Part shown: one piece after another, positions 1 through 64,000 of the stretch
Numbering within the stretch: the stretch's first letter is position 1
How the letters are laid out: each line of letters opens with the position of its first letter
Assembly: GCF_027943255.1 (NCBI RefSeq)
Contig: NC_072897.1
Location: forward strand, 22,382,044 to 22,446,043
Reading direction: 5' to 3'
DNA from: Anastrepha obliqua
Taxonomy: Eukaryota > Arthropoda > Insecta > Diptera > Tephritidae
Length of the DNA stretch: 64,000 nucleotides
The notes under the pieces: model-generated
Databases searched by the model: none
The model's input: the letters and a program-made list of their open reading frames with translations, nothing else
Told to the model about the DNA's origin: nothing
Position numbers and translations under genes: made by a program

Positions 1-3000
1 ACAATGCCAGCGCCGCCATAGAGCAACTCCGTTTTCGCTTTGGCCGACCCGAACAATTAATTCAGAGTCAGCTACGTCAAGCGAGGGATTTGCCTAATAT
101 TTCGGAGAATGCATTGTCCAAACTGGGACCCTTTTGCCACTGAAGTGAGAAACCTAGCAACATTCTTACAGTCAGCGAATGGACAACAACACATCGCCAA
201 TCCTACGCTATTAGAGGAACTATTAGCTAAGCTTCCTATGAGTAAGAAACTGGAGTGGGCCAGAGTCGCCGCCTCAATACAGCCGTATCCGACAATTGTA
301 CATTTTAGCGCTTGGGTAAGTGAACTTGCTAATCTGATATGTACAGTGCAAGACATCGACAATAAGGATCAAAAGCGTCGTGCGGTGTTACATACATCCG
401 AAAAACAGTGTCCAGGTTATGCAGGTGTAACTCCCGTTAAGTGTCCATTATGCCAGGAGCAACATAAACTGCAAGATTGCCGTCGTTTTTTAAATGCTGC
501 AGTGTCTAATAGATGGGAGTTCGCGAAGAAACATCGCGCTTGTTTTTCATGCTTGAACGTGGGCCATAACACGCGTAACTGTCGCCGTAAAAAGCTTTGT
601 TTAGAAGAAGGATGCCAGCGTAGACACCACAGTTTATTGCACGAGGCCAATGCTATTACGCCGACCCTAAGTTTATTAAAGGAAGAAAAAGGTGACGTAC
701 GAGGAAACGTGTTGAGCTGCGCAAACGTTAGCAGCACTAAACCCAAGCTGCTCTTTCGTGTGCTTCCGGTAACCTTGTATGGCGATAATAAGCGCATCGA
801 TACGTACGCCCTATTGGATGAAGGTTCTTCAATTACGATGTTAGACAGTGATTTGGCCAAGGAGTTGGGAATACGCGGCCGTCGACATTCGTTAGATATA
901 CAATGGTTTGGAGGAAGAACAGCCCAAGAGTCGACTGAGGTTTTCAATATTGAAATTAGCGGTGTTGGTAAAAATAAGCGCTACCTACTGCGCGACGTGT
1001 ATGCCGTAGCTAATCTAGGTTTGCCCATGCAGAGTTTAAGTCATAATGATTTAAAGAGCAGTGACAAATCAATTTCGTCTCTGCCTCTCCAGACGTATTT
1101 TGATGCTGTGCCTCAACTTTTAATTGGAATCGATCATGCACACTTAGGCTTGCCGATTGACATAAAAGGGGTTAGTCAGCAAGGTCCGTACGCTTGCAAC
1201 ATTAAACTAGGGTGGGTAGTTTTTGGTCCAACCAGTCGTGCGTCGTTAGCAACCCGCTCTTGTCTTTTTTTACGTACCCAAGAAATGCAAGAAGAAGAAG
1301 ACATGCGTCAACTTGTGTTCGACTATTTCAATATTGAAAGTCTTGGCGTTAGATCTTCGCCACCTGTCGAAAGCAATGATGACGTCAGAGCTAAGATGTT
1401 ACTTGAAAGCACAACTAAACAAGTGGGAGGCCGATTTCAAACAGGGCTATTATGGAAGGACGACAGCATACAACTGCCCGATAATTATACGGCTGCTCTA
1501 CATAGGCTTGAAGGAATTGAGAGAACGCGACGAAACGTTCGCAACCGCGTACAAAGAGATCATTGATGGGTACCTAAGTAAAGGCTATGCTCGAAAGCTT
1601 ACGCCCAAGAAATCGAGTATAACTTCATTCAGGAAATGGTACCTCCCACACTTCGGTGTCGTCAACCCAAATAAACCTCAAAAATTACGCCTTGTTTTTG
1701 ACGCAGCGTCTCGATTTGAAGGGGTATCTCTGAACTCCAAGTTATTGAAGGGACCACAGCTCTACATATCACTACCTTCGATTTTATTTAATTTTAGAAC
1801 ACGTGCAGTTGCAGTTTGCGGAGATATTAAAGAGATGTTCCACCAGGTAGCTATACAGCCAGTAGACAGGTGTGCACAGCGTTTTCTTTGGCGTGATGGC
1901 GAAAATACTAAGCCACCTGAGGAGTACGAGATGCGAGTGATGATTTTCGGCGCCGCGTGCTCGCCTTGCTCGGCGCAATATGTCATGAGGCTGAACGCCA
2001 AGGAGCACCACAAAAGTCATCCTCGTGCAATTAAAGCTATTTTTGATCATCATTATATTGATGATTTTGTTGACAGTTTCGATGAAATTGAAGAGGCCGT
2101 AGATATCTCAAAGTAGGTTCGTGACATTCACAGCGATGGTGGATTCGAGTTACGTAGATTCGTATCGAACTCAGAGAAGGTAGTTAAAGAATTAAATGGT
2201 AGTACGGCAACGAAACAGATCGCAGTCGGTGAGAGCACAGAGAAGGTTCTTGGGTTATATTGGGAGTCAGCAACTGATAATTTTAAATCCAACCTGAAGT
2301 TCCATCGCATTGAACAAGCAGTAATCACAGGCGAAAGGAGTCCCACAAAAAGGGAACTTCTTAGTATTATTATGTCAATATTCGACCCGTTGGGATTTTT
2401 AAGTCACTTTACTGTTGCAGCCAAATCTCTAATGCGTGAAGTATGGCGTCGTGATGTCCGTTGGGATGAGCCCATCCCAAATGATGTGAATATAATATGG
2501 GAAAGGTGGCGCCAGCAGATGCACAAAGTAGCGGGATTTCGTGTGCCGCGATTCTACTTCCCACATGGTGCGCCTTCGGATTTGGAGCTGCATGTGTTCG
2601 TTGACGCTAGCGAATAGGCCTTCGCTGCTGTCGCCTACTGGAGGTCAAAAAAGTCGACTGGTGAAATTGGTGTTACGTTAGTTTGTGCGAAGACGAAGTG
2701 CGCTCCACTGAAGGCCGTAACCATTCCACGCCTGGAATTGCAAGCAGCCGTCTTGGGTGTACGTTTACGGAAATTGATATTGGAAAATCACCAAATACGC
2801 CGTGAACGATGCTTCCTATGGAGCGACTCCAGAACTATCTTGAAGTGGATTGGAAGCGAACATCGATGCTACAAACCGTATGTGGCGCACCGCGTTGCAG
2901 AGATTTTAGATGGGAGTGAAGTTCGCGAATGGCGATGGGTGCCAACGAAAGACAATGCAGCCGATGATGCGACAAGAAGCCGTGGGAGTGTTGATTTCTC

Positions 3001-4672
3001 ACTAAAATCTCGCTGGCTACAGGGACCGAATTTTCTGAGACGCGATGAAGAGACGTGGCCTGCTGAAGAAAACATCAGCAAGATCTTTGTGGAAGCAGAT
3101 GAAGAGCTCCGTTCTAAATTTTCTTTAATTGCCAACAACTATATTTTTATAGATTACAATTGTTTCTCAAATTTACTTAGATTAAAAAGAGCAGTAGCGT
3201 GGGTGCTTCGATTCATAAACCGCTGCCGTAAACGGGAGCTAAAATATCTGGAATATGGACTTACTGCTGTTGAACTGGAAGCCGCGGAGCACCTACTATG
3301 CCTACGCGTTCAATCGGAATCATTTACTTCGGAACGCAACAGTATCGAAATTGATAAAGCCATTCCAAATGACAGCGCATTAAAGGAACTTTCGCCATAT
3401 CTGGACGACAGGGGGCTACTTCGTGTACAAGGGCGCATAGATGCAGCTAGCTTCTTACCGTATAACATCAGAAGGCCGATCATACTGCCGTATGGACACA
3501 TATTTACGCATCTGGTCGTTAATTATCACCATTGCACAATGAAGCACCAGAATCACGAGGCGACTATAAGCAATATACGTCAGAAATACTGGATTCCCCG
3601 AATAAGGAAAATGCTACGACGTGTAATAGCCGGATGTAAATATTGTCAAGTCAGGAAGACAGAACCTCACGCGCCTATGATGGGTCCTCTACCAGAGGAT
3701 CGTTTGAAGCCCTATGTACGACCATTTACTTATACGGGACTGGACTATTTTGGGCCTATTTCGGTTACTATCGGGCGGCGAACTGAAAAGCGTTGGGTCG
3801 CGTTGTTTACGTGCCTCACCGTGCGCGCAATCCACCTGGAAATCGCCCACGACTTATCAACGGATTCCTGTATAATAGTTATGCGCAACTTCATGAATCG
3901 GAGGGGGGTTCCAACACGTCTACGATCTGACAATGGGAAAAACTTCATCGGGGCCAACGAAGAAGCGAAACGTTTTCCTGATGTTTTTGACACTGAGCGA
4001 ATACAAAATGAATTGTCAACCAAGGGAGTTGAATGGTTCTTCAACTGCCCCGCCAATCCATCTGAAGGAGGAATTTGGGAAAGAATGGTGCAGAGCGTTA
4101 AAAGGGTTCTTCGACATTCATTAAAAGAAAAGGCGCAATGTGAGCATGTCTTACAAAGCTTTCTGATAGAAGCGGAAAACATAGTAAACTCACGTCCATT
4201 GACGCATCTGCCCATCTCTCCCGACGAAGACGAACCATTAACGCCTAACCACTTCCTGATTGGCGTGGGTAATATCCCTAAAACTCCAACGGCCAACTCT
4301 CCTGGTGAAAAGATACCTTTATTACGCAAGCAATGGCTCATTGCACGAAGCCTAAGAGATGCATTTTGGAAGCGATGGGTACTGGAGTATCTACCAACGC
4401 TAACCCGAAGAGTTAAGTGGTGTGAACGAACCGCGCCTCTTAAAGAGGGTGATGTAGTATTTATTTGCGATCCGAATGTGCCAAGGATTCAGTGGCGACG
4501 TGGTATTGTTGAGCGTGTGTACACTGGCGCAGATGGTGTGGCTCGGCGTGCGGACGTGCGTACGGTTGGTGGACTTCTGCAACGGGCGGTATCTAAATTG
4601 GCAGTCCTGGATCTGGAAAGTGGTGAAGCTGATCGCTCCACGGGGGTGGGGGTGTTGACAAATGATATTTAA
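1..4672 (+). pseudogene. BEL/Pao retrotransposon gag-pol, element A (broken, 5' end outside window)
   Basis: Polyprotein of a BEL/Pao LTR retrotransposon: capsid, protease, reverse transcriptase (RT), RNase H and integrase. In order: zinc knuckles (CPLCQEQHKLQDC, then CFSCLNVGHNTRNC) near 436-600; protease motif LLDEGSS near 811; RT with YIDDFVD near 2056; RNase H with VFVDASE near 2600; integrase zinc finger HHCTMKHQNH then CKYC near 3530-3650; catalytic region with GLDYFGP, SDNGKNF and EGGIWER. Damage: a 1-nt shift near 139 (frame 3 to frame 1), another near 1525 (into frame 2), and in-frame TAG stops at 2114 and 2615. After 1525 the whole pol stays in one frame to the stop at 4672, so the stops are point mutations. 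Family identity is sure; activity is excluded by the breaks. Confidence 0.93.
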
Positions 4673-4920
4673 AATTTGTAATAAGTGGAATTACAACCCT
4701 GCTTGTGAACCAAAGTTGCGCACTCATTCTTCTTCGTTCTACTCTATTTTTCATTTGCATACGATCAGTCGAGGAAGAAGGGGTGCAAAACTGCGGTAAG
4801 TTTCTATATTTTATTAAAATACAGAATGTACAATATTAAATTGAATTTCAGAATAAACCATTCTTTGCCATTGAGTTAGTAGCAAACCCCTTTCATCTCA
4901 TCGTAGCCGCGACACTGGCA
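4653..4920 (+). repeat. 3' LTR of BEL/Pao element A
   Basis: A purine run (CGGGGGTGGGGG, 4641-4652) directly precedes TGTTGACAAATG, the usual polypurine tract to LTR junction. The LTR is taken to end in GGCA at 4920 because mariner transposase coding sequence on the minus strand starts at 4921. The gag-pol stop lies about 20 nt inside the LTR. Length is about 268 bp, shorter than the 413-bp LTR of element B. The 5' LTR is outside the window, so the pair and the target duplication cannot be checked. Confidence 0.7.
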
Positions 4921-5311
4921 TATTTTTTAGTCCTCACCTTGCTCTCCAAAATGGACCAGAATAGTCCATCGGATTTGCGTCTGGCGAATTCAAAAGCCAT
5001 TGTGTGGACGAAATGAAGTGTGGAACATGATTTTTTAACCATTCTTGGTTCACACGAGCTTTATGAGACGATGCCGAGTCCTTTTGGAACGTATAGGGTC
5101 TACGACCGAAATGTTTGCGTGTCCACGGCCCTAAGGCAGCTTCTAAAACATTTTCCCAATAATAAGTCGCATTCACTTTGACACCAGGCTCGATAAAAAC
5201 GATTGGAGAGCGGCCATCAGCGTTTACAGCGGCCCAAACCATTACTTGCGATGGGAAATTGCTTCGAGTGGCCATACGTAGGCTCAAATTCTCGTACGAG
5301 CGTTCGGTCAA
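4921..5311 (-). pseudogene. Mariner-like transposase, C-terminal part (piece 3 of 3)
   Basis: The minus strand encodes the second half of a Tc1/mariner-superfamily DDE transposase: VMVWAAVNADGRSP, FQKDSASSHKARV (second catalytic Asp) and NSPDANPMDYS (third acid region). One frameshift follows DYS; the next frame gives SILESKVRTKKY up to base 4921, where BEL element A interrupts it. The upstream pieces lie at 6008-6195 and 9240-9561. A similar C-terminal fragment occurs at 54191-54563 and shows what should follow. Confidence 0.88.
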
Positions 5312-5319
5312 GTAAGTGC

Positions 5320-6005
5320 CCATTTACACGAGGAGACATCTGGAAGGGAAACATTTTGTTCGGGGGTGAAGGACGGCCGCGGAAGAGAGAAGGGAATTTG
5401 TCTCCTGTACTGGCGACACGCTTTGTGCTTCTTGTTCGTATTTCTTATCTTAAAGCAATTTTTGACAGTTGCTTCATTTGTTTTCTTCTTTTGTGTTAGA
5501 ATGTTCTGAGTTATGTGTTGGTTTTCAATCGAACGGAACATAACAACGATGACAAACATCCGAACGTTGCTTGGGAAATGCATTTTTCCTAGTAAAGTAG
5601 GTATAATTTAAAATAGTTATGGGACATGTTTATGTTGAATTCTATTTTTTCCCTGCATTTCTAGATACTCAAGTTAATTTAAAGTTAATTATTTACATAT
5701 GAAGTATTTTTAATTTAATTTTTTTTATTCAAGTACAAGAATTTATAAATATATTTCAATAAAAACAAATTATTTATTATTTAACCAGTTTGCATTTTTC
5801 ATTCATATATAATATTTAAGAAACTGTTGTCGAACGCTCTCTGCTTTACATGTAAGCGCGCGCTAGAATACAGCCGAACCAGACGATGCTAAAGTATTAA
5901 ATGTCAAAATGTTGCCGAAAACAATTTTGCCCGTGTGGCCGCGAATGAGACATGAAAATAGAATTTCCAGTGTCTCCCTTCCAGATGTCTCCGTGTGTAA
6001 ATCCG
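5320..6005. mobile_element. Small inverted-repeat element inserted in the mariner transposase
   Basis: Ends are inverted copies of about 33 bp. The left end (5320-5352) has CATTTACACGAGGAGACATC followed by TGGAAGGGAAAC. The reverse complement of the right end (5972-6005) has GGATTTACACACGGAGACAT followed by CTGGAAGGGAGAC. Removing the segment plus one copy of TTAC (GTAA on plus) rejoins the transposase frame as CGT GTT TAC TTG ACC. The interior is AT-rich and has no recognisable protein; a 91-codon minus ORF (5308-5583) shows no known motif. It looks like a non-autonomous DNA transposon. The duplication is either TTAC or a decayed 8-mer (GTGTTTAC versus GCACTTAC), so the superfamily is open. 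Confidence 0.75.
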
Positions 6006-6007
6006 GT

Positions 6008-6195
6008 GTAAACACGATGGTTTTGAGTGTTTATGAACTGCTCAATTGGGAAATTTTGTTCATCAGAAAACACAATGTTAGGAAATTCGCCCCGTTCGTG
6101 CAAGCGCACCAACTCCTTTGCTCTTTCGCACCGCACTTTTTGTTGCTGGGGTGCAAGATTGTGTGCTTTTTGTAACTTGTAAGCCTTGATCTTGG
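6008..6195 (-). pseudogene. Mariner-like transposase, middle part (piece 2 of 3)
   Basis: The minus strand reads KAYKLQKAHNLAPQQQKV, then CERAKELVRLHERGEF and IVFSDEQNF, the latter carrying the first catalytic Asp of a Tc1/mariner transposase, then QFINTQNHRVY. It stops at the small TIR element on one side and at the RTE target duplication (6181-6195) on the other. It continues the frame of piece 1 (9240-9561) and is continued by piece 3 (4921-5311). Confidence 0.9.
6181..6195. repeat. 5' target-site duplication of RTE element
   Basis: AAGCCTTGATCTTGG here matches AAGCCTTGACCTTGA at 9240-9254 in 13 of 15 positions. In the interrupted transposase these bases encode the same residues (KVKA/KIKA), so one copy is the duplication made when the RTE inserted. 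Confidence 0.85.
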
Positions 6196-9100
6196 AGGGT
6201 TAATGAAATAGTGATTCGAATATATAGCCTATCCTATTTAAATGACAACCTCACCCACTGTCTCCTAGACTTGGTGCCCTCTGTTCCCGCTAATGAGGCA
6301 ATGGCGACCGAGTAAGGGCGGAATAACTCTATCATTCTGGCGCAGAGTAAATGCTGTTGCCACGCCGATAAAATAATCTGCAACAAACTTGCCAATAGGC
6401 ACGTGGACTTAGGGCTGATAAGCCCATTCTACGTAAAACGAATAAAAGTCATGATACCTTCACATAAGCCTTGAAAAAACTACAACCCTATCAGTAGAAG
6501 ACCCACGCAACGTTTAAAGGACAACGAGATGAAATTCGGTTCATGGAATGTTCGCACAATGTTACAACCTGGAAAGATGGCAGAAGTAGTCGATGAAATA
6601 ATGCGTTACAGCCTTGATGTGGTAGTTTTGCAAGAAATTCGATGGAAAGATTTCGGAGAACTACAAAAACGATATTACTCTTTGTTCTACAGTGGAAGTG
6701 AAAAAACTGGAGCAAGTGGAGTTGATTTTTGCGTCAGTAAAAAAATCAGCAAAAGCCTTATTTTTTTCAGCCTGTGGCAGATAGGCTATGTATTCTTAAA
6801 CTCAAAGGCAAATTTCAGAGTGTAACAATACTCTCAATCTACGCTCGAACAGAAAATGAAAAAAAGATGCTTTCTACTACTTGCTTTCAAAAGAATGCAA
6901 TAAAATTGCTGGCTCCAATGTTTTGCTAATATATTTTTAGGCGATTTCAATGCCAAAATTGGCAAGGCAGATTTTGTCAAAGAAGTCTGTGGAATGTACT
7001 CCTTGCACAACCTTACCAGTGAAAATGGGCAATATTTAATAAACTTCGCAAACGAAAATAACTTTCGAATCAGCAGTACTTCCTTACAAAATAAGCGCAT
7101 TCAAACAAACATGGAAAATCTCTGGCAGCAACAAAGCAAACCAAATTGATCAGGTGTTGGTAGACAACAGGCATGCCACCTCAGTACTTGACGTACGCTC
7201 TCTGCGCGGAGCTTGCTGTGATTCTGATCACTACTTAATCAAAATCAAGATAAGACAACGTATGGCTTTAGTTGCAGCTAAACCTATTTTCAAGAAACAA
7301 AAACATAACATACCTAAACTTGTGTCAAATAAAAAAGTTAAGAGCAACTTTAAAGATGCGCTGAATGCGCAGTTTGCCGAACTTAATCCGAAAGGTACTT
7401 TGAAAGAATGGAGTTATGTAGTAAAGAAGATAACCAGTACTGCCAAAGAAATTCTTGGCTACTTGCCGAAGCAGACGAAAGAAGATTGGTTTGAAGAGGA
7501 GTGCAGAACGCTTATAAATATAATACAAAAAATGAAAGTTGGTGCAATTATATACATGGCATGCGGCACGCGCAGAGCACATGCTGAATATGCAATAAAA
7601 AGAAAAAATGCTAGAAAAGTTATATATAAAAAGAAAAGGGAATATTTGAAAGACAAGATCAAGGAAATAGAGCACAATTCAAAGTGTAAGGAAGTGCGTT
7701 TTTATCGGAAAATTAAAGATCGAACTGCAGCACTTCAACCCAGAATAAACATGTGCCTATCTGAAAACGGAGAAATATTACAAACAGATCAATAGATTTT
7801 AGAAAGATGGCGTAAGCATTTTAACGGCCTTTTAAATAAGAAACACCCGGACGTGAATTCACCTTGTGAACATATACATAGCTACGGCTGAAAACAGTAT
7901 TCTGCCACCAACATTTGACGAAGTCGTTGTGGCTCTTAAGAAACTTCAAAACGGTAAAGCAAGCGGTGAAGACTCTATAGCGGCTGAGCCCTTAAAAGAA
8001 GGAGATGAACAAATGTATAAATATTTGTACCACTTAGTGATAGATGCATGGGAAAGATAATCTATACCCTCTGATTGGCTGGAGAGACAAGAGAGTATGT
8101 GAAAATTATCGTGGTATTTCACTGCTTAACTCTGCTTATAAGGTTTTTACTAATGTACTCTATCATCGTATCAATGAATATGCAGAGACCATTATTGAAG
8201 ACTATCATTGTGGATTCCACAAGGGAAAATCCACAATCGACCAGTGCTTTGTCCTCAGCATCAATCTTTGAAAAACATCACGAATATGAAAAGGATATTC
8301 ACTGCCTTTTTATAGATTTCAAACAAGCGTTTGATAGCGTCAGGAGAGATACAATTTTTTACGTACTGCTTAGCCTAGGAATTCCAGCAAAACTTATAAG
8401 GCTAATCATTGTTAAGCTCACGGATACAAAAGCAAAAGTAATCATCCAAGGGAAGCCCACAGAGTCATTCGCAATTGTATCTGGTGTCAAACAAGGTGAT
8501 GCACTATGCTCTGTCATATTCAATTTGATGCTGCATTTTGGTATAAAAGAAGTCAACAAAGGTGGTATATTACTAATTAAAACAACGCAAATACCTATGT
8601 GCCTATACAGACGATATCGCCATTCTTTCGAGGAAGATGAACGACTTAAATGAAACCTTTTTAAAAATTGACAAAATTGCCGACGATATTGGCCTCTTCG
8701 TTAACGAGTGTAAAACGAAATACATGCTGAGATCAAGAGGGCACACAAATGTACTGAATCTTCATGTAGGTGCATATACTTTTGAAGCGGTGCAACAATT
8801 TAAATATCTAGGTGTTATGTTCACTTGTAGCGGTAACTCAACACCAGTAATCAAAGATCGCGTCAACGCTGCCAATAGAGCGTACTATTCACACCTTAGT
8901 TTGTTCGAAAGGAACATTTTAAGGAAAGTGTTCGGACCCATTAAAAATGAAGATGGCAGCTACAGATTAGGTACAACTTGGAATTGAACGAACTTATCCA
9001 AGACGAGGCAGCTGTGCGTTTTGTAAAGGCGCAGCGTATGCGGTTGCTAGGTCACCTGATCCATATGCCTGCTGAATCCGCTGTAAGGAAAGCCATGACT

Positions 9101-9239
9101 GGATAGACGCAGTAGGAAGCGATCTCACAGCAATGGGAATTCGCAACTACGAAGGAAAAGCAAGCCATAGAACACTTTGGAGAAGTTTTGTGAAGGAAGC
9201 TTTGACGCACCCCGCGTTGTAATGCGATGAATGATGATG
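6196..9239 (+). mobile_element. RTE-type non-LTR retrotransposon
   Basis: An approximately 3.04-kb insertion flanked by a 15-bp duplication, with about 330 bp of leader before the first ORF. It ends in GATGAATGATGATGA, the short simple-repeat tail typical of RTE elements instead of poly(A). The order of endonuclease, RT and a C-terminal segment with RAQRMRLLGHLIHMP is RTE-like. It looks close to full length and splits the minus-strand mariner transposase exactly at KVKA. Confidence 0.85.
6529..9222 (+). pseudogene. RTE endonuclease/reverse transcriptase (broken)
   Basis: Starts MKFGSWNVRTMLQPGKMAEV, an apurinic endonuclease N-terminus, with LQEIRW at 6630-6650. GDFNAKIGKADF follows near 6940 and SDHYLIKIKIRQ near 7225. 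RT begins around 7866 (LKKLQNGKASGEDSI), with CENYRGISLLNSAYKVF near 8099, FIDFKQAFDSV near 8310 and VSGVKQGDALCS near 8480. The YADD region around 8600 is shifted (written as YRRYRH in the open frame). The last ORF starts at 8637 and reaches the terminal region by 9222. At least five frameshifts or stops break it, near 6825, 7100, 7795, 8060 and 8600. Confidence 0.87.
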
Positions 9240-9561
9240 AAGCCTTGACCTTGAACTCATTTTTCAATATGCGTCGAATGCTGTCTTGCGATATTTTCAG
9301 TTCTTTGGCCATTTTTCTTCCACTTCGACGTGGATTTCGTTCAAGTGGAGCCTTCACTTTCGGAACCATTTCTGGCGTTGTTGCGATTTTTTTTGGTCCA
9401 CCTCCATAGCGTTTTGCAACGCTACCAGTATCATTGTAACGTTTTATAGTGCCATACACAAACATTTTATTCACTTTGAGGTCACTGAGCTCACGAACAA
9501 TGGCTGGTTGGGATTTTCCTGCCAAATATAACGCAATCACACTATTCCGTTTGAATTCCAT
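9240..9561 (-). pseudogene. Mariner-like transposase, N-terminal part (piece 1 of 3)
   Basis: The minus-strand start codon at 9561 opens MEFKRNSVIALYLAGKSQPA, a helix-turn-helix DNA-binding domain, followed by VYGTIKRYNDTGSVAKRYGG and RRSGRKMAKELKISQDSIRR. This is a paired-type mariner DNA-binding region of about 105 residues. It ends at the RTE target duplication; the frame resumes at 6195. An upstream in-frame Met at 9582 exists, but the family normally starts near MEF. The terminal inverted repeat outside 9561 was not recognised with confidence; 9600-9650 may hold a decayed one. Confidence 0.9.
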
Positions 9562-9790
9562 CACAGAAAAAAAATTCAACAAAACTGAGACGCAAATGCT
9601 TTTGATGGCTTATAAACAATATATTGAACGGTCATTAGAATAATTTTGACGTTGATGTCATGAGCTGTTTTACAGATACAACCAGTGTGAAGTTGGTAAC
9701 ACTTCAAATCGATTGAATTTGTCTTTATTGTGATGTACAATATTTGAAACTGTTCAGCGCCGCCGCGACTAAAATAATTATGACCGCTAA
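9562..9790. other. Outer flank of mariner relic, no gene seen
   Basis: AT-rich sequence between the transposase start and the MITE. No coding motif was seen. GAACGGTCATTAG near 9627 loosely resembles the terminal repeat of the related fragment at 54191 (reverse of GTAATGAACCG), but this is weak. Confidence 0.4.
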
Positions 9791-10034
9791 GGCTGCGCCA
9801 AGGCGAATTTATTACAGGTGACAGCAAACACATATAAGTAAACCCCTACATGTATTTGTTGTTGCGTTTGGTCCAACCATCACGTCAAAATCATCAAGCA
9901 AATGTAAGCATACGAATGTGAACATACCAATACATACAAACAAAGCATATCATTTTGACGTAAGCCATACCTACGGTGAAAAATTCAGCTGGGTGAATGC
10001 TGTCACCTTAATAAATACACCTTGAGCTGCGCCT
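9791..10034. mobile_element. MITE with about 35-bp terminal inverted repeats
   Basis: The left end (9791-9825) reads GGCTGCGCCAAGGCGAATTT then ATTACAGGTGACAGC. The right end (9998-10034), reverse complemented, reads GGCGCAGCTCAAGGTGTATT then TATTAAGGTGACAGCA. Total length is about 244 bp with no ORF, which fits a non-autonomous DNA element. The family was not identified and no clear target duplication was seen. Confidence 0.75.
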
Positions 10035-10135
10035 ATGAATGTATTTTATTCTTGTAGTCGCTAAGCATAGAATTTAAGCTTTGGAAACATACGCATGTGG
10101 AGGCATAAAGTGCGTGTCTAGTGTGTGCTGTTATA

Positions 10136-10970
10136 CAGGGTGGGCCATATAGCGATTGCTTTTTCAACCACCTATTTTTTTGAGAATGGTAACACAAATG
10201 GCATGCCAAATATGTTCATAATTTACTTAAAGGTTTGACATTTACTAAAACCTATTTCCAAAGTGGTGAGTCTTCTTCTTCTTTTCTGATCTTCACATCG
10301 GTGGCTACGTTAACAAGCGAAATTGTCGGATTTGGGGCTCAGAAAATCCACACGTTACTGTAGAGAAGCAAATGCATCTACAACGAGTCACTGTTTTGTG
10401 CGGTTTTTGGTCTGGCGGCATCAGCGGGCCATTTTCTTTCGAAAATGAGCGAGGAGCCGCGGTTACAGTAAATGGCGATCGTTACCGTGACATGCTCAAC
10501 GAGTTGTTTCCAAAAATTGAAGAGGATGACATGGACGACATTTGGTTTCAACAGGACGGTGCAACTTGTCACACTGCCAAAGTTACACTCGAACTTTTGG
10601 CTACCGTTTTTGAAAACCAAATAATCAGCCGAGATTCCAATATCAATTGGCCGCCTCGGAGCTGTGATTTAAGCCCGTTGGACTTTTGTGGGGAGCCGTT
10701 AAGGACAAATGCTATGCGAACTATCCAGAGACGAAATCGAAGTTGCCATTCATGAATTTGGGGCCCAAACAATCGAAAGTGTGCTTAAAAATTGGGTTGA
10801 TCGAATGGCCTACTGTAAAGCCTGTCACGTGACAGTCATATGAACGATATTATTTTTCATTCATAAATGACAATGTTCAATCTTCAAAATAAAAAAAGTT
10901 TGAAAAAATATTGATTAGTGTTTTTTTTAGCCGATTCAAAACGCATATTTTACATGGCCCACCCTACATA
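10136..10970 (+). mobile_element. Internally deleted Tc1/mariner element
   Basis: The left end ACAGGGTGGGCCATATAGCG and the reverse complement of the right end, GTAGGGTGGGCCATGTAAAA, are inverted repeats. The 835-bp interior carries only the C-terminal two thirds of a transposase, so this copy lost its DNA-binding half. Confidence 0.85.
10285..10842 (+). pseudogene. Tc1/mariner transposase, C-terminal two thirds
   Basis: Reads DLHIGGYVNKRNCRIWGSEN, then TVLCGFWSGGISGPFSFENE, IWFQQDGATCHTAKV (second catalytic Asp) and WPPRSCDLSPLDF (third). A 2-nt loss near 10685 shifts the frame; WGAVKDKCYANYPE and the C-terminus up to the TGA at 10840-10842 follow in the next frame. The N-terminal DNA-binding domain and the first catalytic Asp are missing, so it cannot act. 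Confidence 0.88.
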
Positions 10971-10988
10971 TGTGAACTTTTCAACGCA

Positions 10989-11230
10989 TAATGCTGTGCC
11001 TATAAATGGGCGCTGGATACCTTTGACATTTTTCCGGATCCTAATATTTTTTCTGTGGCAAGTGCACACGGTCGCATATGTGTAAATTCACAAATTTAAA
11101 TTTGCATATACCATCTTTCTGTGTGCCTGGTAATGAAGCGCTTTCTATAGAGGATTTCGATTTGGTGAAGGGAATTGAACAAAGTTTTACAGAGCTCCTA
11201 ACAGACATAATATACTGTGTACATACATAT
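10989..11230 (+). repeat. Dispersed repeat D, copy 1
   Basis: About 240 bp shared with 39031-39303 (same strand) and, in part, 20576-20672 (opposite strand). Shared words include AATGCTGTGCCTAT, TTTAAATTTGCATAT, CCATCTTTCTGTGTGCC, TAATGAAGCG and AGACATAATATA. No ORF. It is not tied to any recognised element. Confidence 0.7.
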
Positions 11231-11866
11231 ATAATTTTGGGCGATTTGGAAAAAAATTGAATAGATAGTCTCATATTAAAAAGCTACTAATATTCTTTGC
11301 TTCCAATCACCAACAAATTCTTATCGACTGCTTCTAAATTTACATAATTCCGTCCCTTACTGTTAACTTTTGGTGAAAAATGTGTCTGTGTTCCCGTCAT
11401 TGAGACTTCTCTAACATTAACGTTCTCTGGCTGTTACACGTTAATGTATAGAGAAGTTACACGAGCTACGAATAGTGTGAATTGTCAAAAATGAAGTCTA
11501 ACCACCGACGGAGTGTGGTGAAACGTTTAACAGAGCTGATTACAGCGAATTCTCTCTTTAGTATATAGGCTCTGCACAGTTTTTGGCTTTTGTGGGAAAT
11601 CAAATTGGCGAATAGCCGACGGCATTTTGCAAGGAATTTGCTTGTGAATTTTTATGTTCCCTTGATAACTGAAGATTTATTCAATTTATGCTTTCAAACA
11701 AATTTACTAAATGATTATTGATGAATGATTTTATTAGATGCGCCAACATTTCAAATGAAAGCACCTTTAATGTTTTGATATAATTAAAAAAAATACATTA
11801 TAAAACGACCTCTCACATTTTGGTATGTGCGTTTTAGTAAATTTAAAAAACAAATTTGATGAAGAT
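11231..11866. other. AT-rich stretch, no gene seen
   Basis: No coding motif, inverted repeat or RNA gene was recognised. It ends in AAGAT (11862-11866), the left copy of the target duplication of BEL element B. Confidence 0.5.
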
Positions 11867-12279
11867 TGTTACGCCAAATGGCTTAGAATTTTAATTACTA
11901 CTTTAATTTTATATATTTAATTTAATTTTAATCATTAGTATTAGAATTTGTTAAATTCCATAATTTCTTGTAACGTTTCAAATTAAGTTTACTGTTTTCT
12001 AAAAATACTGTTCAATTTTCGTACATAAAAATAGCACTATATATGTATAAACACCTATATTACATAAACGTAACAGAGCAATACATATTTACTATAATTA
12101 CATAAATATGAACTTAATCCGTTAGGCTAAAACATTATAAAAACTTGAATTCTGAAATAAACAAATCACTTGTAAAGTTACCACCGAACGCGTTCGCATT
12201 TTATTTAACAGGCAATTGTTGTGCTCGCGCATCCCTCCCACGTAAAATAATTTCTCTTAAAAACGCTTAAGAATTTTCA
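11867..12279 (+). repeat. 5' LTR of BEL/Pao element B
   Basis: Starts TGTTACGCCAAATGGC and ends GAATTTTCA; same length as the 3' LTR. Differences seen are G/T in TCATTA(G/T)TATTA and two C/T changes in TGTTGTG(C/T)TCGCGCATCC(C/T)TCCC. It is AT-rich; AATAAA near 12157 could serve as polyadenylation signal. Confidence 0.95.
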
Positions 12280-12297
12280 TGGCGCCCGAGCAGGGAC
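12280..12297 (+). promoter_or_regulatory. Primer-binding site, tRNA-Lys type
   Basis: TGGCGCCCGAGCAGGGAC directly follows the LTR. It matches the primer site complementary to the 3' end of tRNA-Lys(UUU) at 17 of 18 positions (A to G at position 11, which still allows a G:U pair). The tRNA comparison is from memory. Confidence 0.8.
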
Positions 12298-13679
12298 TAA
12301 GTGCGTGAAAACATAATTATAAAATTAAACATAATTAATCCGCTTGTGCTAAAAAAAAAAAAATAATAAATTGGTGAACATAATCGGAAATTATTTCCAA
12401 ATACACAAAACAATAAACACATAAAAACAATAAGTGCTTTAATTAGTAACAACAATTGCCTGCGCGTTTATATTTTTGCAAGTCGGTTTTCGCGTCGAGT
12501 GACAAAAACAAACAAACAAACATAAAAACCACCCTCACTAAAAAAGGTTCAGTGTCTAAATTAAAAGCAATAAAAAGTACATAGGTACAATACATAGTGT
12601 ATATTTGTGAATACATACGGAGAGAAGCGGTATCAGCGGCAATACAGTGTCCCGTTTATGGAATAGGACACAGTGAAAAAAAAAAAAAAAAAATTCTTAA
12701 ATTATAATAAATAAAAGAATAAACTAAAATACACAGTGCAAAGCTAAAACAAAGCTAAAACAGTGCAGTGTTCTCGGCCAAAAATAAGGCAATTTTATAA
12801 AAAAAAAAAAAAACAGTGGAATTCACCGCTGCTCATTTGCAGTTCGTCGCCATCGTCAATATCAGTTACTGCCATACTCGCCGCTGCTCTCATCGCTGTA
12901 ACCGTCGCTGCTACTCTGGTCACTGCTGCTGCCGTCATCGCCCGCTGTCGCTGCGATTCCTACCGCTGGTTCTGTCGCCGCCAGGAATGACCTGCACCTG
13001 CATCCTTTGCAAAAGGAAAGTTAAGGCTTCCAATAAGCCTATACAGGTAACAAGTGCAATAAATTGAAAGTTGTGGTTGTTGTTGATAAACACTCTCAAT
13101 TTTTTGCATCCCCTTTTCACTTTCTTGCATATATATACATACATATATATGTACACACACCCATATGTGTACATGTACCATATATACAATTATCTATACA
13201 AATATACGTATATAAAACTCCGCGAAAGTGAAACAAGGGTACGTTGGGATTTGATAATAAAGGGTGTGACCTTAAATGCGAAATCGTCAATAAATTTAAA
13301 AAACAAAATTAAATAAATTGAATACCTTTTTTTCGAACAATAAGTTCAATTAAATTAAAATTAATATATTATAAAGTTAAATAAATTTGTCGTAAATACG
13401 GATTATTTAATATACAAGAAAATAATTCAAACAAAAATCGATTTTTCGCAAATCTGTTGAACAATTTTCGTAGTGTTGTGCTACTGTGCTTGCTCATCCT
13501 TTCGTGGCCTGACCACAGCCTTGTCCAACAGCTATTTTTCGTTTTTCTGATTGAGATTTGTGCAGGCTATTCAGCCATCTTTTCGTTTTCGTTTTTTCAG
13601 CCACAAACTCTCACAGATATTTTTTCGTTTCTGTGGGCATTGAGCAAATTTTTCGGGAGTTTAAATAATTTAACTCAAA
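12298..13679 (+). other. Untranslated leader of BEL element B
   Basis: About 1.4 kb, A-rich, with homopolymer runs (12351-12363, 12675-12692 and 12800-12813) and an AT/AC microsatellite at 13125-13215. No conserved protein motif is seen; the ORF at 12763-12990 is low-complexity Ser/Ala/Val. The gag-pol ATG at 13680 is the first with coding content. Confidence 0.6.
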
Positions 13680-16600
13680 ATGAGCAAGCCAAAGACAGCA
13701 GTTCCAAGTCTCTCTCCAAGTAAGGAGATTATGGAATTGAAATCACTAAAGCGCCAGCGAACTGTTGCGAAAAATAGTATAGTGCGCATAAAAACGGGTC
13801 TCCTCGATAAAACAATGTCGTTAGATCCAATTGAATTGGAGTGTCGACTGGACATTTTGAACTCTCATAGCGATAAGCTTATGAAGTGTCAGTCGAAAAT
13901 TGAAGAAATCGACGAGGAAGACATAGCCCGTGGGGAGTTAGAGGACCTAATAGTGGAAACTAAGTCCGTTATAAAATCTATTCTGGCGAGAAATAAATCG
14001 TCAATAGCCGAAACATCATTTGTTGCACCTCACAGCTCGCGACTACCGAAAATGTCGCTACCGAAATTTAAAGGGGAATATTCAGAATTTAAAAATTTTA
14101 TGAGTCTGTTCGAGAGTTTGGTGCACAACGATCCTACAATCCCAGAAATTGAGAAATTTAATCACTTGGTTAACTGTCTGTCTGGTGAAGCTTTGGGAAC
14201 GGTAAAGGCCTTCCAAATGTTGGACGAAAATTATTCGAAGGCGTTGGCTAGTCTCAAAAAAGTTTATGACAATAAATGCTTAATATTTTTCGACACAATT
14301 TCCAAACTTTTTGAACTGCCAACTATCCCAAAGCCATCTGCGCTTTCATTGCGCACAATGATTGATACAGTGTCGGCTGTTTACGACTCGTGGCTGTCGT
14401 TAGGTGACGAGAAAAACATCACAAACGCTATCATAATTCATCTGGTAATGTCAAAAGTTGACACCGTTACTCGGTCAAAGTGGGAGGAACAGTTGGATTA
14501 TGATAAGCTGCCATTATGGCGTGAGTGTGAGGCAGCATTAAATAAACGCTACCAACATTTATCTGCCGATGAAGCCTCAACGTCGAGGCTCAAGCCGTCA
14601 AGAAGTCACAGCATTCAGAAACCCCACCTTCATGCGGGAAGGACGAAAGCTGCCTTAGTGACTTCAAATATAAAACAGCCGGTGTGTCCGCACTGTAAAT
14701 CAAATGATCATAGTATACCCGCGTGTCCTACTTTTAAAACTCTCTCTGCTCAGCAGCGATTTCAGTTTGCTAAATCAGTCCCCTTATGCATAAATTGTTT
14801 GCGAAAGGGGCACTCAGTTTCAAAGTGCAAAGCGGATCGGTGTCGTGTTTGCAACCGTTCGCATCACACGTTGCTGCACCAGTACCCTGTATCCTTTGCA
14901 ACTGCACCACAACTTTCGACCTCGCATGCCATGCACACGACGAGTACGCCAGATCGGGTTATGTTGGCTACAGCCGTAGTCAACGTAAAAGGTAGCTCCG
15001 GAGAGTACCTTGCTGCACGAGCCTTGCTGGATTCTGGATCTCAGGTGAATTTCATGACAGAGGATTTGGCGCAGAAATTACGAATTCGTCGCGAAAGTAC
15101 GACCTTAAATATTATCGGCATCGGAAATGCAACCAAAAAAGTAAGGACGAAATTAAATACGTTTGTAAAATCGCGGGTCAATAATTATGAGTTTTCGGCA
15201 CAGTTTTGGATAATGCGATCCATTTCAGCCAGCCATCCAGATCGTAACGTAAATATTAATGGCTGGAAAATTCCTAAAAACATTAGCTTAGCGGACCCAG
15301 AATTTTATAAGGCTCAAAAGGTAGATCTTTTGTTAGGTGCTGAAACATTTTTCGAGCTTTTAGCTGTAGGCCAGATCAAGGCCAGCCCCAATCACCCAAC
15401 ATTGCAAAAGACACTTTTAGGCTGGGTTGTGTCTGGCAAATACGCCTCCAACCAACGTCCTCCTCCCACAGTCAGTAGCACATTATGCCATACTGAACAA
15501 GATCTAGCAAATATAGATTCCATTGCCCAAAGGTTCTGGGCGATGGAAGAAATACCTTCAGGGGCTAGTTCGACAAAATTCACACCTGAACAAATAGAGT
15601 GTGAAAAATTTTTCGTAAAAACTACTAAAGTTTTGCCTTCAGGAAGGCTTCAAGTAAGACTGCCTTTCAAAGATGACCGTAAGTTGCTCGGTAATTCCTA
15701 TGAAACCGCGTCTCGGCGGTTTCAGGCCCTGGAGAGAAAGACCTTGAAAGATCCAGAACTTCGTCAAATGTATCTGGACTTCATGAATGAATACATCGAA
15801 TTGGGTCACATGAGCCCAACAAATAATAAGACCCCGAGTGAGCCACACTACTTCATTCCGCATCAATGCGTTCTTCGGCCTGAAAGTACGACGACTAAAT
15901 TACGTGTTGTTTTCGACGCATCAAGTCGTACCTCTTCTCAAATTGCGTTGAATGAAATCTTGATGGTTGGGCCGACCATTCAAGAAGAGCTGTATTCAAC
16001 ACTTCTTCGTTTTCGCTTGCATAAATATGCATTTACGGCGGACATTACTAAAATGTACCGCCAAATTCTCATGCACGAAGAAGACAAAAACTTTCAGCTT
16101 GTAGTGTGGAGACGGCATCCATCTGAGCCACTTCAAATCTTTCGACTTAACACCATAACATACGGCACTGCGCCTGCTCCATTTCTCGCTACACGGTGTT
16201 TACAAATGCTCAGCGATGCCAATACACATATGTATCCACTCGGCTCAAAGGCAATAAAAAGAGATTTTTATGTAGACGACCTGCTTACAGGATCCGATAA
16301 TTTTGAATCTCTAGATCTTATTAGAAGTGAGGTAGTTAAAATATTAAACTCGGCAGGATTCAATTTATCTAAGTGGTTTTCAAATCACCCATCATTTTTC
16401 GATTGTGAGAGTTCTGAGAAGGCCTTAAACTTCAATCACACAGACTCCACAAAAACACTTGGAATCCATTGGTTGCCGAAGGAAGATTTGTTTCGGTTTG
16501 TCTTAAATGACAACTTTACCAGTTTACGAGCCACTAAGCGAAACATATTATCAGTTTCGGCTCGTCTTTTCGATCCTCTTGGTTTACTTGCCCCACTAGT

Positions 16601-18843
16601 TACCAAAGCAAAAATCTTATTGCAAGAGCTTTGGCTGCAAAGACTAGATTGGGATGAGTCGATTCCATTGCACCTCGACACCAGCTGGGAAAATTTCAAA
16701 GCCAATCTACTGCAGCTACCATCAATAAGCATTCCTCGGTTTGTACACACCGAGTCGAGTGCAAGCTGCCAAATTCATGGCTTTGCCGACGCCTCAATAC
16801 GAGCGTATGGCTGCTGTATATACATACGTAGCCATTCGGCTGGTGGAACGAAATGTACGCTGCTTACTGCAAAGTCTAGAGTGGCTCCGCTGAAGACTAA
16901 ATCTCTTCCGCGTCTAGAGCTCTCGGCAGCCCACTTGCTGGCCAAATTATGGTCACGAATAGCGCCAATGTTGAGTCGGCCAATTGAAAATATAAACTTC
17001 TGGACAGACTCCGAAATTGTTTTGCATTGGATCAAGACGCATCCATCTGTACTACAGACCTTTGTTGCAAACAGAGTGTCCGAAATCCAAGAGTTGACGG
17101 ATAAAGCTACTTGGCGACATGTGCCAACTAAGCAAAATCCCGCGGATCAAGTGTCTCGGGGTTGCAACGTGGACGAATTGAATAATTCTATCTGGTTTAG
17201 CGGTCCACAGTTCCTCCTAGAACACCCTGCGTTATGGCCAAACAAACACCCACTTCCAGCTCTCTCCAGGAGACGAAGCATTAGAGAAGAAACGGAACGC
17301 AACAGTTTTAGTTGTTCAAGCAAATGAATCGCATCCAATTATGGAACTCACCAAAAGAGTATCTTCTCATCAAAAACTGCTTCGTATTGTCGCTTACATA
17401 TTAAGATGGATAAAACGCATTAGAAACCCATCTGCGACATTCACACAAATGCTGACGGCTGAGGATATTAAATTAAGTTTCCTCAAAGTCATTCAGGTGG
17501 TTCAACATGTTGAATATGGTGAAGAAATTATGAAACTCCCCAAAGGTACCACCCTACCCTCAAGTTTGCAAAAACTTAATCCATTTTTGCACAACTACTC
17601 GGAATTGTCGCTGTCGTTTAATTTACTCCGAGTAGGAGGCCGCCTATTAAATGCGCCTCTCCCATATGATGCCAAGTTCCCACTGCTCTTAAGCAAGAAC
17701 TCGCACTTCGTTACCACATACTTACGGTACCTACATTTTCGAAATCACCATGCTGGAGCAAAGGCATTGGTAGCGCTTCTCTGAGACCGCATTTGGCTGG
17801 TCAATGCTCGAGAAGCTTGTAGTCGTACCGTTCGAAACTGCACACACTGCTTTCATTATAAGCCGAAGCTGCAAACCCAAATAATGGGAAATTTGCCTGC
17901 CGATAGGCTTCGTGCACTACGACCCTTTCTAATATGTGGAGTAGATTTTTGTGGTCCCGTATATACTACATTGAAAATACGTGGTAGACCCCCAGTAAAA
18001 ACATATATCGCAGTGTTCGTTTGTTTCACTTCAAAGGCAGTACATTTAGAACTAGTAACAGACTTGTCTTCTAATTGTTTTATTTTCGCCCTAAAAAGGT
18101 TCATTGGACGCCGAGGAATGCCGCGGAAAATATACAGCGACAACGCCACCAACTTCGTCGGCGCCGATCGCAAGCTTCGCGAGCTGAGGGATGCTTTCGA
18201 GGCCCAACAACCGGAAGTACAGAAGTACGCAACGGACGAAGGATTCACCTTCGCCTTTATACCACCCAGGGCACCGCACTTCGGCGGGTTATGGGAGGCG
18301 GCAGTGAAGTCCGCCAAACACCTTCTCGTGCGCGCAATCGGCAACGCGCTGCTCACCGCCGAAGAACTACAGACGCTGCTCGTCGAGGTCGAGGCCATAC
18401 TCAACTCGCGACCCTTGGTACCACTGAGTCAGGACCCGAACGATGGAGAGGCCCTAACACCAGCGCACCTACTAGTTGGGTGCCCCCTTCGAGCGCTGCC
18501 ACCAGCCCAAGTATCGATGGACCCAATGCGTTGCTGCGACAGATGGCAACTTGTCTGTTGTCTCAAGCAACAGTTTTGGCGACTGTGGTCCAGGAACTAC
18601 CTGTTGGGTCTTCAACAGAGGAACAAGTGGTTGCATCCGAAGCGTAACCTCGAGCTGAACGACCTCGTCCTGGTTCAGGAAGACAACACACCACCGCAGC
18701 AATGGGTGCTCGGCCGCGTCGCCGCAACCGTAACAGGGCAAGACGGCAAAGTCCGCGTAGCAGACGTGGCAACCAAAGCGGGCGTAATTAAACGCCCCGT
18801 TCACAAGCTCGCCGTACTGCCATTAGACGTTGAAGGACCATGA
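13680..18843 (+). pseudogene. BEL/Pao gag-pol polyprotein, element B (two lesions)
   Basis: The open part is 1215 codons from ATG 13680 to TGA 17327. Residues 1-330 are the gag coiled and capsid region. Zinc knuckles (CPHCKSNDHSIPAC, CINCLRKGHSVSKC) lie at about 337-400, protease LLDSGSQ at about 448, RT from LRVVFDASSRT (about 742) with the FYVDDLL active site near 863, and RNase H from GFADAS (about 1034) with LPRLELSAAHL, FWTDSE and VPTKQNPAD. A +1 shift near 17258 moves the rest into frame 1: integrase 17341-17784, an in-frame TGA at 17782 where Arg is expected, then 17785-18843 with the zinc finger CTHCF, CGVDFCGP, SDNATNFVGA and FGGLWEAAVKSAK. Only two lesions. Base composition rises sharply after about 18108. 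Confidence 0.95.
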
Positions 18844-18848
18844 GCCTT

Positions 18849-18861
18849 TCAAGGTGGCCGG
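18849..18861 (+). promoter_or_regulatory. Polypurine tract of BEL element B
   Basis: The CAAGGTGGCCGG stretch directly abuts TGTTACGCC of the 3' LTR. Its position and GGCCGG/TGTTACG junction fit the plus-strand priming site of BEL/Pao elements. It is imperfect as a purine run. Confidence 0.55.
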
Positions 18862-19274
18862 TGTTACGCCAAATGGCTTAGAATTTTAATTACTACTTTA
18901 ATTTTATATATTTAATTTAATTTTAATCATTATTATTAGAATTTGTTAAATTCCATAATTTCTTGTAACGTTTCAAATTAAGTTTACTGTTTTCTAAAAA
19001 TACTGTTCAATTTTCGTACATAAAAATAGCACTATATATGTATAAACACCTATATTACATAAACGTAACAGAGCAATACATATTTACTATAATTACATAA
19101 ATATGAACTTAATCCGTTAGGCTAAAACATTATAAAAACTTGAATTCTGAAATAAACAAATCACTTGTAAAGTTACCACCGAACGCGTTCGCATTTTATT
19201 TAACAGGCAATTGTTGTGTTCGCGCATCCTTCCCACGTAAAATAATTTCTCTTAAAAACGCTTAAGAATTTTCA
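18862..19274 (+). repeat. 3' LTR of BEL/Pao element B
   Basis: 413 bp, TGTTACG to TTTTCA, nearly identical to 11867-12279, and followed by the right AAGAT duplication. Confidence 0.95.
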
Positions 19275-19595
19275 AAGATTTTTACTAATTTTTTGAGTCG
19301 AAATTAATTGATAAAGCATACAAGTGCTTTGGTATATTGACATATGTTTGTATATGTATATCAATATATACATACATATATTATGTTAGTCATGTTTGAG
19401 CAAAAGTTTTATTTGATAATCAATTTTTATAGTGTTACATATGTACATATGTGCACACACTGCAGCAACAATGACCTATCTCACGTCGCAGCGCCTTATA
19501 TTTCATGCAATAATTAGGGAGTAAATATCTTAATGATCAAATTCCTGCCTAACAAATGCTATGTACAAATTGTATGTACGTACATACATAACATA
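19275..19595. other. AT-rich stretch between elements, no gene seen
   Basis: Right flank of BEL element B. It contains TATATACATACATATAT microsatellite near 19345-19385 and 19560-19600. No coding motif was seen. Confidence 0.5.
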
Positions 19596-20537
19596 CCTTC
19601 TACTCAAATATGAACGAGACGTTATCAATAAAACGGTCCGCGGATGACATATGGCAAAAATAAATTTTTTGTTTTTTGGTAGGACTGTTATAAGCTTACA
19701 TGGCAAATTTCATCGTGATATGTCAGATAGTTTGTTTTCTGTGCTACTGTAAACAAGTCAAGCTCGAGTGTGTTCTTCGAATTTAACGATGGAAATTCAA
19801 GTCGAACAAAGAATTTGTTTGAAATTTTGTTATTCCAACAAAATTTCGGCTTCAGACGCCTTAAAAATGTTGCAGACAACCTATGGGGACTCTCCTCTAT
19901 CGCGTGCACGTGTTTTCCAGTGGTACAAATCGTTCAAAGAGGGCCGTACAGAGGGCCCAAAAAACCACGCCAAAGTCGCTCAAAAATTAAGGTTATGCTG
20001 ACTGTTTTTTTTTCGATTACGAAGGTGTGGTGCACTCGGAGTTCCTTCCGCAAGACTGATCGGTTAACGCTGAATATTATTTAGACGTTTTAAAGCGTTT
20101 GCGCGAGAACATTCGTCTTAAAAGGAAGGAATTGTGAGACAACAAGTCATGGTTCTTGCATCACGATAATGCACCAGCTCACACATCACGTCTTGTTCGC
20201 GATTATTTGAACAAAAATAATGTTAATATCGTTCCGCAAGCACCGTATTCGCCCGATATGGCTCCATGTGACTTTTTCCTGTTTCCCAAGCTCAAGTTGC
20301 CGCTCCGTGGAGAACATTTTGAGACAATTGAAGTCATAAAAGAGAATTCGAAGAACACACTTGAGCTTGACTTGTTTACAGTAGCACAGAAAACAAACTA
20401 TGTGACATATCACGATGAAATTTGCCATGTAAGCTTATAACAGTCCTACCAAAAAACAAAAAATTTATTTTTGCCATATGTCATCCGCGGACCGTTTCAT
20501 TGATAACGTCTATTTCATATTTGAGCAGAAGGTATAT
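19596..20537 (+). mobile_element. Mariner relic with about 200-bp terminal inverted repeats
   Basis: The left arm (19596-19796) and the reverse complement of the right arm (20337-20537) share long blocks such as AACGGTCCGCGGATGACATA, TGTTTTTTGGTAGGACTGTT and CGTGATATGTCA, with only scattered differences. The repeats extend beyond the region normally used by mariner. The transposase inside has lost its middle. Confidence 0.85.
19789..20352 (+). pseudogene. Mariner transposase, internally deleted
   Basis: The N-terminus MEIQVEQRICLKFCYSNKIS and VFQWYKSFKEGRTEGP is the mariner helix-turn-helix domain. After about 19985 the middle is lost and a frame change gives KVMLTVFF then GVVHSEFLPQ. HHDNAPAHTSRLVRDYL (second catalytic Asp) and YSPDMAPCDFFLFPKLK (third) are in the ORF from 20156. 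The domain with the first catalytic Asp is missing, so it is inactive. Confidence 0.88.
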
Positions 20538-20575
20538 GTGTTTTGACATATACATATATAATATACATATGTATA

Positions 20576-20672
20576 ACATATCCCTTAATCCCTTCAAACA
20601 AATCAAAAAATTCTTTATAGAGGACGCTTCATTATCAGGCACACAGGCAGATGGCATATGCAAATTTAAGTG
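20576..20672 (-). repeat. Dispersed repeat D, copy 2 (partial, reversed)
   Basis: On the minus strand it reads TTTGCATATGCCATCTGCCT, GTGTGCCTGATAATGAAGCG and TTTGTTTGAAGGG, matching 11090-11180 and 39170-39245. Confidence 0.65.
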
Positions 20673-20765
20673 TCAGAATTTTTTATACATATGCTATATT
20701 ATGGCAACTACAGGGTGGGCCTAATAAGACCTACTAATACCTTTTTTATTTTTTGATATATTTAA
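20673..20765. other. Spacer with a lone mariner-like end and TTAA site
   Basis: ACAGGGTGGGCC at 20710 matches the terminus of the element at 10136, but no partner end or transposase is nearby. TTAA at 20762-20765 is the target site of the adjacent piggyBac half. Confidence 0.45.
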
Positions 20766-21835
20766 CCCTAGTACACACACCCGGGTACAAATATATCCAC
20801 TTCAACTTTGAAGTGTTGTAACTTTTGAACCGCTATACCTCTATACCGCTAACTTCGGATCTAGGAAGATTATTTAGTTCTGAGTTCAAATTCAAAATTT
20901 GAACCAGATCGGACCATTGGTTCAGGAGCTACAGCCTTCCAAACACATTAGATACGTAAACACACACCCGGGTTACGTTTGTACCCCAATAGGAAAAATC
21001 CTCGTAATAATAAAAAAAAACATTTTTTATATTATTTTTTTATTTGAAAAATTAAAAATATTCATTTCACACATTATTTTATTGACCTTTATTATAAAAA
21101 TTATAAAAATGCATCTTATATCTAAGGAAAATCATGGCAAATAGAGCAATTTGTTGATGTGACCGAATGTTCAAGACACATTGGCTTCTTACATTTGGCG
21201 CACAGCTTTCTGGTTTTTCTACGGCGTTTTTCCTCCTGTGCGTAACATAAATAGCAAGATCCGGGGACACAGGTTTTGGCGTGCGCACTGCGGCAGATGT
21301 TGATGCTGCTGTTGACACCATTGATTCCAGCGGTCGGTTGAAATATGCTTCAATAGCAATTTTAGTCGAAAAATTTCGCGTCACTTGACGATTTATGGCT
21401 CTGGCTTCAATAATGGGCATACACAATGCTTCAGCTAAGCTGCGCAGGATCTGCTTACGCTTGTTGTTTGTTCTCCAAGGCAACATAGGGTTATTCAAAT
21501 CGTAAACAATGTAGGCTGCAAGAGCTGTAATGTCCAACATGTTGAAGAACATCGCTAGTGGCCATCGTTTTGTTTGTCTTTGTGTTGGATATTCCGCAAA
21601 CATTTGGTCCATTCGATCAACACCACCTTTGGTACGATTATAATATTCAATTATTTCAGGTTTCCCACTGTCAGCTATTTCAGCATCATTATGCATGGTC
21701 GAAAGCAAAATTACTGCTTTATTTTTTTTGGGAACATAAGAGCACATTGTCACATTATTTTTGAAGCCAAATGTCGTTGAACCAATTGTCCTGTTTTTGT
21801 TCTGCTTCATTTCTTGAGGAATATATGATTTGGGC
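20766..21835 (-). mobile_element. piggyBac-like element, 3' half only
   Basis: Terminus CCCTAGTACACACACCCGGG follows TTAA, as in piggyBac. A related CACACACCCGGGT block recurs near 20960 as a subterminal repeat. The other end was lost where Ty3 integrase sequence begins at about 21836. Confidence 0.8.
21122..21835 (-). pseudogene. piggyBac transposase, C-terminal half
   Basis: The minus strand reads IIEYYNRTKGGVDRMDQMFA, containing the third catalytic Asp of piggyBac, then RWPLAMFFNMLDITALAAYI. A frameshift near 21265 hides the Cys-rich C-terminus. In the adjacent frame it reads CYLCYAQEEKRRR, KLCAKCKKPMCLEH and CSICHDFP, ending at the stop at 21122-21124, which is the RING-like zinc finger of the family. 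The N-terminal domain and the first two Asp are absent. The Ty3 integrase stop and this ORF are in the same frame across the junction. Confidence 0.9.
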
Positions 21836-22923
21836 TAATTATCGGTGTCGAGGTCATTATCAGTATGAGTATGGTCATTATCTGTAAATAAATATTGTCT
21901 TTTAATGTTGCATGGATGAATATTTTTTAACAGTCCTTTTTTATATTTAGGTTGTTGTTTGTGCCTAACTGCTTTGTAGTTCTTTATGAATCCCTCACGT
22001 CTTTTTTCTTTATAGTCCTCTCTTTTTGAATTAAGTTTATCAATTTTCTTTCTTTTGCATTCTTCTAAGTTTTGTTTAATTTTTCCTAGATCTAAACGTC
22101 CTTCCTGAACGTCATTTGGTGCACATTTAATACTTGAGTGATACCTTTCGTTATAATTTCTGATTGTTCGTTGAGTTAATTGTTGGATAGGTAAATTTTT
22201 ATTAGTTTGGTACAAAATCCTAAACTTTTCTGCCATCGTATTATGAAATCTTTCTATATCGGCATTTCCTGTATGGCTGTTGGGCTTAGATAAATGTAAT
22301 TCGATTCCTTGTTCTGTTAGAAATTCTCTTATCCTTATTGTCTTAAATTCATTGTCTGCTATTATTTTATCTGGTTTTCCTATTTTAGTGATATGTTCTT
22401 CTAGTTTTTCTATTATAGTCATGTGATTTCTGTCATTCAGTGGATACGCTGCGCCAAATTTTGAAAATTTATCTATAGTCGTTAAAAAGGTAAATCCTTT
22501 GATTACGTATGTATCCATGTGTATGATTTGGTTTTTATCTGAAGGAGTTTCTGTATAATGAAATTTATTTTTAATCGGATGTCGTTCATACTTTACTTGT
22601 TGGCAAATGTCACATTGATTAATTACCACTTGGACGAGTTCCATGAGTTTTGGAAAATATATTATATTTTTGACTTTATTATAAGTTTCTTGTATGCCAG
22701 AGGGCATATTCTCTCTTACATGGTACAATGATATTTGTCGTACTACTTCCACCTCAGTTTCAATGTCCTGTGCTCTCATGGTGCACTCAGTAAAATTAAT
22801 TTGGCTATCGTTTGAATACATATCTATAAGCTCCTCTTGTACTATATTATAGTTGTTTTCGGGTAGTTCCGAAAATATCCCTATTTTCCCTTTTGAAATG
22901 TATCTTCTAAAAATGTCTCCCAT
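21835..22923 (-). pseudogene. Ty3 integrase region
   Basis: 362-codon open frame. CDICQQVKYERHP is the end of the integrase zinc finger, followed by IIHMDTY (first acid), KIIADNEFKT (second) and NADIERFHNTMAEKF (catalytic Glu). A basic C-terminal tail (KEKRREGFIKNYKAVRHKQQ) has no chromodomain. The frame is open but is cut off from its RT, so it is called a pseudogene. It ends in an Asp-rich tail at the junction with piggyBac. Confidence 0.9.
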
Positions 22924-23139
22924 TAGGTTAAAGTCACTTTCTGCAATAAAAATAATTCTTTTCCTATGTACTTCTTTAAATTCTTCTGTTTTATTATTTG
23001 TTAATATTATTTATCACAATTTCTTCTTTTATAAAAAAATGATCACCCAATTCTTCCTCGGCTGAATGTACTGTTGCCATTGTAACATCATCTTCTACAT
23101 TGTTAACTGAAAAAAAAATTTAAAATATTGGTATTTTCA

Positions 23140-23429
23140 CCCCCGCTTTTTCTGAAATAGTGTCCGCACAATTTTCTAGTCTACTTGAAAAATCTGCCAC
23201 TTTATTTTCTTTTCCTTTTAGGTATTCTATCTCAAATTGGTATTCTCCTAATTTTAATAGCTATCGCTGGTGCCTAGGTGTCATGTCTTTTCCTTTGTAT
23301 TTGGAATGGAGATATTTAATTGGCTGGTGATCAGTAAGGATTTTAAATTTTTTACCATAGATGTAAGGCCTAAAATAATTTACACTCCACATTATTGCTG
23401 GGAATTCTTTATCCGTTGCAGAATATTTT
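23140..23429 (-). pseudogene. Ty3 RNase H fragment
   Basis: On the minus strand: YSATDKEFPAIMWSVNYFRP, LTDHQPIKYLHSKYKGKD, then an in-frame stop near 23265, then LGEYQFEIEYLKGKENKVAD. This is the RNase H domain of Ty3-type pol. Its start is exactly what should follow SRTLNNHEK at the end of the RT frame at 25612, showing that the sequence between was inserted later. Confidence 0.85.
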
Positions 23430-23501
23430 GAAGTGAAAACTTCTTTAGAATCGTTGGGAGTGATTTGAGGAAAAGTGAAACGAAAAAGCGACCCTCTTGG
23501 C

Positions 23502-23699
23502 TACGAAGCGTTATATTATATGTTGATATAAACGTAGCGACGAACTTAATAAAAATAACTTTTATTTTTTCTTGTGATTCGAACCAAGGATTTTGGATCG
23601 GAAGCTCACATTGCTAGTCGCTCGGCTACCGCGCCATGCTGTCGTCGCTGGCCTGAAAGTTATTTAGTTACGAAGCGTTATATTATATGTTGATATAAA
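23502..23699 (-). repeat. tRNA-like block flanked by 31-bp direct repeats
   Basis: TACGAAGCGTTATATTATAT plus TGTTGATATAA recurs at 23502-23532 and 23669-23699. Between them the minus strand (about 23643-23571) has an A-box-like GTAGCCGAGCGACTAG and a B-box-like GGTTCGAATC, then an A-rich tail. Acceptor-stem pairing is not convincing, so a SINE or decayed tRNA gene is more likely than a working tRNA. The long repeats look like a target duplication. Confidence 0.45.
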
Positions 23700-23735
23700 T
23701 ATTATGTGTTGATATAAATAATTTTTGTGAGCGTG

Positions 23736-23757
23736 TAATTCTCAAAAGGTTTATTAG
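23736..23757 (+). promoter_or_regulatory. snRNA promoter element (PSEA-like), unit 1
   Basis: TAATTCTCAAAAGGTTTATT resembles the fly PSEA of snRNA genes. The same block precedes all four U2-derived units. In unit 3 it lies at -62 to -41, the expected distance. Here the region between it and U2 position about 30 is deleted. Confidence 0.65.
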
Positions 23758-23776
23758 AAAATCTATTGACTAGGTA

Positions 23777-23938
23777 GTGTGGTATCTGTTCTTATCAGCT
23801 TAACATCTGATAGATCCTCCATCGGAGGACACCAAATGTTAAACGGATTTTTGGAAATGGGCGGAGTGTTTTAGAGACTTGCTCTCCACCTCTACCACGG
23901 GTTGGCCCGGTATTGCAGTACCGCCGGGATTTCGGCCT
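23777..23938 (+). pseudogene. U2 snRNA-derived unit 1 (5' end missing)
   Basis: Matches fly U2 from about nucleotide 32 to near the 3' end: GTATCTGTTCTTATCAGC, CATCTGATAG, CCTCCATCGGAGGAC (stem-loop IIb), AAATGTTAAACGGATTTTTG with the Sm-type site ATTTTTGG, and GGCCCGGTATTGCAGTACCG (stem-loop IV). The first 30 nt are absent and the branch-site-pairing GTAGTA is GTGGTA, so it should not work in splicing. An snRNA-type promoter block remains 41 bp upstream. Confidence 0.85.
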
Positions 23939-24165
23939 TGAATAAATACAAGAAGAAATATACTAATACATTTAGCTTTGGTGGGAAGAGGCATAAATTT
24001 TTATATGAATACAAGTAGACGAAAATGGAATTTATTTTTTTTTTTGAAATTTGCATTGTAGGACATTTCTGATTATTTATTGAAAACAGTTTTTTGGTTT
24101 AGATACTGAAAGTCAGTTTAAGTGAATCGGTATAAATATTTCGTACATTAATTTTTGTGAGCGTG

Positions 24166-24187
24166 TAATTCTCAAAAGGTTTATTAG
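24166..24187 (+). promoter_or_regulatory. snRNA promoter element (PSEA-like), unit 2
   Basis: Identical to the element of unit 1, 41 bp before the U2 homology. The preceding AAGTGAATCGGTATAAATAT block is shared with unit 3. Confidence 0.65.
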
Positions 24188-24206
24188 AAAATCTATTGAC
24201 TAGGTA

Positions 24207-24367
24207 GTGTGGTATCTGTTTTTATCAGCGTAACATCTGATAGATCCTCCATCGGAGGACAACAAATGTTAAACTGATTTTTGGAAATGGGCGGAGTGTT
24301 TTAGGGGCTTGCTCTCCACCTCTGACACGGGTTGGCGCGGTATTGCAGTACCGCTGGGATTTCGGCC
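24207..24367 (+). pseudogene. U2 snRNA-derived unit 2 (5' end missing)
   Basis: Same structure and breakpoint as unit 1, about 430 bp downstream: GTGTGGTATCTG start, IIb stem CCTCCATCGGAGGAC, CAACAAATGTTAAACTGATT with the Sm-type site following, and the stem IV region with GGCGCGGTATTGCAGTACCG. Differences from unit 1 are scattered single bases. The 3' flank (AATAAATACAAGAAGAAATA) is also shared, so unit plus flanks duplicated as DNA. Confidence 0.85.
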
Positions 24368-24540
24368 TTGAATAAATACAAGAAGAAATATATTAATACA
24401 TTTAGCTTTGGTGGGAAGAGACATAAATTTTTATATGAATACAAGTAGACGAAAATGGATTTTTTTTTTTTAATTTGCATTGCAGGACATTTCTGATTAT
24501 TTATTGAAAACAGTTTTTTTTTTATTAAAATTGATTATAG

Positions 24541-24998
24541 AAGAAAATTAAATTTTTTCCAAGGTGAATTCATACACTAAGCTAAGTAAAACGTTTCGTA
24601 ATTCAATTTTATGTTGACATCCAAATGTACACGACGGAAGAAAAAAATAACAAATCAGCTGTGTTATTGCTACCACCTCCAAAAGATTCCCCTTGATTTT
24701 TCATATAAAAATTATAAATATCATCACTTGTGACAACTGTACCCAGTCGGTCGACAGTGTGTGAATCATCTTTAAATTCTGCAAGAATACCCTAACCTGC
24801 GCAGCGCACAGTAAAATCGACACAAAGCTGAGCGCAGAGCACAATCGTACAAACACACTAACGTACATACATACATATATACGCTCGAATACATTTTCTT
24901 ACTGTGCTCAGCCAAGGCTGGTAGTCATGCACTGTGGCGATATGAACGCACAAATGCACATACACAGGCACGAACATGAAATCAAACAGCTCGCCGTG
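24541..24998. other. Unassigned block between U2 units
   Basis: Separates the 3' flank of unit 2 from the 5' flank of unit 3. It holds the TTAA (24772-24775) that is occupied by piggyBac in copy A2. No coding motif; part overlaps a minus ORF (24858-25283) without known domains. Confidence 0.5.
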
Positions 24999-25047
24999 TT
25001 TAAGTGAATCGGTATAAATATTTCGTACATTAATTTTTGTGAGCGTG

Positions 25048-25069
25048 TAATTCTCAAAAGGTTTATTAG
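25048..25069 (+). promoter_or_regulatory. snRNA promoter element (PSEA-like), unit 3
   Basis: The TAATTCTCAAAAGG block begins 62 bp upstream of the U2 start ATCGC at 25110, the spacing known for fly snRNA genes. TAATGACAAG at about -34 to -25 sits where the second element (PSEB) should be; no TATA box, as expected for polymerase II snRNA genes. Confidence 0.7.
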
Positions 25070-25109
25070 AAAATGTAATGACAAGGTAGTTTGTTGGTTG
25101 TGTATGGTT

Positions 25110-25226
25110 ATCGCTTCTCGGCCTTATGGCTAAGATCAAAGTGATCAAATGGGCGGAGTGTTTTAGGAGCTTGCTCCACCTCTGCCACGGTTGGCCCGGT
25201 ATTGCAGTACCGCCGGGATTTCGGCC
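25110..25226 (+). pseudogene. U2 snRNA-derived unit 3 (internal deletion)
   Basis: Starts with the U2 5' end, ATCGCTTCTCGGCCTTATGG then CTAAGATCAAAGTG. It jumps after position 34 to ATCAAATGGGCGGAGTG and continues through GGAGCTTGCTCC and GGTATTGCAGTACCGCCGGG. The branch-site sequence, stem-loops IIa and IIb and the Sm site are deleted (about 75 nt), so any transcript could not form a U2 particle. It complements units 1 and 2, which keep the middle but lack the 5' end. Confidence 0.88.
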
Positions 25227-25313
25227 TTGAATAAATACAAGAAGAAATATACAAATACATTTAGCTTTGGTGGGAAGAGACATAAATTTTTATATGAATA
25301 CAAGTAGACGAAA

Positions 25314-25514
25314 ATGGAAGAAATTTGTAAGTCTGTTTCTTCGGTCCGTTTGGGTATTTTTTTTGACAACATCGAAACCAAAGCATTTGTATCATATTTT
25401 ATCTATCATAAGCCACTCGTACATTTGTTGAAATTGAAAACATTGAGGATGAATAATGATAAAATGAAGAAAATAAAATATGAACTTTATAGCAATATTA
25501 TAATGAACCTATAA
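25314..25514 (+). pseudogene. Plus-strand RNase H-like scrap beside U2 unit 3
   Basis: 66 codons. YHKPLVHLLKLKTLRMNNDK and KIKYEL resemble the DHKPL...KLxR..YEL stretch of Ty3-type RNase H, but in the opposite orientation to the surrounding Ty3 element and not from the same family. Too short to be sure. Confidence 0.35.
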
Positions 25515-25605
25515 TTATCCCGCTCCTAATGCTGCTTTCGTCTTATTCTCTCTCAGTTTGTTTTACGGAAGGTTTCACTTCTATCGAGTCTAACCGTTAG
25601 ACTGG

Positions 25606-27500
25606 TATTTTTTATTTTCTCATGGTTATTTAATGTTCTTGAAGCGTAGCACACTGGGTGACCTTCTTGCGATAGTACCGCACCAATCGCATAGTTAAAT
25701 GCATCCGTTGTCAATGTGAATTGTCTATTGAAATCGGGATAACATAGAATAGGATGTGTACTTATTAATGTTTTTAACTTTTCGAAAGCTTCAATGTTTG
25801 TTGGGTCTTTTACATTAATTTTTGTACCTTTCTTTAAGTATTTTGTTATCGGTTGGGCTACTTTCGCATAATCTTTTATGAACTTGCGATAACAACCTGT
25901 TATTCCCAAAAAACTTTTTGTCTGTTTTTCGGTTTTGGGTAATTCTAAGTTTTGGATAATTGTAATTTTATTTGGATTTGGTTTCATGCCATCCTTTGTT
26001 AAAATGTGCCCTAAAAATTCTGTTTTTTTTTTAGAAAATTGCATTTGCTAAACTTGTATCTTCAAATTTTTACTTTCGAGAATTATGAAAATGTCTCTTA
26101 TTGCTATAATATGCTCAGTTAAAGAAGTACTAAAGCTTAGTATATCATCTAAGTATATGTTACCACACAGGTTTTGTTAATATGATCTCTCAAGATTTCA
26201 TTCATCAGCCGTTGCAATGTGGCTGGCGCATTTTTAAGACTAAATGGCATCCTTATAAATTCATATAGACCATGAGGAGTTACGAAGGCAGTTTTTTCTC
26301 TGTCTTCCTCCTTTACTAAAATCTGATGATAGCCTTTCGCTAAGTCTAATGTCGTAAAATATTGCGCTCTACCTAATTTGTCTAGAATTGAGTCTATATT
26401 GGGTAAAGGATATTTGTCGTCTAAGGTTATTTCATTAAGCTTTCTATAATCAATAACTATTCTATATTTTTTTTCGCCTGAATTATCCGATTTTTTTGGG
26501 TACGACTATAAGTGGGCTTGCATATCTTGAATGGTTTTTTCTAATTATACCTTGTTCCTCCATTTCTGTGATCTGCTTCCTTACTTCTGCTTAGTGTTGA
26601 GGTGGGTATCTATATAGCTTTGAATAGATTTGCTGTTGTGTAATGGTTTTTATCTCATGCTGAATTTCTGTTGTATTAGTTAATACATCGCCTTCTCTAA
26701 ACAATAATTTGTTATATCGGTTTAGCAATTTTATAATTTCACTACGTTCTTCATTATTTAAATGATTTAATTGAAGCCTTTCGAATTTAGGATCACCAGT
26801 TTCAAGCATGTAAATTTGATTAAATTTATAGGTATGGGTTATTAATAAAATAAGATATTTTTCCATTTAGTGTTATTTGTCGTTTTTCTATATTTATTTG
26901 GGCATTTAAAAAGTTTAATATATCGATACCTATAATGAAATCATAAGTTCTCCCTTTTAATGGGGTGATCTTCCAACGAATCCTGGCATTGTTAGGTAAA
27001 TTAAATTGCTCCGGGCTTTTTGTATGTACTTCATAATTTATTGTATCTTTATTTGTACTAAATGTTATGGGATATTTTAATTTATATATATCAAATTAAT
27101 TTATTTCCTTATTAATTAAACTGAGACTGGCATCTGTATGTATTAGTGCTACGTATTCTTTATTTACGATCTTTAATGTTATCTTTGGCAGGCATTCAGT
27201 GGCTGCCTCGTAAAAAAATGGTATTATTAATTTCAGGTCCTTCTGGGCTTTGCCTATCCATGTTTAAGCGATCTTGGCCAAACTTATGATTAGGGTGTCC
27301 TGCCACTCGAGGATTGCTATAACACCTTTCAATATTGTCCATTTCCATGGGTTCCGTGCGGTTTTGTCTAGGCGGTTGCCAGCGAACTTGGTTGGAAAAC
27401 GGCCTAGCGTGTCCCACTTGTGGCACACGTTGGAAATGTCTTGGGGTGTTATTATTTCTTTTATCATTTTGGAATCTGTATCTTCCCGAATTATTTAAAG
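25606..27500 (-). pseudogene. Ty3 protease and reverse transcriptase, copy A1
   Basis: On the minus strand: remnant zinc knuckle near 27420; protease-like HTDASLSLIN near 27140; FIIGIDILNF near 26930. RT runs from about 26590, with an in-frame stop just before AEVRKQITEMEEQGII and then [27 protein letters not shown] and [16 protein letters not shown]. The active site [10 protein letters not shown] near 26145 sits after a frameshift, followed by KTEFLGHILTKDGMK near 26030 and ASRTLNNHEK at 25612. Several lesions; the same stop occurs in copy A2, so it predates the duplication. Confidence 0.88.
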
Positions 27501-29799
27501 GATTATTAAAAGCGTTTTGCTCTTCGCGCCTATAAAAATCATTAGTCCACTTATTTCTTTCTTGAAATTGTAGGTTTTTTACAAGTAGACGAAAATGGAA
27601 TTTTTTTTTTAATTTGCATTGCAGGACATTTCTGATTATTTATTGAAAACAGTTTTTTTTTATTAAAATTGATTATAGAAGAAAATTAAATTTTTTCCAA
27701 GGTGAATTCATACACTAAGCTAAGTAAAACGTTTCGTAATTCAATTTTATGTTGACATCCAAATGTACACGACGGAAGAAAAAAATAACAAATCAGCTGT
27801 GTTATTGCTACCACCTCCAAAAGATTCCCCTTGATTTTTCATATAAAAATTATAAATATCATCACTTGTGACAACTGTACCCAGTCGGTCGACAGTGTGT
27901 GAATCATCTTTAACCCTCTAGTGCATAACAGTGCCTTTAGGCAATGCTTGCTTTGCAATAGAATTTTGAATTATTATGTAACTTTTTTATTTGAAAAGTT
28001 AAACGGGCATATTTTATACAGTTTTATGACTCTTTTTTGATATGCAAAGTTTTTACTTCACTCGCCATTATGTAATGAATGGCAGTTGTCCGCGAGAAAC
28101 TGAGGATTGAGCATGCATAAAATAGTTGTGTGAAAAGTGTAAACTTTTAAGTATTTGTTCGCTGTTAATTTATATAAAGAAAGTGATAAAAAAATTCAGG
28201 TAAGTTATTTCATGTATTTTCAATGATATTCAGTTGTCAAAAGTGTTAGCTTTATGTATACTTCATTAGGGTGACTTTTCAAAGTTTCAATGCCTAAAGG
28301 CACCAGCATGCAGTTACCATGTGAATACTCTTTTGTAACGAACTTCTCTCTTTTGAAAATTTTAGAGTTAAAATGAATGGTTGGAAAGAAAAAATGCAAA
28401 ACAAGGTTTCAAGTTTGACTGAAAAAGAAATTGAGGAGTTTCTGAACACTATTGATCTTATAGATGAGGAAGGCAGTGGTGACGTGGTCTCAACGGATGA
28501 TGAAGATATAGATGACGGTATCAACTTGGTTGACAAATTCAGTTTTGGCTGTGGCGAACTGGGCATAAGTGTATCAGATCTAAATTTAACTTTGGTTACG
28601 CCTACAGCTTCCGTAGCTAGGGAAGAATCAAGTGAAAATTTACATGGTGACAGTACACCACCAGCTCCTCCAAAAAGGCCTAAGACGTGCGCAGGGGTCA
28701 GTAGTTATATATTCAGGAGATTTGATGGAAATGTTGTCCAGATGCGACAGAAGGATGAGGAAATAAGCAAAATAGTGTGGAAAAAAAAGCATGAAAGTTC
28801 ATGAAGATCAAATCAAATTCCAATGCCCGGATATGTCTGGTTTCGTACAATTAACTACTCCATATAAGTGTTTTTGCTACTTTGCTGATGAACATTTTTT
28901 TTCTACTATTGCAAATGAAACGAACTTATACGCGAGGCAGAAACTGATAGATACATCTTTTGTATGTACGGCTAATGATATTCGGCGCTATATTGTAATA
29001 CTTATTTTTATGTCAGTTTATAAATATCCAAGTGTTCGGTCATATTGGGGCCGACATGGTTTTGGGGCTATTCGTACAACAATGCCTGTAAACCGTTTCG
29101 AGGAGATAAATAGATTCATACACTTCGCTGATAATGCACAACGACCGGAAAAAAGCTCCGAGGATTATGACGTCATTTATAACGTGAGAAGGGTCATTGA
29201 TCATTTCAATATAAAGTTTTCTTCTATTCCAATGCCTCAAAGATTACACGGTGTGGCAAAAAAAAAAAAATTAAATATACTTTTATGGAGACCTAGCACG
29301 ATTTGTGGCTATAGAAAAACTAAAAAAAATGGTATAGGAGAAATTTCCAATACACCCCCAAAATCTCATTTTATGGCCACAAAACCGTTTTTCAGTAGGT
29401 TGATGTGAAGAATCACTCCTAACTTCGCCAATTTCCATCCGATTTCGAATTTGTTGTTTTAGTTCGAAAGAACAAAAACAAGCCTTTTTGGCAGTGTGTT
29501 GACAATTTTTCTGAAATGACAACTGACGAGACTGTAGACGGAAGTATTCGGAATTTTTTTATTTTTTCTCTATTTTTTCAACTTTGACATCATTTTTGCG
29601 ATATTATCCGATATTGAGGATGTTTTTTAGTACACTACTGTTATAGTGAATTTAATTCTGCGTCGAATGAGCTATATTTGACTGTAATTGAATTAAAATT
29701 CATAAAGTTGTGCGAGTTTTAAGATTTATTTTTTTTACTAATTTTATAGCAAGTGTCAGTATAAACACATCATCAGTACGAAACAGTACCCTTACTATC

Positions 29800-30533
29800 T
29801 TTTTGAGTGGGATAGCCGTGCCCCGAATCGCTATGCAAAATCTGAATGGCCAACACGTCAACTCTACAAAATTGGTCAAAAAAATGTTTTGAACCCTCCA
29901 CTTGTCCGACCAGAAAATGTTATCTTGCCACCACTGCTCCTGAAACTTGGGTATGCGAAGCAGTCTAAAGTCTAAACTAAAAGTCGATGGCGAAGCGTTC
30001 CGTCACCTGAAAGAAGTTGCATTCCCTAAAGTCAGCGATGCAAAGCTAAAAGGAGGTAACACATTATTCTCATATTTGTTAATAGTAGTTTACAGTTTAT
30101 TACAATTTTAGGGATCCTTGTCGGGCCTCAGATTCGAAAACTCATGCGAGATGAGAAATTTACGAGTAAGCTCAGTGCAGTGGAAAGACGGGCATGGGAA
30201 AGTTTTAAATCATTGTGTGAGAAGTTCCTTGGAAATAACAAGAACTCTGATTATGTTGAAGTCGTCAAAGAGTTTTTGAGTGCGTACAAAAAAATGGAAT
30301 GCAATATGTCCATCAAGATACACTTCCTGCACTCACATTTGAATTTTTTCCCGGAAAACCTGGGCCAGATGAGCGATGAACAGGGTGAACGATTTCACCA
30401 GGAGATAGGAGTAATCGAAAAACGTTTTCAAGGGAAGAACTCCATCAACATGCTTGCTGATTACTGCTGGTCCTTGAAACGTAAAACCAGTGATGACTCT
30501 TATAAATGGAGCAGGTCTAGCAAACATTTTTGA
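29800..30533 (+). pseudogene. C-terminal part of a conserved insect repeat-protein family, with intron
   Basis: Before the intron, in shifting frames: FEWDSRAPNRYAKSEWP, NPPLVRPENVILPPLLLKLG, VAFPKVSDAKLKG. A GT-AG intron (30057-30112) is followed by ILVGPQIRKLMRDEKFTSKL, CNMSIKIHFLHSHLNFFPEN, MSDEQGERFHQEIGVIEKRF and MLADYCWSLKR to the stop at 30533. From memory this belongs to a family common in insects and Hydra, with DEHGERFHQD and MLADYCW signatures, usually associated with repeats; the biochemical role is unknown to me. The N-terminal half is absent here but a related one is at 45792-46608. Confidence 0.75.
30057..30112 (+). other. Retained spliceosomal intron
   Basis: GTAACACATT at the start and TTACAATTTTAG at the end, 56 nt. 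Joining the flanks gives a Gly codon across the junction and continues the family sequence (KLKG, then ILVGPQI). This shows the transposon carries genomic, unspliced sequence. Confidence 0.7.
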
Positions 30534-32819
30534 AATGAAGATTAGTTTTTCCCGACATCTTTTAAAATTTTAAACCTGTACTGTTTCGTACTGATGATGT
30601 GTTAATACTGACATTTGCTATAAAATTAGTAAACAAAATAAAATCTTAAAACTCGCACAACTTTATGAATTTTAATTCAATTACAGTCAAATATAGCTCA
30701 TTCGACGCAGAATTAAATTCACTATAACAGTAGTGTACTAAAAAACATCCTCAATATCGGATAATATCGCAAAAATGATGTCAAAGTTGAAAAAATAGAG
30801 AAAAAATAAAAAAATTCCGAATACTTCCGCTTACAGTCTCGTCAGTTGTCATTTCAGAAAAATTGTCAACACACTGTCAAAAAGGCTTGTTTTTGTTCTT
30901 TCGAACTAAAAAAACAAATTCGAAATCGGATGGAAATTGGCGAAGTTAGGAGGGATTGTTCACATCAACCTACTGAAAAACGGTTTTATGGCCATAAAAT
31001 GAGATTTTGGGGGTGTATTGGAAATTTCTCCTATACCATGTTTCTTAGTTTTACTATACCTACAAGTTGTGCTAGGTCTCCATAAAAGTATATTTTCACT
31101 GTCGCACAGTGTTATGCGTTGACGAACAAATGTGCGCAACCAAAATGACGAAAACAAGCATTAGGCAATATATGCCTAATAAGCCACATAAATGGGGGTT
31201 TAAACTATTTGTTTTATGTGATACTAGTGGATTTTCATATCAGTTTGAATTATATTCCGACGCTGGCGATAATAAAATGGAGGAAGAAGTTCCAGATTTA
31301 GGCGCCTCATCGAATGTGGTTGTAAGGTTATCAAAAAACATCACCGAATTTGCAAACCACATACTTTATTTTGACAATTTTTACACGTCGCTGGGCTTAG
31401 TACTTTATCTGGAAAGCAGGGGTATCCATAGCTTAGGAACAATTCGCGCCAATCGTATCATGAATTGTAAACTGGCTACTGACTCTGATTTGAAGCAAAA
31501 TAAGCGCGAGCGTGGTTATTCTGAAGAATTTGTTGGGTCAGCTTATGGAATCGATATATCAACGGTATTGTGGAATGATAATGGAAGCGTCCGTTTTGCT
31601 TCAACTTACGTGGGTATACAACCACACGGCTCCAGTACAGATACATGTTTGCAAAAATCTCGTCGATGGAATCGACGACAAACATTTTACGCATACATTG
31701 ATTGTCCACCTGATGGATAGCCTGATTGGCCGATATAAGATCCGCATAAAGACCCAGAAGTGGACGACCCGTATTTTTTATCATTTGTTAGACATGACAT
31801 TAGTTAATGCGTATGTTCTTTACAATCGTATTAATTCATTGCAACACGAACGCTTGACTCTGGCTGAATTTCGATGTGAAGTGGCAGAAGCTCTCACTAA
31901 AATAGGCCAGGATTCAGTCAAAGGCAGAGGAAGGCCATCAAACTCAAGCAAAGTGGAAAGTTTTGTTGTCGGTAAAAAAAAAGTTATATGCCAATATCAG
32001 ATGTACGTTTTGATAACGTTGGTCACTGGTGTCAATTTCGAGATCGCTCTGCAAAATTCCATTGTAAAAATAAACCTTGTAATTCGCAGACGCAATCTTA
32101 TTGTGAAAAATGCGATATTCCATTATGTAATTCATCCACAAAGAACTGTTTCAAAGAATTTCATACCAAGAAATAACTAATTCAAATACAAGTACATACA
32201 TAAGAAAGTCAAACCAATCATATAATATATATATGATATTTATAAATATATGTATTTATATATCTAATGTACATCTTAATGCAGGCAAAGATAAAAACGA
32301 ATTAAATTATTAAAAAAAAGTAATAAAAAAAATATAACTGAACGATCAAAAACGAAAATATGTGTATACTTTGATACGGTACAATGATACCTTAACTGCA
32401 TGACAGTGCCTTTTGGCAAAAATTTCTTTTCCTAATTTTTGGCAAAACTGTAGGTAAAATATCAAAAGCGATGACGGATTCGTATTCTCTGACGCTGAAT
32501 TAAGCGAAGAAAATTTTTAAATTAAAAATTAAAAAATTATGCACTAGAGGGTTAAATTCTGCCCTAACCTGCGCAGCGCACAGTAAAATCGACACAAAGC
32601 TGAGCGCAGAGCACAATCGTACAAACACACTAACGTACATACATACATATATACGCTCGAATACATTTTCTTACTGTGCTCAGCCAAGGCTGGTAGTCAT
32701 GCACTGTGGCGATATGAACGCACAAATGCACATACACAGGCACGAACATGAAATCAAACAGCTCGCCGTGTTTAAGTGAATCGGTATAAATATTTCGTAC
32801 ATTAATTTTTGTGAGCGTG

Positions 32820-32841
32820 TAATTCTCAAAAGGTTTATTAG
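32820..32841 (+). promoter_or_regulatory. snRNA promoter element (PSEA-like), unit 4
   Basis: Duplicate of 25048-25069, again 62 bp upstream of the U2 start. Confidence 0.7.
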
Positions 32842-32881
32842 AAAATGTAATGACAAGGTAGTTTGTTGGTTGTGTATGGTT

Positions 32882-32999
32882 ATCGCTTCTCGGCCTTATG
32901 GCTAAGATCAAAGTGATCAAATGGGCGGAGTGTTTTAGGAGCTTGCTCCACCTCTGCCACGGGTTGGCCCGGTATTGCAGTACCGCCGGGATTTCGGCC
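32882..32999 (+). pseudogene. U2 snRNA-derived unit 4 (copy of unit 3)
   Basis: Tandem-duplication copy of unit 3 with the same internal deletion. It has one base more (CACGGGTTGG versus CACGGTTGG), which restores the normal U2 sequence there, so unit 3 suffered a later 1-nt loss. Confidence 0.88.
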
Positions 33000-33086
33000 T
33001 TGAATAAATACAAGAAGAAATATACAAATACATTTAGCTTTGGTGGGAAGAGACATAAATTTTTATATGAATACAAGTAGACGAAA

Positions 33087-33287
33087 ATGGAAGAAATTTG
33101 TAAGTCTGTTTCTTCGGTCCGTTTGGGTATTTTTTTTGACAACATCGAAACCAAAGCATTTGTATCATATTTTATCTATCATAAGCCACTCGTACATTTG
33201 TTGAAATTGAAAACATTGAGGATGAATAATGATAAAATGAAGAAAATAAAATATGAACTTTATAGCAATATTATAATGAACCTATAA
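33087..33287 (+). pseudogene. Plus-strand RNase H-like scrap, copy A2
   Basis: Duplicate of 25314-25514 with identical translation in what I compared. Confidence 0.35.
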
Positions 33288-33378
33288 TTATCCCGCTCCT
33301 AATGCTGCTTTCGTCTTAATCTCTCTCAGTTTGTTTTACGGAAGGTTTCACTTCTATCGAGTCTAACCGTTAGACTGG

Positions 33379-35344
33379 TATTTTTTATTTTCTCATGGTT
33401 ATTTAATGTTCTTGAAGCGTAGCACACTGGGTGACCTTCTTGCGATAGTACCGCACCAATCGCATAGTTAAATGCATCCGTTGTCAATGTGAATTGTCTA
33501 TTGAAATCGGGATAACATAGAATAGGATGTGTACTTATTAATGTTTTTAACTTTTCGAAAGCTTCAATGTTTGTTGGGTCTTTTACATTAATTTTTGTAC
33601 CTTTCTTTAAGTATTTTGTTATCGGTTGGGCTACTTTCGCATAATCTTTTATGAACTTGCGATAACAACCTGTTATTCCCAAAAAACTTTTTGTCTGTTT
33701 TTCGGTTTTGGGTAATTCTAAGTTTTGGATAATTGTAATTTTATTTGGGTTTGGTTTCATGCCATCCTTTGTTAAAATGTGCCCTAAAAATTCTGTTTTT
33801 TTTTTTAGAAAATTGCATTTGCTAAACTTGTATCTTCAAATTTTTACTTTCGAGAATTATGAAAATGTCTCTTATTGCTATAATATGCTCAGTTAAAGAA
33901 GTACTAAAGCTTAGTATATCATCTAAGTATATGTTACCACACAGGTTTTGTTAATATAATCTCTCAAGATTTCATTCATCAGCCGTTGCAATGTGGCTGG
34001 CGCATTTTTAAGACTAAATGGCATCCTTATAAATTCATATAGACCATGAGGAGTTACGAAGGCAGTTTTTTCTCTGTCTTCCTCCTTTACTAAAATCTGA
34101 TGATAGCCTTTCGCTAAGTCTAATGTCGTAAAATATTGCGCTCTACCTAATTTGTCTAGAATTGAGTCTATATTGGGTAAAGGATATTTGTCGTCTAAGG
34201 TTATTTCATTAAGCTTTCTATAATCAATAACTATTCTATATTTTTTTTCGCCTGAATTATCCGTTTTTTTTTGGGTACGACTATAAGTGGGCTTGCATAT
34301 CTTGAATGGTTTTTTCTAATTATACCTTGTTCCTCCATTTCTGTGATCTGCTTCCTTACTTCTGCTTAGTGTTGAGGTGGGTATCTATATAGCTTTGAAT
34401 AGATTTGCTGTTGTGTAATGGTTTTTATCTCATGCTGAATTTCTGTTGTATTAGTTAATACATCGCCTTCTCTAAACAATAATTTGTTATATCGGTTTAG
34501 CAATTTTATAATTTCACTACGTTCTTCATTATTTAAATGATTTAATTGAAGCCTTTCGAATTTAGGATCACCAGTTTCAAGCATGTAAATTTGATTAAAT
34601 TTATAGGTATGGGTTATTAATAAAATAAGATATTTTTCCATTTAGTGTTATTTGTCGTTTTTCTATATTTATTTGGGCATTTAAAAAGTTTAATATATCG
34701 ATACCTATAATGAAATCATAAGTTCTCCCTTTTAATGGGGTGATCTTCCAACGAATCCTGGCATTGTTAGGTAAATTAAATTGCTTCGGGCTTTTTGTAT
34801 GTACTTCATAATTTATTGTATCTTTATTTGTACTAAATGTTATGGGATATTTTAATTTATATATATCAAATTAATTTATTTCCTTATTAATTAAACTGAG
34901 ACTGGCATCTGTATGTATTAGTGCTACGTATTCTTTATTTACGATCTTTAATGTTATCTTTGGCAGGCATTCAGTGGCTGCCTCGTAAAAAAATGGTATT
35001 ATTAATTTCAGGTCCGTCTGGGCTTTGCCTATCCATGTTTAAGCGATCTTGGCCAAACTTATGATTAGGGTGTCCTGCCACTCGAGGATTGCTATAACAC
35101 CTTTCAATATTGTCCATTTCCATGAGTTCCGTGCGGTTTTGTCTAGGCGGTTGCCAGCGAACTTGGTTGGAAAACGGCCTAGCGTGTCCCACTGGACGTT
35201 GGAAATGTCTTGGGGTGCTATTATTTCTTTTATCATTTTGGAATCTGTATCTTCCCGAATTATTTAAAGGATTATTAAAAGCGTTTTGCTCTTCGCGCCT
35301 ATAAAAATCATTAGTCCACTTATTTCTTTCTTGAAATTGTAGGT
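33379..35344 (-). pseudogene. Ty3 protease and reverse transcriptase, copy A2
   Basis: Duplicate of 25606-27500 with the same RT motifs and the same in-frame stop before AEVRKQI (34366). It differs by a few bases, including a deletion near 35193 that removes part of the zinc knuckle present at 27420. It joins directly to gag at its right end, so this copy sits in the original order. Confidence 0.88.
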
Positions 35345-35651
35345 TATTTCTTTCATCCCTATTTTGATTACTATATGTCCTATTCTGATTATTATAAGAT
35401 GTTTTATTATGAAATTGTCCTTTATGTTTTTCTTCTCTTCCGAATCTCTTGTATTCGGGTCTTATGCACGTGTCTTCAAACCTCTTTGATTCATTATAAG
35501 CAAAATATCTTTTAATTGTCTTTGTTCGTAAATTTTGTCGAGTAATGTCCCTTGGGTCATCTCTTTCATTGTATTCACTAAGAAGCTGTCTATGTTTGTC
35601 AAGTGTATGCCAAGTTCACCACTATAATATACTATTAACTCGTCAGTTTTA

Positions 35652-37582
35652 TCTATACTAATATTATAAAGAGGAAAACTTTGTTTGTTTGTTTGTTTGT
35701 AACGAATAGGCTCAAAAACTACTGGACCGATTTTAAAAATTCTTTGACCATTCGAAAACTACATTATCCAGGCGTAACATGGATTACATTTTATTTTGGA
35801 AAAAAATAGGGTTCCGTAAGATATTTGGATTTTTCGGACACAAACTGAAAAAAATCTTATATATAAAATAAAGTCAACTTTTTGTGTGTGTTCGCTAACC
35901 GGCCGTGTCTGCACCGAATTAAACCAAACTTACACACATAGTTAAGAAGGTATTGAAGATGGTTTCCGTATAGTTTGGATACATATTGGTGGATAGGGCT
36001 CGAGATATAGGTCAAAACGTGGACCCGGGTAACCTTCGGATGTGTATGTACAATATGGATATCAAATGGAAGCTGTTGGTGAATGCTTTAGTTCAGAGTA
36101 TTTTTCATGCCGCTCCGTGACTAGGGTCTCGAGATAGAGACCAAAACGTGGACCATAGAATGTGTATGTACAATATGGGTATCAAATGGAAGCTGTTGGT
36201 GAATGCTTTAGTACAGAGTATTTTTCATGCCGCTCCGTGACTGGGGTCTCGAGATATAGGTCAAAACGTGGACCCGGGTAACCTGTTGGTGAATGCTTTA
36301 GTTCAGAGTATTTCCATCAGCTCCGTGACTAGGGTCTCGAGATAGAGACCAAAACGTGGACCCTAGAATGTGTTTGTACAATACGGATATCAAATGAAAG
36401 CTGTTGATAAGTGCTTTAATACGGGGTAATTTTCATACCTATTGATGACTAGGGTCTCGAGATATAGGTCAAAACGTGGACCCGGGTAACCTTCGGACGT
36501 GTATGTACAATATGGGTATCAAATGGAAGCTGTTGGTGAATGCTTTAGTTCAGAGTATTTTTCATGCCGCTCCGTGACTAGGATCTCGAGATAGAGACCA
36601 AAACGTGGAGCCTAGAATGTGTTTGTACAATATGGATATCAAATTGAAGCTGTTGGTGATTGCCTTAGTACAGAGTATTTTTCATGCCGCTACGTGACTG
36701 GGGTCTCGAGATATAGGTCAAAACGTGGACCCGGGTAACCTTTGGTTGTGTATGTACAATATAGGTATCAAATGAAAGCTGTTGATAAGTGCTTTAATAC
36801 GGGGTAATTTTCATACCTATTGATGACTAGGGTCTCGAAATATATGCCAAAACGTGGACCCGCCGTGTCTTTGCACCGAATTAAACCAAACTTATGCACA
36901 TTGTTAAGTAAGTATTGAAAATGGGTTTCGTAAAGTTTGGTTGTAATTCGGTGCAGTGGCAACGGGTACAGCGTTCTTTTGAGCCAGCCATAATGTCGCT
37001 TACTTTTTTAACGCTTGGGGCGGAACTGAACTGTCAAATTGACAGTGTGAGTTACAATGTGTCAATATTTCTTTCTGATTTGGATGCCATAAGGAAAAAA
37101 CGTAAGTGCAACATGTAAAAATTGTTTGTGAATTTTTTCGGAGTGGATTTTGGAACAGTGAATAATTTCTTACGAAATTTGAGAATTTAATGTGAAATCC
37201 GAATGAAATTATGTGTTCGTGGAAAGAACAATTTTTTTCGTTTTTTTTTTTTTTTAAATATAAATGGATAATGGTTAAAAAAGCTCCAATGCTTAATAAA
37301 ACATATAAATTGAAACGAAAAATTCATGGATGATCAGGAAAAAAGACGATTGTTTATTCATATGCGTTGATTTGAAATTTAAAAAGAATCTTCTTTTTTC
37401 CTGATTTTCAATTTATATTTTATATTTACTCAAAAACAAATAGAAAAACAAAAAATATTGTTTATGCCAAAGCGCTTGAATAAAGAATAAAGAAATAAAT
37501 AATATGAAAACCATATATTTTCTGTTCTAAACCATATCTATTCTATTTTAGTGTGCCCAGCGAAGGGGGCCGGGTTTGCTAG
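35652..37582. mobile_element. Helitron (non-autonomous)
   Basis: Begins TCTATACTAATATTATAAAG and ends CTAG, lying between A (35651) and T (37583), the Helitron AT target. A GC-rich hairpin-like stretch, GCCCAGCGAAGGGGGCCGGG, precedes the end by about 8 bp. Removing the 1931 bp restores the gag frame exactly (AAG TAT AAA ACT GAC). No Rep/helicase ORF, so it is non-autonomous. The interior holds a minisatellite. Confidence 0.9.
35990..36860. repeat. Minisatellite of about 90-125 bp inside the Helitron
   Basis: About eight imperfect units. Each contains GGGTCTCGAGATA(T/G)AG followed by ACCAAAACGTGGACCC or TCAAAACGTGGACCCGGGTA, then TGTATGTACAATATGG(G/A)TAT, GAAGCTGTTGGTGAATGC and TTCATGCCGCTCCGTGACT. 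Units alternate between two versions (GAGACC and TAGGTC), a higher-order pattern. Confidence 0.85.
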
Positions 37583-38466
37583 TACTTAATATTCTGAATT
37601 ACGGTAATTAACTCACTTACCGTATTGACTCGTAAATTGGCAACTCGCTTGTAAATTTCATGAGGCTCTGTGTCTGGTTTGTACCTCAATTTTAATGTAT
37701 CTTTAATGAGTTTCCAATTGTCCGGTTCCGGGATGTTAATAATTGCATTTTTAGCTTCTCCTTGGATTGTTTTGTAATATATTGTTCTCACTGCTTCTTT
37801 TTTTATGTCCTTCATCTTCGAGCGTTGATATTAAGTATTCTACGCTACTAAAAAATGAGTTTATGGTTATATCTCCGTGTCCTGTGAATGCTGGAAGGTG
37901 GATGATGTTTTTCAATATTCTTTCTAGTCTGTTTGATCCTGTTGCTGTCTTTGTTGTAAATCTATGTAGGCCAATCTTAATTGCTCGAGTTGCTGCTCCC
38001 TTCTTGCAAGCTGCTGTACCAGATCTACAGGGGTCATTTCTTGCTGGGCCTGCTCCATTCTTCTCTTATCAAGTTCTCTCTGCCTGGCTTGCCGAATTTT
38101 AGTGTTTTTCTTGTGGCCGTTTACAAGAAATTTTTCACTTTCCTTTGTGGCTTTCACTCAGATTTTCACTTGAGTGTTTGCTGCACCTTTTCAATTGGTT
38201 ATCGCTTAGTGGTTAGTACTCGGATTTTCTTTTCCTGTGTATTCACTGCACTTTATCTTTTGTGGTGTTCAATTTTCTTTGTACTGAATAAATGTTCACT
38301 GCACTTTTCTGTTAAGTTATACGTTACGTATGTTAAGTTATACCCTGGAGGGTCCGGTCAACTCCTGAGTTGGCTACAGATTCGCAGGATTAGTTTTGGG
38401 TGTTATAAAATTTTTAGTTTTTGCACTGCCCGTATTTCGTATCACTGGATCCTTTTATGTCTTAAA

Positions 38467-38486
38467 GGATCCTACCGACTGCGCCA
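38467..38486 (-). promoter_or_regulatory. Primer-binding site of Ty3 element, tRNA-Ser type
   Basis: The minus strand reads TGGCGCAGTCGGTAGGATCC, the primer site I know from 17.6/297-type insect elements, thought to pair with tRNA-Ser. It fixes the 5' LTR boundary at 38487. Confidence 0.8.
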
Positions 38487-39021
38487 ATTTTATATTTTAC
38501 TCAGGCAGGAGAATTTTTTAAAAAGAATAGAAAGAATAACTTTTGTCTTGAAGGGCTTCTCAAAAACTCATTTATTACTTGTTCAATTATTACAGTCAGA
38601 CTTAAACTAATGTACATATGTAATTGCTTATTTGGCATTTAATATTTAATTTTACAAAATTATTGTTAATGTCTTATTCAGCATTTCCTTTCCCACACTT
38701 TGTCAAGCAAGTTAAACTGTCTTAAAATATGACCTTGTCTTTGGAATTGAATATGTAACTCCCGCGGCTCCGTACATATGTATATATGCATCAATATATG
38801 TATGTAAATATGTCTTTATAAACGCTCGACAACCGCAGATGCTGTGCGTCAAGTGCGCGCATGAGCATACAGTAACTTGCAGAAAACTAGTTACATAAGT
38901 AGCTTATAAAAAAGTTCTGTGTCGGACAGTGCACAAAAACATATGCATACCTATATCTGCAAGGTTAGAAACTTGCTCTGAAATTAGAGTATTTGAAGGT
39001 TACTGTACACATTTGAAGGTT
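38487..39021 (-). repeat. 5' LTR of the Ty3 element
   Basis: Lies upstream of the primer site on the minus strand. The inner end ATATAAAAT abuts TGGCGC. The outer end is uncertain because TTTGAAGGTTACTGTAC occurs twice (about 38993 and 39011). No second LTR exists in the window for comparison. Confidence 0.6.
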
Positions 39022-39030
39022 ACTGTACAT

Positions 39031-39303
39031 ACAATGCTGTGCCTATGAATGTGCGCTGGATTTCTTGAGAAGTTTTAGGGAATCGTAATATTTTTTGTTG
39101 TCGCAAGTGTACATACTTACACACAGCATATATGTATATATGCGCATATGTAAATAAATTCAAATATTTAAATTTGCATATGCCATCTTTCTGTGTGCCC
39201 TGTAATCAATCAATTCTCTATGAAGGATTTGATTTGGTTGAAGTGAATTCAATAAAGTTTTACTGAAGATTCCTTGGGCAGACATAATATATTATATGTA
39301 TGT
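39031..39303 (+). repeat. Dispersed repeat D, copy 3
   Basis: Shares AATGCTGTGCCTAT, GCGCTGGAT, TTTAAATTTGCATAT, CCATCTTTCTGTGTGCC, AAAGTTTTAC and AGACATAATATA with 10989-11230. Confidence 0.7.
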
Positions 39304-39500
39304 AATTTTGGATAGTTTGCTCTTTCTAAGTCACTATTGAACTTAGCATACATACATATGTATTTGTTTTCTACTTACACGTTAACATTCCTTGTTCCTT
39401 CATACAAACGAATTTTACTCAACTGCTGCTTAATTTGGCCAGTTGAGTATATTTTTTTTTAACTTTTGGTAGAAAAGATGTGCGCAAATCTTTCTTTTAA
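39304..39500. other. AT-rich spacer, no gene seen
   Basis: No motif recognised. Confidence 0.4.
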
Positions 39501-39638
39501 CGTTGATGTCTGTTCACTGCAAAAACACCTTGATCGCTACGAGAGAGCTGAAATCGCCGCTGATGCATACCAGCGCAAAAGGGAGAAGACTTACGGTGCC
39601 TGCTGAATATTATTTGTAGCTCAACTAATACGAGTGCT

Positions 39639-40250
39639 ATGCTACCTGAGGTCAAGAGCATTTTTCGAATACGCTTATCTACCAACACAAACACTGACCC
39701 TCCGGTTATTATAAAGTTCAGCTCTCCAAAGAAGAAGCGAGTATTTCTCAGTTCGATTGGCCTTTTTAATCACAACAACGGCAAATTGGCACGCCGGCAA
39801 AGTGTAAGTCACTGGGCAATATTACGGGTGCTTTGTAAGAGAAGAAAAGGGCTAAAAATATGCCAGATCAATGTTCAGAGCCTATGTAGCAAAATTGGCG
39901 TGTTTAAATACTATGTACTTTGAGAATTCATTGACATTGTGTGCATATCAGAAACATGGTTCACTTCGCATATGTGTGATGAACTCTTTGCAGTCAAAGT
40001 GACATAATTTACAGACATGATAGACAAGGGCATGGAGGAGGAGTGACGATTCTTGTGAGGTAGTTATTGAAATGTTTTGTGAAGTCCAAATCTGGCGTAG
40101 ATTTTTGTGTTGAATATGTTGTGTTGTTTGTCGAAATTGTTTGTAATAATTTTAAAGTTCTTGTTGGTACTTCGTACCGTCCAAATAAAAATTGTTGCTG
40201 GGGATTTCAACTGTAATTTGTTGCTTGAACACTGCGAATTTTATTATATA
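39639..40250 (+). pseudogene. Non-LTR element: ORF1 end and endonuclease start
   Basis: PPVIIKFSSPKKKRVFLSSI resembles the end of an ORF1/PHD-type protein. GLKICQINVQSLCSKIGVFK starts the endonuclease (N-V-Q-S); after a stop at 39921 the next frames give DIVCISETWFTSHMCDEL, then GHGGGVTILV and VLVGTSYRPN, then a shifted AGDFNCN near 40200. Heavily frameshifted. Confidence 0.7.
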
Positions 40251-40254
40251 TATT

Positions 40255-41160
40255 TTCCAATAACAGGTGTTATTTTGAATAGCCCTCTATTTCGGTCGAT
40301 TTCACTTTTGAAGCTGTCATTTTTTGATATTTGACAAGTAGAAACTATGCCATTAATAAAAATGGAACGATACACGCTTAAACAACGCATTGAAATTATT
40401 CAAATTCCCTACAAAAATGGTGAAAATTTGGCAGAGACGGTTCGTAAAACTCGAAAGTTTTTGGGTCATCGTGAAGCACCTTGTCGGGCCGCAATACAAA
40501 AATTAGTGGAAAAATTCGAGCTGTTGGGACAAATTAGTGATGTGAAGAAGAGGAATCGTTCAAAAACAGCCGAAAATATTGCTGGTTTAGCCGAAAGGGA
40601 TGAAAAAACCCAGGCTTGTCCATGCCTCGTCGTTCTTTGGAAATAGGCATTCCACAAACGTCACCACACCATAAAGATTTGGGTCTTAAGGCTTATAAAG
40701 TCCAGTTAACACAAGAACTCAAGCGGGCCAATCATCAACAACGTCGTGTCTTTGCTGATTGCGTCGTTGAAATGCATGAAAATTATCCGGAATTCCATCG
40801 AAAAATCATCTTGAGGGATGAGGCCCATTTCCACCTCGGTGGTTTCGTCAACAGGCAAAATTGTCGGATATGGGGCTCAGAAAATCCAAGAGTTATTGTT
40901 GAAAAGCCTCTCAAAGCCTCCTCAAAGTATGACTGTTTGGTGCGGTTTATGGTCCGGCGGAGTCATTAGACCTTACTTTTTCGAAAATGAAGCTGGAGTA
41001 ACAGTTACGAACTATCGAGAGATAATTAACAGTTTTTTATTGCCGGAATTGGATGGTATTGATCTGGACAACATTTATTTTCAACAAGACGGCGCTACGT
41101 GCCACACAACCAACGAAACCATTCTTTGAAAATCAAAGTAATACCTCTTATTGGAAAACC
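40255..41160 (+). mobile_element. Tc1/mariner derivative
   Basis: The left end TTTTCCAATAACAGGTGTTA and the reverse complement of the right end, TTTTCCAATAAGAGGTATTA, form inverted repeats of about 25 bp. TA-rich flanks (TATATA) give the usual TA site. Confidence 0.75.
40362..41128 (+). pseudogene. Tc1/mariner transposase, broken
   Basis: Starts MERYTLKQRIEIIQIPYKNG with a helix-turn-helix domain. A small deletion near 40610 changes frame to SMPRRSLEIGIPQTS. KIILRDEAHFHLGGFVNRQN (first catalytic Asp region) and IWGSENPRV follow. Another shift near 40910 gives MTVWCGLWSGGVIRPYFFEN and IYFQQDGATCHTTNET (second Asp). The C-terminal third is deleted. Related to the copies at 10285, 44316 and 52822. 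Confidence 0.88.
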
Positions 41161-41835
41161 CTATATATGTATGGTCATATAATAAAATTCGTTTTAAGTT
41201 ATTATAAAAGTGGTCAATGAGAGATACACTACTATTGGCAAAGTGCTTTGGTGTTACTGAATTCACCCGTAGGAGACCAAAAGCGCTCATTATGTCAGTT
41301 ACGCAGTGTTGAAAAACAAATTACAGTTGAAATCACCAGCAACAATAATATCCTCATAAGATAACGATAATTTTTCAATGGTATTCGATATATGTATGAC
41401 CAATTATTTATGCCTTCTTTTTCCAAACCTGACTTAATTTTTTAACGTTTGGCTTCAGTGTCATTACAACTGATGACGTTCAGCTCTTTAGCTTTAGATA
41501 TTTTAAAAATATAGATTATGTTAGGCTTAACAGTGACGTAAATAAAATTTACTGGCACTCTGTAAAAAATATGATATCTACCGACAATCAAATGCAATAT
41601 TTGTAGAAGAATTTAGTAAATCTATTTAACGATTACGTTCCAAACAAGACAATGATTAAGCGAGATTATGACAACATTTGGTTTAATTCGGAAATTAAAA
41701 AAAGCTATAGGGATAATCGGTGGACGAGATACAAAACATACGATTGTCACAATCAGTTTTTAGCTATGAGGAAATAATGGTTAGAAATGCCAAATCCAAT
41801 TACTTTGCATTGGCAAACGTTTAGTATTACTAGCC
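41161..41835 (+). pseudogene. Non-LTR element: linker region
   Basis: Mostly decayed. NDYVPNKTMIKRDYDNIWFN and SEIKKSYRDNRWTRYKTYDC (about 41624-41755) match the post-endonuclease linker of non-LTR ORF2 proteins. Confidence 0.6.
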
Positions 41836-43120
41836 ACACTAGATATTAGAAATGCTTTTAACAATTTAAGTTGGGACGATGTAATTTAAGCCTTAGAGGC
41901 ACAATTCAAGATCCTGAATAATCTATTCAAGATTATTCGTAGCTATCTAAGCAATAGCGTACTCTTATACGAAATGCGAGAAGGATGCAAGACTAAACAA
42001 ATAACAGCAGGTACGGCTCAATGATCAATACATAGACCTTAACTTTGGAATATAAGTTACGATGAAATCCTTCGAATAGAGATGCCTGAGGATGTGCATT
42101 TAATAATCGCAGCTGTAATAATCGCTCGAAGCCAAAAGGAAGGTAAAGCAGGTGATGATCCGAGTTCAGACATGGCTAGAGGACCATGGATTAAAGCTGG
42201 CCAAAGAGAAAACAGAGCTAATCCTTCTAACCAACAGACGTAACCCATTAGAAGTAGATATACAAGTACTCGATGCCACTTTATTGACAAAAAGAGTGGT
42301 GAAATACTTAGGAGTGCAATTAGACACAAGGCTAATTTACTGGCGCATATACTTAAATCACGATGCCACAAAAGTTGCCAAAGGAAACGGGATGTTAAGT
42401 AAGCTCATGGCAAACCTTGGAGGTCCAACGCAGATCCAACGAAATTTTTAATGGACATGGTCAACTCGAATCTCTTATACGGATGCGAAATATGGGCAGA
42501 TTCGCTAAGAGTGCAATGCCGGGGGAAAACTCTGCAATCCATGCAACGCACCTTCGCTCTCAGAGTGGCTTCTTCATCCAGAATAGTATCTGAAGCAGCG
42601 GTGAAAATTAGGTAGAAAGAAAGCATTGTGTGGTTAACTATTACCTTACACAGTTCTTGTCCGGACATGGGTCCTTTCTCATGGGAAAAGTGAGCCTACC
42701 AAACGGTTTATATGCGGGGCACACCTTCCTTAAATGCGAGAGCTGGAACATAGAGAGAACAGGTCTGCAACAAGCTATTGGTGTATTTACACCTGAAGAA
42801 ATTATCGAGAAAATGATGATGCAGTGGAAAGTTATGCTGAAGAGCATTGGGCATAGATTTCTCAAAACACGTGACCGTAGACGCAGGGTGAGTATGTAAG
42901 TGTCCTTCTTAGGACACAATATTGGCCCTCTACCTCGAAGCAATGCGAAGGCAGGCCCGGGGTGGAGGGAAAAATGCAAGAGAAGAGGATGGATACTTTC
43001 AGTGGAATCACCACACACATAGTAGCGACGTATGGTGCCAAGGCATTTTTAACCCAACCTCTCCGCCAAAAACAAAAAAAAGGGCAATCGGCTGCAAACA
43101 AACTTGGCAAAGAATTAAAA
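41836..43120 (+). pseudogene. R1-like non-LTR fragment, RT to C-terminus
   Basis: Begins in the RT palm, ATLDIRNAFNNLSWDDVI, then IIRSYLSNSVLLYEM. A deletion near 42010 jumps past the GxxQG motif to WNISYDEILRIEMPEDVHLI, and the active-site stretch is lost near 42120. QTWLEDHGLKLAKEKTELIL and VKYLGVQLDTRL follow, then NLLYGCEIWADSL near 42470 and the C-terminal zinc-finger-like region CPDMGPFSWEK/TFLKCESWNIERTG. Tail RRRVSM then GHNIGPLPRSN. Similar in style to 58600-61592. Confidence 0.8.
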
Positions 43121-44315
43121 CCATTGGTCTGGTTAAAAGTAAAGTGAAAAGTTGCCAAATCTTTTTACATCGTGGCTCAATAAATGAAAAATTTGTAAAT
43201 ATTTCGGCACTTCGAGTCACGAACACTAACATACATAGATTTTTCTAGCTCTCTACCAAATTATCTAAAATTTAGCTTTTCGTGTGTTCATCAGTCCGAC
43301 GTCGTTGAATGTTTTCTCTCGATCAAGACCACTTGACTTGCTGTTTTTCTAAAAGCTGTTCTATTGATTCTACTTCCATAGATTATTATTGTTTATTAAA
43401 ATATATTTAAAATTATATAATAGATTCATCTAATCATTCATCCCAAAATGTTGGAAAACCGCTAAAAGTTTTCCCATCCCTAAAGCCGACGGTGAACTTA
43501 GGCCAATTGCACTTTCACTCTAACTTTCATTAATCATGCATAAATAGTTGAGCGCTTTTCTTTCTAAGAACTCTATTTTACACAAACGGCAATCAGGTTT
43601 TCAAAAAGGACATAATTGTATAACTGCACTGATTGACGTCATCGAAGATATTCGTGAGTCCATTGACGATAAAAAAGTCTTTCTTACCCTACTTGGCCAC
43701 TCAAAGGCATTCGATTCAGTTATTCATAGTATCTTATTGGCAAAACTCGACACATTTTTTGGGGTTTCCTCTTCTTCTATGCAGTTAATTGCCTCTTTTC
43801 CAAAAAAAAATAAGTCACAAGCTGTCTGTAGTGGGTCATTGATATCATCTGTTTTAGAATTGCACAGGGGAGTTCCGTGAGGATCTATTGTACATCATCG
43901 ACCTATCAGCAATCCTTACCGAAATACACACTCACTTGTATGCAGATGATGTCCAGATTAATCGATCTTGCAATCTCAATGAAATAGATGACTTATCTTA
44001 AAATCAACCAAAATTTATGTCGCATAAACAAATAGGCATCCGACAATGCACTAACTCTCAATCCAAAGAAGTCTCCGGTGCTTGTTATCTCCAGAAGGCC
44101 CAACGACGCTTCACTTTTCCAAAAGTCTTATTTGACGGCATTACTATTAATTATGTGCATAGGGCTAAAAATCTCGGGATCCTTTTCAACCAAGGATCAA
44201 CTTGGGATAGTCACGTAAATTTAGTCGTAGGTAAGATGTACGGAATGCTTCGTGCGCTCTGGTCCACCCTACACTTTACTCCTCTACGCATTCCAATCTT
44301 AATTGTTCAAACATA
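43121..44315 (+). pseudogene. Non-LTR element: reverse transcriptase
   Basis: LPNYLKFSFSCVHQSDVVEC near 43250 precedes the RT. The open piece 43548-43880 has SILHKRQSGFQKGHNCITAL, VFLTLLGHSKAFDSVIHSIL and LELHRGVP, then a stop. LYADDVQINRSCNLNEIDDL (catalytic YADD) is near 43938, and FDGITINYVHRAKNLGILFN near 44130. The frame is cut at VQTY (44313) by the mariner. Confidence 0.85.
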
Positions 44316-44860
44316 TAGGGTTTTTCAGTAAGAGCGCTTCAACTTTTGAACTTTTTTGAATAAAACACAAACGGTTTTACTTTTTTAACTAATTTTTTTT
44401 TATTATCGAGTTTGAACATATACATTTAAGTATGAAATTCGATTTCTTTTGCATGACCACCGCGTACATGTTTTACGAAGTCCAATCGTTGAACCCAATT
44501 TTCGACCACTCTTTTGCATAAATCGGCCGAAATTCCAGCAATTTCGCGTTCAATATTGGCTCTGAGCTCACAAATCGTCGCCGGCTTGTTACTGTAGACC
44601 AATGACTTCACATAACCCCAAAACGGGACGGCTTGTTAAATGGACCGTAAAATGGCCGTAATGCTCTTAAAGTAGCAGCAACAGAACGATTATTTTCATA
44701 AAAAATTTGCACGATTTGCAATCGTTGCTCAAGTGTGTAGCGTTCCATGATGAAATGTATACTAATGAAGTTTACAAATGACAAGCGAAAAATAAAAAAT
44801 ATTGCCGTGTTCGCCCTCCCTATCGGAACAAAGTTGAAGCGCGCCTATTGAATAACCCTA
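44316..44860 (-). mobile_element. Internally deleted mariner derivative
   Basis: Ends GGGTTTTTCAGTAAGAGCGC and, reversed, GGGTTATTCAATAGGCGCGC are inverted repeats flanked by TA. The interior keeps about 45 N-terminal codons (RLQIVQIFYENNRSVAAT) and 65 C-terminal codons (TICELRANIEREIAGIS, NWVQRLDFVKHVRGG) of a transposase on the minus strand; the catalytic core is deleted. Same family as 52822-53716. Confidence 0.88.
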
Positions 44861-45304
44861 TATTTTATGCCATCGTTATTATATGGTTGTGAAGTCTTTG
44901 TTAATTGTGGTTATGGCCGTAAACATAAGCTGAGTGTTTTGTTTAATAATATTACTCGTTACGTGCTCAGCATCAAGGGAAGAGACCGCGTTTCTCATCT
45001 CTCTTCTCTTCCATGTCCTTGGAGAAGCTTTTTCAGTTTTTCAGTTTAGATCCCTCTTACTTTTGCACAAAATCTACTACTTGAAAGTACCTGAGTACCT
45101 AGCCCTCAGAATAACTGCCACGAAGTCAGTGAGAAACTATAAACTTTTCACTGCTAGATACAAAACCCAAATGTCGGAAACACAGTTTTTGGTGCATTTG
45201 ACTCATCTCAGGAACTCTCTTCTCCAAAATTTAGTATCTGTTAGTACCATGAAAACAATTGGCCGCGAACTTCAGAAATGTATTAGTACTAAGAGAGATG
45301 ACTA
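44861..45304 (+). pseudogene. Non-LTR element: C-terminal domain
   Basis: MPSLLYGCEVFVNCGYGRKH continues the RT thumb directly after VQTY at 44313. LLHKIYYLKVPEYLALRITA and LVHLTHLRNSLLQNLVSVST lead to the stop at 45304. One frameshift lies near 45040. Confidence 0.85.
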
Positions 45305-45791
45305 ATAACACTGCGTTACAAAAACGAACTTTTTTTCTGTCCTATGAACCAAATATACTTTTTCGGAAAGGGGAGAAAAAATAAAAATGAACGTGTATCG
45401 GCGATTTTCATGTACACGTCAGAATTTTTTTTTAATGTGTAAAATATAGAGCTCGTAGTCCGCCTATGTGAAAAACTTCGGATCAATTTTTAACCCTTTC
45501 TCCGTGATCCAATCGCGCTGAATTTCTGCAGGCAGACTCGTGGAAATGTTTTTATTATGTAAAATTAAAAAAAAAAATTTATCAATTCTCAGATTTTCTT
45601 GAAATTTTTTTTTCTAAAAAAAAATTGTTTCTAAATTTTCGGCATAACTTGAAGGGACTCCAAATTTTTAAACAACTTATTAACCTTTAATTTATTGTTT
45701 CATAAAACACACTCTGTGTGCTGTTTGTGTGTTTGCTACAGTTCCGGAAGTTCCGATCATCTGACAGTTGCGCTACTAGGAGACGTATACT
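45305..45791. other. AT-rich stretch, possible transposon edge
   Basis: CACTGCGTTACAAAAACGAA at about 45309 looks like a CAC-type transposon end, but no matching right end was found before 47040. No coding motif except the start of the next feature. Confidence 0.35.
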
Positions 45792-46608
45792 TTGACAATT
45801 GTTTTAAGTTCTGTTGCGCGAAAACGTCTTTCTGTATATTTCATCTTACGAAAAATGCAGTGCTCGACTCGAAAAAACTTTTGTTACGTTTGTGGCTTAT
45901 TCGCACCAAGTAAAAATTTTAAAAATATTATGAAAACAGTGGTTAATTCGTTTCAGAACATATTCAAGACTGCTTATGTTCCTTACTTGTGGTATACTCC
46001 GGAAGTCGTGTGCGACTATTGCTATAGAAATTTATGCAAGTTTACTGATGGAAGGTCAAAAATAAAGTACTCTGTACCAACAATTTGGCTACCACGTACG
46101 GAGCACACGCCGCAACAAAATTCGCTACGCTAATGTAGGATCGGTTATTCCAACGGTTCTGTACTCACCAGAAGAACGTATAGCGGCTTCAATGGAGATT
46201 TTTGATGATGTCCCCGAATTAAGGGATGGAGAACCAACAGTAGCACCAACAATGCTATCAACATTTCTTGCATCGAATGCGAGATGCGGGGAACCAGAAG
46301 TATTGGAATTTGTACCAACACCCAGTGAACTTGGGACTGCAGTGCCGCATTTAGTAACGCAAGCCGACTTCAATGACCTTGTACGAGAAGGAAATTCGTC
46401 AAAGAGAACAGCCGAACTCTTTGCATCACGCTCTAAGCAGTGGAATATAGTGGTGGCTGATTTAAAAATAACAGCCGCTCGTGATCGACGTAGCAGTATT
46501 CCACAAAAAGTGCGAAACAGGTGTTTTACTCAAAAATTCTTTACTCAAAAACAATTCATTTTAGCTACTGGGCATTCAGCTCAATTGAAGTTTGAGGTGT
46601 CCTCTTGA
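45792..46608 (+). pseudogene. N-terminal part of the same conserved insect repeat-protein family
   Basis: The first frame (45792-46133) has NFCYVCGLFAPSKNFKNIMK, then YTPEVVCDYCYRNLC, a C-x2-C...C-x2-C zinc-binding N-terminus, then VPTIWLPRTEHTPQ. After a shift near 46120, HKIRYANV-type sequence (KIRYANVGSVIPTVLYSPEE) leads to TQADFNDLVREGNSSKRTAE, FASRSKQWNIVVADLKITAA and FTQKFFTQKQF. From memory these are the N-terminal signatures of the family whose C-terminal DEQGERFHQE and MLADYCW part lies at 29800-30533. The end is lost after 46560. Confidence 0.7.
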
Positions 46609-47040
46609 TTTGGAAGAAGTTTAAAAAAACACTTTTTGAAATATTGAATTTCGAAAAAATTTCGAATTTTTTTTTTTTGCAAAATAAAAAATGTTCAACT
46701 ACTTTGTTGCAATTGTTTCTACATGAAGTCGCTCGTACAAGTATTGTAATTACGATCATTTTGAACCAAGAATCATTAAAATAAGTTCATTTCTGACTAA
46801 GTTATGAGCATTAAAAAAAAAAAGTTTCTTATATAATTAAAAAAAGCGATTTTTAGGCGAAAAACAATATTGCCGATAATTCTTAAAAAAAAATTTTCCG
46901 GCGAACAAAAAAATACGTGTCTCATTATTTTGACCAGAGAGCAACTTATTTGAGTTACATTGAAATTGAAGAACATGTCCCGAATAGCCCGGTTGAATTG
47001 AAATGGTATCAGTAATGTTAATTTGATTTGTTTTGATTAT
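46609..47040. other. AT-rich stretch, no gene seen
   Basis: Long A and T runs; no motif recognised. Confidence 0.4.
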
Positions 47041-47117
47041 CGCGTACACCCTGTTTTTGGATGTTTGGGCGAGCTCCTCCTCCTATTTGTGGTGTTCGTC
47101 TTGATGTTGTTCCACAG
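47041..47117 (-). repeat. SINE fragment (3' part)
   Basis: The minus strand matches the 3' part of the SINE at 51132: TGTGGAACAACATCAAGACG, CACAAATAGGAGG, then GGGTGTACGCG. Confidence 0.75.
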
Positions 47118-47149
47118 TTGGCAGTGCTTTAGCTATTAAGTACCATAAT

Positions 47150-47513
47150 TATTTATCCCTTAGCAATGTGTTTTTTAGCACATGCCACGAATTAAGATCT
47201 CTTTCAACCAGTATGAATAACTTTGCTAATCCGCTTTTCCAAACACCAGCTTTTGTGGGCCGTTCCACTACATTAACATAACTCATTCTTCGAATTCCTG
47301 TGTCCATACTTTCACTGGCATCGGCTTAGAATCATCAATAATTCTAATGGAATCCCCTAAATCACGTAATGCCATCGCAAATTTCGGTGATTGATATGTT
47401 GCACTATTACTCATGCGCGTGCCATTGTGTGTGCGCCTCCGTTGTTTGCCTTTTGGATTCGTCGTTTTTCGCATATGCAGCTGAAGGAAAGCTGTAGTGG
47501 TTTGTAACTTCAC
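47150..47513 (-). pseudogene. Possible retrotransposon gag fragment
   Basis: On the minus strand MSNSATYQSPKFAMALRDLG, SKPMPVKVWTQEFEE, then after a stop and shift GVWKSGLAKLFILVERDLNS and WHVLKNTLLRDK. The order (short N-terminal motif with a W.Q.FEE block, then a W..LK..L block) resembles the capsid start of LTR-retrotransposon gag. No pol is linked. Low certainty. Confidence 0.35.
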
Positions 47514-47862
47514 CCCGATTTACTCTCAATTAGCTGTTGTTCTCGCTCTCCGTGTCGTCATTATTATCATCTGCTTCATCTTCATTCTTATCAGCTTCAG
47601 GGGGCAAATTATTTCTCGTAAAGCTTCCCGTTAGCTAGATTATAGACGATTCCTAGCGCGTTGTAAATGGTTACTGGATCGCGACGCGTTCGTTCAAATT
47701 TGCATCCACGTATCGTGTTTTAAGCTCGAATTCTACGCTGCCTTCGTTGTAGGCAAAGCCGCGGAACTCTCTGGGTCGTTGGTGTCGTTGCTTTCGCTTT
47801 CAAAATTGTACCTATGTAGCGTGGTTATTTTGCCTTTACTGCCACTGCGCAGGTTACTTTAA

Positions 47863-49689
47863 CTCTTAGCTATCCAGTATGCTTTTGTAACGTACCTGAC
47901 CAGTAGGGTCCAACAGACACATCACCTAAATTTAGGGCATATGAAGAAAAACCAATTTATTTTTAATGCAACGGAAGTATTTATCGTTTAATATTAAACT
48001 TTTATTACATGTTACAGGACAAATGTGACATCAGATTATTGAGCAGCTTCCTGATTTGATCCTACTATACCTACACATTTTCCATCGCGGCTAAGTGATA
48101 TCGCTATAGACCTTTCTTGTTTCGTCTGCGAATATGAGATGCTATTAATTTGGCTGCAATTCCTCGTAGAAAAAGTTTTATCTTTTTTTTCTTTCCGAAT
48201 GAGGATTTCAATTTTTCCATAAAATGAGCGATGAAATGCCAACCATATCTATAATATTTTGAAATAATGCAATCGGCCATATATTTGTTTTTCGCCGAAC
48301 TGAATATTCATGAACCATCTGGTCACATGAACCGCCTCCCTTAGTGGAATTATAGTACAAATTTACTTGAAACTTAATTTTTTTGTTCACATCTGTTTCT
48401 TTTGAATGATGCATTGTAGACAAGAAAATGACTGCACGATTTTTTTTTCGGTACATCCGAAACCAATGTCATATTTTTATAAAAACCGAAGGCATTAGAT
48501 TCGATGTCACGATTTGTGTTAGGTTCAAAATTTGGTGGTATACAAGCTTTATTTTTGCGGAATGTTCCAACAACTGTGAGTCCATTTTGTGTCAAAGATT
48601 TTGCTACATCAAGACTAGTAAAATAATTATCAAAAGTAATATTTCTACCACATCGGAAGTATGATTCACATAACTGGTTCCCCTGTTGTCCTTCTTTTCC
48701 AAGATATGGATTATCATATAGAGGGTAGCTAGTTTTACTGTCGCAGATCCACCCAATTTGTATGCCATATTTATCAGGTTTGCTGGATAGATATTGTTTG
48801 AATGACATCCATCCTCGAAAAGGTATAAGATGTTCACCAATAGTGAGATTTCCTCCTGGTAAATACAACTTTTCTGAACTCCCATATTTTTCTAACAGGT
48901 GCAAGTTTATCTTTTCACTTCCTCAGAGATCTAGTGTTTTAATCATCGAATCTTAAGAATCGCAGTAAGGTAGCTGATCTATTTTTTCCCATCGTAGTTC
49001 GAAATATCATATTGCAGAAATTTGGTTCCCAGTATTCTCTAAAATCTACACCTCCCTGCTTGTTGACGCCTGTTACCACTAAAAGACCAAAAATGATTGT
49101 CTAATTTATCGTTATGTTTCCATTGATTTTGTAACACTCGAGATGCTTTCGCATTGGTATATTTCACATGGAGTTCCAATATGTGATCGTTGAAAAAAGG
49201 TTGAAACTATCTATCTCATCAATAATAATTTGGCCTGAAGGAAGAATACTACCGCGAATTATTTTGCGCCCAGGCGTTTGTTTGTCGAATTCTGACTTCC
49301 AAGTAGTTCGTCCCCTCCTTTATTAGTATCAATTGTGACGTATTCTTGTAGTCGTGCATCATCACTCTCATTACATAATTGTTCAGCGTAGTTTTCAGAT
49401 GGTAGTTCTGTTTTGTCACTTTCACGGAAATGCGTTAAAAACAGACACTATTGAACTCCCCTATTGTATCTAGCAGACACCTGTGGGTTGGTGAGTTAGT
49501 ACTTTAGTTTATTGCCAATAAATATTAAACTGTATCTGTAAGAAATATTTTAAATGCATTTTTAAATGTACATATAAAAATCTTTGGTTAGATTAGACCA
49601 AAACTGAATTTTCAAAAATTAATACTTTCGTTTTTATAAGACCAAGAAATCAAAATCGTGTCCACTAGACACTTATGGGTAGTTAAGGG
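47863..49689 (-). mobile_element. Degenerate piggyBac-like element with TTAA flanks
   Basis: TTAA at 47859-47862 and 49690-49693. The left end CTCTTAGCTATCCAGTA and the reverse complement of the right end, CCCTTAACTACCCATAA, match at most positions. Subterminal GTGTCTAGTGGACAC and GTGTCTGCTAGATAC blocks near the right end. Confidence 0.75.
48000..49440 (-). pseudogene. piggyBac transposase, catalytically dead
   Basis: Minus strand: acidic N-terminus SENYAEQLCNESDDARLQEY near 49400; IIFGLLVVTGVNKQGGVDFR and EYWEPNFCN near 49080; YLPGGNLTIGEHLIPFRGWM, where the expected catalytic Asp (xDEQ) is Gly; NITFDNYFTSLDVAKSLTQN (second Asp kept); TKGGGSCDQMVHEYSVRRKT in place of GGVDxMD (third Asp lost). 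Several frameshifts; the C-terminal Cys-rich domain is not readable. Confidence 0.85.
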
Positions 49690-49693
49690 TTAA

Positions 49694-50456
49694 ATGGAAT
49701 CGTTGATATCGAACCGTTAATAGCGTGAATACAAAACAATTTGAAATATCTAAAACCACTTAGGTCGTTTGTTATTCTAATTAATGAATATTTGAAAAAG
49801 ATAATAGAACAAAACTTAAGCACGTCTTAACTTGGTACGCGTTAGTCTTCGACTAGTTGTTATTATATATGTTGATATGCAACATGTTGTCGCTTTACAG
49901 CCATGCTGAACCTTTCAACTCCCTCATACATATGTTTTCATTGAGGAATTTTGGTGATTTCTATAGAAAATTAAAAGGCGTTTGTCGAATCACATATTAT
50001 TCATGTATATTTATTATTGTAAATTTATTTTTATTTTGTTGATTTCTAATATTGCTACAAATATCGTTGCAAGATTTAAACGCCAAACTTTAGTTAGTAT
50101 TGCTGGATATTCACGATGTAAGTTTTTCGGATTAGAAGCAGTCTTTCGTCGGGCTCTGAGTTGGTTTTTTGGAGACTAAGACAAATAAGATTAGCCTCCG
50201 GTCTCGGGGGAAAATAGAGGGAGTTTCATATTAAGTAATAATTGGTTAGATTCATATAGTTCTGTTTGACAGCAAGTTTTTTCTATATCTTGAGAGCTAC
50301 ATCAATGGTGCCAAGTAATTACAAGCTAAGGTTTGGCTCATATGTATTTGTGGCTAGCTCCCTCTCTGGGTGAGTTCAGGTTTATTAGGTATACAGTTAG
50401 TAAGTGCCTATTAAATAACGTAATAAGATATTCTAACACATATTTTTTTTATATAG
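49694..50456. other. AT-rich sequence upstream of receptor exon, probably intron
   Basis: No element or coding motif recognised. It ends in a T-rich tract and ATATAG, the acceptor of the exon at 50457. Confidence 0.5.
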
Positions 50457-50660
50457 GAAACACCTTACGTAATGATGCATTACGGCAAAAATTTTACTGG
50501 TAATGAGCGATTCTTTGGATTTTGTGTGGACATACTAGAGCTGATAGCGCGTAATATTGGTTTTGACTACATTCTTGACTTGGTACCTGATCGAAAGTAT
50601 GGCGCTCAAGACCCATTTACAGGTGAATGGAACGGTATGGTGGCGCAGCTGATGAAATAT
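50457..50660 (+). CDS. Kainate-type ionotropic glutamate receptor, one internal exon
   Basis: An exon of exactly 204 nt (68 codons, phase 0 at both ends), between acceptor TTTTTTTTATATAG and donor GTAAGC. It encodes part of the extracellular ligand-binding S1 lobe: ETPYVMMHYGKNFTGNERFF, then GFCVDILELIARNIGFDYIL, LVPDRKYGAQDPFTGEWNGM and VAQLMKY. PYVM, G(F/Y)C(V/I)D and EWNGMV are hallmarks of kainate-type and related receptors (glutamate-gated cation channels of the synapse or sensory neurons). No neighbouring exon was recognised in the window, so it sits between long TE-filled introns, or is an isolated copy. The exact paralogue cannot be named. No disabling change is seen. Confidence 0.85.
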
Positions 50661-51131
50661 GTAAGCAACACAATAATTTTTTCAAGTCAAACGAATGAGA
50701 AAAAAATTCAAATTATATGTGCGACGCGATTTCATTCATAAGGCTTTCTTAACTGGCTTCTCAGTACCGCATCCTGTCAACCAAATTTCCAAAGAGCTTG
50801 GTCATGGTTTCCGGCTGCATTATGCTGATGGGGTATAAATCGTACGACAAGGATCTGCATACCTTCTGCATCAGCCGCATGACTTTGATCTTTCAATTTA
50901 AGCACACAAAAATATCTGGCAGCTCCTTTCACAAGCGCCTAGCCTGAACTCGTGGTTTTGGCTTAGATTAGAAATGGGCATTTAGTTGCTCTCATAGATC
51001 AAATCTTACGGTGTTTACAAATACCATAGTAGCATCCATTTGTCAGTGTATGTACAATATATAAATTCACATGTCAGTGTATGTATATAATTCACGCAAT
51101 TACACGTTTGTATTTGTATATAATCAAAATC
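50661..51131. other. Sequence after receptor exon, probably intron
   Basis: No next exon found. At 50770-50900 the minus strand has an open stretch (HAADAEGMQILVVRFIPHQH) of no known family. Two TGTCAGTGTATGTA repeats lie near 51040 and 51073. Confidence 0.4.
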
Positions 51132-51449
51132 GGGCGGCCGCCGTAGCCGAATGGGCTTGTGCGTCACTACCATTCGGAATTCAGAGAGAGCGTAGGTTCG
51201 AATCTCGTTGAAACACCAAAATGAGGGAAATCATTTTTGTAATAGCGGTCGCCCCTCGGCAGGTAATGGCAAACCTCCGAATGTATTTCTCGCATGAAAA
51301 AGCTCCTCAGAAAAAAACAGCTGCAGTTCGGAGTCGGCTTAAAACTGTAGGTTTCTTCATTTGTGAAACAACATCAAGACTCACGCCACAAATAGCAGCT
51401 CGGCCAAACGCCCAAAAAGGGTGTACGCGCCAATTATACTATATATATC
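51132..51449 (+). repeat. tRNA-derived SINE, complete
   Basis: The head has an A-box-like TAGCCGAATGGG and a B box GGTTCGAATC spaced as in a tRNA gene. The body has GGCAAACCTCCGAATGTATT, CAACATCAAGAC and AAAAAGGGTGTACGCGCCAA, ending in an AT repeat. From memory this structure is abundant in tephritid genomes. Other copies: 51519-51744 (reverse) and 47041-47117 (fragment). Confidence 0.8.
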
Positions 51450-51518
51450 GACTTGTTGATGTTGGCCCATATATACTTTTGCTCCATGTTTGTTGATTTT
51501 CGGGGTCATCATCAAATC

Positions 51519-51744
51519 GGCGCTTACACCTTTTTTCGGTGTTTGGCCGACCTCCTCCTATTTGTGGTGTGCGTCTTGATGTTGTTCCACAAATAGAGGG
51601 ACCTACAGTTTCAAGCTGACTCCGAACGGCAGATATTTTTATGAAGAGCTTTTTCATGGCAGAAATATACTCGGAGGTTTGCCATTGCCTGCTGAGGGCG
51701 ACCGCTATTAGGAGCAATTTTTTCTTCATTGTGGTGTTTCATCA
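51519..51744 (-). repeat. tRNA-derived SINE, tRNA head missing
   Basis: Inverted relative to the copy 70 bp to its left. It covers the body from GAAACACCACAATGAAG to GGTGTAAGCGCC. The tRNA-related head with A and B boxes is absent, a 5' truncation. Confidence 0.8.
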
Positions 51745-52821
51745 TACACAAATAAAAAGTAAAAAGGAATTGAAAAAGAAAGAAACGCCTATGTAGAATA
51801 ATGGATCAAATACTATGAAAAAAGCTTCGGATCTGCTAGCATTGAATTTGACAGAATCAGCTGATAGGCTCACGAAACCCGCTATTTCCACACGTATTCA
51901 CACACTCCTCCAATCAGTCGTTGTTCAGACGGCATTGAACCAACATAAGCGAAGACTGAGCTGATTTTTTCGTATATCACAAAACAATCTCAGTTTATTT
52001 GCTAACACAGCGGATTCTGTCGAATTCGCTCAGAGTCGAATAACGGTCTGTTAATGAGCACATGTTATCAATTCTTTTCATCATGAATCTGTCATCCCTG
52101 GTTAACTGGCTCTAAACGAATTTGGCAGAATCAAAGAATGGACTGACGTAGCAAGAGTTATGCATCGGCTTGTTTACTAAAAAACTCTAAACGAATTTGG
52201 CAGAATCAGGTGATGGACTGACGTAGCAAGAGTTATGCATCGATTTGTTTACTAAAAAACTGAGATTGTGGTGGTGACACACAAAAAAAAAAACATAAAA
52301 ACAACCTCCGCCCATGTTGCGTTGTTTCCGTCTGAACACCGAGAGATTGGGCGAGTAGGAGAACATGTGTGAAATAAACGGCAGATATTGCTTGCTAAAG
52401 GTCCTTTGGTGTGGTAGGAGAAGTTCCTCGCAAAATTTTGTTTTTCACCATAGCTATTCGTATATTATGTATATTTGAAGTGTAATATGTAACATACCGT
52501 TCGGCTCTGAGCGAATTTAATAGCTGGGCTGACGTCACTTGTGATGTATTTAACAAAACAGATACCAAACAAATCAGCACAGCAAATGGTCATATCATGT
52601 CAACCGTTTATTTACAAATACGGCGAATACAAACGTACGAAAGTGCGTAGTTTTATTGTGGATTATTTAAAATGAGTTTTTGTTTAACTAATACGCACAT
52701 TTGTATTCACCGTAAACAAACAGTCGACATGGTATGACTAAAATTTTTTTTTACAATAGCTATCAAGCAAACCTTGAACTCTATCATTCTTATGTATACT
52801 TTTTATATATATTTAGTAAAG
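51745..52821. other. Unassigned stretch with short repeats
   Basis: Contains the 75-bp tandem repeat below and several related words in both orientations (GAATTTGACAGAATC near 51851, GATTCTGTCGAATTCGCTC near 52012, GGCTCTGAGCGAATTTAATA near 52502). Possibly remains of one small inverted-repeat transposon family. No ORF of note. Confidence 0.4.
52111..52262. repeat. Tandem repeat, two 75-bp units
   Basis: TCTAAACGAATTTGGCAGAA, TGGACTGACGTAGCAAGAGT and TATGCATCGGCTTGTTTACT occur twice with few changes. A more diverged related segment lies near 52502-52560. Confidence 0.8.
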
Positions 52822-53716
52822 CGTTTTTCAGTAAGAGCGCTTCAACTTTTTTTTTGAATAAAACACAAACGGTTTGACTTTTTTAACTAATTTTTTTTTT
52901 TATTATTAGGTTGAACATATACATTTAAGTATGAAATTAGATTTCTTTTGACCACCGCGTGCACGTTTTACGAAGTCCAATCGTTGAACCCAATTTTCGA
53001 CCACTCTTTTGCATAAATCGGCCGAAATTCCAGCAATTTCGCGTTCAATATTGGCTCTGAGCTCACAAATCGTCGCCGGCTTGTTACTGCAGACCAATGA
53101 CTTCACATAACCCCAAAGAAAATCACACGAGCGCGGCGGCCATTCGACCGGTCCATTTCTGGAAATATTGCGCTCATCGAACTTACTCTTCAACAAATCA
53201 ATTGTAGCGTGTGCTGTGTGGTTTGTGGCCCCGTCCTGTTGAAACCACATGTCTTCTAAGTCCATACCATTCAATTGCGGCCAAAAATAATCGTTTATCA
53301 TGTCGCGGTATCGATTTCCATTCACAGTAACGTGGCGATCGTTCTCGTCAACGAAAAAATATGGGCCAATCACGCCGCCGGCATGTAAACCGCACCAAAC
53401 AGTGATTTTTTCGGGATGCGACGGTGCCTCATGAATCACGTGTGGATTGCTTTCTGCCCAGTAACGCATATTTTGCTTGTTGAGTGAGCTTCATCACTGA
53501 AGATGATTTTTTGGAAAAAATCTGGATCTGGTAGCAGCAACAGAACGATTATTTTCATAAAAAATTTGCACGATTTGCAATCGTTGCTCAGGTGTGTAGC
53601 GTTCCATGATGAAATGTATACTAATGAAGTTTACAAATGACAAGCGAAAAATAAAAAATATTGCGTCGTTCGCCCTCCCTATCGGAAAAAATTTGAAGCG
53701 CACCTATTGAAAAACG
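52822..53716 (-). mobile_element. Mariner derivative, same family as 44316
   Basis: Ends GCGTTTTTCAGTAAGAGCGC and, reversed, GCGTTTTTCAATAGGTGCGC. It keeps the C-terminal two thirds plus a short N-terminus of the transposase on the minus strand. Confidence 0.85.
52925..53608 (-). pseudogene. Mariner/Tc1-type transposase, internally deleted
   Basis: The N-terminus MERYTPEQRLQIVQIFYENN runs about 25 codons, then a deletion. KIIFSDEAHSTSK holds the first catalytic Asp region. After a frameshift at about 53470: MRYWAESNPHVIHEAPSHPE, ITVWCGLHAGGVIGPYFF, MWFQQDGATNHTAHATIDLL (second Asp) and WPPRSCDFLWGYVKSL, where the usual LxPLDF segment with the third Asp is lost. The C-terminus matches the 44.4-kb copy. 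Confidence 0.87.
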
Positions 53717-54190
53717 CATTATATCTGGGAAGCAAACAGGATTGGTGAGCGCAGAACAGCTGAGATTGTGCTGGGGATAGTATCAGAAAAGAGTCAATAC
53801 AACCTAATTGTTTTGTTGATATCTGAAAAACAACTTATTGGAAGAAAGTAAGAGCCAAGGCGAATCTACTCAAGGTGGCCGCAGAAGAACAAAAGCACAA
53901 AGTTACATGTATTTTGTTTTTGCTTTTTGGACACAAGTGTCAAAATAATTATTTCCAAGGCTCATTGGGTTGTAAATAATAAAGATATGCAAACAAAGCA
54001 TTTCGAGTGTCGCGTTAAATTGTTCGAAGCATTGAAAAGAGATTCAGCCCCCTGCTGGTTAATTTCAATAACCGAGTCTAGGAAAACCAGCCCATCGCCC
54101 TCAGCAGCATCTGCACCTATCATACGTGAACGTATTAATCCTTCACTAGCTCTAGCTATAGATAAGACCTGAAATATAAATTGAATCACA
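53717..54190. other. Spacer, no gene supported
   Basis: An 81-codon plus ORF (53927-54172) has no recognised motif; coding status is doubtful. Confidence 0.4.
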
Positions 54191-54563
54191 TACAGGGTTT
54201 GATTGAAAAGTAATGAACCGTATTTTTTTAATAGACAAACGGATAGACAAACATTTGGGTGGCAGACCATAGATATTTCAACAGGAGTCGGCACCGTCTG
54301 GTTAAAACACAACATTCCGAACTTCATAACGTCCACAAAATGGCTCTCAAATACAGCAGACGCGAATCTGATCGATTATTCCTTTTGGGTCATTATGGAG
54401 AGCAAGATCCGGACTAAAAGATTCACTAGTTTAGAGGCACTGAAAAAATCCATTGTCCGCGAGTGGGCCGAAATACCTGCGAGTCACATTCGGGCAGCTT
54501 GCCATGCGTTTCTGCCTGTAATTGGCCAAGATATCTCAAACTTCCTCGCGCTATAGCGCTGCA
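54191..54563 (+). pseudogene. Mariner-like transposase C-terminal fragment with one terminal repeat
   Basis: CAGGGTTTGATTGAAAAGTA at 54193 looks like a mariner end. The ORF from about 54282 reads VWLKHNIPNFITSTKWLSNT, ADANLIDYSFWVIMESKIRT and SLEALKKSIVREWAEIPASH, homologous to the transposase pieces at 4921-9561, extending beyond where BEL element A cuts that copy. Terminal repeat and C-terminus are brought together by an internal deletion. It abuts a minus-strand non-LTR element. Confidence 0.78.
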
Positions 54564-56057
54564 CTCCAGAAGAAAGTGCTTTGGAGTGTTCTGAGATTGG
54601 TCGCAAAAACGGCAGGAGTCCGCAGACCAAATCCCGATAATGGTCAGATGACTTCGCAGTCTGCAGTGGCCGTTGGTGTCTGTGAGGATTCTCAGATTAT
54701 CCTTGAAGAGGGTTTTGCGTTTTTTATACCTTTTTTATACCATTCAAGTACCACTGAGGATTTGATCTCACAGAACAGTAGGACTATGATTGCCGTCTGA
54801 CTGTCACTCAGAATGACAGTTTGCTCGTTCTGGACATTCCTTTCTAAGTTTATCTCTGGACATAGACAAATGGCGTACTTCTCCTCTTGGAAGATGCTTG
54901 GAAAACTGCCCATCGGCACACATCAGTTGGTTCTGGGGTCGTAACATCCAGGGCCTATGCCTTCTGGGGTCTTCGAGCCATCTTTGTACCAGTGCAAGGA
55001 ACACTCTTGGAGTTTCTTTTCAAATGCAGGTCTTCTCCAGTTTAACTTATTCTTCAGTTGATTTCTAAACTTCTTTTCGAATTTGATCACCTTAGTGAAA
55101 TCATCTGAGGGTGGCTCGGTTAGTGGGATCTGCAGCCCTTCCACTTCCGTGTTTTTAGAAGAATCAGGGTACGCTTGGCGATTGCTGAATGACTATATGA
55201 AGCGGTGTCAGCTCGAGCATCACCTCCATCGCAGCTGAAGGACAGGTGCGCATCGCTTTCGTGATGCACCCGCATGATAAGCGCTGAAGCTAAGTTAGTG
55301 TGACCGAACTGTCGAGGCAGTGACTCTCAATGCCCAAGCGCCCACTCCATATATCACCATCGGTCTTATTATCATGATGTAGAACCATCTCAGGATTCTT
55401 GGATTACAGCCCAAGATTTTCCTGCAAAAGTTTGCAGATCATGACACCTTTTATTGCACCAGCATGTCGTTTTCAGTTAAGCTTTGCATCAGGACAAGTC
55501 CAAGATACTTCACTTCGCTCTTTTTCTGGTGAAAAGGGTGATGGCTGTTTTGGACGGGTTTATGTTCACACCTGCCCCAGCACACCATGTTTTTGTCAGG
55601 TCTAAAGCTCTGCAATATGTCGCGAAGAGTGTTTTCGGACCCGCCTCTCGCTCTATTTACATCGTCATCCGCATATCCGCAGGCTGTTGCGGCTTCGGCT
55701 ATCCTTGTCTGATGCAGGGACTTTATCCATCTGCAGATGGGTCCCAGCACGCTTCTCTTTTCTAGTTCACGACATACTCATAAGTCGGAGGCATTATCGA
55801 AAGCTCTTTCGATATCGAGGAAGGCACAGGAAACTGTTTCCTCATTGTCAAAGTCACTCTGGATCTCCATACATAGCTGTGTCCCTAGACTTTCCTGCCC
55901 CGTACGCATGTTGGTTTTGATGGAAAGGTGTTATACGCAGAATGTTTGATCTGATTTCATTATCGATAATCCTCTGCATTGCTTTTAATACAAAGGAGGT
56001 GGGACTGGTTGGTCTGAAGCACTTAGCCAGTGAATAGTCCTGTTTTTCTACTTTTGG
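54563..56057 (-). pseudogene. RNase-H-bearing non-LTR element (LOA/I-like): RT and RNase H
   Basis: Minus strand from 56050: DYSLAKCFRPTSPTSFVLKA and QRIIDNEIRS (RT start), HQNQHAYGAGKSRDTAMYGD. The YADD region CGYADDDVNRARGGSENTLR is near 55680, KVKYLG-type SEVKYLGLVL near 55505, and the thumb from GAIKGVMICKLLQENLGL. RNase H: SIFQEEKYAICLCPEINLER and TVILSDSQTAIIVLL near 54830, then CRLRSHLTIIGIWSADSCRF and LLECSAIARE at the end. Many stops and shifts. Clade by RNase H presence and style; not certain. Confidence 0.72.
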
Positions 56058-56072
56058 TTTTTTTTTTTTTTT

Positions 56073-56440
56073 GGGAAGGAGGTTAAAATCAAAATGTCAC
56101 AAACATCATCAAAGGCACCGTCGCACCAGTGGTATGTGGGGCATGCTACCACTGACACTATAACACTCCTCCTCCTCGGCTGATTTCCACCCTGGGACCG
56201 CTGTAAACATTTCATCAAGGTGGAGCCGCGTTTATGTCTATTGACACAACCAGGTACCTGCGTCCAGGTCCTTCTCCTGTGGGCGTATGGAGATCTGACG
56301 TCAGCGATGGTGTCCACGCCCCCACTGTTTTCATAAGTGGTTCTGGAGGAAATGGAAAATCGGGAAATTTGCGATAGCGCAGTATTTACGAACTACCGTC
56401 TTGTCTTCTGTCTGATATTATTGTGAGTGATTGACTCAAG
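56073..56440 (-). other. 3' UTR of the R1-like element, distal part
   Basis: No coding motif; runs into the poly(A) at 56058-56072 in minus orientation. Joined to 58600 once the RTE is removed. A minus ORF (56048-56317) is not supported as a gene. Confidence 0.6.
56429..56440. repeat. Left target-site duplication of RTE 2
   Basis: GATTGACTCAAG here and at 58593-58604, 12 bp, exact. Confidence 0.88.
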
Positions 56441-58592
56441 AATGGTTCCATGAGTAGAAGTCCACGCAAGTGGGGAAAGTTATTGATCGCCATTCGAAAA
56501 GCTGCAATCACAACAGACAGTCAGAAGATTCGCCACTCGACTCTCACTCCTGCTCTCAGAGAGTACTGCCCAACAAACCGGCATGCACGAACAATGGACC
56601 AACATTTCTCGTTCTCTACGTACCGCCGCTGAAGAAGAAATCGGATTCCGGCGAGCCCGAAAAAACAATTGGTACGACGAGGAATGTCATGCTGCCGCAG
56701 AAAGAAAGGATGCCGCCTATAGAGCCACGCTGCGATCGGGCGCAACGCGAACCATGTGGGCTCGCTACAGAGAGCTAAAAAAGGAAGATAGACGTATTAT
56801 CCGACAGAAGAAACAAGAGGCCGAAATACGTGAGTGCGAGGAGCTTGAAGTGCTGGCCAATAGGAACAACGCCCGAAAATTCTACCAGAAAGTTTGGCGG
56901 CTTACAGAAGGTTTTAAGACCGGGGCGTTTTCCTGTAAGAACAAAGACGGCGATCTGGTGACTGACGTACAGAGCAATCTTAAATTATGGAGGGAACACT
57001 TCTCGCAACTGTTAAATAGTGATAGCTACGCATGTCACAGAGAAAGTGAAAATCCAAATACCCCAATCGTTGACGACGGAGTTGTCGTTCCGCTACACGT
57101 CCATGACGAGGTGAGAATAGCGATGACACGCCTAAAGAACAACAAGTCGCGGGCGCCGACGGACTGTCGGCTGAGCTTTTCAAACATGGGGACGAGGAGC
57201 TGGCAAGGTACATGTATCAGCTCCTATGCAAAATATGGTCGGATGAAAGCATGCCTGACGATTGGAATTTAAGTGTGATCGGCCCAATCCATAAGAAGGG
57301 CGATCCTGCAATTTGTACCAATTACCGCGGGATTAGTCTTCATAATATCGCCTATAAGGTTCTGGCGAGCGTATTGTGTGAAAGGCTGAAGCCCACCGTC
57401 AACCAACTGATTGGACCTTAACATTGTGGCTTCAGATCTGGAAAGTCTACCATCGACCAAATATTCACAATACGCCAAATCTTGGAAAAGACAGTGCATT
57501 CGACAGTACGGAAAGGAGTTACCTGTATGCCGCGATGTCTGAATTTGGTATCCCCGCAAAACTAATACGGCTATGTAAGATGACGCTGCTCAACAACAGC
57601 AGCGCCGTCAGAATTGGGAAGGACGTCTCCGAGCCGTTTGATACCAAACGAGGTTTCAGACAGGGTGCCTCGCTGTCGTATGACTTCTTTAACCTGATGT
57701 TGGAGAGCATCGTACGAGCCGCAGAACTGAATCGCTCAGGCACAATATTTTATAAGAGCGTACAATTGTTGGCGTATGCCGATGATTTTGACATTATCGG
57801 CCTTAACGACCGCGCTGTTAGTTCTACCTTCTCCACACTGGATAAAGAGGCAAAGCGAATGGGTCTGGTGGTGAACGAGGACAAAACGAAGTACCTCCGG
57901 TCTTCAAACAAACAGTCGGCGCACTCGCGAATCGGCACCCGCGTCACTGTTGACAGATATAATTTTGAGGTTGTAAAAGGCTTCGTGTATTTAGGAACCA
58001 GCATTAACACCGATAACAATGTCAGCCTTGGAATCCAACGCATAATCTCTCTTGCCAACAAGTGCTACTTTGGACTAAGTAGGCAACTGAGCAGTTAAGT
58101 CCTCTCTCGACGAACAAAACTAACACTCTACAAGGCTCTCATCATGCCCGTCCTAACGTATGGCGCAGAAGCTTGGACGATGACAACATACGATGAAGCG
58201 ACGCTTGGAGTGTTTGAGAGAAAGATTCTGCGCAAGAGTTTTGGACCTTTGTACGTTGGCAACGGCGAATATCGCAGGCGATGGAACGATGAGCTGTATG
58301 AGCTCTACGGCGACATAGACATAGCGCAGCGAATAAAGAACTGGCTGGGTCATGTTGTCCGAATGGATACAAACGCTCCGGCTCTTAAAGTATGCGATGC
58401 GGTACCAGCTGGTGGTAGCAGAGGAAGAGGAAGGCCTCCTCTGCGTTGGAAAGATCAGGTGGAGAAGGAATTGGCTACACATGATGTATCCAATTGGCGC
58501 CGGTGAGCACGAGAAAGAAACGACTGGCGCGCTTTGTTAAACTCGGCCAAAATCGCGTAAGCAGTTATAGCGCCAATTAAGAAGAAGAAGAA
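56441..58592 (+). mobile_element. 5'-truncated RTE retrotransposon 2
   Basis: Flanked by the exact 12-bp repeat GATTGACTCAAG. It ends in GAAGAAGAAGAAG, a simple-repeat tail as in RTE. It starts after the endonuclease, so it is truncated at the 5' end. It lies in the 3' UTR of the R1-like element, near its ORF2 stop. Confidence 0.9.
56583..58506 (+). pseudogene. RTE reverse transcriptase (broken)
   Basis: Linker FRRARKNNWYDEECHAAAER, then ARKFYQKVWRLTEGFKTGAF. RT: MTRLKNNKSRAP (shift near 57150), GDPAICTNYRGISLHNIAYK, stop at 57421, CGFRPGKST-type region, a deletion near 57490 removing the DFKAAFD motif, TERSYLYAAMSEFGIPAKLI, GFRQGASLSYDFFNLMLE, active site LAYADDFDIIGL near 57771, and KGFVYLGTSINTDNN. 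After a stop at 58096, MPVLTYGAEAWTMTTYDEAT and RIKNWLGHVVRMDTNAPALK, then GRGRPPLRWKDQVEKEL to 58506. An RTE of JAM1 style. Confidence 0.9.
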
Positions 58593-58599
58593 GATTGAC

Positions 58600-61592
58600 T
58601 CAAGTGTCTGTGTTTGTCGTCATTCTGTCCGGAAACAGTACATCTCCATTTCGTAATTGCAACTGTAGCTGCTGTTGCTGGGTCTTGCGCTCCCATTCGA
58701 TGAATTGGAGTCGTAGCATAATTTTTCCAGCAAACGCTCGAACCGCCACCCATTTAGCACTGGATGAGCACATGTCCTGTACGATGTCATTAGGACTAGC
58801 TGAGTGTCCCAAAACCCTTTCAAGTATTGAACGTTCTCGTGCGAAGCGATCACAATGAAAAGCCTCGTGTTCCGCGCTCCCGATTGCATTAGGAAAGCTT
58901 GAGCAGAATGGGCTTTCTGCCATAAAGCAGCCATGACCGGTGAGTATCTGCGTAAAGTAATAATCAGTTTCACCATGCTTTCTTTTTACCCACTGCTCGA
59001 GATGTGATATTAATTTGTACGTCCAGCGCCCTTTAAGTGACTCTTCCCATCTTCTTTGCCACTCATACATAGATCGCTCTCGTTCGATGGCTTTTTCTAT
59101 TGCCGTTGGTTTAGTTCCTTGCTCGCTATAGAGGCGGCGAAGCTCTCTTGCGTGAATATCAACTGGCAATTTTCCGGCTACAACACATATTGCGTCGTCT
59201 GATACCGTTCTATATGCACATGAAATCCGCCTGTGTGTGCGCACCACTTCACGCATGTGAATGTTCTTTGCTTCTGCCCATACCGGTGCCGCATAGAGTA
59301 TGATTGAGTCCACGACTGTTGATAACAATTTTCTTTTTTCCCCTTGTGGACCACCTATATTCGGTAGTATTTTTGTGAGAGCGCCCATTACCGCCGCTGA
59401 TTTGTTATTAACTGCTGCTATATGTTGCTTAAAGCTCAATCTCGTGTCGATCATTACTCCTAGGTATTTTATTGCTTCCTTTGAGAGTATCTCGTGTCCA
59501 CCAACTGAGAGTTTCATGGTCGCCTTTTTCTTCCTAGCACTGCCTCCACTATCAGCACTGCCTCCGTTTTTTGGGCTGCCAGCTCTAGACCTGTATTGCT
59601 GAGCCAACGCTGTACTCTCGTTGCCGCATCATTGCATTTTGCTTCTAGATGATCCAGTCGCTTGTCAACTACAACTAGCGCAATGTCGTCCGCACAACCT
59701 ACGATTGTTGTTTTTGCTGGAAGTTTTAATTTCAGAACCCCGTCATACATAATATTCCAAAGAGTTGGCCCCAAAACCGATCCTTGTGGAACTCCCTCTG
59801 TGACTTCATCTGTTTTTGAGTCATCATCAGTGTCATACCGTAAAATTCGTTTGCTGAAATAGCTTCGGATAATGCTCAGTAAGTAGCTTAGTATCTTCAA
59901 ATTTTCCAGAGACAGCAGTATGTTGGACCAATTTGCCGAGTTGAACGCGTTTTTTTATATCCAGCGTTATGACTGCGCAGAGCTTCATTGCAGTGTGTCC
60001 TCCGCTAATAGCTTCCCGGGCTATGTTTGTTACGATTCGGATCGCATCTAATGTTGATCTTGCACGCCGGAAACCAAATTGGTTATCGAAGAGACCACCA
60101 GAGCTTTCTAAGTATTCCTGGAGCAGATCACATATGATACGCTCTAATATTTTTCCTGTTGTGTCGAACATGCATAAAGGTCTGTATGCGGCTGGGTGAT
60201 CAGGTTGTTTTCCTGGCTTAAAAAGCAAAACTAAGCGCTGTAGCTTCCATATGGTTGGAAAGGTTCCTTCTTCTAGGCATGTGGTATAATATATAAGTCT
60301 GCAAATATTTGCGGGTTTGCCCGCATAGCTACCTTTAGTGCATTATTTGGGACGCCGTCGGGACCAGGAGCCTTGCAGTCTTTAATGCATTTCAGCGTTT
60401 GCAAAATAACGTCTGTTGATGCTCGTGGAACGTTTCTGCTTGTGTTGACAGTATATTCCTGATCACTACTTTGTGGGGGAAATAGTGCCAGTACTATTTG
60501 CTCTAAAAGAATCGGATACGTTGGCTGTGGTGGTCTTGGCCCTCTCACGTTTTGCATCACAGTTTTATATGCCATGCCCCAGGGATCGTCGTCTGCACTG
60601 TCTCGCATTTCCTTAAATCAATTGTTTTTGCTTTTCCGAATAGCCTTCTTAAGGTGAAATTTTCGTGTACGATATTCTGCGTGCCGCTCGTTATGGTTTG
60701 GTCGATGGCGCGCTCTTTGTCCCTTTCTTCGTGCTTTGTTGCAGGCTTTCCGAAGGTCGGCTATTTCGGTAGTCCACCAGTAAGCGGGTTTCTGTTTGTT
60801 GTTGTACCGACACCTCCGCTTCGACGCATCACACGCGAGTTCTATTTGTGCGGCCATTTGTTACGCTATTCTTTCTGCACTCACGCAGGAAAGGGAGGCG
60901 TTCTCCCAAGCTGATTTAAACGCTACGGGGTCGAATGCCGTTCGTTTCCATTTTTGCTGCCACTTTGATTTCACAAACTGCTGCGTCTCCCTGCCTATTT
61001 CAATAACTATAGCTAGATGATCACTATGCGTGTATATAGATTCGTCTACTCTCCATTTGATACTTCTCGCCGTTATACAGTCTGCAAAGGCTAAGTCAAT
61101 TATGGAGCGCCCTCTACTACAATCAAACGTGTATATTCCGGGGGTGTTTAGGTCCATTGCCGTGAAGGTTTCTCCCACCAACCGCCCTCTTTGAGTTGTG
61201 TATGCGCTCCCCCACGTTCTTGACCATGCGTTGAAATCTCCTGTGATGAGTATTGGGCGCTTACCTCTTAGCTGAACTTCTATAGCAGTCATTATGCGCT
61301 CAAACGCCTCAAGTGACCAACTCGGTGGTCCATAGCAGCTTACGTAGTAGATGCCCTCTAGTTTCAGCCATGTATATCCGCTACTAGGCGTGATCATCTT
61401 GGATTGGGGAAGTTTATCACTCATCACCCAAATCACCGTCTGCTTCTCCGAATCTACTACCCAGTTATCAGGGTCAATATTTTTAAAGGGTTCCGATATT
61501 AGCGCTACATCTATATTGTTTTTTGCAGCGTTTTGCCAAAGTAGGTCATGGGCTTCTCGGCAGTGGTTGGTATTCAGTTGGAGTACCTTCAT
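58600..61592 (-). pseudogene. R1-like ORF2: endonuclease and reverse transcriptase
   Basis: Minus strand. Endonuclease from MKVLQLNTNHCREAHDLLWQ (61592), ILITGDFNAWSRTWGS and YTHSDHLAIVIEIG, to a TAA at 60861. Linker PAYWWTTEIADLRKACNKAR; a TGA at 60618; KCIKDCKAPGPDGVPNNAL; shift near 60290; FKPGKQPDHPAAYRPLCMFD; DNQFGFRRARSTLDAI; VITLDIK, then a shift at about 59940; TEGVPQGSVLGPTLWNIMYD; active site VGCADDIALVVVD (C in place of Y); IKYLGVMIDTRLSFKQH; ILYAAPVWAEAKN. The C-terminal Cys/His region HEAFHCDRFARERSILERVL ends at the stop at 58600. Confidence 0.88.
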
Positions 61593-61599
61593 GTTTTTA

Positions 61600-62967
61600 T
61601 ACTGCGTACCGCTTCTTGATAGCGGGGGCATTTCCCCATGCGCCCAGCATTTATAGCATATTTTTGGTGATATAATTTCTGTGACGCGACTGCGAATCCA
61701 TCCCACTTGAACGTGTCCGAGCGTCAGTACCTTTTTGGCGTCATCTGCGTGGAGTAATATGTAGACCGATTCTGTGCCCCCATGGGTGTTGCGCCTACTC
61801 TTAATTGAGCTTTAATCTGGCTTTTTCACTTGTGCCTGTTCTGCGATTGCGCTTAAAAGCTCTTCGTTCGTGGTCAGACCAGGGATAAGTCCTTTGCATT
61901 GGATTGTAATGGTGTGAGTTCTTAAATTGACGATAGCGACATCCTTTAGAGCATTTTCAAAAGCTGTATGATAGCTTGCTGTTTCGACGTCCTTGCTTCC
62001 CTTGAGCTCAATAAGCAGTCCTCCTTTTTGGGTTTTTACCTTTTCACCGAGATCCATGAATTCTACGCTATTTTTTACCTTTCGTTGCATATCCGCATAT
62101 GTCACATCCTTTGACTTTTTCTCGATTACGATCGCATCTGACCTAGCTCGGATGGATTTGCTACCATTTTTTTTCTTGAAGGTTTTTTCCGCACTTTCGT
62201 CCACCCTTCCTTTGACCCAATACTTTCCGTATTTTGAGAAAGAAGATTATTGCTGTCATTCTTTCTTTTTTCACAGATGGGGACTTGGTTGTTGCCTGCG
62301 CTGCAGTGGCTTTCGGGCTAACCTTTTCTCTCAGCCTTTTTGCTGACAGAACCGCGCCACTTAGGGCTAAGCTTGCTGTTTTCTGTGCTGGGGCAGAAAT
62401 TGTCAGAGCCCTGTGCTCTTCGGCTTCAATCTTTGTGATTACGTCGGTATGGGTTCGCTTTATAATGCTGCACATCCTCCTAATGTCCCCATGGACATTT
62501 TTGCATGGTTAAACGTATGATAGGAGGCCATCTATCTCATTGCCTAAGTGTTCGACAAGCGCATACAATGCATTTGGTTTGGGCACTGTGGCAATGCCTT
62601 GCACTTCATTGTCCGTCTTCTGTTTTTCTTTCTGTTGTGGCAGTTCTGTAGAATCATTTTCGCCGAGATGTGATTTTGGCGTTCCGACCAAGACACCGAT
62701 GATACTACTTGATTGCGCTGCTATTCTGTTTCCGCGACGCTGGCTACCGGTGGGCATGGGTCTTTCATTCTCCTTTGTATTTTCCATAGTTGCTGATGCT
62801 TGTGGAGGAGACCGTCTAATCACAGAGCTCCTCTTAAATGCGTTTGCAGCTTCACCTGTCGGCGGGTGAGCATTTCTGTCTACATCAGGTACATGCGCCC
62901 CATCATTGATGGTTTTTGAGTTTTTGTTTGTAATAAATTTGTTCATGCTAATATATATGGGCCCCAA
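61600..62967 (-). pseudogene. R1-like ORF1 (gag-like), fragmented
   Basis: Minus strand. A low-complexity N-terminal region (62967-62509), then 62475-62161, then 62204-61812 with VKTQKGGLLIELKGSKDVET and AIVNLRTHTITIQCKGLIPG. VGWIRSRVTEIISPKICYKC (61680) is the first CCHC knuckle of R1-type ORF1 (CYKCWAHGEM); the others are lost. Each join needs a frameshift. ORF2 overlaps or abuts at 61592. Confidence 0.75.
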
Positions 62968-63000
62968 CTCACAACCGCTATCTTGTACGTAGTTACCGCG

Positions 63001-63059
63001 TGTACGTAGTTACCGTAAGTCCCATAGTTATCTATGTAAACAGGGAGGCCATGCAAAGG
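63001..63059. repeat. Short direct repeat at the 5' edge of the R1-like element
   Basis: GTACGTAGTTACCG occurs twice in a row (about 62987 and 63002). It may belong to the 5' UTR or be insertion-linked. Confidence 0.4.
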
Positions 63060-64000
63060 TTGACTTTGGCCCTTATGGGGTCCAGAGTTCAGAGCCAGAC
63101 TTCAAGGCGGAATTAATGGGAAGCCATCTCAACCCAACCTACGTGGTCACTGAAGACTACGCGCTTTGAGCGCTTTGTGAGACCTGCCATGCTTGAAAGG
63201 GACGGAGGAGGCTATGAACCCTTCTGAAAGCCATTTTTGCAAGATTTCACTCCTCATACTCAGGTAACAGAGATTCAAAGCCCCAGCCGTTATTCACGTT
63301 TAGCGATTAGTACAGCCGCTCCTTATGAGTCAAACGCTTCAAGAATTTTTGGGTTGCCTGTTTTGGTCCGCGAGTGGTATTTTATTTCCCACCTACCCTG
63401 CATATCTGCTGAGCGTTCCCCTATCCGCCACCTGGGGACACGTTCGAAGACAGTCCGGAGACAGGCCTACTCTCTATCTCACCACATGTATATATGCAAT
63501 CTATCTTTTTCCTTAGCTACAGTTTTATGGAGCCTAGCTGCAATAGGTGTTGAGGTAATTTCCTCACAGTACTTTCTGAAACTACCCCTCTTTGCTTTCC
63601 TAATTTCCTACTATATGCGGTTAGAAGTGTAGCGTATTCGTCCCAGCACCCGGTGCGATTGGTTTTATTACATTGCCGTCGCCCCGCCTTCTGAAAGGCT
63701 GAGAGTTCCTTCGACAACCATGATGTATTGCTTCGGTCTCAGGACAGCTGCATTGAAAGGCAGTAGTAATGAACCGTTAAGACTCTCTACTTTTTCTTCC
63801 AGCATTCTATAGTTAGTGCCTGACCGCTTACTCATGTTGGGAATATTTATGCTTAGCAGATTTCTAAACTTGCCCCAGTCTGTGCTCCTCGGGTTTCTTC
63901 TTTTACATCAAGGACCTCTTGTCTGTTACAAAAATCGATGTACACCCAAAAATTTGTATATATAAATCGTTACTAACAATAAATTCAAGTAGGGACTCAC
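63060..64000 (-). pseudogene. RNase-H-bearing non-LTR element: post-endonuclease linker
   Basis: Minus strand: RNPRSTDWGKFRNLLSINIP near 63885, YRMLEEKVESLNGSLLLPFN near 63800, then after a shift CWDEYATLLTAYSRKLGKQR near 63640, followed by decayed sequence to about 63060. This is the linker between endonuclease and RT of LOA/I-like elements. It is probably the same element as 54563-56057, split by the R1-like insertion; the endonuclease would lie beyond the window. Confidence 0.6.

Follow-up and report, generated by a model that had tools for sequence, protein, structure and literature searches.

A HINE-like element with U2 snRNA gene cargo in the genome of Anastrepha obliqua

U2 units within a split Ty3 RNase H domain

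The window, which is the whole stretch of 64,000 nucleotides of Anastrepha obliqua contig NC_072897.1 analyzed here, contains four segments that match the U2 model of Rfam (RF00004, gathering score 46). The first unit (23750..23945, + strand, 99.4 bits) lacks the first ~30 nt of U2 and reads GTGGTA at the branch-site recognition sequence, and the second (24180..24375, + strand, 92.7 bits) has the same 5' deletion and the same GTGGTA. In the third (25110..25233, + strand, 68.2 bits), approximately nt 35-107 are replaced by ATCA, with loss of the branch-site sequence. A PSEA-like block precedes each of these units on the same strand, namely TAATTCTCAAAAGG at 23736..23749 as the likely snRNA promoter block of unit 1, 24166..24179 for unit 2 and 25048..25061 for unit 3, the last at a distance of 62 nt ahead of the U2 start, which is roughly the spacing of free U2 genes. 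Between units 2 and 3, positions 24460..24997 (+ strand) hold host sequence that derives from the upstream side of the source gene and is 93% identical to a free U2 locus, L046. Unit 4 (32882..33007, + strand, 69.3 bits) was recognized from Rfam and from a tandem duplication as the duplicate of unit 3. The duplicated segment (24440..27579, no strand assigned) comprises part of the U2-carrying element and part of a Ty3 element, measures 3.1 kb and recurs at ~99% identity in 27580-35349, where a 4.6-kb element, inserted at TTAA, splits the second copy. All U2 units of the window are defective, and none combines full length, GUAGUA and a promoter block at about -60.

The first three units, all within 23426-25618, lie on the strand opposite to a decayed Ty3 element, and Pfam places its RT on one side of the U2 segment and its integrase on the other. 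The RNase H is split between the first part at 25622..26047 (- strand; PF17917 positions 1-42, also PF17919) and the second part at 23261..23428 (- strand; PF17917 positions 46-96), so that the two flanks form a single RT_RNaseH domain. The original prediction had placed U2-derived units inside a Ty3 retrotransposon, with pieces of one Ty3 element on both sides and a fourth unit made by duplication, and each of these points was borne out, the units being located inside the RNase H domain. It had further proposed that the units carry upstream snRNA-promoter sequence and common 3' flanks and therefore arrived as genomic DNA, not as a reverse-transcribed RNA. The common 3' flanks and an upstream sequence that is promoter-like are both present, in agreement with arrival as DNA.

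A dispersed family and its ends

The element was searched for in the window's own genome (836 Mb, 204 contigs), and scoring of the best 40 of 2011 first-look candidates gave 76 matches on several contigs. With a reference that included ~130 bp of Ty3 on each side, the genome copies stopped at 23426 and at ~25613-25618 of the window. When the whole window was set against seven copies with 1.5 kb of flank each, none of them shared its Ty3 flank. The copy in the window was accordingly delimited by these common ends as a HINE-like element at 23426..25618 (+ strand), with a core of 2178 bp (23430-25607) without the T runs. Among the loci examined, 46 copies in varying flanks, the window copy included, possess both end motifs and are called complete, a selection by end motifs that is blind to truncated copies. 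Some copies are incomplete (L008, which is cut short at one end, L026, L037, L038 and L040), and the insertions at L007, L060 and L063 adjoin a similar repeat on one side.

The search for copies of 23430-25605 thus found other loci, as expected of a mobile element, and found them without TATTTT duplications. Since copies elsewhere end alike and without a Ty3 flank, Ty3 is the landing site of the U2-carrying element. It had been suggested instead that a single rare event, capture or recombination, brought a U2 cluster into this Ty3 element. The interruption of one Ty3 RNase H domain, which that idea requires, is real and stands; however, alignments with copies at other loci stop at the same two ends, which refutes the capture, and we give it practically no probability, the units being cargo of an independent dispersed element. 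The TATTTT at both junctions, formerly read as an insertion duplication, is most easily explained by T-rich ends of the element itself, because four or more Ts precede the 5' motif in 45 of the 46 complete copies (L024, the exception, has TTTATT). TATTTT was therefore rejected as a target duplication. The end bases and the apparent absence of target duplication were both derived from comparison of copies; the number of 3' Ts is variable among the 46, the 3' end motif having been searched with TTTT included.

Complete copies range from 915 bp to 3.3 kb, with most near 0.92-1.01, 1.75, 2.18 and 2.61 kb. These main classes ascend by ~430 bp, the length of one U2 unit, and the copies counted contain one, two, three and four U2 units, respectively. 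Eight of the 46 copies are off this ladder (L053, L060, L062, L036, L009, L010 and both of L025). L025 is a head-to-tail pair of elements separated by TTTTT alone, which is the expected outcome of rolling-circle replication. The median tip length was 0.0043 in a tree of 47 three-prime parts and the donor. Judged by these sequences, the copies are very similar and the family is very young, and the U2-carrying element is dispersed and apparently mobile.

The order of parts on the + strand is TTTT-GAAGTGAAAACTTC, then GAAGGTTTCACTTC, then AGTCTAACCGTTAGACT-GGTA and the T run. The 5' palindromic subterminal inverted repeat (subTIR) GAAGTGAAAACTTC, with TTTT before it, occupies 23430..23443 (+ strand), 4 bases from the 5' end, and the 3' subTIR GAAGGTTTCACTTC, read from the sequence, occupies 25568..25581 (- strand), ~32-37 bp from the 3' end. 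The two are each self-palindromic, and GAAGGTTTCACTTC is identical to the reverse complement of GAAGTGAAAACTTC at 13 of 14 bases. A 3' hairpin with an 8-bp stem (AGTCTAAC-C-GTTAGACT, 25587..25603, + strand) follows, 4 bases from the T run, from which it is separated by GGTA. A direct repeat (23510..23532 and 23677-23699, + strand) flanks a tRNA-like stretch with the approximate limits 23573..23640 (- strand), in which we presume box A- and box B-like motifs; ARAGORN in bacterial mode called no tRNA in the window, and the stretch has opposite orientations in L050 and L051.

This anatomy resembles that of HINEs, which are non-autonomous Helentrons and for which excerpts of the description by Thomas et al. 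(PMC4067079) give palindromic subTIRs of 12-15 bp, a 3' palindrome, T-rich insertion and variable numbers of terminal Ts. The subTIRs here are 14 bp long, a palindrome is present near the 3' end, and some copies hold internal tandem repeats, in the form of one to four U2 units; apparent T-rich insertion, palindromic subTIRs, a 3' palindrome and internal tandem repeats in some copies are shared with HINEs / DINE-1 as excerpted from the same source (PMC4067079). The 3' subTIR lies slightly nearer to the end (~32-37 bp) than in mite HINEs (38-60 bp; PMC4067079, Thomas et al.). What sets the family apart from HINEs / DINE-1 as described there (PMC4067079) is its cargo, which consists of an snRNA gene together with its promoter block and 3' flank, is full length in some copies, and grows or shrinks by one U2 unit at a time. 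Gene cargo as such has a parallel in Helentrons with histone gene fragments, which the excerpts report from Culex (PMC4067079). In Cg_HINE there is likewise a central tandem array with a variable number of units, but the oyster monomers, in the extract consulted, are mostly satellite-like repeats of 140-180 bp and not a gene (PMC7492417). Dada DNA transposons also tie mobile DNA to small RNA genes, but they insert into U6, U1 and tRNA genes and are not described, in the excerpt of PMC3706591, as carrying them.

Possible sources of the transposition machinery are plentiful: 150 genes with the Helitron_like_N domain of Rep (PF14214) were scored of 834 candidates, and six among the matches listed lie in open frames of 1501-1513 aa. 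The termini of the U2 element were absent from the six Rep (PF14214) loci examined, over 3.5 kb each. Membership among HINEs, as judged by anatomy, appears well supported but not closed.

A retroposon of SINE type, with an snRNA-derived head and moved as RNA by LINE machinery, was considered as another source of such a family. U2-related dispersed repeats, the SINEU of other animals, provide a precedent, a run of A/T stands at one end of the element, and the copies surveyed were the complete ones. SINEU are, however, snRNA-derived and RNA-mediated and are not known to contain a promoter or upstream host DNA, whereas the copies here hold a promoter block and several U2 units, with 0.5 kb of upstream host DNA in the larger classes, and have paired subterminal repeats and a hairpin at fixed ends. 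The promoter block, host DNA, several units and fixed structured ends led us to reject a SINE-like origin, which we regard as very improbable. The segment is very probably one copy of a dispersed HINE-like element carrying U2 with a likely promoter block, and it probably entered the Ty3 RNase H gene through rolling-circle transposition, with the Rep-helicase of another element supplying the activity.

Origin and state of the U2 cargo

In 15 of the 16 genes listed, free and element-borne, the U2 start is preceded at ~60 nt by a block AATTCTC, which we take to be a PSEA-like snRNA promoter element (L042 has ACTTCTC). The free U2 gene L046, on another chromosome-sized contig, was compared over 7.7 kb with its neighbours included. 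It matched the four element queries over 1.02 kb only (84-93% for longer pieces), and this cargo-related host segment comprises the promoter, the U2 gene and the 3' flank; none of the three terminal motifs tested was found in the 7.7 kb. Another U2 gene, L048, lies ~10 kb away. Over U2 nt 1-190, the four element copies compared have 2-4 base differences from L046, and their flanks differ from it at 9-10 of 66 sites upstream and at 13-15 of 58 sites downstream. On the simplest reading of these comparisons, a sister of L046, functional until a recent capture, served as the donor. Alternatively, L046 itself could be a decayed element copy without both ends. On the first reading, a HINE-like element would have taken up this sister gene as DNA while it still functioned and would have amplified recently, units being gained and lost by recombination or rolling-circle slippage, so that most element-borne U2 copies would now be dead.

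The state of the cargo was surveyed in the 46 best U2 matches scored of 51227 first-look candidates, a sample ranked by U2 score. Their flanks mark 36 of them as element-borne (34 through a motif, L062 and L080 on visual inspection) and the other 10 as not so; sixteen were judged from stretches of 0.6 kb, on near flanks rather than on the element's ends. The branch-site recognition sequence GTAGTA is intact in two of the 36 element-borne genes (L045 and L047), compared with six of the 10 others (L041-L044, L046 and L048), the remaining four having an altered branch site (L055, L056, L083 and L088). L045 and L047 also keep the promoter block and full model length, and with 172.3 and 171.4 bits they score alongside the free U2 genes (up to 174.9); L045 has both element ends, and L047 stands outside the 46 complete copies. 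A36>G is present in 17 of the 36 element-borne genes, some with other defects, and the other 17 carry a lesion. A36>G aligns to human n.35A>G, which in RNU2-2 is a dominant disease allele according to the part of PMC13083260 consulted. Its presence in 17 of 36 genes raises the question of whether such genes are silent or tolerated.

Lesions at one bond of the branch-site region

The 17 lesioned element-borne copies represent eight distinct alleles: losses of 3 bp (L059), 4 bp (L064), 6 bp (L067/L073), 7 bp (L066), 9 bp (L070), 13 bp (L068/L069) and a different 13 bp (L074), and the L076 type, in which eight copies have 8 bp fewer and changed bases beyond, as read from the alignment only. Every one of the eight touches the bond that joins nt 39 to nt 40 in the local U2, where GTAGTA meets TCTG. 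They make up 8 of the 12 distinct deletion alleles in U2 nt 1-190; the four away from the bond are those of L045 (1 bp), L060 (89-95), L087 (~106-149) and the 5' deletion of L075/L081/L084, and insertions elsewhere in U2 occur after nt 68 in L067/L073 and in L086. Under uniform placement, the probability that all six first-batch alleles fall at the bond is ~1e-8, a figure that is descriptive because the bond was chosen after the cluster had been seen. In multi-unit copies, a deletion of ~nt 34-94 in 17 of 47 three-prime parts and one of ~nt 35-107 plus ATCA in 16 of 47 both span the bond; they fall together under one weakly supported fork (81/76) and perhaps do not represent independent events. 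Among the free U2 genes, a 2-bp deletion in L056 also touches the bond, and L055, which is closely related to L056, carries an additional base nearby.

The hotspot might be only apparent, as a product of replication slippage in a GT-rich stretch together with ranking bias of the search. The six deletions tested do have 0-3 bp of microhomology, and the 46 matches are the top-scoring of 51227 candidates. Slippage and bias account less readily for the deletion of L064, whose edge falls precisely on the bond and which lacks microhomology, for the filler-like change of the L076 type, and for a foreign-repeat patch of ~340 bp that ends at the bond in L089; an artifact of this kind is possible but rather doubtful.

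L089 was found with a probe for an altered bond, an exact "not A" before TCTGTTCTTATCAGCTTAACATCTGATAG, which needs an exact 29-base U2 stretch and misses variants; in the genome it matches L064, L056 and one new locus, L089, three places in all. L089 is an element copy with a split U2, in which U2 up to ~nt 35-37 is followed by ~340 bp and then by U2 from nt 40. The insert consists of tandem copies, of ~278 bp and 62 bp, of a dispersed short repeat, for which 40 matches were scored of 172 candidates. Rfam matched only U2 in L089:300-1100 and matched nothing of the patch family in L096. Three relatives of the patch (L096-L098) have a common start, none of them in U2, and L097 has a direct repeat of ~14 bp around its copy, so the patch repeat does not seem to seek U2. 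The notion that the patch is two truncated copies of a U2-targeting retrotransposon was dropped, since these relatives belong to a dispersed short repeat. The loss of 2-4 U2 bases and the lack of a target duplication give L089 the appearance of a break that was mended with foreign DNA.

Selection for U2 copies with a dead branch site, rather than cutting, would be another way to cluster lesions there. It would accommodate A36>G, shared by 17 of the 36 element-borne genes and not a break scar, and the small size of several lesions. Damage at any other place, such as the promoter, the Sm site or the stems, could however abolish function equally, whereas 8 of 12 distinct deletion alleles touch a single bond, as does the deletion of L056, a free gene; we therefore consider selection unlikely.

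Recurrent cutting by an endonuclease of Utopia/Keno type is the most specific explanation of the lesions. Excerpts of PMC4640811 describe Utopia and Keno as U2-targeting non-LTR retrotransposons with a common 3' flanking U2 sequence; the U2 sequence on the downstream side of Utopia begins with nt 39, and in arthropods Utopia is described as making no target duplication (PMC4640811). Nt 39 of the standard numbering corresponds to nt 40 here, at the same bond, because the alignment gives the local U2 one extra A before it. The insertion bond of Utopia and Keno, as excerpted in PMC4640811, is thus the bond of the element-borne lesions, and the edge at or across the bond before standard nt 39 that a Utopia cut would leave was found in 8 of the 12 deletion alleles and at the edge of the L089 patch. 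The L089 patch differs from Utopia and Keno (PMC4640811, in the part consulted) in being a dispersed short repeat, with a target duplication in one relative. At the three "not A" places, no long element follows in the stretches read, and no sequence of Utopia or Keno turned up in the loci examined. As a more weakly inferred step, many cargo deletions would be end-joining scars of breaks between GTAGTA and TCTG. We treat nuclease scarring as a lead and not a result, and hold it to be tentative at best, because no Utopia turned up in these loci, the sample was ranked by U2 score and A36>G is no scar.

It is conceivable, at a likewise modest probability, that U2 became mobile cargo of a rolling-circle element whose copies are decoy targets for the nuclease of a U2-specific retrotransposon. 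The genome would then keep a fossil record of cuts at one branch-point bond that were mended through end joining, the capture of patches and point change, the cargo of one selfish element being worn away by another. Should the lesions prove to be nuclease scars, the family would serve as a natural assay of U2-endonuclease cut sites and repair outcomes in a germ line. In the openly licensed literature of PubMed Central, we found no earlier description of snRNA genes dispersed in a Helentron-like element. Here, spliceosomal RNA genes and their likely promoters are dispersed as DNA in such an element, and dispersal of this kind may be a route for quick change in the number and location of snRNA genes.

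Transposon sequence in the tandem duplication and beside Ty3

A 4.6-kb element (27914-32561) has inserted into the tandem duplication, in its second copy; the element ends in perfect 15-bp inverted repeats, CCCTCTAGTGCATAA, and is flanked by TTAA at either side. Some of its reading frames look like pieces of a piggyBac transposase; a Pfam scan of 28328-28801, the single piece of the element that was scanned, gave no match. A transposase piece on the minus strand (21082-21834; Pfam DDE_Tnp_1_7, 4.2e-16), presumably piggyBac-like, adjoins the Ty3 remains at their 3' side.

The short repeat of the L089 patch

The patch that splits U2 in one copy of the U2-carrying element (L089:445-785) is a dispersed short repeat with relatives at L096, L097 and L098, all of which share the start GGCGATCTG. 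No match was found in an Rfam search with the L096 relative, where the repeat is about 278 bp long. Its 5' end is partly complementary to its 3' end, its A-rich middle is reduced in L097 and L098, and in L097 its edges are bordered by a roughly 14-bp direct repeat.

Copies of the U2-carrying element and their surroundings

The sequence of a repeat-rich region of the window (35898-37437) also adjoins copies of the U2-carrying element elsewhere, in L008 and, for part of its length, in L003. Between two copies, L050 and L051, the tRNA-like stretch found in the element's 5' part is reversed in orientation.
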